Below are positions 1-64,000 of a stretch of 64,000 nucleotides of DNA, one piece after another. The translations under genes were made by a program, and so were the position numbers. The notes beneath the pieces were generated by a model. It saw nothing but the letters and a program-made list of their open reading frames with translations. It was not told the origin of the DNA and did no database searches. The stretch covers positions 186,001 through 250,000 of the forward strand of contig JALHOL010000004.1 of assembly GCA_022843025.1 (NCBI GenBank), given 5' to 3'. Positions within the stretch are counted from its first letter, which is position 1; each line of letters starts with the position of its first letter. The stretch comes from Paracoccaceae bacterium (lineage in GTDB: Bacteria; Pseudomonadota; Alphaproteobacteria; Rhodobacterales; Rhodobacteraceae).

Positions 1-360
1 GAAGCGCGCGTCGAGCGGTGCGCCCGGCACCTCATCATGGTCGGTGCCACGGGCGGGCTGCTTGGCCCGCTGCGCCGCAGCCACGGGGCGGGCGGCGGGT
101 GCCTCGGGCGCGGCGGGGCGGTTTGCCACGGAAAATTCCACCCGGTCGACCTGTGCACCGGCGGTGTTCATCTGGGCGCGGATGTGATCCGAGAAATTGC
201 GCGAGACCCAATCGCCGAAAAAGGAGGTGGGCACCTCAAAGCGCGCGACCCCTTGTTTGAGGTCGAAGAATTTCAAAGGTTCGATCCAGGTCACATAGTT
301 GTTTCGGCCAACCCTCTTGATCAGTTCCTCGCGGACCAAACCCCAAGTCTCGTTCGTCAT
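1..360 (-). CDS. dnaA: Chromosomal replication initiator DnaA, N-terminal part (runs off the left edge)
   Basis: The minus strand reads from an ATG at 358-360 as MTNETWGLVREELIKRVG, followed by NNYVTWIEPLKFFDL. This is the typical DnaA domain I, which binds helicase and other partners. The Ala/Pro-rich stretch after it (APEAPAARPVAAAQRA) matches the flexible domain II. Only about 120 residues are inside the window; the AAA+ ATPase and the DNA-binding domain IV lie beyond position 1. A good ribosome binding site, AGGAAG, directly precedes the ATG. DnaA binds origin DNA and opens it for replication. Its promoter must lie in the gene-free stretch to the right. Confidence 0.93.
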   Translation of the reverse strand, partial: MTNETWGLVREELIKRVGRNNYVTWIEPLKFFDLKQGVARFEVPTSFFGDWVSRNFSDHIRAQMNTAGAQVDRVEFSVANRPAAPEAPAARPVAAAQRAKQPARGTDHDEVPGAPLDARF

Positions 361-911
361 TCTTCCTGACCCGTGCGGCGGCGTGCTTCTGAACCTGTGG
401 CAGATCCGGCACGCCTGTTGTTGTTGCACCGGCAAATGCCGGGGCTATCGCTTGCGCCTGGGTCGCATAACAGGATTGCGCGCAGTCTTTGGAAGACGGA
501 ATCGGTTCGTGGCACAGACCCCTTCGCCGGGGTACGCCATAGCCCGTTTCCGACCCCAAGGCCGGCTATGCACAGCAGTTACTGGCCAGATTCGCATCTG
601 GCCCGATGTGCCGCACCTGATTTCCGCACACAACGTGCAGACACCACAACCCTTTGAATCGCAAACAAAATCGGAGGAGTAAGCACACGCTTGGCAGCAT
701 TGTGAACCTGTCGATTTCCGTCTGAGATTCCGTCATGTCCCCCAAGGCGAGAGTGAATCGCAGGGTAACGGTAACAAGCCGCAGCGCAGGGGCGCAACCG
801 AACTTCACGCTTGACAGAAAGATGGTCAGAGCGAATCCGGCGGCCCTTGCAAATGAGCAACGCAGGGCGGCAGAAATGCAGAACTGGCCGGTTCAGACGG
901 GCCAGAAAAGG
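361..911. other. Gene-free region between dnaA and rpsT
   Basis: No reading frame here has a convincing start, codon bias or family resemblance. The stretch should hold the dnaA promoter and leader. One DnaA-box-like nonamer is visible, CTATGCACA at 566-574, which is one base from TTATNCACA. There are also two short dyads: CCGGCA-AA-TGCCGG at 429-442 and ACCCC/GGGGT around 517-532. There is no cluster of DnaA boxes and no AT-rich unwinding region, so I do not call it oriC. A single box near the promoter would fit dnaA autoregulation, but that is inference. Confidence 0.5.
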
Positions 912-945
912 CGCAGGGCGCACCCCTTTCGGGATGCGCCCTGTG
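912..945 (-). terminator. Intrinsic terminator of rpsT
   Basis: CAGGGCGCA (914-922) pairs with TGCGCCCTG (935-943). After one mismatch the stem continues through CCC/GGG to a 4-base loop. On the minus strand the stem is followed by CCTTTT. It lies about 30 bases after the rpsT stop codon. Confidence 0.8.
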
Positions 946-976
946 CGAAAACGGGGGCCTTTTGGCAGGCCGAAAA

Positions 977-1252
977 TCAGGCGGCGGGGGTTGCCAGGGC
1001 CTTCACGCGGGCCGCGAGGCGCGAGATTTTGCGCGACACGGTGTTGGCGTGCAGGATGCCTTTGGTCACGCCACGATCAAGTTCGGGCTGGGCGGCGCGC
1101 AGGGCGGCGACAGCAGCTTCGGCATTGCCGGAGGCGATCGCCTCTTCAACCTTGCGGACGAAGGTACGGATACGCGAGCGGCGGGCCTTGTTGATCGCGA
1201 AACGGGTCTCAGATTGACGGGCGCGCTTTTTGGACTGGGCAGTATTTGCCAT
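977..1252 (-). CDS. rpsT: 30S ribosomal protein S20
   Basis: The 91-residue product begins [17 protein letters not shown] and is rich in Lys, Arg and Ala throughout, as in S20, which binds 16S rRNA early in small-subunit assembly. Length is normal for the family (85-95). The gene stands alone between dnaA and an enoyl-CoA hydratase, all on the minus strand. The rpsT-dnaA adjacency is common in Rhodobacteraceae. A strong terminator follows it, so it is probably a single-gene transcript. Confidence 0.96.
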
Positions 1253-1419
1253 GGGCTATTCGATTCCTGTAGGTCTTTGTTTCAGATCGGTTGCACAAAG
1301 ACCCAAGGCTCCGCCCCCCCGAGGAACGGAATCGATTCTTGCCTAAGCGGGCCCACGCGCATGTAACCGGGGGCTATAGGGCAAGCGGGACAGAAAGAAA
1401 AGGCGGAAAATAAGGGGTT

Positions 1420-1437
1420 TCCCGGCGCGGTCCGGGA
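1420..1437 (-). terminator. Possible terminator after the enoyl-CoA hydratase gene
   Basis: TCCCGG and CCGGGA form a 6-bp stem with a 6-base loop immediately after the stop codon at 1438. The minus-strand continuation AAACCCCTTATTTTCC is only moderately T-rich, so this may be weak. Confidence 0.4.
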
Positions 1438-2214
1438 TCAGCGGTCGCGGAACTGGGGTTCACGCTTTTCAAGGAAGGCGGACATGCCTTCTTTCTGATC
1501 TTCGGTGGCGAAGGCCGCGTTGAACATGCGGCGTTCAAAGAGGATGCCTTCGCGCAGGGTCGTCTCTTGCGCGCGGTTGACGGCTTCTTTGACGATCATG
1601 GTGGTGATTGCGGATTTCTGGGCGATCTTGCCGGCGGCTTTCATCGCCTCGGCCAGAAGGTCCTTGGCGGGGACGACACGGCTGACAAGGCCGCAACGTT
1701 CCGCTTCGGCCGCGTCCATGAACCGTCCGGTGAGGTTCATATCCATCGCCTTGGCTTTGCCGACGGCGCGGGTGAGGCGCTGGGTGCCGCCCATGCCGGC
1801 CACGATGCCGAGGTTGATTTCGGGCTGGCCAAACTTGGCGGTGTCAGCAGCGATGATGAAATCGCACATCATGGCGAGCTCGCAGCCGCCCCCCAGACAA
1901 TAGCCCGCCACAGCGGCGATGACCGGCTTGCGGATGCGGGCGATGGCGTCGGCCTCGGGCGCGAAAAGATCGTCGAAGAAGACCTCGGTAAATGACTTTT
2001 CGGCCATTTCCTTGACATCCGCACCGGCGGCGAAGGCCTTTTCCGATCCAGTCACGACAATACAGCGGACCTTGTCATTACGGTCGGCGGCGGCGAGGGC
2101 GGCGGCCAGCTCTTGCATCAGCCGGGCGTTGAGGGCGTTGAGCGCCTCGGGCCGGTTCAGGCGGATCAGGGCAATGTAATCCTCGATCTCGACGATGAGC
2201 GTCTCATAGGCCAT
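1438..2214 (-). CDS. Enoyl-CoA hydratase (crotonase family)
   Basis: The 258-residue protein should add water across the double bond of 2-enoyl-CoA in fatty-acid or aromatic-acid beta-oxidation in the cytoplasm. It shows the crotonase oxyanion-hole segment FAAGAD (61-66) and the second one, GYCLGGG (104-110). Both catalytic glutamates are present: Glu112 in CELAM and Glu132 in GQPEINLG. The start at 2214 ([10 protein letters not shown]) is chosen over an upstream in-frame ATG at 2271 because the family begins here and GGAG lies 8 bases ahead. It looks monocistronic. Its exact acyl-CoA substrate cannot be read from sequence. Confidence 0.92.
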
Positions 2215-2297
2215 GGCGCGGCTCCGTTCTTTTGTTGCGGAGACTCCTAGCAGCAACAGGGCCGTTATCAAGGGTCGTGAACGGGATTAACGGCGCG

Positions 2298-3188
2298 TCA
2301 CCTTTGGCAGGAGGGGCAATAAAAGGAGGATCGGCCCGATTGGACGATGCGGTGGATCGTGTCGGTACAACCGGGGGTGAGGCAGGGCTGGCCTTCGCGG
2401 CCATAGACCTGAAAGCTGTGCTGGAAATAGCCAAGCTCGCCATCAGCCTGACGGTAATCGCGCAGGGAGGAACCGCCAGCGGTGATCGCCTCGGTCAGTA
2501 CATCGCGGATCAGCGGGACAAGGGCAGCGGCGCGGGGGGCGGCGATGCGGCCTGCCTTGCGCGCGGGGTGGATCCGGGCGCGGTAGAGCGTTTCGCAGAC
2601 ATAGATATTGCCCAGGCCCGCGATGATATGCTGATCGAGCAGGGCCGATTTGATGGGCGTGTTGCGGCCCTTGAGCCGGGCCGTGAGGTAGGTTTCGCTG
2701 AAATCATTGCCGAGCGGTTCCGGGCCGAGAACGGCAAGCAGCGGGTGGGTGTCGGCGGTGGCGGTAGGCATCATGTCCATCGCGCCGAAGCGGCGGGCAT
2801 CGTTGAAGGTGATGCGGGTGCCGTCTTCCATATCAAGGACCACGTGATCGTGCTTTTCCGGCGCAGGGTGGTGGTGGTGCCATTCGCCGAGTGTTTCGCG
2901 TGTTTCAGGGGCCACCCCCTCACCCAAGAACGGCGGAGCGGAGATGAGCATCCTTCCCGACATACCGAGGTGGATGAGGAGGGTTTCGCCGGTGGAGAGG
3001 TCGGCGAGGATGTATTTGGACCTGCGGCGGAGCAACAGAACGCGCGCGCCGGTCAGCCGGTCGGCCATGCCAGGCGGGAAGGGCCAGCGCAGATCGGGGC
3101 GGTTGACGGTGGTGCGGGTGATGACGCGCCCTTCCATCGCGGGCAGCAAGCCGCAGCGGACGGTTTCAACCTCGGGCAGTTCGGGCAT
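2298..3188 (-). CDS. mutM: Formamidopyrimidine-DNA glycosylase (8-oxoguanine repair)
   Basis: The protein starts [14 protein letters not shown], with the catalytic Pro2 and Glu3 of the Fpg/Nei family once Met is removed, and Lys58 in RRRSKYI. The C-terminus has a complete zinc finger (CLTPGC ... YCPSCQR) that contacts DNA. It excises oxidised purines such as 8-oxoguanine and nicks the strand. At 296 residues it is slightly longer than usual (about 270-285) because of a His/Pro-rich insert, [14 protein letters not shown]. The open frame continues far upstream, but the start must be the ATG at 3186-3188 because Pro2 is the nucleophile. It is divergent from ubiE. Confidence 0.95.
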
Positions 3189-3275
3189 GGAGGGGCCTGT
3201 CGGACATGTGGGCGCATTGCAGCGCCGTTGAACCGGCCTATAAGGAGGGGCAGGCAAGAGGAACGGCAAGACCCC

Positions 3276-4028
3276 ATGACCGACGAAGATCAAGGCACCA
3301 CCCATTTCGGCTTTCAAACCGTGCCGGAGGGCGACAAGGCCGGCATGGTGCATGGCGTCTTTACCCGTGTGGCGAGCCGCTATGACATCATGAACGATCT
3401 GATGTCGGGCGGGGTGCATCGGTTGTGGAAAGACGCGATGATGGATTGGCTGGCCCCGCGACCGGGCCAGCGTCTGCTGGATGTGGCCGGGGGAACGGGT
3501 GATGTGGCGTTCCGTTTCCTGAAGCGCGCGGCGGGGGCATCGGCGGTGGTTCTGGACATGACCGAATCCATGCTGGTGGAAGGCCGCAAGCGGGCCGAGG
3601 CGGAACGGCAGGCAGATCGGCTGGATTGGGTGGTGGGCGATGCGATGGCCCTGCCCTTTCCGGACAATTCCTTTGACGTCTACACGATCAGCTTTGGCAT
3701 CCGGAACGTGACCCGTGTGCAGGATGCGCTGAGCGAGGCCTTTCGTGTGCTGCGGCCCGGTGGGCGGTTGATGGTGCTGGAGTTCAGCCGGATCCCGAAT
3801 GACCTGCTGCAAAAGGCCTATGATGCCTATTCCTTCAACGTGATCCCGGTGATGGGGCAGATCGTGGCGAAGGATCGGGACAGCTATCAGTATCTGGTGG
3901 AATCGATCCGCAAGTTTCCCGATCAGGAGACGTTCGCCAGCATGATCCGCAAGGCGGGGTTCGGGCAGGTGAAGTATCGCAACCTGACGATGGGCGTGGC
4001 GGCGCTGCATTCCGGCTGGAAGCTTTGA
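3276..4028 (+). CDS. ubiE: Ubiquinone/menaquinone biosynthesis C-methyltransferase UbiE
   Basis: The 250-residue SAM-dependent methyltransferase methylates the benzoquinol ring during ubiquinone synthesis. It carries motif [11 protein letters not shown] (67-76) and the UbiE signatures [11 protein letters not shown] and ISFGIRNV. The ATG at 3276 gives the family N-terminus ([16 protein letters not shown]). It is immediately followed by ubiB, one base after its stop, so the two form a quinone-biosynthesis operon divergent from mutM. Confidence 0.96.
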
Positions 4029-4029
4029 C

Positions 4030-5559
4030 GTGAGGGGACCGCATAACATCTGGCGTCTGATCCGAACCGGCGCGACGCTGGAGCGTACGGGCGCGATGGC
4101 CGTGGTGCTGGAGGCGTTTCGGGCGCCGCCGTCGATTCGCATCGCGGCGCGGCTGCTGGGGTGGCCGTTCAAGTGGCTGGGCCTGCGCGGCGATCCGGCG
4201 CTGCCGCCAGCGACGCGGGCGCTGACAGCGTTGGGGCCGGCCTATATCAAGTTCGGGCAGATCCTTTCCACCCGCCCGGATGTAGTGGGCGACGAACTGG
4301 CCGAGCAGTTGAAGTATCTGCAGGACCAGTTGCCCCCGTTTCCGCGGGACGTGGCGAAGACGATGATCGAGGCCGAGCTTGAAGTGCCGGTCGATCAGGT
4401 TTTCTCCGAATTCTCCGAGCCAGTCGCGGCAGCATCCATCGCGCAGGTGCATCGGGCACGGTTGGCGGATACGGGCGAGGAAGTGGCGGTCAAGGTGCTG
4501 CGCCCTGGCATCGAGCGGGCGTTTCGCAAGGACATTGATGCCTTCTACCTGATCGCGCGGACGATCGAGATTGTGGCCCCCTCGGCGCGGCGGTTGCGGC
4601 CCATGGATGTGATCGCGCATTTCGAAGGCGTGGTCATGGGCGAGTTGGACCTGCGGCTGGAATCATCCGCAGCCGCCGAGTTCGCGGCGAACACCGAAAA
4701 GGATGAAGGGTTCCGCGTGCCAAGGCCCGTTTGGGCGCTGTCAGGGCGGACAGTGATGACGTTGGGCTGGGCCGAAGGCATCGGGATGAATGACAACGCC
4801 GCGATTGATGCGGCGGGGCTGGACCGCAAGGTTCTGGCAGCGCGGGTGTTGTCCCTGTTCCTGAACCATGCGCTGCGGGATGGGTTCTTTCATGCCGACA
4901 TGCATCAGGGGAACCTGAAGGTGGGGCTGGACGGGGCGATCATCGCCTATGATTTCGGGATCATGGGGCGGATCGATGAATACACCCGCCGCGTCTATGC
5001 CGAGATTCTGATGGGGTTCATCCGCAAGGATTACCGCCGCGTGGCAGAGGTGCATTTCGAGGCGGGCTATGTGCCTGCGGATCGGGATATCGATGAATTT
5101 GCCCGCGCGCTGCGGGCAGTGGGTGAGCCGATCTTTGGCATGGATGCCAGCCGGATTTCGATGGCGCGGCTGCTGGCCTATCTGTTTGATGTGACGGAAC
5201 GCTTCGGGATGCAGACGCGGACCGAACTGATCCTGTTGCAGCGGACGATGGTGGTGGTCGAAGGCGTGGCGCGGTCGCTGGATCCGCATATCAATATCTG
5301 GCAGGTCGCGCGCCCGGTGGTGGAGAATTACATCGCCAAGAATATCGGACCGGCGGCCCTGCTGCGGGATCTGGTGCAGACGGCGCGGGTGTTGAGCCGG
5401 TTCGGGCCGAAACTGCCGCGGATGGTGGAAGCCGCGCTGATCGCGCAGGCCGAACCGTCGCGCCCCTTGGCGCCGCCAAGGCGGCGGTCGCGATGGTACC
5501 TTATCCCGCTGGGGGTTCTGGTGTTTGCGGCAGGGATCGGGCTGGGCGCGCTGATCTAG
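4030..5559 (+). CDS. ubiB: Ubiquinone biosynthesis atypical kinase/ATPase UbiB
   Basis: The 509-residue protein belongs to the UbiB/ABC1/COQ8 family, membrane-associated ATPases needed for ubiquinone synthesis. The diagnostic KxGQ motif is YIKFGQ (72-77), and the Ala-rich nucleotide loop AAASIAQ follows (133-139). The lysine is Lys155 in VAVKVL, and the catalytic segments HADMHQGN (about 286-293) and YDFG (about 307) are intact. A hydrophobic helix ends the protein (about 490-509). Translation starts at GTG (4030), one base after the ubiE stop. Its TAG stop lies inside a CTAG that also encodes the TAG of the convergent kinase gene. Confidence 0.95.
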
Positions 5560-6359
5560 AGCGCGGCGAGCTGAATCTGCAGCGCGCGGGCGTAATCATC
5601 ATCCCCGCGCGCGGCTTTCCAGGCGCAATGGGCGGCGATGCGCCAATGGTAGAGCGGGCGCAGAGCGCGGCAGCGCGCAACCGTTTCCGGGCAGGGATAG
5701 GCGGCCAAAAGCGCCTCGTCCCAGGCGGGGGGCGCGATCTGGCCGGTATAGAGCCACATCATGGCCGGCGAGGTGAGGGTGGCGAGGTCTTCTGCCGGGT
5801 CGCCCATGCCGGGACATTGCCAATCGATCAGCAGAGGACCGTGGGCCGTGGCAAGGATGTTGCCCGGAACGACATCGGCATGAACCGGGCGCGGGGCAAC
5901 CGGGGAAAGGCCCGGATCGGGCGGGGGCGGTGGCAGGCCGGGCGGGGCGAAACTGGCGGCATGGGCCAGAAGGGCAGCGCTGCCATTGGGCAGCGGGCGA
6001 AAGGACGCAGGCGGAAGCGCGGCAGTGTGCAGGCGGTGCAGCATCCGGGCGACAGGCGCGGGATCGCCAAGCCAACGGGGGCCTTCGGCATGGTCATAAA
6101 TGATCCAGTCAGAACCGTTTGCGCGCAGACGGGGTGCAAGGCCAAGGGGGAACAGCAATGTCAGTGCCGTTGCCTCTGCCACGGGGTCGTTGGGGAAAAG
6201 GGGGCTGGCGGCATCGGGGCGGTGGTGCTTGACGACATAGTCGCCCACCCGCCAGACCGCATTGGACCGACCACCGGCCATGGCCTGCCAGTTTTCTGGC
6301 CGGAGGCTAGGGTCAAGCCGGGCAAGCGCGGCATGGGCGGCGGGCGGGGGCGTCATCAT
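5556..6359 (-). CDS. Aminoglycoside phosphotransferase/choline kinase-fold protein
   Basis: The protein of about 267 residues has a small-molecule kinase fold. It has the glycine-rich start GGRSNAVWRV, the catalytic loop HADVVPGNIL and the metal-binding Asp in LIDWQ. These match the APH/choline-ethanolamine kinase superfamily, which phosphorylates hydroxyl groups of small molecules. The substrate is not evident; thiamine, choline or sugar kinases are all possible. Two adjacent ATGs at 6359 and 6356 are plausible starts. The gene converges on ubiB with a 4-base overlap. Confidence 0.75.
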   Translation of the reverse strand: MMTPPPAAHAALARLDPSLRPENWQAMAGGRSNAVWRVGDYVVKHHRPDAASPLFPNDPVAEATALTLLFPLGLAPRLRANGSDWIIYDHAEGPRWLGDPAPVARMLHRLHTAALPPASFRPLPNGSAALLAHAASFAPPGLPPPPPDPGLSPVAPRPVHADVVPGNILATAHGPLLIDWQCPGMGDPAEDLATLTSPAMMWLYTGQIAPPAWDEALLAAYPCPETVARCRALRPLYHWRIAAHCAWKAARGDDDYARALQIQLAAL

Positions 6360-6401
6360 GGGGGCGGACCCTAACGCAGGGGACCGCCGCTGCAAGGGTG
6401 A

Positions 6402-7058
6402 TCAGGGCATGCGCAGCGCCGTGACGTTCGTGGCGGAAACGGAGATGCCGCCCCGCAGGATCAGGGTGATCTGGTCGCCGTCGCGGCGAGCCTCTTCAAT
6501 GCGGGCATAGGATTGGACGGGATCAGTGCGGATCACTTTATCCCCCTGCCGACTTTCCAGCCGTAATTGATAGCGACCGGCGGGAAGCACCGTCCCCGCG
6601 GCATCGGCACCCAACCATGAATAGCTGCGGCTGCCCATTGGCACGGTTTCGCGCGAGACGAGTTTGCCGGTGGAATCCGTGACTGTGAGAACAAGGTTAT
6701 CCGCTGTTGGGGCAGGGTTCGGGGTCAGAGTGATGGGGCGGCCCTCAAACCAGACATCGGCAGGGGTCCGCGCCTCTTGCCCGATCCAACCGGAAAGTTG
6801 CGCCATGCCCATCAGGCTGAACTGTGCGGCGAGGTCGTTTAAAAGCTTGTTGGTTTGCACCTGCTGTTCGACGCCAGAAAAGGTGGCCAGCTGAACCGCG
6901 AAATCCGTGGAGTTGAGAGGGTTCAGGGGATCCTGATTCTGCATCTGGGTGGTGAGCATTTTCAGGAACGTCGTGAAATCCGCCCCAGGCGAGGCCGCGG
7001 TTGTGGAGGGCGTGCGGGCAGTCGTGTTGGGCGCTGAGGAAGTGGGTGGTGTATTCAT
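6402..7058 (-). CDS. flgD: Flagellar hook assembly scaffold FlgD
   Basis: The 218-residue protein has the conserved FlgD N-terminal block FLKMLTTQMQNQDPLNPL followed by STDFAVQLATFSGVEQQV. After it comes a beta-rich domain with PAGRYQLRLE. FlgD caps the growing hook and is removed on completion. The start at 7058 follows AAAGGA by a few bases, 10 bases after the stop of fliK, so the two are co-transcribed. It looks intact, in contrast to flgE and fliC nearby. Confidence 0.92.
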   Translation of the reverse strand: MNTPPTSSAPNTTARTPSTTAASPGADFTTFLKMLTTQMQNQDPLNPLNSTDFAVQLATFSGVEQQVQTNKLLNDLAAQFSLMGMAQLSGWIGQEARTPADVWFEGRPITLTPNPAPTADNLVLTVTDSTGKLVSRETVPMGSRSYSWLGADAAGTVLPAGRYQLRLESRQGDKVIRTDPVQSYARIEEARRDGDQITLILRGGISVSATNVTALRMP

Positions 7059-7068
7059 GGCAATCCTT

Positions 7069-9135
7069 TCAGAGCCGAAGGTCGAGTGTGCCGGGCGATG
7101 CGTTTGGGCGAGGGGGTGGGGGGCGTTGATCTGCAGCGGGCGGTGGGCTGGACGGGCTCGCGGCAGCCGGCGACGGAGCGCTGTGCTGTGACGGGGCATC
7201 CTGCGCATTGCCGCCTGCAAAGCTGAGCGACGCGCCGGCAAAGCCGGCCTGCCGCAGGTCAGCCAGTACCTGATCCCCCTGCCGTCGGAGAAGATCGAGC
7301 GTTTGGGGTTCATCGACCGCAAGGTGGATGTGCAGGCCCTGATCCGTTTGCTTTACCTCAAACCGCAGGGTGCCCAGTTCATCCGGGCGCAAAGTCAGGG
7401 TGACAGGGCCATCCGGGGCGATCTGGACCAGACGCAGAATTTCTTCTGTCAGCGGCATCGGGCTGATCGGGGGGCGGGACGGAGTGGCGGAATCGGGGGC
7501 GTGTGGACGGGGAAGCTCTGCCGGGATTGGGGCGAAGGGGGAAGCGTCGCCGACCAACGGCTGTGGATAAACGTAGATTTCTGCAATGTTCGTGACGAAA
7601 AGCGGGTTTCCCGCCATGGCCGTGCCAGAGACCGAGCCGATGTCGATGGCGGCAGGCAAGGCCTGTGGCGCAAAGGACCCGGCCGTTGAGTCGGTATTTG
7701 GAGTGAACATCCTTGATGGTGGGGCGGGGCCAGACAGCGGACCTGGTGCAGGAGCCCCAAACGACCGTTCCAGCGCAGGAGAGGATGGCATAGCGGCCGT
7801 TTCGGCCCAGATTCTCGCGGTACGGAAAGCGGGTTCTGGTGTCGTTGCGGGTTCGGTGCCGGATTGGACATGGGCAAATGGGGATACTTCGCTGGCAGGC
7901 GAAGGCAACGCGACCGCTGGGATTGGGGCGGCGAATTGCGTCGCATTTGGATCGCGTGGCGGTTCGGATTGCGCTGATGCCTGCGGGAATGGCAGGGACA
8001 AAACCTGCCCGCGCAACGGGGAAAGGTCGTGATCGGCTTGCATCGCTGATGATGGCACCGCTGCGGCCGGTTGAGGCCGGCGGACAGATTCGTTTGGCAG
8101 TAAGGCTGCATCTTCCATATTCGTGCTTTCCCGAGTCCTTGGCGGGAGAAGCGGGTCCAATCCCGAAACGGGGATGGGCAAGGCAGGGGTTCTGGCTGCG
8201 GCGGGCGGTGCGGGGGATTGATCGGGACTGGGGATGATTTGTGCCTTGTCAGAGACGTTTTCCACCTGACGCTTGCCAGCTTCCTGCAACAGATCCGCAT
8301 GAGAGAATCCCGGCCATGGAACCCTGGCGGGCGCAGCGGAGACCGCAGCGGCCGCGACTTCAGATTCGGCAAGGGGTGGCCGGAAAGCCAAACTTGAACG
8401 CGGTTCCGCCCTATCCCCCATACTGCTGAGATGTGCGCCAGTGCCCTGTGGATGGGGCATCGCGCTGCGCGCGGGCACCCCATCGGCATTGGCGCGGGGA
8501 AGCGGGGAAGCCCCGACCATTGTGTCCAAGGATTGAGGTCCAAAAGGCTCTGTTACGGCGGAAACTGGTATTCTTTTGCCTTGCGGAACCGTGGGCCGCT
8601 CTTGCTGGGTGGGAACCGTGCTCCCCATGGCAGGGGTTTCCGGGTGAGAAGGATCATCCCTTCCGGTTGAAGGCGGCATTTGCGCGGGCATGACCGGCTG
8701 CGATGCGGCGGAGAGATCGGCAAAGGCCATCGCAGCCATGCTGAAAACCTGCGGCGGCTGTGCCGGATCGGGCGATTTCGGCGATGTCAGGCTCGATTCG
8801 GATCTTTGCGATGCTTTGTCTTCTGCAGTCGGCTGTGGGCTGGCAGTGTCAGCGTCGCTTGGCTGTGGACGGGCTTCGATGGCCATTGTGCCAGTTGGCA
8901 GAGATGCCGCAACGGGTGCATCAGGCGACGGCTGAGTCGCGTTCTGGTGGGGGATCAGGGGATCCGTGTCCATCGGTTCGCGATCGGGCATCTGATCCAA
9001 ATCTGCGGCGAGCCTCTGCGGATTGGCACCGGATTCGGCCATCACAGCGAGGAAGGCAGTGACTTCCGCGCCCACTGCGGTGCCGGGAGCCGCAGGCGTG
9101 GAAGGCAATTGCTGGAGACGAACAGGCTGGATCAT
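7069..9135 (-). CDS. fliK: Flagellar hook-length control protein, FliK-like
   Basis: This 688-residue protein is mostly low-complexity, Pro/Ala/Ser/Gln-rich sequence, as expected of a molecular ruler. It ends in a compact domain (LRPDELGTLRFEV, then LLRRQGDQVLADLRQAGF) that matches the Flg_hook domain. FliK measures hook length and switches the export apparatus to late substrates. It precedes flgD on the same strand. The first 500 residues are too variable for confident homology; the call rests on the C-terminal domain and the context. Confidence 0.85.
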   Translation of the reverse strand: MIQPVRLQQLPSTPAAPGTAVGAEVTAFLAVMAESGANPQRLAADLDQMPDREPMDTDPLIPHQNATQPSPDAPVAASLPTGTMAIEARPQPSDADTASPQPTAEDKASQRSESSLTSPKSPDPAQPPQVFSMAAMAFADLSAASQPVMPAQMPPSTGRDDPSHPETPAMGSTVPTQQERPTVPQGKRIPVSAVTEPFGPQSLDTMVGASPLPRANADGVPARSAMPHPQGTGAHLSSMGDRAEPRSSLAFRPPLAESEVAAAAVSAAPARVPWPGFSHADLLQEAGKRQVENVSDKAQIIPSPDQSPAPPAAARTPALPIPVSGLDPLLPPRTRESTNMEDAALLPNESVRRPQPAAAVPSSAMQADHDLSPLRGQVLSLPFPQASAQSEPPRDPNATQFAAPIPAVALPSPASEVSPFAHVQSGTEPATTPEPAFRTARIWAETAAMPSSPALERSFGAPAPGPLSGPAPPSRMFTPNTDSTAGSFAPQALPAAIDIGSVSGTAMAGNPLFVTNIAEIYVYPQPLVGDASPFAPIPAELPRPHAPDSATPSRPPISPMPLTEEILRLVQIAPDGPVTLTLRPDELGTLRFEVKQTDQGLHIHLAVDEPQTLDLLRRQGDQVLADLRQAGFAGASLSFAGGNAQDAPSQHSAPSPAAASPSSPPPAADQRPPPPRPNASPGTLDLRL

Positions 9136-9252
9136 GTTGGGTCAGACTTCTGTCAGGTGGTCCGACTTTGTCCTTCACCGATTACCAAATCTTTACTGCC
9201 GATGGCCCAAGATGCGGAAAATCTGCCCCATTTCCCAAACAGGAGCACCGCG

Positions 9253-9519
9253 ATGCAGGTATCCCCGCCACTAACGAGACCGGGCACAGCGCCCGACAAC
9301 CCCTTGCGGGCCAAGGCAGCCGAATTGGAAACCGCCTTTCTGGCAGAAATGCTGCGACATGCGGGGCTTGGCACGCAAACGGGCAGCTTTGGCGGGGGGA
9401 TCGGGGCCGAGCAGTTCGCATCCTTCCTGCGCGAAGGGCAGGCAAAGGCGATGGTGCAGGCGGGAGGCATCGGGTTGACCGAATCGCTGTTCCGCGCGCT
9501 GGAGGAGACTGCGAAATGA
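9253..9519 (+). CDS. Rod-binding protein, FlgJ N-terminal domain type
   Basis: The 88-residue protein contains LETAFLAEMLRHAGLG and EQFASFLREGQAKAM, followed by GIGLTESLFRAL. This is the FlgJ N-terminal (rod-binding) fold without the muramidase domain, as is usual in alphaproteobacteria, where it is sometimes named CheL. It probably helps polymerise the flagellar rod. The start at 9253 has AGGAG seven bases upstream and is preferred to the ATG at 9202. It is divergent from fliK, and its stop overlaps the next start (ATGA). Confidence 0.82.
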   Translation: MQVSPPLTRPGTAPDNPLRAKAAELETAFLAEMLRHAGLGTQTGSFGGGIGAEQFASFLREGQAKAMVQAGGIGLTESLFRALEETAK

Positions 9520-9839
9520 ACGATGCAGAGGCGGAGGCGGAGGCGGTTCTGAGCGCAATACACCATGCGATTCGCACGGCACAGTTCGATGAGTTAGAGA
9601 CAATTTCAGCCAAGTTAGAGACCGTTTTATCTGGCTTGGGGGCCTTGGAAGGCGATGCGCTGGCACGGCTGCGCGGCATGGCAGAGCGCAACACCAATTG
9701 TCTTGCGGCGGCGGCTCAAGGATTGCGCGCGGGTCGGCGGCGGCTGGTTGAGATTGCGGCGGCAGAACGGGCCGATACCTATGACCGCAGCGGTGCGCGC
9801 AGGGCCCTATCGACGCCGGTGTCCGGGCGGAGGCTATGA
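9516..9839 (+). CDS. Small flagellar protein, probably a FlgN-like export chaperone
   Basis: The 107-residue, mostly helical product begins MNDAEAEAEAVLSAIHHAI and has a leucine-rich middle (LETISAKLETVLSGLGAL) and an Arg/Ala-rich end. Size, helical character and translational coupling (ATGA overlap) to the FlgJ-type gene suggest the FlgN chaperone for hook-filament junction proteins. No motif is decisive, so this remains a position-based guess. Confidence 0.5.
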   Translation: MNDAEAEAEAVLSAIHHAIRTAQFDELETISAKLETVLSGLGALEGDALARLRGMAERNTNCLAAAAQGLRAGRRRLVEIAAAERADTYDRSGARRALSTPVSGRRL

Positions 9840-10013
9840 TTTGACTCAATTCCAAACCATTTCCCCCGGCCGCATCAGCAAAGGCTTAACCGCTGCGGGG
9901 TGAAATGGACGGGCATCCCGAAGCGGGGTGGCGCGGTGGTCCGTGACCGCACGCATCGGGGGGAACCCGAAAGGTCAATCCGCGCCAAAGGCGCACTTTC
10001 AAAGGGAATGAAG

Positions 10014-10178
10014 ATGTCATCCATTCTGACCAACAACGGCGCCATGGTTGCGCTGCAGACGATGAAAAGCATCAATATCAACCTCGGCATGACCCAATCC
10101 GAGATTTCGACCGGCAAGTCGGTCGCTTCGGCCAAGGACAACGCCACCGTCTGGATGACCTTGGCGTTTGATGCATAG
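10014..10178 (+). pseudogene. fliC: Truncated flagellin gene (5' end only)
   Basis: From the ATG at 10014 the frame reads MSSILTNNGAMVALQTMKS, then ININLGMTQSEISTG and KSVASAKDNATVW. This is the unmistakable flagellin D0/D1 N-terminus. After VW (codon ending 10154) it switches to MTLAFDA and stops at 10178. Flagellins of this type are 270 or more residues long, so over 80% is missing. The downstream DNA is the antisense strand of flgE. AAAGGG lies seven bases before the start, so the truncated gene may still be expressed as a 54-residue peptide. Confidence 0.9.
10146..10154. other. Deletion junction between fliC and flgE with 9-bp microhomology
   Basis: ACCGTCTGG at this position can be read as the last genuine fliC codons (Thr-Val-Trp) on the plus strand. 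On the minus strand it reads as the last genuine flgE codons (CAG ACG GT in VIQTV). Both genes would be expected to carry this 9-mer in the same orientation. That is the arrangement required for a microhomology-mediated deletion of everything between them. Confidence 0.7.
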
Positions 10179-11491
10179 GCGCGCTGCGTCTGGATCATCG
10201 CGGTGAGTTCGCCGGCAACATCGGTGGTCGATCCTTCGCGGGTATAGCCAGAAATGGAACCTGTCGGTCCGGTCCCGGCGTCCCACAGGGTGAATGCGCC
10301 TGATTGCGGTGTGATCTGGTAGGTCTGATCCGCCAGCGCAGCGAGGCCATTGATATTGGGCACATCGATCAGCGGAATCTGAAAGAGGCGCTGCGAAAAG
10401 CCGGTGTCATAGCTTGCTGTCAGGTAGCCGTCTTTATCGACTTCGATCTTGGTCAGGCTGCCGATCGGCGAGCCGTCCTTCACAACCCCGACAGGGGCAA
10501 AACTGCTGTCGAGTTGCGTCAGCCCGTTGGATGCACCGGGGGAACCAATCGTAAGGGTGATCGGGCCCCCTGCAGCGTTGATGGAAATGGTGCCCTGGGC
10601 CGGATCATAGGCACCGCCGGACACGGCCGTCACGGTTGCGATCGAGCCACCCGGGCCGCGCGAAGCATCGAATGTGACGGTGTATTCCCCAACCACAGCA
10701 CCACCCGAGGCGGAATCGCGGATCTGCATGGTCCAGGTGTTTGAGGCCGCGCCGGTTGTCGGCACCGTGGGGGTGAAGCTGATCTGAAGCGTTTCCGACG
10801 TGCCAAGATTGCCGAAGTATTCGACAGAAAGCGGCAAGCTGTTGCCGTTTGCGCCAACAGTTGTGCCCTTGGCCGGGAGGTTGACCCCCAGACGGATCGA
10901 CGTGGTCGGATCGCCGACGCGCTGATTGGTGTCGATCCGGATGGGCACCAAGCCAAGTTCAGAATCGCGGGGAAAGCCGGGAATGGTGCCATCCCGATTG
11001 GCGGGCCAGCCCAACAGGCGCATCCCGCCGTCCGTGGAGAGAAAGCCCTGCGCATCCACACGGAAAGAACCGGTGCGCGCCAGTTGCATCGTTTGATCAT
11101 CGGGCGCGCCGCCAAGGCCCGTGGAGGGCCGCACTGGAAGCATCCCCCGCCCGGACACCGCCAAGTCGAGCGCGTTGGAGGTGGCCACCAGCGGGCCGGC
11201 ATCATCAATCAACCGGCTTGCATTGGCGCGGACGCCGCCAGCGGTGAAACCGGCCGTCCCCACACCGCCCGTCACCATCAGGCTGTCAAAATCCGTGGTG
11301 GCACGGCGATAGCCGAAGGTGTTCGAGTTGGCGATGTTATCGGCAATGGTGGCAAGCCGGGTCGCATTGGCGTTGAGCCCAGCGACGCCGGCGTTGAGCG
11401 AAGACGTGATCGACATGAATAGCCTTTCTGCAGCCTGAACCTGAGTCGGCTGTCATCCTGGCCCATGTGGGGTTAACACCCGCCTAATGGT

Positions 11492-12358
11492 TCAAAAGCC
11501 ACCGATTGCCGATTGTCGGCGCAGCAAGGTCACTTCAACACGGTTGTTGCGGAGGTTGGTCGGATCAGCCGTGGCTGGGCGACGACTGGCAAAGCCCGTG
11601 ATCCGGTGCATGCGTGCCTCATCAAGCCCGGCTTCGCCCAAGAGCCCGCGCAGAGTTTGGGCGCGGGCGGCGGACAGGTCCCATGTCGGATCAGTGCGCA
11701 GGATGATCGGATAGGCCCGAACATGGCCGGAAATGGCGATCTTGTTGGTGGCCAGCGCGGTGACCTCTACCAGCATCGCAGCCAGATCCCGAAGGATCGG
11801 GCGCGCGTCAGCGGTTTCGGGATCGAACAGGGTTTCCTCTGGCGTGTCGAAAAGTTCAATCACCAGTCCTTCATCCGAAAGGCGGGTGACAACATGCCGA
11901 AGCAACCTGTCAGAGACCATGCTTTCGCCGGTATAGGCCGAAAGCTGGCTTTCCACTTCGCGCAAAACCGCCTCTTCCGCGGCGACTTCTTCGGGTGTCG
12001 GTCCACCTTCGGCCTGAGAGCGGGTGGTCTGTATCAGGTCGGTTGCCGAAGCGCCGACGCCGTTTCGCGCCAGCGTTTCTTCGGTCAGAATGGAATCGCC
12101 GCCAAAGACGCCATCCCCGCCCCCCGAAACACGATTGACCGGGATCGTGGGGCTGAAGAAATCAGCAATCCCTTTGCGCTGCTTTTCCGTTGTCGCGTTC
12201 AGCAGCCACATCAAAAGAAAGAAGGCCATCATCGCGGTCACGAAGTCGGCATAGGCCACCTTCCATGCGCCGCCGTGGTGGCCACCGCCACTTACGACCT
12301 TTTTCCGTTTGATGACGACTGGCGCGGCATTCCCTTGCCTGGCCATTCCACCACCCAT
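11492..12358 (-). CDS. motB: Flagellar motor stator protein MotB
   Basis: A protein of about 288 residues with one transmembrane helix near the N-terminus (VAYADFVTAMMAFFLLMWLL). It contains the essential proton-binding Asp38, then the plug, then an OmpA-like peptidoglycan-binding domain (VIELFDTPEETLF ... ISGHVRAYP ... LSAARAQTLRGLL ... NNRVEVTLL). It couples proton flow to rotation with MotA, which is not in this window. Starts at 12358 and 12346 are both possible; the first has GGGTG ahead of it. It lies upstream of flgE on the same strand and looks intact. Confidence 0.9.
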   Translation of the reverse strand: MGGGMARQGNAAPVVIKRKKVVSGGGHHGGAWKVAYADFVTAMMAFFLLMWLLNATTEKQRKGIADFFSPTIPVNRVSGGGDGVFGGDSILTEETLARNGVGASATDLIQTTRSQAEGGPTPEEVAAEEAVLREVESQLSAYTGESMVSDRLLRHVVTRLSDEGLVIELFDTPEETLFDPETADARPILRDLAAMLVEVTALATNKIAISGHVRAYPIILRTDPTWDLSAARAQTLRGLLGEAGLDEARMHRITGFASRRPATADPTNLRNNRVEVTLLRRQSAIGGF

Positions 12359-12403
12359 TCTTACACCCGACCTGCAAGCTAAAGGAGGATGGTGAAGCAA
12401 GGA

Positions 12404-13324
12404 CTAAAGGATTGGATTGTCGGGAAATCCGGCAAGGCCGCGCAAAAGCGGGCGCGTGGACAGGCCGATGGCGGCATAATCGGCGCAGAACTGGCGCAGA
12501 ACGGCATGTGTCAGCCCATGATCAAGCAGCAAAGGATTGGCGGGGGAGATCACTTCGAATCTGGCGCGCGGCTGCCCGGTGCGGGCGGCAAGGAAATCGG
12601 CCAGATCCTTGGTCACCCAGCCTGTGACATTGGTCAGGTAAAGATCGAACCGCTGAAAGCTCCGGTCAAGCGGGATCAACCCAAGGTACGGGAGCCGCGA
12701 CATGACGTGGTCGCGCATCGCGGGCCCCAGTCCGGCCGCACAGGCCCCGGTCAGCCGGTCGGCACGCGCACCGATTACACGCAGAACATCGGTCAGCCGG
12801 TCATGTTCACCGGGTGTAAGGGAGCGGGTGGAAAACAGATCAGACAGCGCACCGTCGCGATCTGCGCGCACCAGGATGAGGCCGCGGATCGGGGCGATGC
12901 GTTCCCGTGCGGCGCGTGCCTGTTGCGGGCTGAGGTCTTGCAGGATCAAACCACCGGGTTGTGCGAGGGCCTGCGCGATATCGGCAGGATCGCGCGACAA
13001 GGCCGCGGCAAGGTGCGCCGACACGCGGGCCGGATCGGCCCAGACCGAAAGCTGAACCGACAAGTCGCACTGCGCGGCTTTGTCATCATTGCTGCGCAGA
13101 CGAAGTTGCAGGCCGAGCACCGACAACACCGAAAACAGGCGCTGCGCCGCTTGCGGACCCAGACCCCGCGCAATGGGACCCGGGCTGGTAGAAAGCCGAC
13201 GGAAGGCCAGGCTTTCTGTGATGCCCAGATGGCCGGCCAGCACTGGGGCAGCCAGTGCCGCAACCCCCGTGGGCGCGGCGAGATACAGCGTGAAGCTGGC
13301 CGATCCAGTGCTGGTGCTGTGCAT
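12404..13324 (-). CDS. Uncharacterised protein of the flagellar cluster with L7/L12-like modules
   Basis: The 306-residue product is not recognised as a named family. Residues about 11-75 (LYLAAPTGVAALAAPVLAGH, LGITESLAFRRLSTSP, IARGLGPQAAQRLFSVLSVL, GLQLRLRS) follow the pattern of the ribosomal L7/L12 C-terminal domain: short strand, helix, A-x-x-L-x-x-x-P, glycine, A-x-x-L helix, final strand. A second, more divergent module seems to follow (about 85-150), with DPADIAQALAQPG and DLSPQQARAARERI. It precedes motB on the same strand by 45 bases, suggesting a flagellar role. No signal peptide or membrane helix is visible. Confidence 0.6.
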   Translation of the reverse strand: MHSTSTGSASFTLYLAAPTGVAALAAPVLAGHLGITESLAFRRLSTSPGPIARGLGPQAAQRLFSVLSVLGLQLRLRSNDDKAAQCDLSVQLSVWADPARVSAHLAAALSRDPADIAQALAQPGGLILQDLSPQQARAARERIAPIRGLILVRADRDGALSDLFSTRSLTPGEHDRLTDVLRVIGARADRLTGACAAGLGPAMRDHVMSRLPYLGLIPLDRSFQRFDLYLTNVTGWVTKDLADFLAARTGQPRARFEVISPANPLLLDHGLTHAVLRQFCADYAAIGLSTRPLLRGLAGFPDNPIL

Positions 13325-13433
13325 GGTGCCGAGCGTTCCCTTTGTGCCTGATCCTCCCTCAAGACAGGAAGACCGGGTATCAAAGTGATTGTTAGCGCGG
13401 CACCGTGACCCTGTTAAGGATTATTTGGCGCGC

Positions 13434-14462
13434 CTATTCCCCGGACGAGCGCGCCCAGAGGTTGATGTCCTCTTCCCGGCTGATGCGGTCGATGGCGGCG
13501 AGTTCTTCGGCAGTGAAGGTAAGGTTGCCGATGGCACCTGCGCAATCGACCACCTGTTCGGGTTTGGACGCGCCGATCAGGGCCGTGGTGATGCCGCCAT
13601 CGCGCAGAACCCATGCGATGGCCATTTGCGCCAGCGTCTGCCCGCGCTTTTGGGCCAGATCATCCAGCGCGCGGACAGAGGCCAGCGCGCTTTCGGTGAT
13701 GGTTGCGGGATCAAGCGATTTGCCCTGTGCAGCGCGGCTGTTTGCCGGAATGCCGCCAAGGTATTTCTTTGTAAGAATACCCTGAGCCAACGGCGTAAAG
13801 GCGATGGAACCAAGGCCCAGTTCGGCCAGCGTTCCCTTCAGCCCGTCATGTTCCACCCAGCGGTTGAGGATGTTGTAGCTGGGCTGATGAATCACGAAGG
13901 GGGTCTTGAGTTCCTTGAGGATGGCATAAGCCTCACGCGTGCGCTGGCTGTTATAGCTGGAAATGCCCACGTACAGCGCGCGGCCGCTGCGAACAATGTG
14001 ATCAAGCGCAAGCATCGTTTCTTCCAGCGGGGTGTCGGGATCGAAGCGGTGCGAATAGAAGATGTCGACGTAGTCGAGCCCCATCCGCTTTAGCGACTGA
14101 TCGCAGGAGGCGATGACATACTTGCGGCTGCCCCATTCGCCATAGGGGCCGTCCCACATCAGATAGCCCGCTTTGGACGAAATGATGAGTTCGTCGCGGT
14201 AATTCGCGAAATCGGTTTTCAGGATTTCGCCAAAGGCCTCTTCGGCGCTGCCGGGGGGCGGACCGTAGTTGTTGGCAAGGTCGAAATGGGTGATGCCAAG
14301 ATCAAAGGCAGTGCGACAGATGTCGCGCTTTACCTGATGCGGGGTGTCGTGGCCGAAATTGTGCCACAGGCCAAGCGAGACGGCCGGAAGTTTCAGGCCG
14401 GACTTGCCGCAGGTGCGGTAGACCATTTTCGAGTAACGGTCAGCGGCGGGGGTGTAGGTCAT
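13434..14462 (-). CDS. Aldo/keto reductase, YghZ/L-glyceraldehyde-3-phosphate reductase type
   Basis: The 342-residue NADPH-dependent reductase has the catalytic tetrad in FDLANNYG (Asp, Tyr), SSKAGY (Lys) and FYSHRFD (His). It has the extended PPPGSAEEAFG loop typical of the YghZ/Gpr group. It ends the xylose gene run, 71 bases after xylA, with a strong hairpin in between. A role in reducing aldehyde by-products or aldoses from pentose metabolism is plausible but inferred from position. Confidence 0.85.
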   Translation of the reverse strand: MTYTPAADRYSKMVYRTCGKSGLKLPAVSLGLWHNFGHDTPHQVKRDICRTAFDLGITHFDLANNYGPPPGSAEEAFGEILKTDFANYRDELIISSKAGYLMWDGPYGEWGSRKYVIASCDQSLKRMGLDYVDIFYSHRFDPDTPLEETMLALDHIVRSGRALYVGISSYNSQRTREAYAILKELKTPFVIHQPSYNILNRWVEHDGLKGTLAELGLGSIAFTPLAQGILTKKYLGGIPANSRAAQGKSLDPATITESALASVRALDDLAQKRGQTLAQMAIAWVLRDGGITTALIGASKPEQVVDCAGAIGNLTFTAEELAAIDRISREEDINLWARSSGE

Positions 14463-14486
14463 GCAGGTTCCTCCCGAAATGAGAAG

Positions 14487-14510
14487 CGGCGATGCGGGGT
14501 CGCATCGCCG
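14487..14510 (-). terminator. Strong hairpin between xylA and the aldo/keto reductase gene
   Basis: CGGCGATGCG (14487-14496) and CGCATCGCCG (14501-14510) make a perfect 10-bp stem with a 4-base loop. On the minus strand it is followed by CTTCTCATTTC. It could be a partial terminator or an mRNA-stabilising hairpin that lowers reductase expression relative to xylA. Confidence 0.6.
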
Positions 14511-14533
14511 CCCTTGCAGTTAAATTGATCAGA

Positions 14534-15835
14534 TCAGATGAAGCGGTTCCAGAGGTTTTCCAGCCGTTCCTGACGGCCGGATTTCGGTTCGGGGTTCAAT
14601 CCGTTGGCCGTGACCACCGCTGCGGCATCCTCAAGTGACCCGGTCAGCAGGGCCTTTGCATCGGCCCGTTCCCACCCGGCGTAGCGGTCGGCGCGGGCCT
14701 TTTCCAGCGCCCCATCCGACAGCAACGCGGCGGCGGATTTGAGCGCGCGGGCGCAGGTATCCATGCCACCGACATGGGCGAGGATGAGGTCTTCGGGATC
14801 AAGCGACTGGCGGCGGATCTTGGCGTCGAAGTTCGTGCCGCCAGTAGTATAGCCGCCAGCGCGCAGGATTTCGTAGAAGGCCAGCGCCTTTTCCGCATGG
14901 TTGTTCGGGAACTGGTCAGTGTCCCAGCCAGACTGGTAATCGTTCCGGTTCATGTCGATGGAACCGAAGATACCCAGTGCTGCGGCGGTGGCAATCTCAT
15001 GTTCGAAACTATGGCCCGCGAGGATGGCGTGACCCTGTTCGATGTTCACCTTCACCTCATGCTCAAGCCCGAACTGAACGAGGAAGCCGTAGACCGTGGC
15101 CACGTCGTAATCATACTGATGCTTGGATGGTTCCTGGGGTTTCGGCTCGATCAGGATCGCGCCCTTGAAGCCGATCTTGTGCTTGTATTCCACGACCTGT
15201 TGCAGGAAGCGGCCAGCATGTTCGCGTTCGGCCTTCAGGTCTGTGTTCAGCAACGTCTCATAGCCTTCGCGCCCGCCCCAGAGGACGTAGTTCGCGCCGC
15301 CCAGTTTGTGCGTGGCGTCCATGTTGGCCTTCACGGTGGCGGCGGCATAGGCATAGACATCGGGATCGGGGTTCGTGGCAGCGCCCGACATCCAGCGGCG
15401 GTGGCTGAACATGTTGGCGGTACCCCAGAGGAGCTGGGTCTTGTGGGAAGACTGCTTCTCCCCCAGGTAATCGACGATTTCATCCAGATTGCGCTTTGAC
15501 TCGGCGAAGGTGGCGCCTTCGGGGCGGACGTCGGCATCGTGGAAGCAATAGAAGGGCGCGCCGAGGATATCGAACATCTCGAACGCCACATCGGCCTTGA
15601 GCTTGGCCAGCGCCATGGTGTCACCGAACCAGGGGCGATCAAAGGTCTGACCACCAAAGGGGTCGCCGCCCGGCCATGCAAAGCTGTGCCAATAGGCGAT
15701 GGCAAAGCGCATATGCTCTTCCATCCGCTTGCCCAGAAGAATTTCATCCGGGTTGTAATGCTGGAAGGCAAATTCGTTAGTGCTGGAAGGCCCCTCATAC
15801 TTGATTTGGGGGATGCCTTTGAAGAAGTCGGTCAT
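14534..15835 (-). CDS. xylA: Xylose isomerase
   Basis: The 433-residue enzyme interconverts D-xylose and D-xylulose using two divalent metals. It shows the catalytic His segment [10 protein letters not shown], the substrate loop [14 protein letters not shown], the metal ligands in [16 protein letters not shown] and the conserved HSFEHE. Length is typical of class II enzymes. Its ATG overlaps the xylB stop (ATGA at 15835-15832), so it is translationally coupled. It is the fifth gene of the xylF-H-G-B-A operon. Confidence 0.96.
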
Positions 15836-17268
15836 GTCAGTCCTCGGATGGCGGATTGCGCGGCGCGATAGCGGGCATGGCCCGCGTCGAAAGCGGCGGT
15901 CAGGCTGCGGTCAGGGTCGATGCTGCGCGCGATGGGGGGAAGGGTGGCAATCTCTGCCCCTGCCCCGGTGGCGGCCATGAGGCCAAGGCGCGCTGCGCCA
16001 AAAGCCCCGCCGAAATCACCCGCGACGGGCAAGTGAACGGGGATGTCCAGCGCGGTGGCGATGGCACGAAGCCAATAGTCAGAGCGCGAGCCACCGCCGA
16101 CAGCAAGGAGCCGGTCGATCCGCGTGCCCGTGGCGGCCAGCGCGTCGCGGCTGTCGCGGATGGCGAAGGTTACGCCTTCCAGCACGGCGCGGGTGGCGGC
16201 GGTGCGGTCAGTCGCATGTTCAAGACCGATGAAGGCACCCCGGATGGCGGCATCGTTCAGCGGCGTGCGTTCGCCACCAAGATAGGGCAGGAACAATGTC
16301 TTGGTGGGCGCGTGCAGATCGGTCAGCGCGCCAGTCAGATTGGCGGCAGTTTCGCCCACCAGTCCCGCATACCAGTTCAGCGCGTCGGTGGCGGCAAGGA
16401 TCACGCCCATCTGGTGCCACGTATTGGGCAGCGCGTGGCAGAAGGTATGCACGGCGGTTTCCGGTGCGGGCTGATACCCGTCATTCGCAGCAAACAGCAC
16501 GCCCGAAGTGCCAAGCGAAACAAAGGCATCGCCCGCCTTCACCACGCCGACGCCCACACCAGAGGCGGCATTGTCGCCACCCCCACCCGCGATGACCACG
16601 CCCTTCGGCAAGCCCCAGCGCGACGACAGGGCAGCGCGAAGGCTGCCCGAAACCGCGGACCCTTCGACAAGGCGGGGCATGTTGGCACGGGTCAGGCCAG
16701 TAGCGGCGAGGCAATCATCCGACCAATCTCGCTTGCCGGTATCCAGCCAGCTTGTCCCTGCGGCATCGGACATTTCGGCGACATGTTCACCGGTCAGCCA
16801 CAGGCGCAGGTAATCTTTGGGCAGCAGGACGCGCGCCACCCTTTCCCAGATGCGGGGTTCATGACGGCGCACCCAAAGCAATTTCGGCGCGGTGAAGCCA
16901 GGAAAGACGATGTTGCCGGTCACGCGCCGGAACATCGGATCATCGTCAAGCTCGGCCGCCTCCTCATGGCTGCGGGTATCGTTCCACAGGATGCAGGCAC
17001 GCAGCACCTCATCCGAGGCATCCAGCAGCGTAGCCCCGTGCATCTGGCCCGAAAGGCCTATGGCGCGGACCTTGGACAGACCATGTGCCGACAGCGCATC
17101 CATCACGCTTTCCGCGGCGGCGATCCAGGCGGCAGGGGATTGTTCCGACCAGCCTTCATGCGGGCGGGCGACGGTGAGGGGGGCGCTGGCCTCGGCCAGC
17201 ACCGCCTGCGCATCGTCGATCAGCACGCCCTTGAGGCCGGACGTGCCGAGGTCGAGGCCGATATACAT
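15832..17268 (-). CDS. xylB: Xylulokinase
   Basis: The 478-residue FGGY-family kinase phosphorylates D-xylulose to feed the pentose phosphate pathway. The N-terminus [19 protein letters not shown] is the phosphate-binding loop, and IGLSGQMHG is the family signature containing the substrate region. The C-terminal half contains the catalytic [10 protein letters not shown] and the ATP-site segment [11 protein letters not shown]. The start overlaps the xylG stop by one base (TAATG). Length is normal. Confidence 0.95.
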
Positions 17269-18029
17269 TACGCAGCCTTTGCCGGTTTCTTGCCAAGGAT
17301 GATCATCGACAGGATGTCTTCGTCGGTCACTTCATCGACATTGACCGTTCCGACAAGCTGACCGTTCTTCATCACGGAGGCCCGATCGCACAGCTTCATC
17401 ACGTTGTGGATGTCATGTTCGATCAGGAAAATGCCCAGACCCTGCGCCTTAAGCTCTTGGATCAATTCCGACACCATCTGCGTCTCATGCGGCCCAAGCG
17501 CGGCAGTGGGTTCGTCCATGATCAGGATCTTGGCGTTGAAATACACGGCACGCGCGATGGCGACCGACTGGCGTTGACCACCCGACAGCGCGCTGACCGG
17601 GACGCCGAACTTGCGGAAGTTCGGGTTCAGGCGACCCATGATCTTGCGCGTTTCGGCCTCCATCGCGGATTCGTTCACGAACCCCATGGAGTTCACCAAT
17701 TCGCGGCCAAGGAACAGGTTCGAGGCGGCATCAAGGTTATCTGCCAGGGCGAGCGTCTGATAGATCGTCTCGATGTTCTGGGCGCGGGCGTCGCGGGGAT
17801 TGTTGATCTCCACCTCTTGCCCGTTGATCAGGATCTGGCCCGCATCGGCCTTGTAGGCCCCGGACAGGCATTTGATCAGCGTCGATTTGCCCGCGCCGTT
17901 GTGGCCCAAAAGGCCCACGACTTCGCCGGGGAAGAGGTCAACCGTGACGTGATCGACGGCCTTGATCCCACCGAACGAGATCGAGATGTCACGCAGTTCG
18001 ACGAGCGGGGTTCCGGTTCTGTCTACCAT
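17268..18029 (-). CDS. Sugar (xylose) ABC transporter ATP-binding protein, single-domain type
   Basis: The 253-residue ATPase has Walker [10 protein letters not shown], signature [14 protein letters not shown], Walker [13 protein letters not shown] and the H-loop His in IEHDIHNV. It powers the transporter formed with the adjacent permease and binding protein. The enterobacterial XylG, like RbsA and AraG, is a fused tandem of two ABC domains (about 510 residues). This one has a single domain, as in the Sinorhizobium FrcA type, and should act as a homodimer. It is 13 bases after the permease gene. Confidence 0.9.
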
Positions 18030-18042
18030 GATCTTGGCCCCT

Positions 18043-19434
18043 TCACTTGATGCGCTTGCGGTAAAGAATGTCGAGATAGACGGCGAGGACGAGCGCGATA
18101 CCGATCACGATGCGCTGGTACGACCCATCGCCAAAGCCGATCAGCACCATGCCGGTTTGCAGCGAGGTCAGGATCAGCGCGCCGATGATGGCGCCGTAGA
18201 TCGTGCCGACCCCCCCCGCCAGCGATGTGCCGCCGACAACGGCTGCAGCGATGACGTAAAGTTCGTCCAGGTTGCCCATGGCATTGGTGGCGCTGTTCTG
18301 ACGGGCCGCGCCGATGACGGCAGCGATCCCGGCAAGGCCGCCCATCAGGGTGAATATCTTCACCGTCATGGCGCGGGTGTTGATGCCCGACAGGGCCGCC
18401 GCTTCGGGGTTGCCGCCGATGGCAAAGACATAGCGACCAAAGCGGGTGCGGGTCATCAGGATGGTCATGAAGATGGCGACCGCGATCAGGATCAGCACCG
18501 GATAAGCAAAACCATGGCCAAAGGTGGCGCAGACATCGGTATAGATCGTGTCGTTGTCCTGTGCGCAGGCGGGAAGCTCCTGCCCCAGATCGGTGTAGTA
18601 TTTCGCGATGTTGCCGCGCGGCCAGATGTAGGAATTCACCATTGCCGTTGCGCCGATGATGACGGCGCAGATGAGGCCGATCACAAAGGTTTCGGCCCAG
18701 ACAGGGCGCAGGGCAAAGCCGTGCAGGCGGCGGGATTTGCGGCCGCTGATGAAGGCCCAGACGACAAAGACGCAGGCGATGACGCCAAAGATCCAGCTGC
18801 CGGTCCGGCCCAGCGCCCCGAAGGAGCCGCCGCCGATCAGCGCGAAGGTTTCATCCAGCGGCGCGATCGTCTTGCCACCGGCCACAAGGAAGGCCGCCCC
18901 GCGCCAGACAAGCAGGCCGCCCAGCGTAACGATGAAGGACGGAATGTTCATGAAGGCGATCAGCACACCCTGAAACGCCCCGATCAGCGCCCCCATGGCG
19001 ATGCCGAAGATCACGGTGATGATCCAGATCGACGGATGGCCAAGGCCCAGCGCCGGCGTCAGGTATTCAACCTGAAGCAGGCCCATATACATGCCAACCA
19101 TGCCCATGATCGAGCCGACCGACAGGTCGATGTTGCGCGTGATGATGACCAGCACCATCCCGGTAGCCATGATCCCGATATAGGACGTCTGGACGGACAG
19201 ATTCCACAGGTTGCGCGGCGTGAGGAAGCCGTTGGCTTCGGCCTGGCTTGCGCCCAGCAGCATCGACGGGCGGCCAAGGACAAGGGCCGAGTATGCTTCG
19301 AAAGCCACCCAGATCAGCAGCAGCGCCCCGACCATACCCAGAAGGCGCGGATCGATCTCTGTCGTACGCAGGAAACGGGCGACCGCACTTTCATTGGGTG
19401 GATGGGGAATCGGGGAATGGGGAGTGTCGGTCAT
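18043..19434 (-). CDS. xylH: Sugar (xylose) ABC transporter permease
   Basis: The 463-residue polytopic protein belongs to the ribose/xylose BPD_transp_2 family, with about ten or more hydrophobic segments. It has the conserved NIDLSVGS and [20 protein letters not shown]. Compared with the about 390-residue E. coli XylH it carries an extra periplasmic-looking loop (about 290-330) with two Cys ([18 protein letters not shown]). The start at 19434 ([11 protein letters not shown]) is chosen because the upstream in-frame sequence is unlike the family and rich in Arg. It imports pentose with the binding protein XylF. Confidence 0.9.
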
Positions 19435-19545
19435 GTCCTCGTCCAGCCTGAGAGGGAAATTCGGTTGCGTGGGCACTGCGCGCAGAAAAGCACGCCTCTG
19501 GATCACCCCAGCCCGGGGCAATCGGCCACCCGCCATGAAAGAAAA

Positions 19546-19574
19546 CCGGCGCCACCCTTGGCAGGTGGCGCCGG
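19546..19574 (-). terminator. Intercistronic hairpin between xylF and xylH
   Basis: CCGGCGCCACC (19546-19556) and GGTGGCGCCGG (19564-19574) form a perfect 11-bp stem, loop CTTGGCA. On the minus strand TTTTCTTTC follows directly. It has the form of an intrinsic terminator placed 15 bases after the xylF stop. It probably acts as a leaky terminator or RNA-stabilising structure that makes xylF mRNA more abundant than transporter mRNA. Confidence 0.78.
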
Positions 19575-19588
19575 AAGATCAGCCTAGA

Positions 19589-20614
19589 TCACTGGCAAGC
19601 AGCGACGCCTTCCATGGCGCCTTCGCAAGCCTGTTCCTTGGTGATGTGGCCCGCGTCGATCGCCAGGTTCAGCGTGTCCTTGGTGATCGGGGTCGGGTTC
19701 AGAAGGATTGCGTTCATTTCAACGCCCTTCTCGCCGCCCGAGAACTTGGTCGCGCCCGGGATGGCGTCCAGCGCCGTGCCGTCAGCCATGGCCGAGGCGA
19801 TTTCGCCAGCAGCTTTGCCGAGGTCACGTGCGTTCTTCCACACCGAAACGGTCTGGGTGCCACGTGCCACGCGGTTGATCGCGGCGAGGTCGCCGTCCTG
19901 ACCACCCAGCGGAACGTTCAGGCCCTGAGCTGCCAGAGCGGCAGCAGCACCACCGGCCATGCCGTCGTTCTGCGACAGAACGGCGTCAACGGCGTTGTTG
20001 TTGGCGGTGAGGATCTGTTCCATGTTCTTCTGGGCGTTCTCGGGCTTCCAGCCGTCCGAGTTCGCTTCGCCGACGATCACGATGTCGCCCGAAGCAACAG
20101 CGGCGCCGATCACTTCTTCCATGCCCTGACGCAGGAAGCCGACGTTCGGGTCACCCGGGTCGCCCTTGATGATCGCGTAGTTGCCCTTCGGGGCCACGGC
20201 GAAAACCGACTCGGCGATGATGCGGCCCACGCCGACGTTGTCGAACGTCAGGTAGAAGGTGCGTGCATCTTCGATCAGGCGGTCATAGCCGACGACCGGG
20301 ATACCTTCGGCAGCGGCCTTTTCGATGGCCGGAGCGATGGCGTCCTTGTCCCATGCGTTGATGATCAGCGCATCAACACCCTGCGCGATCAGCGCGTCGA
20401 TGTCGGACAGCTGCTTTTCGGCGGACGACTGGGCGTCGGCCGAGATGTATTCGTTGCCAGCGGCTTCGATGGCGGCCTTCATTGCGGCTTCGTCGATCTT
20501 CCAACGCTCTTCCTGGAACTGAGCCCAGGACACGCCGATCTTCTTGCCTTCTGCCAGAGCGGCAGACGAGAAACCTGTCACTGCCATGACGGCAGCGAGA
20601 ATTGCGATACGCAT
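19589..20614 (-). CDS. xylF: Periplasmic xylose-binding protein
   Basis: The 341-residue precursor has a clear Sec signal peptide (MRIAILAAVMAVTGFSSAALA) followed by a mature periplasmic-binding-protein fold (KKIGVSWAQFQEERWKID ... SQNDGMAGGAAAAL). It delivers xylose to the membrane permease. The ATG at 20614 is preceded by a strong GGAGG. It is the first gene of the operon, with the repressor gene divergent 224 bases away. Family resemblance is to XylF rather than RbsB because of the WAQFQEERW region and length. Confidence 0.92.
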   Translation of the reverse strand: MRIAILAAVMAVTGFSSAALAEGKKIGVSWAQFQEERWKIDEAAMKAAIEAAGNEYISADAQSSAEKQLSDIDALIAQGVDALIINAWDKDAIAPAIEKAAAEGIPVVGYDRLIEDARTFYLTFDNVGVGRIIAESVFAVAPKGNYAIIKGDPGDPNVGFLRQGMEEVIGAAVASGDIVIVGEANSDGWKPENAQKNMEQILTANNNAVDAVLSQNDGMAGGAAAALAAQGLNVPLGGQDGDLAAINRVARGTQTVSVWKNARDLGKAAGEIASAMADGTALDAIPGATKFSGGEKGVEMNAILLNPTPITKDTLNLAIDAGHITKEQACEGAMEGVAACQ

Positions 20615-20712
20615 TATTATCCTCCCTATGGATGCGGCCAGCGTATGGCCGGTACGACGGATTCGTCGGCACGCTGGAAAATAGGCGGGAATAATTTCAG
20701 TTGTCAAAATAA

Positions 20713-20727
20713 ATTTGATCGTCAAAT
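20713..20727. promoter_or_regulatory. Operator-like dyad upstream of xylF
   Basis: ATTTGA-TCG-TCAAAT is a perfect 6-3-6 inverted repeat about 100 bases ahead of the xylF start. It sits in an unusually AT-rich patch that could hold the promoter. It is the best candidate for a site bound by the divergent ROK regulator. Confidence 0.6.
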
Positions 20728-20822
20728 CTGACGCTGCCTAGGAAACTGGCGATTTCATGCGGCAGTGCAGCAATTATCGGGATGTCCGCAAAGAATATGG
20801 CAGGCATTCTGCCCGTTTTTAG

Positions 20823-20835
20823 TTTGGAGACCAAA
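20823..20835. promoter_or_regulatory. Operator-like dyad overlapping the xylR ribosome binding site
   Basis: TTTGG-AGA-CCAAA is a perfect 5-3-5 inverted repeat ending three bases before the xylR ATG. It contains the only Shine-Dalgarno candidate (GGAG). Its spacing resembles that of the dyad at 20713-20727, so it may be an autoregulatory site. Confidence 0.55.
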
Positions 20836-20838
20836 TAA

Positions 20839-22116
20839 ATGCACCTGAAGGGGCAGATGGACGATGGCGGAGAGGGGCGCAGGGGCTGTGGCCCGCTGAT
20901 CCCGCCGCTTTCCGATACGCTGCGCCCGCTTCGCCAGCAGGTGTTCGAACGGGTACGCGCGGCGGGGCTGATTCCCAGGGTGCAGGTGGCCAAGGATCTG
21001 GGGGTGAGCCCGGCATCAGTGACCACGATCACGCAGGAACTGATCGAAGCGGGGCTGATCGAAGAGGTCGCCGCCCCACGCGATCTGGATCAGGGGCGGG
21101 GGCGGCCCGCGGTGTCGCTGGGGGTGCGCGCAAATGCGCATCGCGTGGCAGGGATGAAGCTGTCCGACCGGGAACATACGGCGGTTATCGTTGATTTTGC
21201 TGGGAATTTGATCGCCGATGACGTGATCCCCCGCCGACCTGGGCCGATGGCGCTGGCCGATATTCTGGCTGCGATTGAAACCTTGCTGGACCGGGTCTGT
21301 GCCAAGGCGGGGATCGCGCGCAGCCAGCTTTCGGCGGTGGGGATCGGCGTGCCGGGCTTTGTGGATTCGGTCGCGGGGATGGTGATGTGGTCATCCGTGC
21401 TGACCGAACGGGCGGTGCCATTGGCCGCGGCGGCGCAGGCGCGGCTGAACCTTCCTGTCACCGTCGACAACGATGCCAATCTGGTGACGCTGGCGGAATT
21501 GTGGTTCGGGGCGGGGCGGGGTTTGGCGGATTTTGCGGTGGTCACCATCGAGCATGGGGTGGGGATGGGATATGTCATCAACCACCGAATTTACCGGGGT
21601 GCTCAAGGGCTTGGCATGGAATTGGGGCATACCAAGGTGCAGTTGGATGGCGCCTTGTGCCGCTGCGGGCAGCGGGGGTGTCTGGAGGCCTATATCGCCG
21701 ACTATGCGCTGGCGCGCGAGGCGACGACTGCGTTGAACTGGACGCATCGCGAGGGGCAGTCGATCAGCGTTTTGCTGGAAAGCCTGTATGACCATGCCAA
21801 GGCCGGGAACACGGCGGCGCGGTCGATCTTTCGCCGGGCGGGGCGCTATCTGGCAGTTGGATTGTCCAATGTTATCAATCTGTTCGACCCAGCGCTGATC
21901 ATCCTGTCGGGCGAACGGATGCGCTATGATTACCTTTATGCGCAAGAGACCCTGGCCGAGATGGAGATGCTGGCGATCCAGACCGGACGCCCGCGCCCGC
22001 CAATTGAAATTCACGCTTGGGGTGATCTTTTGTGGGCGCATGGGGCGGCGGCGCTGGCACTGTCTTTCGTAAGCGAAGGGCTGTTGGTGCCGGTGCGGGA
22101 AATCGCGGCACAATAG
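20839..22116 (+). CDS. xylR: ROK-family transcriptional repressor, probably XylR
   Basis: The 425-residue protein joins an N-terminal winged helix-turn-helix (QVAKDLGVSPASVTTITQELI) to a sugar-kinase-like ROK domain. The zinc-site region is CRCGQRGCLEAYI, and the ROK signatures are IGVPGFVD and GMELGHTKV. ROK repressors bind DNA until the sugar is sensed. Divergence from xylF makes xylose the likely effector. ATG at 20839 has GGAG nine bases upstream inside an inverted repeat. Confidence 0.9.
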   Translation: MHLKGQMDDGGEGRRGCGPLIPPLSDTLRPLRQQVFERVRAAGLIPRVQVAKDLGVSPASVTTITQELIEAGLIEEVAAPRDLDQGRGRPAVSLGVRANAHRVAGMKLSDREHTAVIVDFAGNLIADDVIPRRPGPMALADILAAIETLLDRVCAKAGIARSQLSAVGIGVPGFVDSVAGMVMWSSVLTERAVPLAAAAQARLNLPVTVDNDANLVTLAELWFGAGRGLADFAVVTIEHGVGMGYVINHRIYRGAQGLGMELGHTKVQLDGALCRCGQRGCLEAYIADYALAREATTALNWTHREGQSISVLLESLYDHAKAGNTAARSIFRRAGRYLAVGLSNVINLFDPALIILSGERMRYDYLYAQETLAEMEMLAIQTGRPRPPIEIHAWGDLLWAHGAAALALSFVSEGLLVPVREIAAQ

Positions 22117-22126
22117 CGAAATTGGC

Positions 22127-22174
22127 GTGCAGCAGCCGGTGCAGACGGCTGTGCAGACAGCTGTGCATACGCAG
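22127..22174. repeat. Tandem array of four 12-bp units (copy 1)
   Basis: Consecutive 12-mers start at 22127, 22139, 22151 and 22163: GTGCAGCAGCCG, GTGCAGACGGCT, GTGCAGACAGCT and GTGCATACGCAG, followed by CGAACGG. It lies just after the xylR stop. A second four-unit array with the same unit and the same final GTGCATACGC plus GAACGG is found at 51038-51085. Confidence 0.85.
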
Positions 22175-22340
22175 CGAACGGCAGGGAACGATTTCATTAA
22201 CTGCGCGTTCATTAGGGCATCGGATCGCGCACCGGAACGTGACCTGATTCGGCGGCGGATTTCGGCGGTGGTCAGGTGCGGGTCATTGCGCCGGGATGGT
22301 TAGGTTGCGATAGTCAAATTCATTGATCCTGGAGGTTGCC

Positions 22341-24158
22341 TTGCCGCCCTTTTCCATCCGGCCCCTGCGCCGCTGCTGCGGGGTGGCGCTGTTCGCGCTT
22401 GTGACCCTTGGCGGGCAGTCCGTGGCGCTGGAGCGGCTGGAATTCCGGACACCGGGCGCATCAGAAGATCTGGCGGCATCACTGCGGGGCGCATCCCTGC
22501 TGGCGGCATCGGAACTGGATGGCCAGACGAATGCACAGGATCTGTTTGCCGCGGCGCGGGCGGAATATGGCGCGCTGCTGGGGGCGCTTTATGCCAAGGG
22601 GCATTACTCTGGCGTGATCAACATCCGGATCGACGGGCGCGAGGCCGCGTCGATTGCACCGCTGGATGCACCGGGGCGGATCGACGTGATCGAGGTGACG
22701 GTGCAGCCGGGGCCGGCCTTTCGCCTGTCACGGGCGGATATTGCGCCGCTGGCCCGGGGAACAGAACTGCCTGAGGGGTTTGCGATCGGCCAACCCGCCT
22801 TTTCCAACGTGGTGCGCGAGGCGGCGGTGGCGGGGGTTTCCGGCTGGCGCGACCAGGGCCATGCCAAGGCGGCGGTGGCCGGGCAAGAAGTGACGGCCAA
22901 TCATCGTGATGCCACCCTGTCGGCGCAGGTTGCGCTGGAACCGGGGCCGCGCCTGCGCTTTGGCGCGATGACGGTTGAAGGCGCCGAGCGGATGCGGGTG
23001 CGCCGCGTGATCAAGATTGCCGGATTGCCAGAGGGTGAGGTGTTTTCACCTGCCGAACTGGAACGCGCGGCAAACCGGTTGCGGCGGACAGGTGTGTTCA
23101 AATCGGTGGCCATGACCGAGGGGGACGTGCTGTCGCCCGATCTGTTGCCGATCACCGCAACGGTGGTGGAGGAAAAACCGCGCCGCTACAGTTTCGGGGC
23201 CGAGATTGCGAGCCAGGACGGGCTGGCGCTGACGGGATACTGGCTGCATCGCAATTTGCTGGGCGGCGGGGAAAGGCTGCGCATTGATGGCGAGGTCAAG
23301 AATATCGGCGCGCAGAACAGCGGGATCGATTATTCGCTGGGCTTTACCATCGAGCGCCCTGCGACACTGACCCCGGATACGACGGTCGGCTTTGGCGCAG
23401 AGATCGGCCATCTGGACGAAGAAGACTACTTTGCCGATGTGGCGACCGCCGGGGTAAAGGTGACGCATTACTTTACCGATGCACTGACCGGGCGGCTGGC
23501 GCTGGATTACGAATATGCCAATGGCCGCGATGAGGTGAGCGATTTCCTGTTTCGCAACGTGTCCATCCCCATCGGGGTGACGTGGGACCGCCGGAACGAC
23601 AAGGCGAATGCGACATCGGGGTTCTATCTGGATGCCGAGGTGAAGCCCTTCTTCGGCTTTGGCACCACAGGCAGCGGCACGCGGACCAAGGTCGATGCGC
23701 GGGGCTATCTGGGCCTTGGCGCGGAGGACCGTTTCGTTCTGGCGGGACGGTTCCAATTGGGCGCGGTGATCGGGTCCGGCCTGCTGGAAACGCCGCGGGA
23801 TGACCTGTTCTATAGCGGCGGGGGCGGCACGGTGCGGGGGCAGCCCTATCAATCGCTGGGCGTGAACGTGGCGCGGGGGTTGTTGTCGCCCAAGATCGGG
23901 GCCACGCATTTCATCGGAACGCAGCTTGAGGCGCGCGCGATGGTGACGGACCGGATCGGGGTGGTCGGGTTCTTTGATGCAGGCCGTGTGGATGTGGGCG
24001 AGTTTTTCAGCGGGCTGGGGGATTGGCATTCGGGCGCGGGCCTGGGCATCCGCTATGACACGGGGTTCGGGCCGATCAGGCTGGATGTGGCAACGCCGGT
24101 GGGCGGGACCACGGGCGATGGCGTGCAGATTTACGTGGGTCTGGGGCAGGCATTCTGA
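22341..24158 (+). CDS. tamA: Outer-membrane translocation and assembly module subunit TamA
   Basis: The precursor of about 605 residues has a signal peptide (RRCCGVALFALVTLGGQSVALE). POTRA-like repeats follow (for example GPAFRLSRADIAPL and GPRLRFGAMTVEGAERM), then a C-terminal 16-strand barrel with YSGGGGTVRGQPYQSLG and GFFDAGRVDVG. It belongs to the BamA/Omp85 superfamily and works with TamB in inserting outer-membrane proteins. No ATG is available. The TTG at 22341 is preferred over the TTG at 22323 because GGAGG lies five bases before it. It overlaps tamB by one base (TGATG). Confidence 0.92.
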   Translation: MPPFSIRPLRRCCGVALFALVTLGGQSVALERLEFRTPGASEDLAASLRGASLLAASELDGQTNAQDLFAAARAEYGALLGALYAKGHYSGVINIRIDGREAASIAPLDAPGRIDVIEVTVQPGPAFRLSRADIAPLARGTELPEGFAIGQPAFSNVVREAAVAGVSGWRDQGHAKAAVAGQEVTANHRDATLSAQVALEPGPRLRFGAMTVEGAERMRVRRVIKIAGLPEGEVFSPAELERAANRLRRTGVFKSVAMTEGDVLSPDLLPITATVVEEKPRRYSFGAEIASQDGLALTGYWLHRNLLGGGERLRIDGEVKNIGAQNSGIDYSLGFTIERPATLTPDTTVGFGAEIGHLDEEDYFADVATAGVKVTHYFTDALTGRLALDYEYANGRDEVSDFLFRNVSIPIGVTWDRRNDKANATSGFYLDAEVKPFFGFGTTGSGTRTKVDARGYLGLGAEDRFVLAGRFQLGAVIGSGLLETPRDDLFYSGGGGTVRGQPYQSLGVNVARGLLSPKIGATHFIGTQLEARAMVTDRIGVVGFFDAGRVDVGEFFSGLGDWHSGAGLGIRYDTGFGPIRLDVATPVGGTTGDGVQIYVGLGQAF

Positions 24159-27100
24159 TGCGGATATGGCCCACCCTTGCGATCTGCTGCCTTCCCCTTG
24201 CCGCCGTGGCACAGGACGATGACCGGGGATATCTGACCGCGCTGCTGGAGGACAATCTTTCCGGGGCGGGGCGGTCGGTGGTGATTACCGGGTTTGCCGG
24301 GGCGCTGTCATCGCAGGCGACGATTGAACGGCTGACAATCGCGGATGATGCGGGCGTCTGGCTGACGCTGGAAGGGGTGCGGCTGGATTGGAGCCGGTCT
24401 GCGCTGCTGCGCGGCGTGGTAGATGTGACCGAGCTTTCAGCGCAGGAGATTGTGCTGGAGCGGATCCCGCAGGCAGGGGACGCCGCGCCGTCGCCCGAGG
24501 CGGGGAGCTTCACCCTACCCGAATTGCCGGTTTCCATCAGCATCGGGCGGCTGGCGGCGGAACGGATCGTGCTGGGCGAGGCCGTGCTGGGCGAAGCGCT
24601 GGAAGCGCGGCTGGAGGCATCGGCAGAGCTGGCCGATGGCGAGGGGCGAACGGACCTGCTGCTGGAACGCAGCGATGACGGGCCTGCGGGGCGGCTGGAC
24701 CTGAGCGCAGCGTTTACAAATGCCACCGGGCAATTCGTTCTGGATCTGGTCGCGGAAGAGGAAGCGGGCGGGATCGCGGTATCCAAGCTGGGGATACCGG
24801 GTGCGCCTGCGGCGCGGTTGTCGGTGCAGGGGGATGCGCCGATCAGCGATTTCGCGGCATCGGTCGGGCTGGTGACGGATGGGCAGGAACGGCTGGCCGG
24901 AACGGTGCAGCTGATCGGGTCTGATGACGGGTCGCAGGGGTTTGACGTTGATCTGTCGGGTGATCTGGCGCCGCTGTGGATGCCGGAGTATCGCGACTTT
25001 TTCGGCGATCAGATTGCGTTGAAGGCCTCAGGGGACCGGTCGCCCGAAGGGGTGTTGCGGCTGCGGTCCTTTGCGATGGATGCGCAGGCGATTGATCTGT
25101 CGGGGACGGCGACACTGGCCGCGGATGGGTTGCCGCTGGCCTTTGATGTGAATGGCAGGATCGGTTTGGAGAGCGGCGCGCCGGTGCTGCTGCCGCTTTC
25201 GGGCGAAGATCAGACGCGGGTGCAATCGGTGCTGCTGGACGTCGCTTATGACAAGGTGGCGGGTGAGGGCTGGACCGGGGATGTGGTCATCGACGGGCTG
25301 GACCGGGCGGGGCTGAAGGCGGATCGGCTGGCGCTTGACGGGGCGGGGCGCATCTGGCGGCGCGATGGCGTGGCGAATGTGGGCGCAACATTGGATTTCG
25401 CGGCGAGCGGGCTGCTGCCGGATGATCCGGCGCTGGCGCAGGCCGTGGGCGCGAACCTTGGCGGGCAGGTGATCCTGTCCTGGCAGCAAGGGGGCGATGG
25501 GCTGCGGCTGCCGCGGATTGTGCTGGAGGGCGAAGATTACGGGCTGACAGGGCGGGCGCTGATCGAGGGGCTGGAGGCGGCGCTGACCGTTTCAGGCGTG
25601 GCACGGGCGCGGGTGGATGATTTGGCGCGGTTCTCGGGCCTTGCCGGGCGGCCCTTGGCGGGGGCGGCGGGGCTAGAGGTGACGGGGAGCGCGAGCCCGC
25701 TGACCGGGGCGTTCGACGTTGAGGCGAACCTGATCGGCACGGATGTGGCGGTGGCGCAGGCGGAACTGGACCGATTGCTGAAGGGATCGTCGCGGATCGC
25801 GTTGTCAGCGGCCCGGACAGAAACGGGGACGGTCCTGCGCGACCTGACCGTGGCGGCGCAGAGCCTGACGGCAAAGGCCAGCGGGACGGTAAGCAGCGGG
25901 CAAAGCGATCTGTCGGCGCGGGTGGATTTTGCCGATCTGTCGGTGATGGGCGGGGGCTATCGCGGGGCGTTTCTGGGGGACGTGCGGTTTACCGGGGCGG
26001 CGGCGGATGGGCGGGTGACGTTGCAGGGCAACGCGCGCGATCTGGCCATCGGGCAGGCCGAGGCGGACAGGCTGCTGCGCGGGCAGACGGCGCTGTCAGC
26101 CGATCTGTCGGTGGCGGGTGGGCGGATGGTGCTGAATTCCGCGCTAGTCGAGAACCCGCAGGTGCGGGTGGCCGCGGATGGCACGGCTGAGGGCGCGGCA
26201 CGGCGGATCAACGTCAATGCGCGACTGGCGGATCTGGCGCTGTTGCTGCCCGATTTCGCGGGGCCGCTGACGATAAGCGGTACGGCGGCGGATGACGGGC
26301 AGGGGTTTGACCTGAACCTGCGCGGTCAGGGGCCGGGCGGTATTGATGCGCAGGTGGCCGGGCGCGTGCGGGGCGATGGCACAGCGGCGAACCTGACGAT
26401 CAGCGGCGCGGCGCAGGCGGGGCTGGCCAATGCGTTCCTGTCGGGGCGGCTGATTTCGGGGCCGGTGCGGTTTGACCTTGGGGTGAACGGGCCTTTGGCG
26501 CTGTCATCGCTGTCGGGGCGGGTGGCGTTGACCGGGGGGCGAATTGCCGATCCGGGGCTGGCCTTTGCCTTGGAGGATGTGGCGCTGACCGCCGATCTGG
26601 CGGGGAGCCGGGCGCAGATTTCGGGCGGCGGGGCCCTTTCGAGCGGGGGGCGCGTGGATGTGGGCGGCGGCGTTGGCTTGGCTGCGCCTTTTGAGGCCGA
26701 TCTGCGGATCGGGCTGCGCAATGCGGTGCTGCGCGATCCTCAACTGTTTCAGACCACGGCGAATGGCGAGGTGACGATCCGGGGGCCGTTGACCGGGGGT
26801 GGAACGATTGGCGGGCAGATCACGCTGTCCGAGACCGAAGTGCAGATCCCGTCAACCGGGATGGGCGGGGCATCGGACCTTGTCGATTTGCAGCATGTGA
26901 ACGAACCGGCCGAGGTGCGGGCCACGCGGGCGCGGGCCGGGCTGTTGGGGATGGGCGAGTCTGGCGGCGGCGGCGGTGGCGCGCGGCCCTTTGCGATTGA
27001 CCTGCTGATATCCGCGCCGTCACAGATTTATGTGCGCGGGCGCGGGCTGGATGCGGAACTGGGCGGCCAGTTGCGGCTGGGTGGGTCCACTGCGGCGGTG

Positions 27101-27682
27101 GTGCCTTCGGGTTCGTTTGAACTGATCCGGGGACGGTTGAACATTCTGGGCAAGCGGCTGGATCTGGGTGAGGCGACGCTGACCTTGCAGGGGAATTTCG
27201 TGCCGGTTGTGGCGGTATCCGCGTCAACCGAGAGCGATGGGATCACCAGTTTCATCCGCATCGATGGCCCCGCGAATGAACCGGTGGTGAGTTTCCAATC
27301 CACCCCGCAACTGCCCGAGGAGGAGGTGTTGTCGCGCCTGCAGTTCGGACGCGGGATCGAAACGCTGTCGGTGTTGCAGGCGGCGCAACTGGCCAATGCG
27401 GTGGCCACGCTGGCAGGGCGCGGCGGGGTGGGCATCATCGGGCGGTTGCGGCAGGGGTTCGGGCTGGACGATCTGGATGTGCAGACCGGGGCCGATGGCG
27501 GGGCCACGGTGCGGGCGGGGAAATACCTGTCAGAAAACGTCTATACCGAGGTGGAGGTGGATGATCAGGGGCAGAGTCAGATCAACCTGAACCTTGATGT
27601 GACAGACTCGGTCACCATTCGCGGACGGGCCGGATCGGCGGGCGAAACGGGGTTGGGCATCTATTTCGAAAAGGATTACTGA
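24158..27682 (+). CDS. tamB: Translocation and assembly module subunit TamB
   Basis: The 1174-residue protein starts with a hydrophobic signal or anchor (MRIWPTLAICCLPLAAVAQ). A long, regular beta-strand-rich region follows, as in AsmA/TamB lipid-channel proteins. It ends with the conserved TamB (DUF490) domain: FELIRGRLNILGKRLDLGEATLT, then VVSFQSTPQLPEEEVLSRL, LAGRGG and a C-terminal amphipathic YFEKDY. It spans the periplasm and cooperates with TamA. The gene is coupled to tamA and overlaps the convergent yihY gene by seven bases. Confidence 0.92.
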   Translation: MRIWPTLAICCLPLAAVAQDDDRGYLTALLEDNLSGAGRSVVITGFAGALSSQATIERLTIADDAGVWLTLEGVRLDWSRSALLRGVVDVTELSAQEIVLERIPQAGDAAPSPEAGSFTLPELPVSISIGRLAAERIVLGEAVLGEALEARLEASAELADGEGRTDLLLERSDDGPAGRLDLSAAFTNATGQFVLDLVAEEEAGGIAVSKLGIPGAPAARLSVQGDAPISDFAASVGLVTDGQERLAGTVQLIGSDDGSQGFDVDLSGDLAPLWMPEYRDFFGDQIALKASGDRSPEGVLRLRSFAMDAQAIDLSGTATLAADGLPLAFDVNGRIGLESGAPVLLPLSGEDQTRVQSVLLDVAYDKVAGEGWTGDVVIDGLDRAGLKADRLALDGAGRIWRRDGVANVGATLDFAASGLLPDDPALAQAVGANLGGQVILSWQQGGDGLRLPRIVLEGEDYGLTGRALIEGLEAALTVSGVARARVDDLARFSGLAGRPLAGAAGLEVTGSASPLTGAFDVEANLIGTDVAVAQAELDRLLKGSSRIALSAARTETGTVLRDLTVAAQSLTAKASGTVSSGQSDLSARVDFADLSVMGGGYRGAFLGDVRFTGAAADGRVTLQGNARDLAIGQAEADRLLRGQTALSADLSVAGGRMVLNSALVENPQVRVAADGTAEGAARRINVNARLADLALLLPDFAGPLTISGTAADDGQGFDLNLRGQGPGGIDAQVAGRVRGDGTAANLTISGAAQAGLANAFLSGRLISGPVRFDLGVNGPLALSSLSGRVALTGGRIADPGLAFALEDVALTADLAGSRAQISGGGALSSGGRVDVGGGVGLAAPFEADLRIGLRNAVLRDPQLFQTTANGEVTIRGPLTGGGTIGGQITLSETEVQIPSTGMGGASDLVDLQHVNEPAEVRATRARAGLLGMGESGGGGGGARPFAIDLLISAPSQIYVRGRGLDAELGGQLRLGGSTAAVVPSGSFELIRGRLNILGKRLDLGEATLTLQGNFVPVVAVSASTESDGITSFIRIDGPANEPVVSFQSTPQLPEEEVLSRLQFGRGIETLSVLQAAQLANAVATLAGRGGVGIIGRLRQGFGLDDLDVQTGADGGATVRAGKYLSENVYTEVEVDDQGQSQINLNLDVTDSVTIRGRAGSAGETGLGIYFEKDY

Positions 27683-28512
27683 TCCCGCGCCATTGCCTTG
27701 CGTTTGGCATGCGAGGCATCGACGGCGGCACCCAGAAGGATCGCGTAGCCCGACAGATAGAGCCAGACCAGCAGTGCCGCCACCGCCCCGATAGAGCCGT
27801 AAATGCGGTTATAGGTATCGAAATTCGCCAGATAGATCACCAGCCCGCGTGAGGCGGCGATCCAGATGATGACGGCGACCACGATCCCGCGCGTGAACAG
27901 GCGATGTTCCAGTTTCCGGTTCAGGCCAAGGCGATAGATCAGGGCGACACCAATCACCACGATCATCAGGCTGAGGAAAAGCTGCAACGCCTCGAGCGCG
28001 GCGGTGGTGAAACCGCCCAGCGGCAGGAATGACAGCGCCAAAGGCCCCACGACGGCAGCCAACAGGCCGGCGATGGCAAGACCCACCATCACCAGCGTCA
28101 GCACGATCGCGCGGAAGTAGTGGCGCATACCGGCGCGGTTGGGCAGGCCGTGGATGGCGTTCAACCCCCGGATCAGGGCAGCGGCCGAAGCGCGCGCCGT
28201 CCAGAGGGCAAGGAAAAGCGATACGAAGGTTGCCAGACCCAGCCCGCCCGGGGGGCCGGCGAGGATGGATTCGATCTGGTCCGAGATCAGCAACCACGCG
28301 TCGGGGGGAAGATAATCGCGCGCGAGTTCCAGTTCCTGTCGGATCAAGGTGGCGTCGGAAAAGCTGCCCCAGATGGCGATGACGGCGGCGGCCGCGGGGA
28401 AAATGGCCAGAAAACCATAGAAGGCGATGCCCGCGGCGATAAGGTCAAGCTCCCGCTCATCCGAGAGGTGCCAGAGGTCTTTGAGGATGACGGGGATATT
28501 GGGGATGGGCAT
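27676..28512 (-). CDS. YihY/BrkB-family inner-membrane protein
   Basis: The protein of about 278 residues has roughly six membrane helices. It has the family features DLIAAGIAFYGFLAIFPAAAAVIAI, ALIRGLNAIHG and VWLYLSGYAILLGAAVDA. The YihY family is widespread and has no settled function; older names (ribonuclease BN, virulence factor BrkB) are not reliable. The start at 28512 (MPIPNIP) has AAGGG five bases upstream and is preferred to an in-frame GTG at 28527. Confidence 0.85.
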   Translation of the reverse strand: MPIPNIPVILKDLWHLSDERELDLIAAGIAFYGFLAIFPAAAAVIAIWGSFSDATLIRQELELARDYLPPDAWLLISDQIESILAGPPGGLGLATFVSLFLALWTARASAAALIRGLNAIHGLPNRAGMRHYFRAIVLTLVMVGLAIAGLLAAVVGPLALSFLPLGGFTTAALEALQLFLSLMIVVIGVALIYRLGLNRKLEHRLFTRGIVVAVIIWIAASRGLVIYLANFDTYNRIYGSIGAVAALLVWLYLSGYAILLGAAVDASHAKRKAMARDQ

Positions 28513-28606
28513 GTGGCCCTTTTTCACTTGCGTTCCAAAGGGCTAATGTAGGGCCAGAGTGCGATGGGGGCAACAAAGCACGATAGGGGGCGGTGGGAAG
28601 GCGGCG

Positions 28607-29065
28607 TTAACCTTCCTCTTCCAGCCGGGTGCGCATCTCGCGCAGGACGGGCAGCACGGCGCGGACGCGGTCGGCGCCGAGCGCCTGCACGACTTCGGCG
28701 ATCAGAGGGGCGACCGCCTGAACGGCGGCGTCCCTTGCCGCCCTGCCTGCGGGGCTGATGGCCACGAATTTGCGGCGGGCGTCATCCCAATCGGGGCGGA
28801 TATGGACGTGGCCCGCCCATTCCAGCCGGGACAGTGTGTTGGTCATCGCGCCCCGGGTGACGTGGAAGGCGCGGGCAAGCTGCGCGGGGGTGCGTTCGTC
28901 GCTGACGCGGGCAAGGTGGTTGAGCACGCCGAAATGGGACAGTTCCATCCCCTTTGGCAGCACCTTGGAAATACGGTTGCGGGCAAGCTGATCGGTCATG
29001 AACAGCTCGCCGAACAAGGCGACGGCGATGTCTTCGGTTTTTTCGTCCGTCGCGCGGGGGGTCAT
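28607..29065 (-). CDS. MarR-family transcriptional regulator
   Basis: The 152-residue protein has a MarR winged helix: LSHFGVLNHLARV, TPAQLARAFHVTRGAMTNTLSRLEWAGHV, and the wing IRPDWDDARRKFVAISPAG. MarR proteins are usually dimeric repressors released by small phenolic or oxidising ligands. Its ATG overlaps the nitrilase gene stop (ATGA), so it is the last gene of comF-grxC-nitrilase-marR. Target and ligand are unknown. Confidence 0.88.
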   Translation of the reverse strand: MTPRATDEKTEDIAVALFGELFMTDQLARNRISKVLPKGMELSHFGVLNHLARVSDERTPAQLARAFHVTRGAMTNTLSRLEWAGHVHIRPDWDDARRKFVAISPAGRAARDAAVQAVAPLIAEVVQALGADRVRAVLPVLREMRTRLEEEG

Positions 29066-29910
29066 GGATCGGGGCCTGATTCTGGCCCCGTGAAATCGCG
29101 GTCATGCGACAGCGAGGGGATGCGATCACGGGCGCGTGCGACCTCGGCCAGGTCAAGATCGGCGAAGGTGATGCCGGGCTCGGTTCCCGCGTCGGACAGG
29201 ATTTCGCCCCAGGGCGCGATGGCAAGGCTGTGGCCATGGGTGCGGCGGCCTTTGCCATCCTGTTCCGGGTGGAACCCGGTTTGCGCGGGGGCAAGGACAT
29301 AGCAGCCGGTTTCAATCGCGCGGGCGCGTAGCAGGGTTTCCCAATGCGCGGCGCCGGTGATGTGGTTGAAGGCGGCAGGGACGGTCAGAATCTCGGCTCC
29401 CGCCTTGGCGAGGCGGCGGTAAAGATGGGGGAAGCGGATATCGTAGCAGACGGTCATTCCGATGCGACCAAAGGGCGTGTCGGCCATCACGGCCTGCGTG
29501 CCGGGTCGGTAGCCGGAGGATTCGCGATACACCTCGGTTTCCGAGACGTTCACATCGAACATGTGGATCTTGTCATAGCGGGCGACGATGCTGCCATCGG
29601 GGCCGATCAGGAAAGAGCGGTTGGCAAAGCGGCCATCGGCATCCTGTGTGAGCAGGCCGAGCGAGCCGATCAACAGCCAGATGCCCGCCCGCGCGGCCTC
29701 ATCCCGCAGGGCGGCGAGGGTGGGGTCGGTGGATTCAGGGTGGAAAAGCTGGCGTTGGCGGGCGCGATTGGAGGACAGCGCGTTGGTGCATTCCGGCGTG
29801 AGGACAAAGCCCGCGCCGCCCGCAGCGGCGGCCCGGACCAGCGCCACGGTTTCCGGCAGGTTCTCCGCCGGATCATCAGAGACGGTAAGCTGGACCAGAC
29901 CTGCGCGCAT
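29062..29910 (-). CDS. Carbon-nitrogen hydrolase (nitrilase superfamily, Nit/omega-amidase-like)
   Basis: The 282-residue enzyme has the full catalytic triad: Glu40 (LTPECTN), Lys114 (YDKIHMFD) and Cys155 (VCYDIRFP). The YDKIHMFDV and CYDIRFPHLYR segments are those of the Nit1/Nit2 branch. These hydrolyse deaminated glutathione or omega-amides such as alpha-ketoglutaramate. Being next to a glutaredoxin, a glutathione-repair role is attractive but inferred. It starts one base into the grxC stop. Confidence 0.88.
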   Translation of the reverse strand: MRAGLVQLTVSDDPAENLPETVALVRAAAAGGAGFVLTPECTNALSSNRARQRQLFHPESTDPTLAALRDEAARAGIWLLIGSLGLLTQDADGRFANRSFLIGPDGSIVARYDKIHMFDVNVSETEVYRESSGYRPGTQAVMADTPFGRIGMTVCYDIRFPHLYRRLAKAGAEILTVPAAFNHITGAAHWETLLRARAIETGCYVLAPAQTGFHPEQDGKGRRTHGHSLAIAPWGEILSDAGTEPGITFADLDLAEVARARDRIPSLSHDRDFTGPESGPDP

Positions 29911-30173
29911 CAGGCCAGCATCGGATCGAGTTTGCCGGCATGGTCGAGCGCGTGGATATCATCGCAGCCGCCGACATGGGTGCCACCGATGAAGATTTGC
30001 GGCACGGTGTGGCTGCCCCCGGCGCGGGCGGTCATCTTGCTGCGCAGGGTGGGATCGCGGCTGACGTCGATTTCGGTGAAGTCGACACCCTTTTTGGTGA
30101 GCAGCCGTTTGGCGGCGTGGCAATAGGGGCAGGTGGGGGTGGTGTAGATCTCGACTGGTTTCACGGGATGCAT
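29910..30173 (-). CDS. grxC: Glutaredoxin 3
   Basis: The 87-residue thiol-disulfide oxidoreductase has the redox motif CPYC (Cys15, Cys18) and the glutathione-binding TVPQIFIGGTHVGG followed by CDDIHAL. It reduces protein disulfides with glutathione in the cytoplasm. Length is typical. The gene is directly followed by a Nit-type hydrolase, overlapping by one base, and lies 31 bases after comF. The ATG at 30173 is preferred over a GTG four codons in. Confidence 0.94.
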   Translation of the reverse strand: MHPVKPVEIYTTPTCPYCHAAKRLLTKKGVDFTEIDVSRDPTLRSKMTARAGGSHTVPQIFIGGTHVGGCDDIHALDHAGKLDPMLA

Positions 30174-30204
30174 CCTTGGCGGCGTTGGGCCGAACTATAG
30201 GGAT

Positions 30205-30918
30205 TTAAGCATCCTTCGCAACGCGGGCCAGCACGCAGACGGATACCCGCGTTGCGCCTGCGGCAAGGCAGGCCTCGGCACAGGCGGCAAGAGTGGCACC
30301 GCTGGTCATGACATCATCAATCAGAAGAACATCGCGCCCCTGTATCTGCGCCTTATGGCGGGGGTGGGTGCGAATCGCGCCGGTGACGTTGCGAAAGCGG
30401 CCGTCGCGGTCACGGCCATCCTGCGTGGGGGTGCGGCGGGGGCGGATCAGCAGATCGGGGATGTGGTCAAGTGACGCAAGCTGGGCAAAGGCGGCGGAGA
30501 TGAGGGCGGATTGGTTATAGCGGCGGCGCAGCAGGCGAAGCCAATGCAGCGGGACCGGGGCCACGATCATGCCGGGGCGCAGGATCGGCGCGGCGGCGCG
30601 GTGCATCCAGCGCGCAGCGGGGGTCGCAAGATCGCTGCGGTCGCCGTGTTTCAGCGCCAGCACGAATTTGCGGCCATTGTCGCGATAGAGCAGCGCGGCG
30701 CGCCCTTGATCCCAGGGCCGGGCGAGGGTGAGGCAATCATCGCAATGGACGGCGCCCGCATCTTCGCCCGGAAGCGGCGTGCCGCAGCCATCGCAGACCA
30801 ACCCCGCGATGAAGGGCGTGTCGCGCCAACAGGCGGGGCAAAGCGCGAAATCGGTTTCCACATGCGTACCGCAGGACAGGCATTGCGGCGGGTAGATCAG
30901 CCGGAGCAGCGCTTGCAT
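30205..30918 (-). CDS. ComF-family phosphoribosyltransferase-like protein
   Basis: The 237-residue protein starts with zinc-ribbon cysteines (CLSC, CPAC, CDGC, CDDC within the first 80 residues). A PRTase domain with the PRPP-binding motif VLLIDDVMTSGAT follows. ComF in naturally competent bacteria works in late DNA uptake; outside them the role is unclear. The start at 30918 (MQALLRLIYPPQCLSC) has GGGGGA just ahead. Its start is only 18 bases from that of the divergent methyltransferase gene. Confidence 0.88.
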   Translation of the reverse strand: MQALLRLIYPPQCLSCGTHVETDFALCPACWRDTPFIAGLVCDGCGTPLPGEDAGAVHCDDCLTLARPWDQGRAALLYRDNGRKFVLALKHGDRSDLATPAARWMHRAAAPILRPGMIVAPVPLHWLRLLRRRYNQSALISAAFAQLASLDHIPDLLIRPRRTPTQDGRDRDGRFRNVTGAIRTHPRHKAQIQGRDVLLIDDVMTSGATLAACAEACLAAGATRVSVCVLARVAKDA

Positions 30919-30936
30919 TCCATCCCCCGCTTGCCC

Positions 30937-31776
30937 ATGTTCCGCGCCATGCAGACACCGCCCCTTTTGACCGACCGCATTGCCCTGCACCGCAACCGCG
31001 CCCGTGCCGAGCGGGCGGCGCTGTTCCTGCATGAGGAAGTGGCGCTTGAGGTGCAGGAGAGACTCGCCGAGGTTAACAAGGCGTTTACGGATGTGGCTCT
31101 GATCACGCCTTTTTCGGATGCGTGGTCACTGGCAGGCGCGAAGCAGGTGCCGGATGATGAGGTGCTGGAACTGCAACCCGGCAGTCACGATCTGGTGATT
31201 CACGCGCTGGCGCTGCATTGGGCGAATGATCCGGTGGGGCAATTGGTGCAGTGCCGAAGGGCGCTGCGGCCGGATGGGCTTTTCCTTGGGTTTCTGTTCG
31301 GCGGGCAGACATTGGCGGAATTGCGGGCCTGTCTGGCACAGGCCGAGGCCGAAGTGACGGGCGGCCTGTCGCCGCGCGTGCTGCCGATGGCCGAGATCCG
31401 CGATCTGGGTGGGCTGTTGCAGCGGGCGGGGTTTGCGCTGCCCGTGGCGGACAGTTTCACGAAAACGGTGACTTATGCCGATTTCGGGCGGTTGCTGCGC
31501 GATCTGCGCGCGATGGGCGAGGGAAATGCGCTGGCCGCACGGTTGCGCAGGCCAACGGGGCGGGCCGTCTTTGCTCGCGCGGCAGAGCTGTACGCGGCCC
31601 ATCACAGCCTGCCGGACGGGCGATTGACCGCAACCTTCGAGATCATCGGGCTGACAGGTTGGGCCCCGCATGAAAGCCAGCAAAAGCCGCTGCGTCCGGG
31701 TTCGGCGGTGCAGAGCCTCGCCGATGCGCTGGCGACGCGCGAGATGCCGCTGCCGGATACTGAACCGAACGGTTGA
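30937..31776 (+). CDS. BioC/NDUFAF5-like methyltransferase-fold protein
   Basis: The product of about 279 residues has the family segment HDLVIHALALHWANDPVGQL, then QCRRALRPDGLFLGFLFGGQTL. This corresponds to motifs II-III and the cap of SAM-dependent methyltransferases related to mitochondrial NDUFAF5 and BioC. The glycine-rich SAM motif I, expected near residues 45-60, is not recognisable (NKAFTDVALITPFSDAW), so activity as a conventional methyltransferase is doubtful. ATGs at 30937 and 30949 are both possible starts, neither with a clear ribosome binding site. Confidence 0.78.
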   Translation: MFRAMQTPPLLTDRIALHRNRARAERAALFLHEEVALEVQERLAEVNKAFTDVALITPFSDAWSLAGAKQVPDDEVLELQPGSHDLVIHALALHWANDPVGQLVQCRRALRPDGLFLGFLFGGQTLAELRACLAQAEAEVTGGLSPRVLPMAEIRDLGGLLQRAGFALPVADSFTKTVTYADFGRLLRDLRAMGEGNALAARLRRPTGRAVFARAAELYAAHHSLPDGRLTATFEIIGLTGWAPHESQQKPLRPGSAVQSLADALATREMPLPDTEPNG

Positions 31777-31835
31777 CCGGGGCGTATAAGCCTATATGTC
31801 CCGGCGCTGGGAACAGAAATTCAAGGAAAACCGCG

Positions 31836-32948
31836 ATGCTGGATGCCAAGGCTCTGAACACGGGTATTGCCCATGGGGACGCGAGTCATGCCATGATCGC
31901 CCCGGGACAGGGCCGCCTTGCCCATGCGCCGGCTGACCATCCGCCGGTACGGCGGGCCAAGATCGGTGTGCTGGTGGCCAATCTGGGGACGCCGGACAAT
32001 TACGATTATTGGTCGATGCGGCGCTATCTGAACGAGTTCCTGTCGGACAAGCGCGTGGTCGATTATTCGGCCTGGATCTGGCAGCCGCTGCTGCAATTGG
32101 TGATCCTGACGAAGCGGCCGTTTTCATCGGGCGCGAATTACAAGCTGATCTGGAACCATGAGCGGAACGAGAGCCCGCTGCTGACGATCACCAAGGATCA
32201 GACGCGCAAGATCGCCGAAAGCATGGCGGCCAAGCATGGCGACGGGATCATGGTGGATTTCTGCATGCGCTATGGCAATCCATCGACCGAATCCAAGGTG
32301 CGCGCGATGGTCGAAGCGGGGTGCGAGAAGATTTTGTTCTTCCCGCTGTATCCGCATTACGCCGGGGCCACATCCGCCACTGCAAATGACCAGTTCTTTC
32401 GCGCGTTGATGAAGGAAAAGCGCCAGCCTTCGGTGCGGACGGTGCCAGAATATTTCGAGCATCCCGCCTATATCGAGGCTTTGGCGCAATCGGTGGAAAA
32501 GGCCTATGCGGCGCTGGACCACAAGCCTGATGTTCTGGTGGCGTCCTATCACGGGATGCCGAAGCGCTATCTGATGGAGGGCGACCCCTACCATTGCCAA
32601 TGTGCCAAAACCTCGCGTCTGGTGCGGGAACGGCTGGGTTGGGAGAAGGGGTCGATCGACACGACGTTCCAGTCGGTGTTCGGGCCCGAGGAATGGCTGA
32701 AGCCCTATACGGTGGAACATGTGGCCGAGCTGGCCAAGCAGGGAAAAAAGAAGATTGCGGTGATCGCGCCGGCGTTTTCGGCGGACTGCATCGAGACGCT
32801 GGAAGAGATCAACGGCGAGATTCGCGAAGCGTTCGAACATGCGGGCGGGGAAGAGTTTACCTATATCCCCTGCCTGAACGACGATGACGCGCATATTGAT
32901 GCGCTGGTGGCCGTGATCGAGGAAAATCTGACGGGCTGGGTGCGCTGA
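31836..32948 (+). CDS. hemH: Ferrochelatase
   Basis: The 370-residue enzyme inserts Fe2+ into protoporphyrin IX, the last step of haem synthesis. It shows VLVANLGTPDNYDYWSMRRY, the active-site His in SYHGMPKRY, and the metal-side FSADCIETLEE. Two more cysteines are in YHCQCAKTS. AAGGA eight bases upstream supports the ATG at 31836 (MLDAKALNTG) rather than the frame's earlier start. A bidirectional terminator follows. Confidence 0.94.
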   Translation: MLDAKALNTGIAHGDASHAMIAPGQGRLAHAPADHPPVRRAKIGVLVANLGTPDNYDYWSMRRYLNEFLSDKRVVDYSAWIWQPLLQLVILTKRPFSSGANYKLIWNHERNESPLLTITKDQTRKIAESMAAKHGDGIMVDFCMRYGNPSTESKVRAMVEAGCEKILFFPLYPHYAGATSATANDQFFRALMKEKRQPSVRTVPEYFEHPAYIEALAQSVEKAYAALDHKPDVLVASYHGMPKRYLMEGDPYHCQCAKTSRLVRERLGWEKGSIDTTFQSVFGPEEWLKPYTVEHVAELAKQGKKKIAVIAPAFSADCIETLEEINGEIREAFEHAGGEEFTYIPCLNDDDAHIDALVAVIEENLTGWVR

Positions 32949-32997
32949 CGCGCTGCCCGGCCTATCGGCCTCGATAAAGCCTGTTCAGCACAAACGA

Positions 32998-33029
32998 AAA
33001 GGGTCGGCGGATTGAACCACCGACCCTTT
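32998..33029. terminator. Bidirectional terminator between hemH and the small exported protein gene
   Basis: AAAGGGTCGG (32998-33007) pairs perfectly with CCGACCCTTT (33020-33029). The stem is flanked by A-rich sequence on the left and TTTC on the right, so it can stop transcripts from both sides. It serves the two convergent genes. Confidence 0.82.
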
Positions 33030-33049
33030 CCTGTTTCGTGATCCAGAGA

Positions 33050-33229
33050 TCAGTTCGAGGCAGCAGCCGCGATGACCAGCAGGAGCAGCAGCGGAACAAT
33101 GATGCCGCCAGCCGAGGACGACGTGTTCGCTTCAACAACTTCCGGTTCCATGACCGGTTCTGCCATGCCACCAGCGAAGGCGGTCGAGGCGGCAACCGTC
33201 AGAGCGGCAGCGAGCGCAAGTTTCTTCAT
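33050..33229 (-). CDS. Small exported protein with a C-terminal membrane segment
   Basis: The 59-residue product is MKKLALAAALTVAASTAFAG (signal peptide), then GMAEPVMEPEVVEANTSSS, then AGGIIVPLLLLLVIAAAASN. The signal peptide probably leaves a peptide of about 40 residues with a short acidic linker and a hydrophobic tail. GGAGG sits six bases before the ATG at 33229. It is below usual gene-finder length but the start signals are strong and terminators lie on both sides. I recall similar tiny proteins in Rhodobacteraceae; the function is unknown. Confidence 0.85.
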   Translation of the reverse strand: MKKLALAAALTVAASTAFAGGMAEPVMEPEVVEANTSSSAGGIIVPLLLLLVIAAAASN

Positions 33230-33348
33230 ATTAACCTCCAGTTATCGCATGACGCCGAATGTTGCAGAGGCGACGGCATGCACCCAAGATATACCTCGTG
33301 GCTTCTGTTAAGCAGCAACTCTTGAGGATTGCAACTTGCTGCTGGGGC

Positions 33349-33372
33349 AAAACGCGCCGTTGGGGCGCATTT
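33349..33372 (-). terminator. Terminator of the L,D-transpeptidase gene
   Basis: On the minus strand AAATGCGCC (33372-33364) pairs with GGCGCGTTT (33358-33350), with one G-T pair and a 5-base loop, and ends in TTTT. It begins three bases after the stop codon. Confidence 0.75.
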
Positions 33373-33374
33373 CG

Positions 33375-33980
33375 TCAAATTAGCAACACCTGAGTGCCTA
33401 CTTTTGTGAGGGCGAACAATTCCTGGATATGTTCGTTGTAGAGCCCGACGCAGCCATTGGACGACCGGCGGCCGATCTTGCGCGTGTCATGGGTGCCGTG
33501 GATGCGGTAATAGGTCCAGGACAGATAGAGCGCATGGGTGCCGAGCGGGTTGTCGGGCGAGCCGCCTTCAACCACCTCAGGCCATTCGGGATTGCGTTCG
33601 CGCATGGCGGGGGTGGGCCGCCAAGACGGGGCCACAACCTTTTGCACAACTTCGGTCCGGCCACGACGGGTGAGGTCTTCGGACAGCGGGACGGATGTGG
33701 GGTAGAGTTTGTAGATCGACTGATCCTCGGACCAGAAATGCAGCGCGCGTGAGGTCAGGTCGACAAGGATCGCGCCGCCACGTGTGTTATCGAAATAACC
33801 CTGCCAATCCAGCATCCGGAAGCTGGAGGCATTGTTGCGGACGGAACTGGACGCGCCGGGCAGGATTTCGGTGGAGCCTTCCATGCCGAAAGCGGGCAGC
33901 GCAGCGGCGGCACCCAGAGCCGCAGCCGTACCGGCCACGAAGTTGCGGCGGTTCAGTTGGAATTTCTTGTCGATGGTCAT
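33375..33980 (-). CDS. Exported YkuD-family L,D-transpeptidase-like protein
   Basis: The 201-residue precursor has a Tat-like signal (LNRRNFVAGTAAALGAAAALPAFG). A YkuD domain follows with the paired catalytic segments IHGTH and SSNGCVGLYNEHI. Such enzymes make 3-3 peptidoglycan cross-links or attach lipoproteins in the periplasm. The usual HGT...S-x-G-C-[IV]-R is modified: Gly replaces the Arg after Cys-Val. It is divergent from a CAP-domain lipoprotein gene. Confidence 0.87.
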   Translation of the reverse strand: MTIDKKFQLNRRNFVAGTAAALGAAAALPAFGMEGSTEILPGASSSVRNNASSFRMLDWQGYFDNTRGGAILVDLTSRALHFWSEDQSIYKLYPTSVPLSEDLTRRGRTEVVQKVVAPSWRPTPAMRERNPEWPEVVEGGSPDNPLGTHALYLSWTYYRIHGTHDTRKIGRRSSNGCVGLYNEHIQELFALTKVGTQVLLI

Positions 33981-34196
33981 CTTCTGCTTGCCCCTTCAGG
34001 TTTTCACGCCGCGACGGCACCTTTTGTGTGGGAGATAGCGATTTTTCTGCAATTCAGCAAATCAAAGACACGTCAATCGGCAAAGGCGCGCGACTCTGTG
34101 ATCAACTGGTGGGTTGCGTTTGAATTGGCGGGACGGTTTCGATACAGAGCAGAACAAAGAGCAGGCGCCTTGGCGCGACGGGGGCGAACGGGACGA

Positions 34197-34730
34197 ATGA
34201 ACAGACGTGTGATCCTGATGTTGGGCGGGGCGTCGGCCTTGTTGGCGGCCTGCGGGTCTTCGATAGGGGCGGGGCCGAGGCTGGGGCCGGACGGCAAGCC
34301 GTTGCCGCAGGTCTATAACACGGCGGCGCAAGGGGCGGGAACGATCGAGTTTCGGTTGCTGGATTCCGTGAACGCGCTGCGGTCGGCGCGGGGACTGCGG
34401 CCACTGACGCTGAACGCGCAGTTGAACGCAGCGGCGGCGACCCATGCGCGGGACATGTCGGTGCAAAACCGGCCCTGGCATTTCGGATCGGACGGGTCTT
34501 CGCCGTTGGAGCGGGTGCGGCGCGTGGGCTATACCGGCAAGCTGACGGGCGAGTTGATTTCCGAGACGTTCGAGACGGAGCTGGAAACGCTGGCGACCTG
34601 GATGCAGGCACCCGACATGCGCAGCGTGGTGCTGGAACCGACGGCGACAGAAATGGGATTTGCCTGGTTTCAGGAACAGAACGGCAAGATCTGGTGGACG
34701 CTGGTCATGGGCAGTTCAGGATTTGCCTGA
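34197..34730 (+). CDS. CAP (SCP/PR1)-domain lipoprotein
   Basis: The 177-residue precursor has a lipobox at its N-terminus (ASALLAAC, lipidated Cys about 20). A CAP domain follows: LLDSVNALRSARGLRPL, LNAAAATHARDMSVQNRPWHFGSDG and GYTGKLTGELIS, with WTLVMGSSG at the end. Bacterial CAP proteins are extracytoplasmic; their activity is not generally known. Usual CAP histidines (ATHARDM, WHFGSDG) are present. The start at 34197 is the first ATG that gives a signal sequence. A terminator follows at once. Confidence 0.85.
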   Translation: MNRRVILMLGGASALLAACGSSIGAGPRLGPDGKPLPQVYNTAAQGAGTIEFRLLDSVNALRSARGLRPLTLNAQLNAAAATHARDMSVQNRPWHFGSDGSSPLERVRRVGYTGKLTGELISETFETELETLATWMQAPDMRSVVLEPTATEMGFAWFQEQNGKIWWTLVMGSSGFA

Positions 34731-34750
34731 CCGGGCCAAAATCGGGAAGC

Positions 34751-34775
34751 AGGGGGCCAATCGGCCCCCTTTTTC
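34751..34775 (+). terminator. Intrinsic terminator after the CAP-domain gene
   Basis: AGGGGGCC and GGCCCCCT form an 8-bp stem with loop AATC, followed by five T residues. Confidence 0.88.
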
Positions 34776-34784
34776 ATGTGCAGG

Positions 34785-35279
34785 TCACGGCATGATGTGG
34801 ATGACGGTGCCGGGTTCGACCATGGAATAGATGCGTTCCATTTCCTTGTTCGTCACCGCGATGCAGCCTTCGGTCCAGTCGCGCCGTGCGATGGGGCCGA
34901 GCGGGCCGCCATGGATGAAGATGTCGCCGCCCGGTGATTTTTCCTGTGCCTTGGCAAATTCGGCATCGGCCACGTTGGGGTAGGAAATGCCCAGCGACAG
35001 ATGGAAACGCGAGCGGGGGTTCTTGTGGGTGATGTAATAGGCGCCTTCGGGCGTCTTGCCATCGCCTTCAAACTGCTTGTGCCCGTTCGGGGCAAAGCCC
35101 AGCGCGATGTCATAGGATTCCAGAACCCGGCCATTGTGCAGAAGATACATCTTGCGGGCGGCCTTGTGGACCTGAACCGAGGTGACCTCGGGGCCGTAAT
35201 ATTTGCGGAACTTGCCGCCGCCGCAGGCCGAAAGGCCTACTGCCAAAAGGATAATCAGAAATACCCGTACCAAACGCAT
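34785..35279 (-). CDS. YafK-like YkuD-domain lipoprotein (peptidoglycan-modifying)
   Basis: The 164-residue precursor has a lipobox (ILLAVGLSACGGG, Cys about 19) and a YkuD catalytic core: FIHGGPLGP and WTEGCIAVTNKEMERIY. The SLGISYPN and TEGCIAVTN segments match the YafK/DpaA branch, whose E. coli member detaches Braun lipoprotein from peptidoglycan. The same reaction here is inference. It faces the CAP-domain gene across a terminator. Confidence 0.85.
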   Translation of the reverse strand: MRLVRVFLIILLAVGLSACGGGKFRKYYGPEVTSVQVHKAARKMYLLHNGRVLESYDIALGFAPNGHKQFEGDGKTPEGAYYITHKNPRSRFHLSLGISYPNVADAEFAKAQEKSPGGDIFIHGGPLGPIARRDWTEGCIAVTNKEMERIYSMVEPGTVIHIMP

Positions 35280-35384
35280 GTGACTGCCCGCCTTGCCGTT
35301 TCTTGCCGTTATTTTTTCAAAGCGTTTAGAGCAATTTGGCCTGTCTGACTAGGCAGCCCTTTGACAGGGCCACTCACGGATCTG

Positions 35385-36605
35385 TCATCTGCTGAATCTT
35401 GCAGCAAGTTCGACATGGGATGACCAGCGAAACTGATCCACGACCTGCACCCAATCAAGCGCCCAACCCGCCTGCACCAACATACGTGCGTCGCGGGCAA
35501 AGGTGGCGGGGTTGCAAGAGACGGCGGCGATGACGGGCACCTTGCTGCGGGCGAGGGTGGCGAATTGCGCTTCGGCCCCTGCCCTTGGCGGGTCGATCAC
35601 CACGGCGTCGATGCCTTTGAATTCATCGGGTTCCAGCGGGCGGCGGAACAGATCGCGGGTTTCGGTGACGATCTTTTTCAGGCCTTCGGTATTGCGCCAC
35701 GCCTTTTCCAGCGCGGCGGTCATGGCGGTGTCGCCTTCGACCGCGTGCACCTCGGCCTGTTCGGCCAAGGGCAGGGCAAAGGTACCGCAGCCTGCGAACA
35801 GATCGGCGATGCGGCGCGCGGGGCCGATGGCATCGACCACGGCGGCGAGGAGGGCCGCTTCGCCCTGTTCGGTGGCCTGAAGAAAGGCGGCGGGGGGTGG
35901 CGCGACAAGGGCCTTGCCGAAACGCTGCATCGGGGCGGCGCGCAGAGCAACGGTTTCACCATTCCACGTAAGGCGCGACAGGCCGTGCTGTTCGGCAAGG
36001 CGGGCGAGTTCAAGCTGAAGGCCCGACTCCAGCGGTTTGCCCCCGGTGACAGAGATATCAGGGCCGGCAAGGCTGCGCGTGACGGTCAGCGCAAGTTCGA
36101 CGGTGCGCGAACCGCCAAGGCGGGTGATCGCCTCGAGCACCGGGAAGGTGGCGATGATGTCAGGGTGGAGGAGTTGGCAGTTGGGGACCGGGATAATGAG
36201 ATCCGACCCGCGGGCGTGAAAGCCCAGCAGCGCGCCACCCTTTGTCTTGCGCGCGGCGAGCGTGGCGCGGCGGCGGGACCGGGGGGGCGAGGTGAGGGTG
36301 GGGCGGAAGGGTGCATCCAGCCCCTGCGCCGCCAAGGCGCCGCGCACGATCCCCTGTTTCCAATCTTCGACAAAGGGATCAGAGGCGTGCTGCAACAGGC
36401 AGCCGCCACAGGTGCGGGCGTGGGAGCAAGGGGGTTTCTTGCGGTCAGGCGAAGGGGTCAGGATACGGGCATCGGTCAGGTGATCGCCGATCAGCGTTCC
36501 CTGAACCTCTTCGCCCGGAAGCGCCTGCGAGACATAGATCGGGCCATCGGGGCCTTTGGCGATGCCGTCGCCATGATGGCCCAGCCGTTCGATCAACAGG
36601 TTCAC
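35385..36605 (-). CDS. RNA m5U methyltransferase, TrmA/RlmC/RlmD family
   Basis: The 406-residue enzyme has the Fe-S cluster cysteines C-x5-C-x2-C (Cys60, 66, 69) with a fourth in VPNCQLLHP. The SAM site is ADLFAGCGTFALPLA, the motif DAVVIDPPRAG follows, and the catalytic Cys is in AVSCNPATFARD. These methylate a uridine in 23S rRNA or tRNA. A short TRAM-like N-terminal part is present. Its ATG overlaps the upstream ABC gene stop (ATGA). Confidence 0.9.
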   Translation of the reverse strand: MNLLIERLGHHGDGIAKGPDGPIYVSQALPGEEVQGTLIGDHLTDARILTPSPDRKKPPCSHARTCGGCLLQHASDPFVEDWKQGIVRGALAAQGLDAPFRPTLTSPPRSRRRATLAARKTKGGALLGFHARGSDLIIPVPNCQLLHPDIIATFPVLEAITRLGGSRTVELALTVTRSLAGPDISVTGGKPLESGLQLELARLAEQHGLSRLTWNGETVALRAAPMQRFGKALVAPPPAAFLQATEQGEAALLAAVVDAIGPARRIADLFAGCGTFALPLAEQAEVHAVEGDTAMTAALEKAWRNTEGLKKIVTETRDLFRRPLEPDEFKGIDAVVIDPPRAGAEAQFATLARSKVPVIAAVSCNPATFARDARMLVQAGWALDWVQVVDQFRWSSHVELAARFSR

Positions 36606-38452
36606 TCAGCCGCTTCCTTTTCATCGGTGCCGATGAAACCGCCGGATTGGCGGTTCCAGTAGCGCGAATAGAGCCCGCCCTTGGCGAGCAGTTGGTCATG
36701 CGTGCCTTCTTCGACGATGCGGCCCGTGTCCAGCACTACGATGCGGTCCATAGCGGAAATCGTGGACAGGCGGTGCGCAATGGCGAGAACGGTCTTGCCC
36801 TGCATGACGCGGCCCAGCGCCTCTTGGATATTTGCCTCAACCTCGGAATCGAGGGCAGAGGTGGCCTCATCCAGAACAAGGATGGGGGCATCCTTGAGGA
36901 AGGCGCGGGCAAGGGCGATACGCTGGCGCTGGCCGCCAGACAGTTTGACGCCGCGTTCGCCGAGGAAGGCGTCATAGCCTTTGCGGCCGTTGTGATCGAT
37001 CATGTTGATGATGAAATCATGCGCCTCAGCGGCGCGGGCGGCGGCGATGATTTCCTCTTCGCTGGCACCGGGTTTGCCATAGGCGATGTTGTCGCGCGCG
37101 GAACGGTTGAACATCGCGGTTTCCTGCGTGACCATGCCGATCTGGCTGCGCAGGGATTCCTGCGTGACCGTGCGGACATCCTGCCCATCGACCAGAACCC
37201 GGCCATTTTCGGTGTCATAGAGCCGCAGCAGGAGCGAGACGAGCGAGGATTTCCCCGCGCCCGAGGCCCCTACGATGCCCAGCTTTTCACCCGCGCGGAT
37301 GGACAGGTCGATGTCATTCACGCCGCCGCGTTCACGACCATAGGCAAAGGTGGCGTGGTCAAAGCGGATCTCGCCCCGGATCGGGGGAAGATCGCGCGCG
37401 TCCATTGCATCGGCAAGGGCGTGGGGCACGGCGAGGGTTTTCATGCCATCCTCAACTTCGCCGACCGAGGTGTAGATCGACATGAGGGTAAAGCTGACCC
37501 AGCCCGACATTTGCGCGATGCGCATGGCGATGGCGCCTGAGGCGGCGATGTCGCCGGCGGTGGAGAGGCCCTGCATCCACAAGAGCACCGCGCCGCCGAT
37601 CAGCAGGACCGGCAGGATGCCGGCGATCGTCATCAGCGACAGGCGAAACCATGTGGAGATGACGCCGAATTCGAGGGAGCGGTCACGGAACACCTCCATC
37701 GATTTCAGCGCGACGCGATCTTCGAACGCGGCATGGGCGAAGAGCTTGACCGTCTTGATGTTGGTGATGGTGTCGACCACCTGACCCGACACCATGGCGC
37801 GGGCCGAGGCGCGGGCGGCGGAATTGACGCGCACGCGGGGCATGAAGAAGCGGATCAGCAGGACATAGGCCACCAGCCAGACGGCGAGCGCGATGGCGAT
37901 GCGATAGTCGATGACCAGCAAGAACACGACCGAGCCGATGACAGAGGCAAGGGCGAAACAGACGGTGTTGATGACTTCGGTCGCGACATCGGTGACGGCA
38001 CGGGCCGCCTGCATCTGTTTGGTGGCGATGCGGCCTGCGAAATCGTTGTCAAAGAAGGTGACGGCCTGCCCCAGCGTCCAGCGATGCAGGCGCGACAGCA
38101 CCAAGGGCAGGACATTCGGGCCGACGATGATGGAGTTCGACGCCGACGACACGCCAAAGGCGATGGGGCGCAGGACCATGTAGAACAGGATGAAAACAGT
38201 GATCAGAGGCCAGTGATCGGCGAAGAACCGATCCGGGCCGGAGCCGATGGCCGCGTCGATCACCCAGCCGAGGATGAGGGCAGAGACAACCTCTGTCACC
38301 CCGGCGAGCGAGGACAGGATGCCCGCGATGATGAGCATGGGCCAAGACCCGCGCAAGGACCAGTTCATGAAGGCGCCAAGGCTGCGCGGGGGCGGGCCAT
38401 CGGCGGGACGGAAGGCATCGATCATGCCACCCAGAGAGCGGGCAAGGTTCAT
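36602..38452 (-). CDS. ABC exporter half-transporter (permease-ATPase fusion), second of a pair
   Basis: The 616-residue protein has six transmembrane helices (about 35-320) and an ATPase domain. The ATPase has Walker A GASGAGKSS, signature LSGGQRQRIALARA, Walker B ILVLDEATSALDSE and His in AIAHRLS. It belongs to the MsbA/multidrug-like exporter group. It overlaps its upstream paralogue by four bases, so the two are probably a heterodimer. Both ATPase sites look intact. The substrate is unknown. Confidence 0.9.
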   Translation of the reverse strand: MNLARSLGGMIDAFRPADGPPPRSLGAFMNWSLRGSWPMLIIAGILSSLAGVTEVVSALILGWVIDAAIGSGPDRFFADHWPLITVFILFYMVLRPIAFGVSSASNSIIVGPNVLPLVLSRLHRWTLGQAVTFFDNDFAGRIATKQMQAARAVTDVATEVINTVCFALASVIGSVVFLLVIDYRIAIALAVWLVAYVLLIRFFMPRVRVNSAARASARAMVSGQVVDTITNIKTVKLFAHAAFEDRVALKSMEVFRDRSLEFGVISTWFRLSLMTIAGILPVLLIGGAVLLWMQGLSTAGDIAASGAIAMRIAQMSGWVSFTLMSIYTSVGEVEDGMKTLAVPHALADAMDARDLPPIRGEIRFDHATFAYGRERGGVNDIDLSIRAGEKLGIVGASGAGKSSLVSLLLRLYDTENGRVLVDGQDVRTVTQESLRSQIGMVTQETAMFNRSARDNIAYGKPGASEEEIIAAARAAEAHDFIINMIDHNGRKGYDAFLGERGVKLSGGQRQRIALARAFLKDAPILVLDEATSALDSEVEANIQEALGRVMQGKTVLAIAHRLSTISAMDRIVVLDTGRIVEEGTHDQLLAKGGLYSRYWNRQSGGFIGTDEKEAAE

Positions 38453-40296
38453 TCGGCAGCCTCTTCTTCCAATCCGATGAAGCCGCCCGATTGGCGCGCC
38501 CAGAAACGGGCATATAGCCCGTTCTGCGCCAGAAGCGCGGCATGGGTGCCCTGTTCGGCGATATGGCCATCCTCGAGCACCACGATCCTGTCCATCGCGG
38601 CGATGGTGGACAGGCGGTGTGCGATGGCGATGACGGTTTTGCCCTGCATGACACCATAGAGCGCGTCCTGAATGGCGGCCTCGGCTTCGGAATCCAGGGC
38701 AGATGTCGCCTCATCCAGGATCAGGATGGGCGCATCCTTGAGGATGACGCGGGCGAGGGCCACGCGCTGGCGCTGACCGCCGGACAGTTTCACGCCGCGT
38801 TCGCCGACATGGGCATCATAGCCGCGGCGACCCTGCGGGTCTTCGAGGGTGAGGATGAAATCATGCGCTTCGGCCCGGCGGGCGGCGGCGATCATCTCAT
38901 CTTCCGTCGCATCGGGGCGGCCATAAAGGATGTTGTCACGCACCGAGCGGTGCAGGAGAGAACTATCCTGTTGCACCATTCCGATCTGGCGGCGGAGCGA
39001 GGATTGGGTGACGGTGGCGATATCCTGACCATCAATCAGGATGCGGCCTGATTCCGTGTCGTAGAAGCGCAGCATCAGCTTGACCAGCGTGGACTTGCCC
39101 GCGCCGGAGCGACCCACGACGCCGATTTTCTCGCCCGGTCGGATCGTCAGGGACAGGTCTTGCAACCCGCCCGAGCCACGCCCGTAATGGTGGCTGATCG
39201 ACTGAAGGTCGATCTGGCCTTCGCGGAAATTCAGGGGCTTGGCGCCCGGAACATCGACCAGGGTGATGGGTTGGGCGATGGTTTCCATGCCCTCTTGCAC
39301 CACGCCCAGCGCCTGCACCAGCGATGAAAAGGCCCACATGATCCAGTAGGTCATGTTGTTCAGCCGCAGGACAAGTGCGGTGGCCGCAGCAACGGTGCCG
39401 ACGGTGGCATTGCCCTGATACCACAGCAGGATGGCCCAGCCGGTGATGGCCACGATCAGGAACCCGTTCAGGACCGTCAGCGCGAGATCCATCTTGGTGA
39501 TGATGCGGCGTTCGATCAGAAAGGTTTGCCGCGCGGCTTCGATCGCGTCGCGGGCGTAATCCAGTTCGCGGGCGTCATGGGCGAAGAGCTTGACGGAATG
39601 GATGTTGGTATAGGCATCCACGATCCGGCCTGTGACGGCGGACCGCGCATCTGAGCTGGCCTTCGAGGCCGGGCCTGCGTGACGGATCGTCCACAGAACC
39701 AGAAAGGTGTAAAGCACCAGCCAGACCAGCAGCGGCAGCAGAAGGCGGGGGTCGGCATCGGCCAGAAGAATGCCCGCGCCGACCACGGTGACCGAGGCGA
39801 AGGCCACGGCATCAAAAGTCTGGAACACGGCATCGCCCGCGGCGAGCGGTGTCTGCATGATCCGGTTGGCGATGCGGCCTGCGAAATCGGATTCGAACCA
39901 GCCCACCGGTTGGCGGATCACATGCGCATGGGCCCGCCAGCGGATCATCGTGCCGAAATTGGGCAGGATGGCGTTGTGCAGCAGGGCGACACTGGCCACC
40001 AGCAAGATCGGACGAACGATCAGAATGGCCAGCCCGACCAGGATGATTTCGGTGCCATAGATCGCCCAAGCCTGTTGCGGGCCGTTGTCAGCCAAAAGAT
40101 CAACCAGCCGCCCGACATACCAGATCAGCGCGACATCGGCGAAGGCGCTGATAACCGAGAGGACAGCCGTGATCGAAAAGACCATCCGGAAGGGGCGGAT
40201 ATAGTCTTTGAGAAATGGCCAGAGCCGCCGGGGCGGCGTATCGGTTTGCTCGTAAGGACCATAGGGGTCAACGAGGCCTTCGAAATAGCGAAACAC
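38449..40296 (-). CDS. ABC exporter half-transporter (permease-ATPase fusion), first of a pair
   Basis: The 615-residue paralogue of the next gene has Walker A GRSGAGKST, signature LSGGQRQRVALARV, Walker B ILILDEATSALDSE and the same layout. Charged helices and a GDAVFQTF segment are in the membrane domain. It starts at 40296 and follows cca by 60 bases. Pairing with its neighbour suggests a heterodimeric exporter for lipids or drugs, which is inference. Confidence 0.9.
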   Translation of the reverse strand: MFRYFEGLVDPYGPYEQTDTPPRRLWPFLKDYIRPFRMVFSITAVLSVISAFADVALIWYVGRLVDLLADNGPQQAWAIYGTEIILVGLAILIVRPILLVASVALLHNAILPNFGTMIRWRAHAHVIRQPVGWFESDFAGRIANRIMQTPLAAGDAVFQTFDAVAFASVTVVGAGILLADADPRLLLPLLVWLVLYTFLVLWTIRHAGPASKASSDARSAVTGRIVDAYTNIHSVKLFAHDARELDYARDAIEAARQTFLIERRIITKMDLALTVLNGFLIVAITGWAILLWYQGNATVGTVAAATALVLRLNNMTYWIMWAFSSLVQALGVVQEGMETIAQPITLVDVPGAKPLNFREGQIDLQSISHHYGRGSGGLQDLSLTIRPGEKIGVVGRSGAGKSTLVKLMLRFYDTESGRILIDGQDIATVTQSSLRRQIGMVQQDSSLLHRSVRDNILYGRPDATEDEMIAAARRAEAHDFILTLEDPQGRRGYDAHVGERGVKLSGGQRQRVALARVILKDAPILILDEATSALDSEAEAAIQDALYGVMQGKTVIAIAHRLSTIAAMDRIVVLEDGHIAEQGTHAALLAQNGLYARFWARQSGGFIGLEEEAAE

Positions 40297-40356
40297 GGGT
40301 GAAGCCTCTTGGGTATGGGCTAACCATATAGCCCTGAACGCCGGAAAGGGAAACCG

Positions 40357-41496
40357 TCAGCGCAGGAGATCGGCCTTTGTCAGCCGCAGGTCGGAGGCGA
40401 GCCATGCGCGTTCCAGCCGTTTGAGTTCTTGCCCCAGCAGGGGCCCGGCAAAGCCGGGCAGGTCGGCGGCAGTGATAGGAAAGCCGGATTGCGCGCCGCG
40501 CGCCACCTCGGATTGCCAATTGTGCGGCAGGGGTTGTTCCAGCATCGCGGCACGCGCCAGCAGCGCATCGGCGGCCAGATCGGCGCCAAGTTTCTGGCCC
40601 AGAACCGCGGGGGTATGGGGAGAGCCGATCGCATCCCGCAAGCGGGCGAGATCGCGCGCCTCGGCCCGCGACAGGCGCAGCGCTTCGGTCAGGTCTGTGC
40701 CGCCCAGAACGGCCAGACGGCGCAGCCAGCGCAGGGGAATATCCTGTTCCAGATGGATCAGCGGCGCGAGGGCGCTGGGATCGCTGCCGGGAAGCAGGGC
40801 GGGCAGGACGCCGGATTGCGCCATGCTGGCCACGGACGGGGCGGGATCGGGGGCCGCGAGCAGTTTGCGCATTTCTGCCCCCACACGTTCGCGGGACAGG
40901 GCGGCAAGGCCATCAATCCCGGCGGCGCAGGCGGCCAGTCCTTCGGCATCAATCCCGTTCGCGGGGTCGCCATACCAGGCGTGGAAGCGGAAAAAGCGCA
41001 GAATGCGAAGGTAATCCTCGCGGATGCGCGCGGCGGGATCGCCGACAAAGCGCAGGTGGCGGGCGCGCAGATCGGGCAGGCCACCCAGCGGATCGACGAG
41101 CGTGCCGTCAGGCCGGGCGTAGAGCGCATTCATGGTAAAGTCGCGGCGGGCGGCGTCATCCTCGATCCGGCTGGAGAAGGCGACCTTGGCGTGGCGGCCA
41201 TCGGTCTGCACATCGCGGCGGAAGGTTGTCACCTCATGCGGGCGTTTGCGGATGATGAAGGTGACGGTGCCGTGTTCGATGCCTGTAGGGATGACCTTGA
41301 TCCCGGCATGGGCAGCAAGGGCCATGGCCTGTTCGGGGGTGGCGTCGGTTGCGATGTCGATATCCCCGATGGGCATATCCAGCAGCGCGTTGCGCACACA
41401 GCCGCCCACGAACAGTGCCTGATGCCCACCCGCCATGAGCGCCGCGCAAACGGCTTGAGCGGCGGGGTCTTCGATCCAGGCGCCTTGCAGTTTCAC
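40357..41496 (-). CDS. cca: CCA tRNA nucleotidyltransferase (poly(A) polymerase family)
   Basis: The 379-residue enzyme adds or repairs the CCA end of tRNA. It has the nucleotidyltransferase motif FVGGCVRNALL (29-39) and the metal-binding GDIDIAT (44-50). The common GGxVRD is GGCVRN here. RRDFTMNALYARPDG (motif B) and the ExxR-like domain RVGAEMRKLL follow. The ATG overlaps the upstream NUDIX gene stop by four bases. Confidence 0.92.
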   Translation of the reverse strand: MKLQGAWIEDPAAQAVCAALMAGGHQALFVGGCVRNALLDMPIGDIDIATDATPEQAMALAAHAGIKVIPTGIEHGTVTFIIRKRPHEVTTFRRDVQTDGRHAKVAFSSRIEDDAARRDFTMNALYARPDGTLVDPLGGLPDLRARHLRFVGDPAARIREDYLRILRFFRFHAWYGDPANGIDAEGLAACAAGIDGLAALSRERVGAEMRKLLAAPDPAPSVASMAQSGVLPALLPGSDPSALAPLIHLEQDIPLRWLRRLAVLGGTDLTEALRLSRAEARDLARLRDAIGSPHTPAVLGQKLGADLAADALLARAAMLEQPLPHNWQSEVARGAQSGFPITAADLPGFAGPLLGQELKRLERAWLASDLRLTKADLLR

Positions 41497-42089
41497 GGCT
41501 GCACCCTATCGGCCAGCCCGCGCAGGATGCGGGCGGTGGCACCCCAGATGTAATAGGGACCGTAAGGCGCGGCGTAGTAACGCCGCCATTCATTGCGCCA
41601 GCGGCGGCGTTCGATGGCGAAGTTTTCGGGGTTCAACACATGGTTCAGGGGAACGGTGAAGACCTCTTCCACCTCGCCCGCTTCGGGAACCGGGATGAAC
41701 GGCGCGCGGACGAAACCCAGAACCGGGGTGACCGTGAAGCCTGTTACCGTTTCATGGGGCGGCAGGGTTCCGGCGATATCGACGAGGTCAGAGGAAAGAC
41801 CGACCTCTTCGCGGCTTTCGCGAAGGGCGGTGGCAATGACGCCATCATCGCCCCGATCGACCTTGCCACCCGGCAGAGCGATCTGGCCGGGGTGGTGTTT
41901 CAGATGCGAGGCGCGTTTCGTAAGGATCAGGCGAGGGGTTTCGGGGTAAAGCCAGACCGCCACCAGCACCGCCGCCGGACGCAAGACGCGCCCGGGCGGC
42001 AGGGTGATGGCGGGGTTCAGGTCAAAATCCGAAGAGGGCCGCGCGGGGCGGTTGAGGGCCGCGCGCAGTTTGTCTTCGACGTCATGCAT
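41493..42089 (-). CDS. NUDIX hydrolase, CoA-pyrophosphatase type
   Basis: The 198-residue protein has the segment HPGQIALPGGKVDRGDDG, then ATALRESREEVGL, which is the NUDIX box with Asp in place of the first Glu. LLTKRASHLKHHPGQIALPGG is typical of the YeaB/CoA diphosphatase group, which splits CoA into 3',5'-ADP and phosphopantetheine. It starts in an 8-base overlap with hslO and overlaps cca by four bases. CoA as substrate is family-based. Confidence 0.88.
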   Translation of the reverse strand: MHDVEDKLRAALNRPARPSSDFDLNPAITLPPGRVLRPAAVLVAVWLYPETPRLILTKRASHLKHHPGQIALPGGKVDRGDDGVIATALRESREEVGLSSDLVDIAGTLPPHETVTGFTVTPVLGFVRAPFIPVPEAGEVEEVFTVPLNHVLNPENFAIERRRWRNEWRRYYAAPYGPYYIWGATARILRGLADRVQP

Positions 42090-43077
42090 CCGGGGACTTT
42101 GTCGCCTCGAACCCGACAGTTGCAGGGTCCAGTTCGTAATGCGCGCTACAAAACTGGCAATCTGCCGTGACCAGACCTTCGGGCGTGGTCATGTAAGCGA
42201 TGTCCTTGGCGGAATAGATGGACAGCGAATTGCGGACCTTTTCCTCGGAACAAGAGCAGCCGAAACGGACCGGCTGCGCATCGAACACGCGGGGGTCTTC
42301 TTCGTGGAACAGGCGGACCAGCAGATCGGTGGGCTGCACTGTCGGGCCGATCAGTTCCATCTCTTCGACCGTGTCGAGAAGGAAGTTCACGCGGTTCCAG
42401 TTTTCGCCCTCTTCCCCCGACAGGATGTCGGCATGGGTGAGCAGGCCGCCTTCGCCTGTGGCACCGGCATTGGCGACAAAGGGAGATGCCTTTGGCATAT
42501 GTTGCAGCATCACGCCGCCCGCGCGCCAATGCAGCGGCTGACCGGGAGTTTGGCTTTTGCCAAAGGTGACGGCAAAACGCGTGGGCAACTGTTCGGATTG
42601 CGCGAAATAGGTTTCCGCGCAGGACGACAGCGACCCGCCCGCGATGGGGGTGATGCCGGAATAGGGAACGTTGCCTTCGCCCTGATCGATCAGCACGGCG
42701 AGATAGCCTTCGCCGATTTGGCTGAAGGGGTCGGCGTCGGGATCAAGACGGTCCTTGTCAAAGCTGGCATAGGCGCGGATGCGGGCGCTTTGACCATCTT
42801 CGCTGGGGCCGTAGTAATCGGTCGCGATCAGGCGGGCGGGGCCTTTGCCGCGCACCTGCAACGACAATTTCCAGCGCAGCTTGATCGCCTGCCCGATAAG
42901 CGCGGTCAGAAGCGCGGCTTCGGCCACCAGCGCCTCGATCTGGGGGGGATAGTCGTGCTGGCGCAGGACCTGATCCAATACGCCGTCCAGCCGCGCCACG
43001 CGGCCGCGGATATCAGAGCGATCCAGCTGAAATGGCAGGACGGTATCGTCCCAGGCGAGTTGCGAGCCGATGGTCAT
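42082..43077 (-). CDS. hslO: Redox-regulated chaperone Hsp33
   Basis: The 331-residue protein holds unfolded proteins under oxidative stress. Its four zinc cysteines are in FGCSCSEEKV (CxC) and ADCQFC (CxxC), the redox switch of Hsp33. The N-terminal binding domain (VAEAALLTALIGQAIKLRWKLSLQVRG) is intact. The ATG at 43077 gives MTIGSQLAWDD, as in the family; upstream in-frame sequence does not fit. It overlaps the CoA-type NUDIX gene and heads the run to cca and the ABC genes. Confidence 0.93.
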   Translation of the reverse strand: MTIGSQLAWDDTVLPFQLDRSDIRGRVARLDGVLDQVLRQHDYPPQIEALVAEAALLTALIGQAIKLRWKLSLQVRGKGPARLIATDYYGPSEDGQSARIRAYASFDKDRLDPDADPFSQIGEGYLAVLIDQGEGNVPYSGITPIAGGSLSSCAETYFAQSEQLPTRFAVTFGKSQTPGQPLHWRAGGVMLQHMPKASPFVANAGATGEGGLLTHADILSGEEGENWNRVNFLLDTVEEMELIGPTVQPTDLLVRLFHEEDPRVFDAQPVRFGCSCSEEKVRNSLSIYSAKDIAYMTTPEGLVTADCQFCSAHYELDPATVGFEATKSPDA

Positions 43078-43146
43078 TGGGTTTCCTGATTGTGCCTGCC
43101 CCGAATAGCGCGGCATTATGGGATGAGCAACTGTGGGGCAAAACAG

Positions 43147-43593
43147 ATGATCCGTCGATATGGGGAGCCGTTGCAGCAAGGTCAACGGTACCGGCGCAGG
43201 CCGGGGGTCTATGCCATCCTGCTGGACGGGGATCACCTGCTGGCCACGCATCAGGCGGAACCGGTGCCGGAATACCAGCTTCCCGGTGGCGGGATCGACA
43301 AGGGCGAGCATCCGATTGCCGCCCTGCACCGCGAGGTGTTTGAAGAAACGGGGTGGCGGATCGCGCTGGATCGGCGGTTGGGGGCGTTCCGGCGGTTCAC
43401 TTATATGCCGGAATACGACTTGTGGGCCGAAAAGCTGTGCACCGTCTATCTGGCGCGGCCCGTGCGGCGGCTTGGCCCGCCATCAGAGGCGGGGCATCAG
43501 GCGGTGTGGATGTCAGTTGATGCGGCGTTGGAGGTGCTGGGCAACCCGGGCGACCGGGCGATGCTGGCCCGCGCGGTGGGATTCACGCGGTGA
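43147..43593 (+). CDS. NUDIX hydrolase
   Basis: The 148-residue protein has the NUDIX box GGGIDKGEHPIAALHREV followed by FEETGW, which fits G-x5-E-x7-REUxEExGU. It should hydrolyse a nucleoside diphosphate linked to another group (possibly ADP-ribose-like), but the substrate is not determined. Starts at 43123 and 43147 are possible; the second has GTGGGG eight bases upstream. It is divergent from hslO and overlaps the phosphatase gene by 11 bases at the 3' end. Confidence 0.85.
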   Translation: MIRRYGEPLQQGQRYRRRPGVYAILLDGDHLLATHQAEPVPEYQLPGGGIDKGEHPIAALHREVFEETGWRIALDRRLGAFRRFTYMPEYDLWAEKLCTVYLARPVRRLGPPSEAGHQAVWMSVDAALEVLGNPGDRAMLARAVGFTR

Positions 43594-44821
43594 TCTGAGG
43601 GCCGTGATAATCGAAGATCACGGCTGAAACATCGTCGGGAAAATCGGTCGTTCCGGCATGATCGGCCAGACCGGCGCGCAGGGCAGCATGCAGGGCATCG
43701 CCGCGCAAAGCGGCGGCATGGTGCAGGATGCGGGCGAGACCATCGTCGCCAAGATCGCCGCCGGGACCGGGGCATTCGGTGATGCCATCGGACGGAATGG
43801 CCAGCCGGTCCCCGGGTTGCAGGCGTAGGGTGACCGGTGGATAGGTGGCATCCGGGACCATGCCCACGGGAAAGCCGCCATCGCCGATCCAGACCGGCGC
43901 ATGATAGGGCGAAAGGTGCAGCGGATGCGGATGACCCGCCTGCACCAGTTGGACGGTGCCATCGGACAGGCAGATGTCGGCATAGATCATGGTCAAGTAC
44001 AGATCGCCCTGCTGATCAGCGCAAAGCAGGCGATTGAGCCGTTCGACCACCGCCTCGGGCGGGAGGGGGCGACCGTCAAGGAAGGCGACGTTCTGATCGC
44101 GGGATCGCCCGGACAGAAGCGCGGCAAGGCGCGCGGCCATGAGGGCAGAGGCCACGCCATGACCAGAGACATCAATCGAGAAAAGGGCGATTCGCCCCTG
44201 TTCGAGGGGAAACCAACCAACCAGATCGCCGCCAAGATGACCCGAGGGCTGCATCAGGAAAACCGCCTCGGCCCCGTTCATCGGAACTACGGTTTCGGGT
44301 ATGAGCGAAAGTTGCAGACGCCGCGCCTCGGCCAGATCGCGCTGAAGTGCGTCATAGAGGCGTTCAAGATCCTGATTGCGCTGCTGCAATTCGGTCTGCA
44401 TTTGCAGGATGCGTTCGCCGGCGTGCAGGCGGGCCTGCAATTCGGCGGGGTCGATCGGTTTGGTCAGAAAATCATCCGCCCCGCTTTCCAGCCCATCCGC
44501 CACTGCCGCCGTGCCGGATTTCGCACTGATCAGGACGAAGTAGCTGTAGGCGTCGCCGGGGAGTGCCCGGAAAGCGCGGCAGAATTCCGGGCCCGACATT
44601 CCGGGCATGACCCAATCGCTGAGGACAATGTCAAACCGCGCCTCTTGTGCCAGCGCCAAGGCCTGCTGGCCCGAAGCGGCCTGCGCCACATCATAGCCCC
44701 AGCGGGCAAGCTGCAACGCCAGCATTTGCCGCTGTGCTGCGCTGTCATCGGTGACCAGAACACGCCGGGCCCCGACCGATTTTCCGAAATACCCCTGCAC
44801 CCGAGACCACCCTTTTCCCAC
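43583..44821 (-). CDS. Response regulator with SpoIIE/RsbU-type serine phosphatase output
   Basis: The 412-residue protein has a receiver domain (about 20-135) with the acidic pair Asp25-Asp26, the phosphoacceptor Asp69 (LSDWVMPGMSG) and Lys in ISAKSG. A coiled linker (RILQMQTELQQRNQDLERLYDAL) and a PP2C/SpoIIE domain follow (SGHLGGDLVGW ... SIDVSGHGVASALMA ... IPSDGITEC). Such proteins dephosphorylate anti-anti-sigma factors. The start codon is a GTG; a later GTG at 44800 is possible. It is divergent from an Hpt-domain gene. Confidence 0.9.
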   Translation of the reverse strand: MGKGWSRVQGYFGKSVGARRVLVTDDSAAQRQMLALQLARWGYDVAQAASGQQALALAQEARFDIVLSDWVMPGMSGPEFCRAFRALPGDAYSYFVLISAKSGTAAVADGLESGADDFLTKPIDPAELQARLHAGERILQMQTELQQRNQDLERLYDALQRDLAEARRLQLSLIPETVVPMNGAEAVFLMQPSGHLGGDLVGWFPLEQGRIALFSIDVSGHGVASALMAARLAALLSGRSRDQNVAFLDGRPLPPEAVVERLNRLLCADQQGDLYLTMIYADICLSDGTVQLVQAGHPHPLHLSPYHAPVWIGDGGFPVGMVPDATYPPVTLRLQPGDRLAIPSDGITECPGPGGDLGDDGLARILHHAAALRGDALHAALRAGLADHAGTTDFPDDVSAVIFDYHGPQITA

Positions 44822-44947
44822 GGGCCTACCCTAGCGGCGAAGGCTTAACAGCCGGTCAAAGCTGCAAATTCGAGGTATTGATGCGGGGCGGATTTACCTT
44901 TGCTTGACGATGCGCGGGCAAGACTGCGGGGCGTGGGTTGTCTGCAA

Positions 44948-45256
44948 ATGGGTGATGCAATGCTGGTGAACAGGGATCGTCTGGCCGCCCTGCGGGGCGA
45001 GATTGGCGAGGACGGGTTTGATGAAGTGGTCGATCTGTTCCTGCGCGAAAGCGAAGAGGTGGTGGCGCGGCTGGGCACGCAACGGCAGGGTGGGCTGTCA
45101 GAGGCGGATCTGCATTTCCTGAAGGGAAGTGCGCTGACGCTGGGCTTTGACGACCTTGCCGATCTGTGCCGCCAATCCGAAACGGGCGCGGAAGTGCATC
45201 CGGCGACGTTGCAGGATGTTTGGGAACGCAGCCGTGCGGCGCTTTGGGCCGCCTAG
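44948..45256 (+). CDS. Histidine phosphotransfer (Hpt) domain protein
   Basis: The 102-residue protein begins MGDAMLVNRDRLAALRGEIG and carries the Hpt motif LHFLKGSALTLGFDDLADLCR, with the phosphorylatable His in the expected H-x-L-K-G-S context. It would relay phosphate between a hybrid kinase and a receiver. Its divergent neighbour is a receiver-phosphatase, so they may be partners. Start codons at 44948 and 44960 are possible. Its TAG is shared with ilvA in a CTAG. Confidence 0.86.
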   Translation: MGDAMLVNRDRLAALRGEIGEDGFDEVVDLFLRESEEVVARLGTQRQGGLSEADLHFLKGSALTLGFDDLADLCRQSETGAEVHPATLQDVWERSRAALWAA

Positions 45257-46500
45257 ATCAGGAATTCGGCCAGCACGTCATCGTTGGTGATGTCACGATA
45301 GGTGAAGGCGGCCTCGTCCAGTTTGGCGAACAGTTCGCGAAAACTTTCGGGGCGCTTTGTTTCGATCCCGATCAGGACAGAACCGAAGTTGCGGGCGGAT
45401 TTCTTGAGGTATTCAAAGCGCGCGATATCATCATCGGGGCCGAGCATTCCCAGAAATTCACGCAGGGCGCCGGGGCGTTGGGGCATGCGCAGGATGAAGT
45501 ACTTCTTCACGCCCGAATAGCGCTGGGCGCGTTCCTTCACCTCGGGCAGGCGTTCGAAATCAAAGTTCCCGCCGGAAGTGACGCAGACCACGACCTTGCC
45601 GCGAATTTCCTCGGCCAGTTCGGGCAGCACATCCACGGATAGCGCGCCTGCCGGTTCCAGAACGATGCCTTCGACGTTGAGCATTTCCAGCATCGTCACG
45701 CAGATGCGGTCTTCCGGGGCGAGGAGGACGTTTTCGACAGGCACCCAGTTGAGATGCGCAAAGGTCCGGTCGCCGACCCGCGCCACGGCGGCCCCGTCGA
45801 CAAAGCTGTTCACGCGCGGCAGTTTCACCGGGGTGCCATCGCGCAGGGCGGCGAGAAGGCTTGCCCCGCCCAGCGGTTCGACAAAGCGGTAATCTGTTTC
45901 CGGGGCCATCGCGCGCAAATAGGCCGTGACGCCAGAGGACAGGCCGCCGCCGCCGACGGGCAGCACCACAAGATCGGGCGCGCGGCCAAGCTGATCAAGG
46001 ATTTCGACGCCCACGCTGGACTGACCCAGGATCACATCGGCATCATCGAAGGGCGACAGGAAATGCGCCGCCTGTTCGGTGCAGAAGGTTTGCGCCGCGG
46101 CAAGGGTCTGATCAAAGTAATCGCCCGTCAGAACGATGCGGACATTGTCACCGCCAAAGGCGCGGGTCTTGTCGATCTTTTGCTGCGGCGTGGTGACGGG
46201 CATGAAGATCGTGCCATCCACACCAAAATGGCGGCAAGCGAAAGCAACGCCCTGCGCGTGGTTTCCGGCGCTGGCGCACACGAAACTGCGGCGGTCGGGT
46301 GTGGTGTCCAGCACCTTGCGCATGGCCGTAAAGGCACCGCGCAGCTTGTAGCTGCGGACGGGGGTAAGATCTTCGCGCTTCAGCCAGATATCGGCATCAT
46401 AGCGCTGCGACAGGTGTTCGTTGCGCTGAAGGGGTGTTTCAGGGAACAGCTCGCGCAGGGCATCCGTCGCCAGCCGGGCGCTTTTCGTGAAATCGCTCAT
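45253..46500 (-). CDS. ilvA: Threonine dehydratase (biosynthetic type)
   Basis: The 415-residue PLP enzyme converts threonine to 2-oxobutyrate, the first step to isoleucine. The PLP lysine is Lys52 (LTPVRSYKLRGA), and the phosphate-binding loop is in LPVGGGGLSSG. One C-terminal ACT-like regulatory module is present (KKYFILRMPQRPGALREFLG), unlike the two in E. coli IlvA (514 residues). This is the short feedback-regulated form. It overlaps the Hpt gene by four bases at CTAG. Confidence 0.92.
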   Translation of the reverse strand: MSDFTKSARLATDALRELFPETPLQRNEHLSQRYDADIWLKREDLTPVRSYKLRGAFTAMRKVLDTTPDRRSFVCASAGNHAQGVAFACRHFGVDGTIFMPVTTPQQKIDKTRAFGGDNVRIVLTGDYFDQTLAAAQTFCTEQAAHFLSPFDDADVILGQSSVGVEILDQLGRAPDLVVLPVGGGGLSSGVTAYLRAMAPETDYRFVEPLGGASLLAALRDGTPVKLPRVNSFVDGAAVARVGDRTFAHLNWVPVENVLLAPEDRICVTMLEMLNVEGIVLEPAGALSVDVLPELAEEIRGKVVVCVTSGGNFDFERLPEVKERAQRYSGVKKYFILRMPQRPGALREFLGMLGPDDDIARFEYLKKSARNFGSVLIGIETKRPESFRELFAKLDEAAFTYRDITNDDVLAEFLI

Positions 46501-46632
46501 TTGGCGGGAATCCCCCTATGCAGGCTTGATCCAATTGCGGCCATCAAATTCATATTCCTTAATGTGGCCACAGAATTGCCATGTGAAGGGCTTCAGCCTT
46601 TCTGCCGAACTCTCATAAGCGAGGAATAGACC

Positions 46633-47634
46633 ATGTTCCATCCCAAGAAGGTAGTTGCTGTTCTTGGTGTTGCTACGTTGATGTTGAGCCCGGCCGTGCC
46701 GACCTTTGAACTTTTCGGCGCTGATGCGGCCTTTGCCAATAATGGCAATGGTGGTGGCAATGGCGGCGGTAATGGTGGAGGAAACGGCGGCGGAAACGGT
46801 GGTGGCGGGAACAACGGTGGTGGAAATGGTGGTGGCAAAGGCGGCGAAAAATCCTCCGGCAACAGCAAATCCACTGGCGGAAACAAGGCAAACGGTCAGA
46901 CCGTAGCCCGGGCAAAACCTGCTGCTGCCCAACCCAAAGCCGCAAGTGTTGAGGCCGATGAGGCCGTGACCTTCGCCGCGCGCGATCTGGGCAACATGAA
47001 CGGGGCGATGAACGCCAACATCAACGCGGTGCTGGCGCATATTCGCAACGGCAACATGAACGGTCCGGTTGGCGCTGTGGCCGGGCTGGCGCTTGCCGAT
47101 GCACAAGCGGGCGATCTGGATGTGCAGGGCGTGCTTGACCGTGCCGAGGAATGGGCAGGGTACAACGCCGACTTGGCCGATGCGCTGGGCGGGGCCTATC
47201 CTTCGGTGGACGACTATCTGGCCGCCCAAGAGGCCTTTGAGTCCTACGATGCTGATCTGGCGGCGTGGACCGAACAGAAGGCCCTTTATGATGCGGCGAT
47301 TGCCGAACTGGGGATTGATCCAGCCCTTGACCCGATTCCCGAAGAGGTTGCCCTGCTGAACCCCGGCGATGCGCCCGCGGCAGTGGAGTTCGATGCGATC
47401 GCGGAACTGGACAGCCTGCTTGAAACCCCGCCGGAAGGTGAAGCCCCGACCGAGGAAGAGATTGCGGCCGCAGAAGCGGTGACCGATGCGGAAGCAGCAG
47501 TTCTGGCGCTGTGGAACAAGAACCCGGATGCGACGGATGAGATGTCGGATGAAGAAACCGCCCTTCTCGACTCGCTGCGGGCGCGTTTTTCGGACGCCGA
47601 CTTGGAGGCGATTGCAGAAGCGGCGGGTTCCTGA
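46633..47634 (+). CDS. Exported protein with Asn-Gly-Gly-Gly repeats, unknown function
   Basis: The 333-residue precursor has a signal peptide ([20 protein letters not shown]...DAAFA). An NGGG repeat tract (about 36-72) follows, then a Ser/Lys-rich linker. An acidic, Ala/Glu-rich helical region follows with the segments [20 protein letters not shown] and [18 protein letters not shown]. No family is recognised. Gly codons vary along the tract although the amino acids repeat. GAGGA seven bases upstream supports the start. A strong terminator follows. Confidence 0.82.
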
Positions 47635-47655
47635 CCGGGACCTGACGTGCGGTAG

Positions 47656-47682
47656 AAGGGGCGGCGCAGGCCGCCCCTTTTC
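47656..47682 (+). terminator. Terminator of the NGGG-repeat protein gene
   Basis: AAGGGGCGGC and GCCGCCCCTT form a perfect 10-bp stem with loop GCAG, followed by further T residues. Confidence 0.88.
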
Positions 47683-47761
47683 CTTTGGGTGCCACCCTTG
47701 CCGCGATGGGCAAGACCCGATACACCGCCCGCCAATAAATCCCTTGGGAAAAGAGGCTGCG

Positions 47762-48985
47762 ATGTTCAAGCCGAAGAAAGTTGTCCTTGCCTATTCAGGC
47801 GGTCTGGATACCTCGATCATCCTGAAATGGCTGCAAACGGAATATGGCTGTGAGGTGGTGACCTTTACCGCCGATCTGGGCCAGGGCGAGGAGCTGGATC
47901 CCGCGCGCGACAAGGCGATCTTGTTGGGGATCAAGCCGGAGAACATCCATATCGTCGACCTGCGCGAGGAATTCGTGCGGGATTTCGTGTTCCCGATGTT
48001 CCGCGCCAATGCCTTGTATGAAGGGCTTTATCTGCTGGGCACGTCGATCGCGCGGCCGCTGATTTCCAAGGAGCTGGTGCGGATCGCCCAGGAAACCGGG
48101 GCCGATGCTGTGGCGCATGGGGCGACGGGCAAGGGCAATGATCAGGTGCGGTTCGAACTGGCCGTGGCGGCGCTGGATCCGGCGATCCGGGTGATTGCGC
48201 CGTGGCGTCTGTGGGATCTGACCAGCCGGACGAAGCTGCTGGAATTTGCAGAAACCAACCAGATCCCGATTGCCAAGGACAAGCGCGGCGAAGCGCCGTT
48301 CTCTGTTGATGCGAACCTGCTGCACACCTCATCCGAGGGGAAGGTTCTGGAGAACCCCGCCGAAGAAGCGCCGGAGTTCGTGTATCAGCGCGTGGTTCCC
48401 GTCGAGAAAGCCCCCGATACGGCGGAATTCGTGGAAATCACCTTTGAGCGCGGCGATGCCGTGGCCATCAACGGTGAGGCGCTGTCGCCCGCCACCATTC
48501 TGGCGCGGCTGAACGATATGGGCGGGCGGCATGGCGTGGGCCTGCTGGACCTGGTGGAAAACCGCTTCGTGGGGATGAAATCGCGCGGGCTGTACGAAAC
48601 CCCCGGCGGAACGATCCTGTTGGAGGCGCATCGCGGGATCGAACAGATTACGCTGGATTCGGGTGCCGGGCATCTGAAGGATTCGATCATGCCGCGCTAT
48701 GCCGAGCTGATCTATAACGGCTTCTGGTTCAGCCCCGAGCGTGAGGCGTTGCAGGCGCTGATCGACAAGACGCAAGAACATGTGACCGGGACGGTACGGG
48801 TTAAGCTGTTCAAGGGCGCGGCCCGGACGGTGGCGCGGTGGTCGGACCATTCGCTGTATTCGGAAAAGCACGTGACGTTTGAAGAAGACGCCGGCGCCTA
48901 TGACCAGAAGGATGCCGAAGGGTTCATCCGCCTGAACGCGCTGCGGTTGAAGCTGATCGCCACGCGGAATGCGCGGGTGAAGTGA
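47762..48985 (+). CDS. argG: Argininosuccinate synthase
   Basis: The 407-residue enzyme joins citrulline and aspartate using ATP in arginine synthesis. The PP-loop is [12 protein letters not shown] (7-18), and the [15 protein letters not shown] and [13 protein letters not shown] segments are the family signature. AGAGG precedes the ATG at 47762 by six bases; the longer upstream frame belongs to the previous gene's antisense. It is preceded and followed by terminators, so it is a single-gene transcript. Confidence 0.96.
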
Positions 48986-49008
48986 GCTTCGCCTAAGCGG
49001 TTGAAATC

Positions 49009-49033
49009 GGGCGGGCTTTGGCCCGCCCTTTTT
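49009..49033 (+). terminator. Terminator of argG
   Basis: GGGCGGGC and GCCCGCCC form an 8-bp stem with loop TTTG, followed by five T residues, 23 bases after the stop. Confidence 0.9.
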
Positions 49034-49036
49034 GTT

Positions 49037-50230
49037 TCACGCTATCTTTTTGGCAGCCTGCGCATCGAGCGCGGTGTTCAGCGCGGCAGGCTCCCAATCA
49101 CCCGCCAATGCCTCTGCCACCAAGGCAGCTTGTGTTTTGGGCGCCATGCCGCCCAAAGGCGGGTCGCGATCGAGGTTGGTGGGGAAGCTGTAACCTTCGG
49201 CGCTGGCGGCGATGGTGTTGGCGATCTGATCCGGGGTCAGGCTTCCATCCTGCTGCGCGGCACGGAGGGTGGGATAAAGCGCCTTGACCATGGCGGTGCG
49301 ATCCACAGTTTCCATTGCACGGCCATAGGCGGAGGAGACCTGAAACAAGTTCACCATGCGGCGGATATCGGCGCTGCGGTTGGTGCCCGCCGCGTGCAGG
49401 AGTGCGGGCGAGAAGAACAGCATGTCACCCTTTTCCAGCGGGATTTGCACATGGTTTTCAACGAAGTAGTCGCGCACATCGGCGCGACCCATGGCGAGAT
49501 AGCCTGCATCATAGGCCTGCGAGAACGGGAGAAGTTGGGTCGGGCCGGATTCGATGGTGGCATCGACATGGGCGATGGCGCCCTGCAACGTGAGCAGGGG
49601 CGAGAAGAGTTGGACGTGGCGGGGATAGCGTTCGATCTGCGCGGCGGATTGAAAGCCGAGGTGATAATCGCGATGCGGTGATTGCGCCGCGCCGCCCGGA
49701 TTGACCACGTTCAACTGCGCCGTCATCTGGTAGAACGGGCCAAGCCACGCCTCGGAAATCGCGGCCAGAAACGGGTTGGCATAGTAGCGGGCGAAGTTGC
49801 CGGGATCGGCAAGGCAATGTTTTTCAAGTGAATTCCACAGCCTGTCATTCGCCCCCGGCTTGGCGAAGTGATCCCCGCCACCGCTGCCTGCGCGGTTCTG
49901 TTCGGCGATCAGCTGCCAGAAGATGGCGCTGGCCTGATCAAGCATATCCAGATCGGGTTCGGCATGTTTCAGCACCACAACGCCTGGCCCGGTGAGAATG
50001 GCATCGGCCCATTCGGCCATGAGGGCGCGACGCTCGGACGGATCGGAGAGGGCGGGAAGAAGCGCAGGGCAATCGTAGATCAGGACATTCTTCTGAACAT
50101 CGGCGGCAAAGGGATAATCTGCCTTTGAAACCGTTTGGGAACAGAGGGTTATCAGGTCTTCGATACGGCAATCCTCGGCCCGCAGGTAGGCGCGGGCCGC
50201 GCGGGTGGCGGTTGTGGAATGGTTGAGCAT
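49037..50230 (-). CDS. Phytanoyl-CoA dioxygenase-like Fe(II)/2-oxoglutarate enzyme
   Basis: The 397-residue protein has the metal-binding H-x-D in SPHRDYHLGFQ and a distal His in PALLHAAGTNRS with the 2-oxoglutarate-binding Arg nearby (RSADIRR). This is the PhyH-type jelly-roll dioxygenase pattern. Family members hydroxylate diverse substrates. The ATG at 50230 has GGAGG six bases before it. It follows a sulfotransferase-like gene on the same strand. The substrate is unknown. Confidence 0.8.
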   Translation of the reverse strand: MLNHSTTATRAARAYLRAEDCRIEDLITLCSQTVSKADYPFAADVQKNVLIYDCPALLPALSDPSERRALMAEWADAILTGPGVVVLKHAEPDLDMLDQASAIFWQLIAEQNRAGSGGGDHFAKPGANDRLWNSLEKHCLADPGNFARYYANPFLAAISEAWLGPFYQMTAQLNVVNPGGAAQSPHRDYHLGFQSAAQIERYPRHVQLFSPLLTLQGAIAHVDATIESGPTQLLPFSQAYDAGYLAMGRADVRDYFVENHVQIPLEKGDMLFFSPALLHAAGTNRSADIRRMVNLFQVSSAYGRAMETVDRTAMVKALYPTLRAAQQDGSLTPDQIANTIAASAEGYSFPTNLDRDPPLGGMAPKTQAALVAEALAGDWEPAALNTALDAQAAKKIA

Positions 50231-50309
50231 GGGATCCTCCCCGATCCTGATTTCGGGAAGTGTGCGACGGGCGCGGCGCATGGGCAAGGGTGCGCCTGAC
50301 GGTGTTTCG

Positions 50310-51026
50310 TCAAAGCTTGTGCGCGGCAAGCCTTTGATAATGCGGCAAAGCCTGTTCCACGAGGGGGGCATAATCGGCAGGCAGGGTAGGGAGCGGACCT
50401 TCGGGATCGCCAAAGCCGGTGGAGGCGTGAACCGCGTTGTACCAGTGCGGAGCCCAAACACCATCATAGGGTTTGGGTCCGGCGGGCCAGTGCAGCATGT
50501 TTTCCGTGAAGGGAATGCCCAGCGCGGTGCAGAGTTTTGTCAGTGATTCCGGTGGGTTGGCGCGGATATCGGCGCTGTCGATCACAAGGGGTGGGCGGCC
50601 TGTCCAACCGGCGACCTGATCGAAAAGCTCGGCCTGTTGGACAAAGCCGATATCGGCCAGTGTCGGGGCTTCGCGTTTCTGGCTGTAGCTGGCCACAACA
50701 CGGGCCGGATGGCGGATCAAGAAGACGTTGGTGAGCGCGCGCATGAAGCCCCGATCAAATTCCGGGATCATGTGGAGTGTCATATGTTTCTGATAATGCA
50801 GCGCTTTTCTATCCGGCGTCGGCCCGATGCAGGCGGCGGCGATGCGGGTGGGATCGGTATCATCGGTGGCGATGATGGCATCGCGCATGGGGTGATCGAT
50901 GCCCGTGCGCGCCAGATAAGCGGCGTAGAAGGGTTCGTCCCAGACGGCGCAATCGCCGCGTGCGGCGAAAGCGTACATCATGGCGGTAGACAGGTTCCGG
51001 GGACCGGACCACATGGCGATTTTCAT
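50310..51026 (-). CDS. Sulfotransferase-like protein
   Basis: The 238-residue protein begins MKIAMWSGPRNLSTAMMYAF, with the PAPS 5'-phosphosulfate-binding loop (SGPRNLSTAM, 7-16). It has a second PAPS contact FLIRHPARVVASY, the usual R-x6-S segment. Sulfotransferases move sulfate to hydroxyl or amine groups; this subgroup is often found beside branched-chain or class IV aminotransferases. It lies between the dioxygenase and aminotransferase genes. The substrate is unknown. Confidence 0.8.
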   Translation of the reverse strand: MKIAMWSGPRNLSTAMMYAFAARGDCAVWDEPFYAAYLARTGIDHPMRDAIIATDDTDPTRIAAACIGPTPDRKALHYQKHMTLHMIPEFDRGFMRALTNVFLIRHPARVVASYSQKREAPTLADIGFVQQAELFDQVAGWTGRPPLVIDSADIRANPPESLTKLCTALGIPFTENMLHWPAGPKPYDGVWAPHWYNAVHASTGFGDPEGPLPTLPADYAPLVEQALPHYQRLAAHKL

Positions 51027-51037
51027 CTGTTTTCCCT

Positions 51038-51085
51038 GTGCAGACGGTGGTGCAGCGCGCTGTGCAGACAGTTGTGCATACGCTA
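51038..51085. repeat. Tandem array of four 12-bp units (copy 2)
   Basis: Units start at 51038, 51050, 51062 and 51074: GTGCAGACGGTG, GTGCAGCGCGCT, GTGCAGACAGTT and GTGCATACGCTA, followed by CGAACGG. This is the same period, unit and end as the array at 22127. The last unit overlaps the stop codon of the aminotransferase gene, and the array ends 12 bases before the sulfotransferase start. Confidence 0.85.
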
Positions 51086-51985
51086 CGAACGGGCGATCAG
51101 GGCTTTGTAAAGATCGCGAAGGCGCTGGGTCATCGGCCCCATCTGCCCGTTGCCGATCTGTCGCCCGTCAATGCTGCCCACGGGGGTTTGCGCGCCGAAG
51201 GTGCCGGTCAGGAACGCTTCATCCGCGCCGTAGGTATCGACGAGGCTGAAGTTGCGTTCAAAGACCGGGATGCCGTTTTCGCGGCAAAGGTCGATGACCT
51301 TTTGGCGCGTGATGCCGTTCATGCAGTAGTCGCCTGTGCTGGTCCAAACCTGGCCCTTGCGGACGATGAAGAAGTTGCAGGCATTGGTGGTGTTCACGAA
51401 ACCATGGACATCGAGCATCAGCGCCTCATCCGCGCCGGCCTTTTGCGCGGCGATGCAGGCGAGGATGCAGTTCAGTTTGGAATGGCTGTTCAGCTTTGGG
51501 TCCTGCGTCATGGGCAGGCCGCGCAGGTGGGGGACGGTGGCAAGAGTGATGGGGCGCGGGATTTTGGGGCGTGAGTGTTCCATGATGATGGCCACCGTCG
51601 GCCCCTGTTGCGACAGGCGCGGGTTCTGGAACGGCCGGGTCTTTACCCCGCGCGTGACCATCAGGCGGCAATGGGCATCCGTGACCATTGCATTGGCCTT
51701 TTGCGTCTCTAACACGGCGGAAATCATCTGATCCGGGGTCATCGCGATATCGAGGTCGATGGCCTTTGCCGCCTCATACAGCCGGTCCATATGTTCGGTG
51801 ATGAAGGCCCATTTGCCATCGTAAAGGCGGATGCCTTCCCAGACGCCATCACCCAGCATGAAGCCCGAGTCGTAAACAGAGACGAGCGCATCCTTTTTCG
51901 GAACGATGCGACCGTTCACATAGATCAGGATGCTTTCGTTGCGGATGTCTTCTTCGGCGGCGTGAGTAGAGACGTGGTCTGTCAT
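51083..51985 (-). CDS. Class IV PLP aminotransferase (branched-chain or D-amino acid type)
   Basis: The 300-residue enzyme has the fold-IV N-terminal motif VYDSGFMLGDGVWEGIRLY. The PLP lysine is in SHSKLNCILACIAAQK, and a PLP-binding region follows in DEALMLDVHGFVNTTNACNFF. The Lys context is like D-alanine transaminase, whereas GDGVWEGIR is typical of branched-chain enzymes, so substrate assignment stays open. Transcription toward the sulfotransferase gene suggests a linked pathway. The upstream divergent region contains a long dyad. Confidence 0.86.
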   Translation of the reverse strand: MTDHVSTHAAEEDIRNESILIYVNGRIVPKKDALVSVYDSGFMLGDGVWEGIRLYDGKWAFITEHMDRLYEAAKAIDLDIAMTPDQMISAVLETQKANAMVTDAHCRLMVTRGVKTRPFQNPRLSQQGPTVAIIMEHSRPKIPRPITLATVPHLRGLPMTQDPKLNSHSKLNCILACIAAQKAGADEALMLDVHGFVNTTNACNFFIVRKGQVWTSTGDYCMNGITRQKVIDLCRENGIPVFERNFSLVDTYGADEAFLTGTFGAQTPVGSIDGRQIGNGQMGPMTQRLRDLYKALIARS

Positions 51986-52064
51986 GGGTGGCCCCTGTTC
52001 TTTGCGGCAAAGGCTAAAGGGCGCGGGAAAGAAGGGGAAGGGGCGGCGTTACATGTACGGGCCG

Positions 52065-52094
52065 TCACCTTGCCGTGACATCACGGCAGGGTGA
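52065..52094. promoter_or_regulatory. Long inverted repeat between the aminotransferase gene and msrA
   Basis: TCACCTTGCCGTGA (52065-52078) and TCACGGCAGGGTGA (52081-52094) are complementary at 13 of 14 positions, with two bases (CA) between. The core TGCCGTGACATCACGGCA is an 18-bp dyad. Sitting in a divergent intergenic region, it may be a dimeric repressor or activator site. No regulator is assigned. Confidence 0.55.
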
Positions 52095-52146
52095 GTTGCC
52101 GGGCGCGGGCGGGCAGGTGAGGGTTTCCCCAAAAGGGAGACCGCCC

Positions 52147-52794
52147 ATGCACCGCTTGTTCACCACCACCGCCGTTGCCGTAACCTTGTGCCTTTCTGCC
52201 GTCTTGGGCAGCGCCAGCCATGCCGCCACCGAAAAGGCGGTGGTTGCGGGGGGCTGTTTCTGGTGCGTGGAGGCAGATTTCGAAAAGGTCCCCGGCGTGC
52301 GATCGGTGGTGTCTGGCTATACCGGTGGAACGGTGGCGGACCCAACCTACAAGCAGGTAACGGCAGGCGGGACCGGGCACTATGAGGCGGTCGAGATCAC
52401 CTTTGACAATGCGCAGATCAGCTATGACGAGGTGATGCGCCTGTTCCTGCGATCCATCGATCCGCTGGATGCCGGGGGGCAGTTCTGCGACCGGGGAGAC
52501 AGCTATCGATCTGCTGTTTTCGTCTCTGACAATGCCCAAAAGGCGGCAGCAGAGGCAGCAGTGGGTGAGGCATCGGCGGCGTTGGGGCAACGGGTGGTGA
52601 CGCCCGTTCTGGCGGCGGGACCGTTCTATGAGGCGGAAGAGTATCACCAGGATTACTACAAGAGCCGGGACATCGTGATCACCCGCGCCGGGCCAAAGCA
52701 GAAGCGCAACGCCTATGCCTTTTACCGTGAGGGATGCGGGCGCGATGCAAGGGTAAAGGCGGTTTGGGGCGATCAGGCGGCCTTTGCCAAGTAG
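52147..52794 (+). CDS. msrA: Exported peptide methionine sulfoxide reductase MsrA
   Basis: The 215-residue precursor carries a Sec signal ([26 protein letters not shown]) before the catalytic motif GGCFWCVE (Cys37, Cys40). The substrate-pocket segments [15 protein letters not shown] and [10 protein letters not shown] are present. It reduces methionine-S-sulfoxide in oxidised periplasmic proteins, whereas most MsrA are cytoplasmic. GGGAG eight bases upstream supports the ATG at 52147 over the earlier in-frame start. It is 67 bases before mutS. Confidence 0.9.
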
Positions 52795-52861
52795 GCGGCC
52801 CGATCATCCCCTTTTCGCGGTGATGCCGCCAAGATAGGGTCGGCCCCGTATAGGGGGACCG

Positions 52862-55507
52862 ATGACCGAAGACACCGTCACGCCGATGATGGCGCAGTAT
52901 CTGGAGATCAAGGCGCAGAATGACGGCGCGCTGTTGTTCTATCGGATGGGCGACTTTTACGAGATGTTCTTCGATGATGCGGTCGCGGCGGCAGAGGCGC
53001 TGGATATTGCCCTGACGAAGCGGGGGTTTCATCTGGGCGAACCCATCGCGATGTGCGGGGTGCCGGTTCATGCGGCCGAGGGATATCTGCTGACGCTGAT
53101 CCGCAAGGGATTTCGCGTGGCGATTGCCGAGCAGCTAGAAGACCCGGCCGAGGCGAAGAAGCGCGGTTCGAAATCGGTGGTGCGGCGCGATGTCGTGCGG
53201 CTGGTGACGCCCGGCACGCTGACCGAAGACGCGCTGCTAGAGGCGCGGCGGCACAATTTCCTGTGCGCCTTTGCAGAAGTGCGGGATGAGGCGGCTTTGG
53301 CCTGGGCCGATATCTCGACCGGGGAGTTCCGGGTGATGCCCTGCCCCCCTGCCCGGCTTGGCCCCGAACTGGCCCGGCTGGCCCCGCGTGAAGTGCTGAT
53401 GAGTGAGGCGCGCGATGGCGATTTGGCCGGATTAGTGACGGAATCCGGTGCCGCGCTGACACGTATTGCGCGGGGATCGTTCGATTCCGTTTCGGCCGAG
53501 AAGCGGCTGTGCGCGCTGTTCGATGTTGGCACGCTGGAGGGGTTTGGTCGGTTTGACCGGGCGGAATTATCCGCCATGGGGGCGCTGGTCGATTATCTGG
53601 ATCTGACCCAGCGGGGGAAGCTACCCCTGCTGCGGCCTCCGGTGAAGGAAGCGCCGGGCGGGGCAATGCAGATTGATGCGGCGACACGGCGCAATCTGGA
53701 ACTGACGCAGGCGCTGAGCGGCGGGCGGGACGGATCGTTGCTGGCGGCCGTCGACCGGACGGTAACCGCGCCGGGGGCGCGGCTGCTGGAACGGCGGATA
53801 TCGTCGCCGTCGCGCGACCTTTCGGTGATCCATGCGCGGCTGGAATCGGTGCGTTTTCTGCTGGAACAGAGCCTTTTGCGGGCAGAATTGCGCGATGCGT
53901 TGCGGCGCGTGCCGGATATGGATCGCGCGCTGTCGCGGCTGGCACTGGATCGGGGCGGCCCGCGCGACATGGCGGCGATCCGGGCAGGGCTGACGCAGGC
54001 CGTTTCCGTTGCGGCGCGGCTGGAAGGGGCACCGGTGCTGCTGGCGGAGGCCGCGCGGGCGCTGGTGGGGCATGAGGCGCTGATAGACCTGCTGGATCTG
54101 GCGTTGGTGGCGGAACCGCCACTTCTGGCGCGGGATGGCGGGTTCATCGCGCCGGGATTTGATGCAGAACTGGATCAGGCGCGGCGGCTGCGGGATGAAG
54201 GGCGCGGCGTGATTGCCGGGATGCAGGCGGATTTCATCGCTGATACCGGCATTCAAAGCCTGAAGATCAAGCATAACAACGTGCTGGGCTATTTCATCGA
54301 GACCACCTCTACCCATGCCGAACGGATGCTGTCGCCGCCACTGTCAGAGCGGTTCATCCACCGGCAAACGACAGCGGGGCAGGTGCGGTTTACAACGGTG
54401 GAGCTGTCCGAACTTGAAACGCGCATCCTGAATGCCGGGAACCACGCGTTGGAGATCGAGAAGCGGCACTATGAGGCGCTGCGTCAGGCGGTGTTGGCGC
54501 AGGCAGGCCCGGTTGGCGCGGCGGCGCGGGCTTTGGCAGAAGTAGACCTGACGGCCGCCTGGGCCGATCTGGCGGCGGAAGAAAACTGGGCCGAACCGGT
54601 GGTGGATGACAGCCGCGCCTTCGTCGTGGAGGGCGGGCGGCATCCGGTGGTGGAGCGCGCGCTGCGGCGGCAGGGGGCGGGGCCGTTCGTCGCGAATGAC
54701 TGCGCGCTGACCGAAGGAGAGACACCGGCAATCTGGCTACTGACCGGGCCGAACATGGCGGGTAAATCCACCTTTCTGCGACAGAACGCCTTGATCGCGC
54801 TGTTGGCGCAGGCGGGAAGCTACGTTCCCGCGTCGCGCGCGCATATCGGGGTGGTCAGTCAGTTGTTCAGTCGGGTTGGCGCGGCAGATGATCTGGCGCG
54901 GGGGCGGTCCACCTTCATGGTGGAAATGGTGGAAACGGCGGCGATCCTGAATCAGGCAGATGATCGGGCACTGGTGATCTTGGATGAAATCGGGCGCGGC
55001 ACGGCCACCTATGACGGGCTGTCCATCGCCTGGGCCACGATGGAGCATCTGCATGGCGCAAACCGCTGCCGCGCGCTGTTTGCCACGCATTACCATGAAA
55101 TGACAGCACTGGCGGGCAAGCTGCCCGGGGTAGAAAACGCCACAGTGCGGGTGAAGGAATGGGAAGGCGACGTGATCTTCCTGCATGAGGTGCAGAAGGG
55201 CGCGGCGGACCGATCCTATGGCGTGCAGGTGGCGCGGCTGGCAGGTTTGCCTGCGGCTGTGGTGGACCGCGCTAAGGTGGTGCTCGAGGCGCTGGAATCC
55301 GGCGAAAGACAGGGTGGCGCGCGACCCAAGGCATTGATCGACGATCTGCCGCTGTTCAGCGTGGCGCAATCCGCCCCCCCTGCCCCGCGCGTTGTGGCAA
55401 AGGAATCAGCCGTCGAGGCGCGCTTGAAGCAAGCACATCCGGATGAAATGACGCCGATGGAAGCTTTGCGTTTGGTCTACGAGCTTAGAGAGCTTTTAAA
55501 ACCCTAA
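52862..55507 (+). CDS. mutS: DNA mismatch repair protein MutS
   Basis: The 881-residue protein has the mismatch-binding F-x-E in [11 protein letters not shown] and a connector and lever region. The ATPase has Walker [11 protein letters not shown] (about 628-637), Walker [16 protein letters not shown] (about 705-719) and the conserved ATHYHE. It recognises base mismatches and starts repair together with MutL, which is not here. Length matches the family. No operon partner is apparent; a hairpin follows the stop. Confidence 0.96.
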
Positions 55508-55542
55508 GCCCCATCTTCTCTGGAAAAATATCCCACGGGGGT

Positions 55543-55563
55543 CCGGGGGTGTGAAACCCCCGG
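55543..55563. terminator. Hairpin after mutS, GGGGGT/ACCCCC type
   Basis: CCGGGGGT (55543-55550) pairs with ACCCCCGG (55556-55563), loop GTGAA. It is preceded by AAAAATATCCCACGGGGG. I recall a similar GC-rich hairpin recurring downstream of Rhodobacteraceae genes. It sits between convergent mutS and grpE and may end both transcripts, although no T-tract follows on the plus strand. Confidence 0.55.
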
Positions 55564-55577
55564 TCCCGCACGCACCA

Positions 55578-56117
55578 TCAAGCGCCGGTGTTGGAGGATA
55601 CGCCCACCTGCGCGGGGCGCAGCAGGCGATCGTGCAGCATGAAGCCTTCGGTCATCACCTGGATGATCTGGCCGGCCTTTGTGCCGGGAAGCGGGGCTTC
55701 GAACATCGCTTCGTGGTTCTGCGGATCGAACATATCGCCCACTTTCGGGGTGATCGGCTTCATCCCGTGGCGGGTCATCACGTTGGTCAATTCGCGCAGG
55801 GTCAGCTGCACGCCATCAAACAGCGCGGCGGCGGCGGCTTTTTGTTCATCGGTCGCCGCGGCAAGTGCGCGGTTGAGGTTGTCAAACACGGGCAGCAGAT
55901 CGCGGGCAAGGCGGGTGCTGCCATACTGTTCAGCCTCGCGCCGGTCGCGTTCACCGCGCTTGCGGGTGTTTTCGGCATCGGCGAGGGCGCGCATGAACCG
56001 ATCGCGGAAATCATCCCGCTCGGCCCGCAGGGCCTCTACCTCTGACTCGGCGCTGAGATCGTCGAGCCCTTCTTCAATGGCGAATTCTTCGGATACCGTC
56101 TTTTCGTCAGCCATCAT
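55578..56117 (-). CDS. grpE: Nucleotide exchange factor GrpE
   Basis: The 179-residue protein has an acidic N-terminus, a long coiled-coil helix (VEALRAERDDFRDRFMRALADAENTRKRGERD) and the C-terminal beta domain (MKPITPKVGDMFDPQNHEAM ... MTEGFMLHDRLLRPAQVGVS). It exchanges ADP for ATP on DnaK. The gene is 11 bases after hrcA on the same strand. No dnaK or dnaJ is in the window. Confidence 0.95.
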   Translation of the reverse strand: MMADEKTVSEEFAIEEGLDDLSAESEVEALRAERDDFRDRFMRALADAENTRKRGERDRREAEQYGSTRLARDLLPVFDNLNRALAAATDEQKAAAAALFDGVQLTLRELTNVMTRHGMKPITPKVGDMFDPQNHEAMFEAPLPGTKAGQIIQVMTEGFMLHDRLLRPAQVGVSSNTGA

Positions 56118-56128
56118 TCAAAGCCTTT

Positions 56129-57190
56129 TCACTTGCCCCGTTCGGACATCAACCGCCCGACGAGTTGCGCCGTGTAATCCACGATCGGCACGATCCGCCC
56201 GTAATTGAGCCGGGTCGGTCCGATCACGCCCACGGCGCCGATAATCTTTCGGTCCGCGTTCATATAGGGAGAAACGACGAGACTTGAACCGGAAAGTGAA
56301 AAGAGCTTGTTCTCGGACCCGATAAAAATGCGGACACCTTCACCGGTTTCTGCAAGTTCGAGAAAATCGGCGATGTCACGCTTGCGTTCGAGGTCATCGA
56401 ACAGGGTGCGGACACGGTCGATATCGGTGGATTCCTGTTCCAGCAGGTTGGAGCGACCGCGCACGATGAGCCGTTCCGAGGTTTCGCCGGGGTTTTCCCA
56501 GACGGCGAGACCGGATTCCACCAGATCGCGGGCAAGCGAATCGATTTCCTGCCGCCGCTTGGAGATTTCCGAGGTCATGGTGCGGCGGAGTTCCGTCAGC
56601 GTCTTGCCCTCGGCGAGCGCGTTCAGGAAATTTGCTGCCTCGCGCATGGAGGACGGGGTCTGCCCCGGCGGCGGGGTGAAGATGCGGTTTTCGACCTGAC
56701 CATTGGCAAAGACCAGCACCACAAGGGCGCGGTCCTGCGAGAGAGAGACGAATTCGATGTGGCGGATGGGTGCCTCGACCTTGGGCGCGAGCACGAGGCT
56801 GGCACCGCGGGTGATGCCGGACAAGGCCGCGCCGATGTGATCAAGGAGCGAGGTTACATCCTGGTCGTTCTGGCCGAGGGTGGCGTCGATCCGTTCACGG
56901 TCTTCTTCCGCCACCGTCCCCACTTCCAGCAGGCTGTCGACGAACATACGCAGGCCCATTTGCGTGGGGATTCGACCTGCCGAGATATGCGGGCTGTCGA
57001 GAAGGCCAAGAAATTCCAAGTCTTGCATGACATTGCGGATGGTGGCGGCAGACAGCTTTTCCGACATAGACCGTGTCAGCGTGCGCGACCCGACGGGATC
57101 GCCGGATTCGAGATACCCTTCGACGACGCGGCGAAACACCTCGCGCGAGCGGTCGTTCATTTCGGAAAGGATCTTTGAACCGTCTGTCAT
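56129..57190 (-). CDS. hrcA: Heat-inducible transcription repressor HrcA
   Basis: The 353-residue protein has the N-terminal winged helix ([16 protein letters not shown], then [31 protein letters not shown]). The C-terminal GAF-like and dimer domains follow ([22 protein letters not shown] and [21 protein letters not shown]). HrcA represses heat-shock genes at CIRCE elements with GroE help. No CIRCE (TTAGCACTC-N9-GAGTGCTAA) is visible in its upstream region here, so its targets are elsewhere. Confidence 0.95.
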
Positions 57191-57305
57191 CGTTCTGAAA
57201 CCCCTGTGTCATGGCCATTATCGGGGCCACGGCCGAGGCGTCAATCGGGGTTGCATCCGGGGGGCTGGGTTGCATATCTGGCCCATACCCAAAAAGGATG
57301 ATCCG

Positions 57306-58022
57306 ATGCGCCCCTCTGGCAGACAATTGAACGAAATGCGGCAGGTTACAATCGAAACCGGCGTGATGAAGCATGCCGAAGGGTCGTGCCTGATCAAGAT
57401 GGGCGAAACCCATGTGCTGTGTTCGGCCACGATCGAGGACAAGGCGCCGCCGTTTCTGAAGAATACGGGGCTGGGCTGGGTGACGGCGGAATATGGCATG
57501 CTGCCGCGCGCGACCAACAGCCGGACACGGCGCGAAGCTGCGGCGGGCAAGCAATCAGGGCGAACCCAAGAGATTCAGCGCCTGATCGGGCGGGCGTTGC
57601 GGGCGGGCGTGGACCGGTCGGCGCTGGGGGAACGGCAGATCGTGATCGATTGCGATGTGATCCAGGCGGATGGAGGGACGCGCTGTGCCTCGATCACCGG
57701 GGGTTGGGTCGCGCTGAAAATGGCGGTGAACAAGCTGCTGAAGGCGGGCGTCATCGTCAGCGATCCGATGATCGACCATGTCGCCGCCGTATCCTGCGGG
57801 ATTTATGCCGGCCAAGCCGTGTTGGATCTGGATTACGCCGAGGATTCGACAGCCGGGACGGATGGCAATTTCATCCTGACCGGGCGTGGGCGGCTGATTG
57901 AGGTGCAGATGAGCGCGGAAGGCGCGACGTTCAGCCGGGCCGAGATGGGCGAATTGCTGGACCTGTCCGAGGCAGGCTGTGCGCAGCTGGTGGCGGCGCA
58001 GAAGGCGGCGCTGGGGCTGTGA
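57306..58022 (+). CDS. rph: Ribonuclease PH
   Basis: The 238-residue phosphorolytic 3'-exonuclease trims tRNA ends. It starts [19 protein letters not shown] and contains [36 protein letters not shown], the active-site [18 protein letters not shown] and the C-terminal [18 protein letters not shown]. It is divergent from hrcA and starts the rph-rdgB-ridA-hemW run. Its stop overlaps the next start (GTGA). Confidence 0.96.
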
Positions 58023-58633
58023 CCATGCGGAAGTTCACCGGGGATCGGCTGGTTGTCGCCACGCATAACAAGGGCAAGCTGGAAGAGATTTCGGCCTTGT
58101 TAGAGCCGTTTACGGTGGCGGTGACCAGCGCCGGGGAATTGGGGCTGGCAGAGCCGGAAGAAACCGAAAGCACCTTCATCGGCAATGCGCGGATCAAGGC
58201 GCATTTTGCAGCGCAGGCGAGCGGATTGCCTGCGCTTGCCGATGACAGCGGAATCAGCATCGACGGTCTGGGTGGTGCGCCGGGGGTATACACGGCGGAT
58301 TGGGCGGAAACGCCGAAGGGCCGGGACTTCGTGATGGCGATGACGCGGGCCTGGGCGGAGTTGGAGGCGGCACAGGCCCCCTACCCCCGTGCGGCGCAAT
58401 TTCGCTGCACGCTGGTCATGGCCTGGCCGGATGGGCATGACGAGGTGTTCGAGGGCGTGATGCCCGGGCAAGTGGTGTGGCCGATGCGGGGGGATCAGGG
58501 GCATGGCTATGACCCGATCTTTCAGCCCGACGGGTTTGACGTGACCTTTGGCGAAATGGATCGCTGGAAGAAGAACGAGATCAGCCATCGCGCCGATGCG
58601 TTCCGCAAGCTGGTAGAGGGGTGTTTCACATGA
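58019..58633 (+). CDS. rdgB: Non-canonical purine NTP pyrophosphatase (RdgB/HAM1)
   Basis: The 204-residue enzyme cleaves ITP, dITP and XTP to prevent their incorporation into DNA. It has the phosphate-binding [33 protein letters not shown] and the C-terminal [18 protein letters not shown], then [13 protein letters not shown]. The GTG at 58019 overlaps the rph stop (GTGA); an ATG at 58025 is an alternative. Its stop overlaps the ATG of the following gene (ATGA). Confidence 0.94.
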
Positions 58634-59004
58634 AGCGTATATCGACCGGATCACCGTTCGAAGCGACGATGGGCTATAGCCGGGCCATCGTGAAGGGCGG
58701 GTGGTGCTTTGTTTCGGGCGTGACGGGGTATGATTATGCCACGATGACCATGCCCGAAGACGTGGCCGATCAGGCGCGGAACTGTTTTCGCACCATCCGC
58801 GGCGTTCTGGAACAGGGCGGGTTCACGATGGAGGATATCGTGCGCGTGCAATACACGGTGACGGATGTGGCGCTGGTGGATGCGCTGATCCCGGCGCTGG
58901 GTGAGGCGATGGGCGAGATTCGCCCGGCGGCGACGATGGTGATTGCGGGATTGATCCGGCCGGAGATGAAGGTTGAGATCGAGGTGACGGCCTTCAGGGG
59001 GTAG
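58630..59004 (+). CDS. RidA/YjgF-family enamine/imine deaminase
   Basis: The 124-residue protein is a RidA-fold protein: SGSPFEATMGYSRAIVKGGW, FVSGVTGYDY and the C-terminal IRPAATMVIAGLIRPEMKVEIEVTAF. RidA hydrolyses reactive enamines made by PLP enzymes such as threonine dehydratase. The usual substrate-contacting arginine is not in the canonical R-P-A-R context: here IRPAAT follows the related but distinct YjgH/Rid6-7 pattern. Start at 58630 has GAGGGG eight bases upstream and overlaps the rdgB stop. Confidence 0.85.
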   Translation: MKRISTGSPFEATMGYSRAIVKGGWCFVSGVTGYDYATMTMPEDVADQARNCFRTIRGVLEQGGFTMEDIVRVQYTVTDVALVDALIPALGEAMGEIRPAATMVIAGLIRPEMKVEIEVTAFRG

Positions 59005-59007
59005 TGG

Positions 59008-60162
59008 ATGGACGACTGGCGGGCCGGGGGTTTTGGGCTGTATATTCATTGGCCCTTTTGCCAGTCGAAATGCCCCTACTGCGATTTCAACAGCCATGTT
59101 GCGGCCAGCATCGACCAGCGACGTTGGCGAGATGCCTATCTGCGCGAGATTGCGCGGGTGGGCGCGGAAACGCCGGGGCGGGTGTTGCAGACGGTGTTCT
59201 TTGGCGGCGGCACACCGTCATTGATGGAGCCGGAGATCGTGGCCGATGTGCTGGCCGCCGTGCGGGCGACCTGGCCCATGGTGAATGACCCTGAGATCAC
59301 GCTGGAGGCCAATCCCGGATCGGTAGAAGCCGGGCGGTTTCGCGGGTTCCGGGATGCCGGGGTGAACCGGATTTCCATGGGTGTGCAGGCGCTGAACGAT
59401 GCTGATCTGCGGCGGTTGGGGCGGTTGCATTCTGTGGCAGAAGCAAAGCAAGCATATGATATTGCTAGGAATTGTTTTGATCGGGTGAGTTTTGACCTGA
59501 TCTATGCGCGGCAGGATCAGACGCTGGATCACTGGCGCGCGGAATTGACCGAGGCACTGTCGATGGCGGTGGACCATCTGTCGATGTACCAGTTGACGAT
59601 TGAGGACGGCACCGCCTTTGGCGACCGATTTGCGCGAGGCGGGCTGAAGGGCCTGCCGGATGAGGACGTTCAGGCCGATATGTATGCGGTGACACAGGAG
59701 GTTTGCACCGCGCATGGGATGCCAGCCTATGAGGTTTCCAACCATGCACGACCAGGGGCGGAGAGCCGGCACAATCTGGTGTATTGGCGGATGGGGGATT
59801 ATCTTGGCATAGGCCCCGGCGCGCATGGGCGTGTAACGCTGGACGGGCAGCGCTGGGCGACGGTTGCGCCGAAGGCTCCGGGCGCCTGGTTGACGATGGT
59901 GGAAGCCGGACAGACCGGAGAAACCCCGCGGGAGCCGGTTCTGAGCGAAGAGCAAGCGACGGAATATCTGCTGATGAGCATGCGGCTGAGCGAAGGGACG
60001 GACATCGCGCGCTATGAAGCGCTTGCGGGGGCGACGCTGGATGCCGCAAAGCTAACCGATCTGGGTGCGATGGGGTTGATTGAGGTCGGGGACGGCCGGT
60101 TACGCGCCACGCCGGCAGGGCGGGCGGTGCTGAACGGGGTGCTGCGGGAACTGCTGGTATAG
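59008..60162 (+). CDS. hemW: Radical SAM haem chaperone HemW
   Basis: The 384-residue protein has the radical SAM cluster motif C-x3-C-x2-C (Cys18, 22, 25 in FCQSKCPYCDFNSH). Phe follows where HemN has a fourth Cys, so this is HemW rather than oxygen-independent coproporphyrinogen oxidase. FFGGGTPSLM and VNRISMGVQALND are SAM-site motifs, and a winged HemN C-terminal domain is present. It binds haem and delivers it to respiratory proteins. It is three bases after ridA. Confidence 0.92.
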   Translation: MDDWRAGGFGLYIHWPFCQSKCPYCDFNSHVAASIDQRRWRDAYLREIARVGAETPGRVLQTVFFGGGTPSLMEPEIVADVLAAVRATWPMVNDPEITLEANPGSVEAGRFRGFRDAGVNRISMGVQALNDADLRRLGRLHSVAEAKQAYDIARNCFDRVSFDLIYARQDQTLDHWRAELTEALSMAVDHLSMYQLTIEDGTAFGDRFARGGLKGLPDEDVQADMYAVTQEVCTAHGMPAYEVSNHARPGAESRHNLVYWRMGDYLGIGPGAHGRVTLDGQRWATVAPKAPGAWLTMVEAGQTGETPREPVLSEEQATEYLLMSMRLSEGTDIARYEALAGATLDAAKLTDLGAMGLIEVGDGRLRATPAGRAVLNGVLRELLV

Positions 60163-60163
60163 G

Positions 60164-60180
60164 GGGCGCTTTACGCGCCC
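60164..60180. terminator. Short GC hairpin between hemW and parB
   Basis: GGGCGC and GCGCCC form a 6-bp stem with loop TTTAC between the convergent stops. There is no T-tract, so termination is uncertain. Confidence 0.35.
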
Positions 60181-60183
60181 GCC

Positions 60184-61092
60184 TTAGTTTGGCACGTCGC
60201 GGGGGATGAGCGACAGCACGCGGCAGAGCAGATCAAGATCGTCGAGTGTGCGGTAGCGGATCGTGAGCGCCCCACCATCCCCCGCCGCGCCGTGATCAAT
60301 GGTGACCCGCATGTTGAGATTGGCGGACAGGTCATTCTCTAACGCGCGGGTATCGGCGTCCTTGTCGGATTTGCCGCGGGGGCCGCTTGCCTTGCCCGTG
60401 CCCTTTTTCGCCGGATTGCGGGCGAGATCTTCGGTTTCGCGAACCGAGAGGTTGCGCGTAATAACCTGGCGCGCGAGTTCCGACGCATTGGGGGCCGTGA
60501 TCAGGGCGCGGGCATGGCCTGCCGAGATTTTCCCTTCACGAACAAAGACTTGCACATCTTCGGGCAGATTGAGAAGGCGCAGGAGGTTGGCGATGTGACT
60601 GCGGCTTTTCGACAGCGCCTCGGCCAGTTTTTCCTGTGTATGACCGAAGCGTTCCATCAATTGACGGAAGGCGAGCGCTTCTTCAATGGCGTTCAGATCG
60701 GCGCGCTGGATGTTTTCGATGATGGCGACTTCGATCACTTCGGAGTCGGTGAAATCGCGGATGATTGCGGGCAGTTCGTGCAGTTGCGCCAGTTGCGCAG
60801 CACGCCAGCGCCGTTCGCCTGCGACGATTTCAAAGCGGCCGTCTGGCATGGCGCGCACGATCAGCGGCTGAATAACGCCTTTGGCGCGGATGGAGGCGGC
60901 GAGTTCCTGCAACGCTTCGGGCTGAAAATCGCGGCGGGGCTGGTTTGGGTTGGGGACCAGCTTTTCGACCGGGATCAGCAGGTCGGCGCGGCGGGGGCGA
61001 TCCGGGGTTTGGGGATCGGATTCGACGCTGACATCGGCCATCAGGGCAGAAAGTCCACGGCCAAGGCTGCGGCGTTCGAGTTTCTTTTCCAT
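60184..61092 (-). CDS. parB: Chromosome-partitioning protein ParB
   Basis: The 302-residue CTPase clamp spreads from parS. It has the N-terminal motif NPNQPRRDF and the CTP-binding box GERRWRAAQLA. The DNA-binding helix-turn-helix is TQEKLAEALSKSRSHIANLLRLL, and a C-terminal dimer domain follows. The N-terminus [21 protein letters not shown] is the ParA-interacting start. It overlaps parA by one base. A parS site lies about 1.4 kb away in rsmG. Confidence 0.95.
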   Translation of the reverse strand: MEKKLERRSLGRGLSALMADVSVESDPQTPDRPRRADLLIPVEKLVPNPNQPRRDFQPEALQELAASIRAKGVIQPLIVRAMPDGRFEIVAGERRWRAAQLAQLHELPAIIRDFTDSEVIEVAIIENIQRADLNAIEEALAFRQLMERFGHTQEKLAEALSKSRSHIANLLRLLNLPEDVQVFVREGKISAGHARALITAPNASELARQVITRNLSVRETEDLARNPAKKGTGKASGPRGKSDKDADTRALENDLSANLNMRVTIDHGAAGDGGALTIRYRTLDDLDLLCRVLSLIPRDVPN

Positions 61093-61913
61093 CAGGCGTG
61101 CTCCTCGGTGCGGTCGAGCGGGTGGCGTGCGGTGAGTTCGGCGGCGAGCGCGCGGTAGGCCTCGCTCCCCTTGGACGCCGAATCATAGGCGAGGACCGGA
61201 AGAGCGAAACTTGGCGCTTCGGACACGCGGACATTGCGGGGGATGATGGTCTTGAACACCAGATCGCCGAGGTTTTCGCGCGCGTCGGTTTCGACCTGCT
61301 GGCTCAACCTATTGCGGCCATCATACATGGTAAGCACTACACCTTCGATCCGGAGGTTGGGATTTGCAGTCTGACGCACCTCTCGCACCGTGAGCATCAG
61401 TTGCGACAGGCCTTCGAGGGCGAAGAATTCCGATTGCAGCGGCACCAGCACAGAGTGGCAGGCGATCATGGCGTTGACGGTGAGCAGGCTGAGCGAAGGG
61501 GGGCAGTCGATCAGGATGAAATCGAGCGCGTATTGATCAATCGCTGGCTGGCGCAGGGCATCGTGCAGCAGGAAGCTGCGCTTTTCATTGGCGACGAGTT
61601 CAATATCGGCCGAGGACAGATCGGCATTGGCGGGGCAGATCAGCAGGCCGGGGATGTTGGTCTTTTGGATCACCGAATCGAGCGGGGCGTCATCAAGAAG
61701 GAGGTCATAGGTTGTGACCTTGCGCTGTGCCGCATCAACCCCGAGGCCCGTTGAGGCGTTTCCCTGCGGATCGAGGTCCACCAGCAGAACGCGTGCACCG
61801 ATTTCTGCCAGCGCAGCGGCAAGGTTGATGGCTGTCGTCGTCTTGCCGACGCCACCCTTTTGATTGGCGATGGCGATGATGCGTGGCTGTTTCGGGCGGC
61901 TGGGGTCAGACAT
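61092..61913 (-). CDS. parA: Chromosome-partitioning ATPase ParA
   Basis: The 273-residue P-loop ATPase positions the replication origin with ParB. It has the deviant Walker [10 protein letters not shown] (19-27) with the signature Lys, Walker A' [13 protein letters not shown] and Walker [12 protein letters not shown]. It is coupled to parB (overlap of one base) and follows rsmG (overlap of eight bases). The order mnmG-rsmG-parA-parB is conserved in many alphaproteobacteria. Confidence 0.96.
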
Positions 61914-62520
61914 GGGTGATGGCTTTCACGGCAAGTATGGCACCCTGAGGATCGGTGGCGCTGGGATGGGACGTGATGTCGAAGTGCCAGTCTTTGCGGG
62001 CTTCTGCAACCTCGTCCCGCCACGTCGCGCCTTTTGGAAACAGGGCGATGCCCCCTGCCCCGAGATGACTTTGCGCAAAACCAAGTAGCACAGGGAAAGA
62101 CGCCAAGGCGCGGGCAGACAGGACATCTGCGTTCTGTGGGGGTGTCGATTCGATTCGATTCGCAAGAATCGTTGGGTTGACGCCAAGGTCACGGCTGGCC
62201 TGACGCAGGAAGGTGGCCTTGCGTTGATCCGCCTCTATCATCGTGATGGACAGGTGGGGACGCAGATCTGCGGCTAGGCAGGCGATAGCGAGACCGGGAA
62301 AGCCGCCACCGCTGCCCATATCGACCCATTGCCGGGCCGTTGCCGGAGCAAGGTTGAAAAGCTGCGCGGAATCAAGGATGTGGCGATCCCAAGTCTTTTC
62401 GACAGTGGATTTTGAGACGAGGTTGATCGCTGGATTCCACTTGGCCAGCAGCGTTTCAAGCCGTTCCAACCGATCCAGCGTTTCACGTGAAACACCGTCG
62501 GGCAGTGCATTGACCGTCAT
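61906..62520 (-). CDS. rsmG: 16S rRNA m7G527 methyltransferase RsmG
   Basis: The 204-residue SAM enzyme methylates G527 of 16S rRNA (E. coli numbering). Motif I is [15 protein letters not shown], and [21 protein letters not shown] is the family signature. The frame [12 protein letters not shown] near the N-terminus carries a parS site in its DNA. It overlaps mnmG upstream (four bases) and parA downstream (eight bases), so these form one transcript. Confidence 0.95.
62479..62494. promoter_or_regulatory. parS centromere site inside rsmG
   Basis: CGTTTCACGTGAAACA matches the 16-bp parS consensus TGTTTCACGTGAAACA at 15 of 16 positions (first base C for T). It encodes VSRET of RsmG on the minus strand. 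ParB encoded 1.4 kb away should bind here, so the site marks the origin-proximal partition region. Confidence 0.9.
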
Positions 62521-64000
62521 GCGCTGGCCTTGTTGCGCTGCGCCTTGCGCAGATGGGCGAGGATAAGCGTCAGTGCGGCTGGCGTCATTCCCTCGATCCG
62601 GCCAGCATGGGCGAGTGAGGGCGGGCGTTGGCGGGCGAGTTTGACGCCAAGTTCGTGAGAGAGCCCAGGCATTGCCGCGTAATCCAGATCGTCCGGGAGG
62701 ACTGTTTCCTCCTCGCGCTGAAGAAGACGTGCGTCCTGTTCCTGACGGTGGAGGTATTGCGCATAAAGCGCGTCGATGGCGGTTTGTTCGCGGATCGACG
62801 CGGGCATAGCGGCAAAGTCGGGAAAAAGCAGATCTACAGCGGGACGCGCTTCTTCACCAAAGGCAAGAAGATCATAGCCGCTGCGCCGCGCGCCATCCTG
62901 GCTTACGGTGATTGCCGAACCCGCAAGATCCTTGGATGAGAGGCGCCGCGAATCGAGGATTGTGCGCGCTTGAGCGAGCAGCGCGGTCTTTTGTTCAAAG
63001 GCGCGCGCCCGGGGATCGCGCACGCAGCCAAGGGCAATGCCCATCGGCGTGAGGCGTTGATCGGCGTTGTCGGCGCGCAAAGCGAGGCGGAATTCCGCGC
63101 GGGACGTGAACATCCGATAGGGTTCGGTCACGCCCCGGCTAAGGAGATCGTCGATCATCACACCGATGTAACTGTCGGTCCGGGACAATGTGATCGGATC
63201 GCGATCCAATGCCCGTGCTGCCGCATTCAAACCGGCAACAAGGCCCTGTGCGGCTGCCTCTTCATAGCCAGTTGTCCCATTGATCTGGCCCGCGAAGTAC
63301 AAGCCGGGGCAATCGCGCAGTTCAAGCGTATGTCGCAAACAGCGAGGATCGAAATAGTCGTATTCGATCGCGTAACCGGGCTGGAGAATTGTAACGTTTT
63401 CAAGCCCCTGAATAGACCGGACATAGTCTTGCTGCACCTGAGCAGGGAGAGAGGTTGAGATACCATTGGGATAGACGGTGTCGTCGTCGAGCCCTTCAGG
63501 TTCAAGGAAAACCTGATGCGAGGTCTTGTCGGAAAAGCGCACGACCTTGTCTTCAATCGACGGGCAGTAGCGAGGACCTACGCCTTCGATATGGCCGCCA
63601 TACATTGCGGAGCGGTCAAGATTGGCGCGGACGATGTCATGCGTTTGTTCGTTCGTATGCGTGATGCCGCAGCTGATCTGGCGGGCTTCGGGTGCCGTGC
63701 TGAGGAAGGAAAACAGAACCGGGTCTTCATCGCCGGGCTGCATTTCCAGCCTGTCCCAGTCGATCGTCTTGCCCGACAGTCGCGGTGGTGTGCCGGTTTT
63801 CAGGCGCCCGCGCGGCAGGTCCATCTCAGCCAGCCGCATGGCAAGGGGAACCGCCGGGCGATCGCCCATCCGGCCACCGGGCTGTTGTTGATCGCCGATA
63901 TGGATCAAGCCGTTCAGGAATGTGCCCGCTGTCAGGATGACCGCCGCCGCATCAATCCGGCTGCCATCCTGAAGAATGACGCCCGTCACTTGCCCGGTGC
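62517..64000 (-). CDS. mnmG: tRNA uridine-5-carboxymethylaminomethyl modification enzyme MnmG (5' end beyond the window)
   Basis: About 494 C-terminal codons of a protein of about 620 residues are present. The 5' end, including the FAD-binding Rossmann start, lies past position 64000. It has [31 protein letters not shown] and [26 protein letters not shown]. Also present are [29 protein letters not shown] and [22 protein letters not shown], all GidA family. With MnmE it modifies the wobble uridine of tRNAs. It is the first visible gene of the mnmG-rsmG-parA-parB run. Confidence 0.93.

Follow-up and report, generated by a model that had tools for sequence, protein, structure and literature searches.

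Loss of flagella is common and is usually taken to reflect many unrelated accidents. The window examined here, a stretch of 64,000 nucleotides from a Paracoccaceae bacterium (contig JALHOL010000004.1; genome G000), carries a flagellin gene (fliC) joined head-to-head to a hook gene (flgE), which raises the question of how such a join arises and whether it is peculiar to this strain. Codons of fliC (10014-10145, plus strand) run straight into antisense flgE (11416-10146, minus strand), the plus strand reading MSSILTNNGAMVALQ...SAKDNA over 10014-10145 before flgE takes over. The hook gene starts at 11416 and retains 423 codons plus GT, to 10146, beyond which its frame continues in antisense fliC until 9875; its final 13 residues, VDEMLQETTNIKR in intact relatives, are missing. 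The locus and its flanks comprise the following features.

12404-13324, minus strand: conserved gene adjoining motB, open, with no Pfam family at E 0.01
11492-12346, minus strand: motB, open, flanking the deletion (Pfam MotB_plug and OmpA; tblastn matches in other deleted genomes of genus g1)
10146-11416, minus strand: flgE', hook gene remnant of 423 codons plus GT (Pfam Flg_bb_rod and Flg_bbr_C)
9875-10145, minus strand: read-through tail of flgE in antisense fliC, from the reading frame
10145/10146: join, with fliC to 10145 and flgE from 10146; position identical in 45 tabulated deleted genomes
10146-10178, plus strand: fliC' frame continued into antisense flgE (TVWMTLAFDA stop)
10014-10145, plus strand: fliC', codons 1-44 of the archetypal (fla1) flagellin gene, with intact orthologues in 11 of 18 matching genus genomes
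9519-9839, plus strand: small open gene immediately before fliC, in an FlgN-like position, with no Pfam family at E 0.01
9253-9519, plus strand: flgJ-type rod-binding protein, open, start approximate (Pfam Rod-binding)
7069-9135, minus strand: fliK, open and fast evolving (Pfam Flg_hook; dN/dS 0.5 between G000 and G061)
6402-7145, minus strand: flgD, open, start approximate (Pfam FlgD and FlgD_ig)

The head-to-head fusion proposed in the first-pass annotation is real, the sequence, the Pfam domains and the same join in genome G061 being in agreement; Flagellin_N is recognized at E 3.8e-6 in the 47-residue fragment at 10014-10154. The annotation had carried the flagellin through KDNATVW to 10154. 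Its intact fliC start stands, but the fliC part ends at 10145 (GCC), and because the first base of the following ACC codon, at 10146, belongs to flgE as judged from relatives, the longer reading takes in flgE bases. Functional fusion proteins were considered and rejected. The flgE read-through tail ranges from 15 to 162 residues across the 45 deleted genomes and, since its length is not conserved, is probably not functional; the fliC' tail has 10 residues in 39 of the 45 and other lengths in six. Such a pattern would follow if nothing but the conserved codons of flgE and fliC were retained.

Relatives of the window show the arrangement flgE> ... 25 kb ... <fliC, which points to deletion of most of a fla1-type Rhodobacterales cluster. 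Between the same flanks, intact genome G005 has flgE, flgK, flgL, flgI, fliP, fliF, motA, flhA, fliR, rod genes, fliI and fliC (ORFs named by eye), and the two points that are joined in the window lie 24.5-24.7 kb apart in intact G005, G008, G010 and G013 and 25.4 kb apart in intact G440. Taking the fla1 gene order from PMC12363192, motB-flgE on one side of the join and the genes from fliC to flgD on the other are colinear with intact relatives. Judged by these comparisons, the locus is a deletion scar from which about 24.5-25.4 kb, nearly the whole archetypal fla1 cluster (flgK to fliC), has gone, leaving flgE, motB, flgD, fliK, flgJ and the first 44 fliC codons. A functional fla1 cluster, with export gate, basal body and flagellin complete, is not present: fla1 FlhA is absent from both G000 and G061, and fliC and flgE are truncated. 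The intact loci thus bear out two earlier proposals, that fliC and flgE were brought together by a deletion with both in the same orientation and that the rest of fliC, the end of flgE, flgK, flgL, flgI and the intervening genes are missing here. Among the neighbouring genes, the 306-residue gene at 12404-13324 recurs in 11 of 12 loci from the genus, the exception being the G014 stretch. Farther out, ORFs at 14534-20731 resemble, by eye, a xylose isomerase, a xylulokinase and a sugar ABC transporter operon and are colinear with G005.

That the join is an assembly or sequencing artefact we regard as extremely improbable, and no support for it was found. The same join is present in G061, a one-contig genome of the same species as the window, and in the three-contig genome G002, and it occurs in isolates and MAGs alike; misassembly was rejected on the strength of G061 and of the genome-wide absence of fla1 FlhA. 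The latter protein (74-100% identity) was found in all 11 intact genomes of genus g1 and in none of the seven deleted ones, two of which, G006 and G017, gave no match to FlhA of any kind in the genus search.

Elsewhere in G000, contig C1 carries a second flagellar cluster (about 56886-103433), which we take to be probably a fla3/C. sphaeroides-like system. Searches of this cluster found flagellins/FlgL of its own, flgE-like genes and an FlhA that shares 37% identity with that of fla1; its flagellin has 490 residues and is of a different type. Genes resembling flgB/C, flgD, flgI, flgK, fliD, motA/B and others were named by eye. The second fliC or flgE for which the first-pass annotation had advised searching the genome thus turns up on C1, as a flagellin gene and flgE-like genes, and its statement that a cell with only this locus would lack hook and filament holds for the locus and not for the genome. 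Because the second cluster is present, cells of G000 may still swim and need not be non-motile.

The join is shared widely. A search with the fliC N-terminus matched 18 of the 19 genomes of g1, 11 with an intact and seven with a short fliC, and all seven short genes carry this join (G000, G061, G017, G014, G002, G003 and G006); apart from the ATVW of the window, with which its query closed, this search was not built on the join. All eight Limimaricola genomes were matched, two without a close fla1-type match and six with a fla1-type fliC, which is intact in G440 and short in the other five, each with this join. A further 35 genomes with a flgE motif and no intact-fliC hit were examined (from about 61 such genomes in which the family-wide join pattern had given no hit, counted by eye, and among the matches listed): 34 have an intact flgE end and one has this join, with no other truncation. 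Neither the Limimaricola search nor this one started from the join. An insertion-sequence hit-and-run was rejected, as no interrupted flgE end was seen among these 35.

Across the family, a degenerate join pattern with up to two mismatches matched 13 of 394 genomes. Twelve, in 11 genera, are true cases, a lower bound in that G431, an additional case found from the flgE side, was missed by the pattern; the thirteenth match, L074, is unrelated and was not counted. An exact scan of GTDB r220 contigs returned 37 loci, all with the join (nine labelled MAG and two more 'uncultured'), recorded as Limimaricola, Sulfitobacter, Pseudosulfitobacter, Loktanella, Marivivens, Salipiger, Roseivivax, Roseovarius, Shimia, Gemmobacter and others. 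Carriage of the junction by viruses was rejected, viral_contigs yielding no exact match. In all, 45 distinct deleted genomes were tabulated, with the join at the same position to the base, although this agreement is partly built in, since most were found with the join pattern. A chance event in one strain is not supported, the same base being joined in many lineages.

A FlgE tree with 38 rows from deleted and 26 from intact genomes was used to ask whether there was one event or many, and the two kinds of genome interleave on it. The tree implies 15 changes of state, at least 14 of them forced by well supported branches, where the count assumes that lost clusters never return, the tree is of FlgE and not of species, and its bootstrap had not settled. 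For the intact rows, 40 stretches were requested, of which 38 existed and 27 were dropped for having no flgE with a start; seven deleted rows with no recognized flgE start, the unrelated hit G230 and five duplicate rows were also omitted. The same fixed breakpoints have been used repeatedly, with several origins on this tree if losses are irreversible. Deleted rows also group together more than chance would give (15 changes, compared with a mean of 20.5 after shuffling and with three of 500 shuffles as low), which tells against full independence.

The reading that we favour, and to which we assign about even credence on the sequence comparisons, is that the losses recur by position-specific excision as a candidate process. 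Such losses would happen again and again, recently on an evolutionary scale, and at one fixed pair of places, flgE ..CAR ACN GT^NGAY.. and antisense fliC ..^NGC/NGA RTT RTC... The probable agent would be a putative site-specific recombinase or nuclease, able to act despite wobble variation in conserved coding DNA.

A different account, possible but on balance doubtful, is that a single ancient deletion allele has persisted beside the intact allele in many species, with homologous recombination refreshing its flanks up to the join. A small fragment, taken up by transformation or delivered by the gene transfer agents of about 4.5 kb known from this order, could carry the deletion but not the 25-kb block, so that replacement would be biased towards deletion. 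Transformation indeed removes islands much more easily than it adds them (PMC5850275), and RcGTA moves fragments of about 4.5 kb that undergo allelic replacement (PMC9690577). An old allele would account for both the base-exact join and its wobble variation without any enzyme, and it fits the clustering on the FlgE tree and the purifying selection on flgE between deleted genomes; a degenerate site combined with clustering is better explained in this way than by excision. The cost is a polymorphism maintained through the whole history of the family.

The sequences beside the join bear on both accounts. The clearest case for separate events is in Limimaricola, where deleted G439 has 96.0% identity to intact G440 on one side and 94.7% on the other, with alignments that end at the join; immediately beside it they differ at none of 60 positions on the flgE side and four of 60 on the fliC side, whereas the four other deleted Limimaricola differ at five of the last 30 flgE-side bases. 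Within the genus, when differences in the last 105 bases are scaled to overall distance, deleted pairs are no more alike than intact pairs, and the same holds family-wide for the last 35 bases save in the most distant FlgE class. There the differences are 4.55 for deleted, 5.53 for intact and 4.71 for mixed pairs, a slight closeness that favours an old allele but that mixed pairs show likewise; at other distances the lack of any excess likeness near the join counts against it. Flanks follow the species, and divergence profiles of nine pairs over several kilobases display no clear imported tract, the only donor-like feature around the join being a weak dip in G003/G013. Excision explains such species-following flanks better than an old allele does. 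Import of the junction from other species was also considered and left no clear sign in the genus and family pairs or in the nine profiled pairs. As to G003 and G013, the last 105 bases of flgE differ at two positions compared with 11% elsewhere, the lowest ratio among the 40 closest genus pairs listed; this unusual likeness may mark a recombination tract, of the kind that an old allele with refreshed flanks would leave.

The first-pass annotation had attributed the deletion to a 9-bp microhomology, and more generally the losses might be ordinary independent deletions at short direct repeats, repeatedly selected since non-motile cells do better in some settings. We consider this improbable. 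In those intact genomes that were studied closely, a short imperfect repeat (CCAGACNG.NG, whole or in part) does stand at each of the two places, except that G008 has CCACAC on the fliC side; the run shared in G013 is 8 bp. The crossover, however, does not fall within an unexpectedly long identical repeat. In intact fliC the residue that precedes Val/Ile/Leu/Phe-Trp is Ala or Ser at all 150 sites listed (220 of 394 genomes matched) and never Thr, and the 11 intact genus members likewise have Ala or Ser, the first base of ACC being unseen there. Joined genes have Thr at that codon in 45 of 45. Because Thr is never found among the intact fliC sites listed, the first base of its codon comes from flgE, which places the crossover beyond the identical run.

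The closest available comparison tells the same way. The intact sites of G440 are CCAGACCGTCGATG in flgE and CCAGACGGCGGAATTG in antisense fliC, and the product in G439 is CCAGACCGTCGAATTG; the two sites share six bases (CCAGAC), then mismatch, with the exchange further on, G440 being a close relative of the true parent of G439 and not the parent itself. This pair of sites is outside the eight best local matches in G440. Far longer repeats are abundant: in four intact regions, direct repeats more than 3 kb apart number 6,378-12,470 9-mer pairs and 179-433 12-mer pairs each. Given this abundance of longer repeats and the mere six bases shared in G440, short homology by itself probably did not determine where the deletion fell, and the microhomology proposal fails on the absence of Thr at the 150 listed and 11 genus sites, on the sharing of CCAGAC alone in the close pair and on the thousands of 9-mer pairs.

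Some observations count against position-specific excision. Among the ORFs of the 25 kb no recombinase is obvious, as judged by eye, and the joined flgE sequences vary (CCAAAC, TCAGAC and ACAGAC also occur), a point against a strict enzyme site. Nor is the shared core (CCAGACNGNNG) rare, since it occurs 10 times within 80 kb of one genome. Serine recombinases (PF00239) occur in 18 of the 19 genus genomes, with 1-12 matches in deleted and 0-5 in intact members (uncorrected p 0.044); the exception, intact G015, is a 91%-complete draft, and none was linked to the locus. This weak excess in deleted genomes is a lead at most. In cyanobacterial nif elements and the Bacillus skin element, a recombinase lies inside the element and the repeats are exact. 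What the fla1 scar has in common with these programmed excisions is that a block between two fixed positions goes missing precisely and repeatedly; it differs in that neither an obvious recombinase nor a notable exact repeat was seen. Degenerate sites have a precedent in Tn7, whose TnsD targets the coding end of glmS by recognizing conserved coding sequence with wobble tolerated; that process is a transposon insertion, however, and no element is seen here. The old-allele account has its own parallel in deletion-biased transformation (Apagyi et al., PMC5850275), where a short deletion allele can spread by homologous recombination and a long intact block cannot; that was shown for islands in pneumococcus, and no clear imported flanks are seen here.

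Sporadic loss of fla1 is already known: the cluster is absent from 7 of 50, 8 of 35 and 3 of 50 genomes of three clades, with independent losses inferred (Tomasch et al., 2025; PMC12363192). The same type of cluster, belonging to a vertically inherited system, is lost there in scattered genomes, and the passages of that paper on loss and remnants, supplements aside, describe no common breakpoint or fliC/flgE scar. A search of titles and the beginnings of abstracts likewise found no paper on a shared base-exact breakpoint, so that the common scar, as far as these sources extend, was not found in print. Losses across a major marine and soil bacterial family leave one scar, exact to the base, which would mean either a specific deletion machinery of which we found no description or one deletion allele kept and spread across the family. 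In its boldest form, which we think rather unlikely as a whole, the proposal would be that Rhodobacterales carry, or meet on mobile elements, a putative recombination activity that excises the fla1 block from about fliC codon 44 to flgE codon 423 and generates non-motile lineages on demand (for instance against phages that use flagella), so that motility would be lost across the family in a programmed, one-way fashion.

If excision does recur, deleted lineages would be dead ends, lost before the flgE remnant decays. Of 42 deleted genomes in which the remnant can be assessed, 40 have it open (L107 enters this count through G324, which is open and, having the same fliC' and contig number, was treated as one genome with it), and three further loci end too early to judge. 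Between G000 and G061, the single pair of same-species genomes in the data set and both deleted, flgE differs by 14 synonymous changes and one nonsynonymous change (dN/dS 0.025), and another deleted pair has 52 synonymous and three nonsynonymous changes. Intact pairs give a dN/dS of 0.05 to 0.15, with some pairs synonymously saturated, and deleted pairs reach 0.46 (Limimaricola), so selection on flgE is not equally strict everywhere. From these sequences, deleted lineages look young, or else their remnants look refreshed by recombination. The only broken flgE remnants among the assessable genomes are those of G310 (L070) and L095, which may be older scars or assembly errors.
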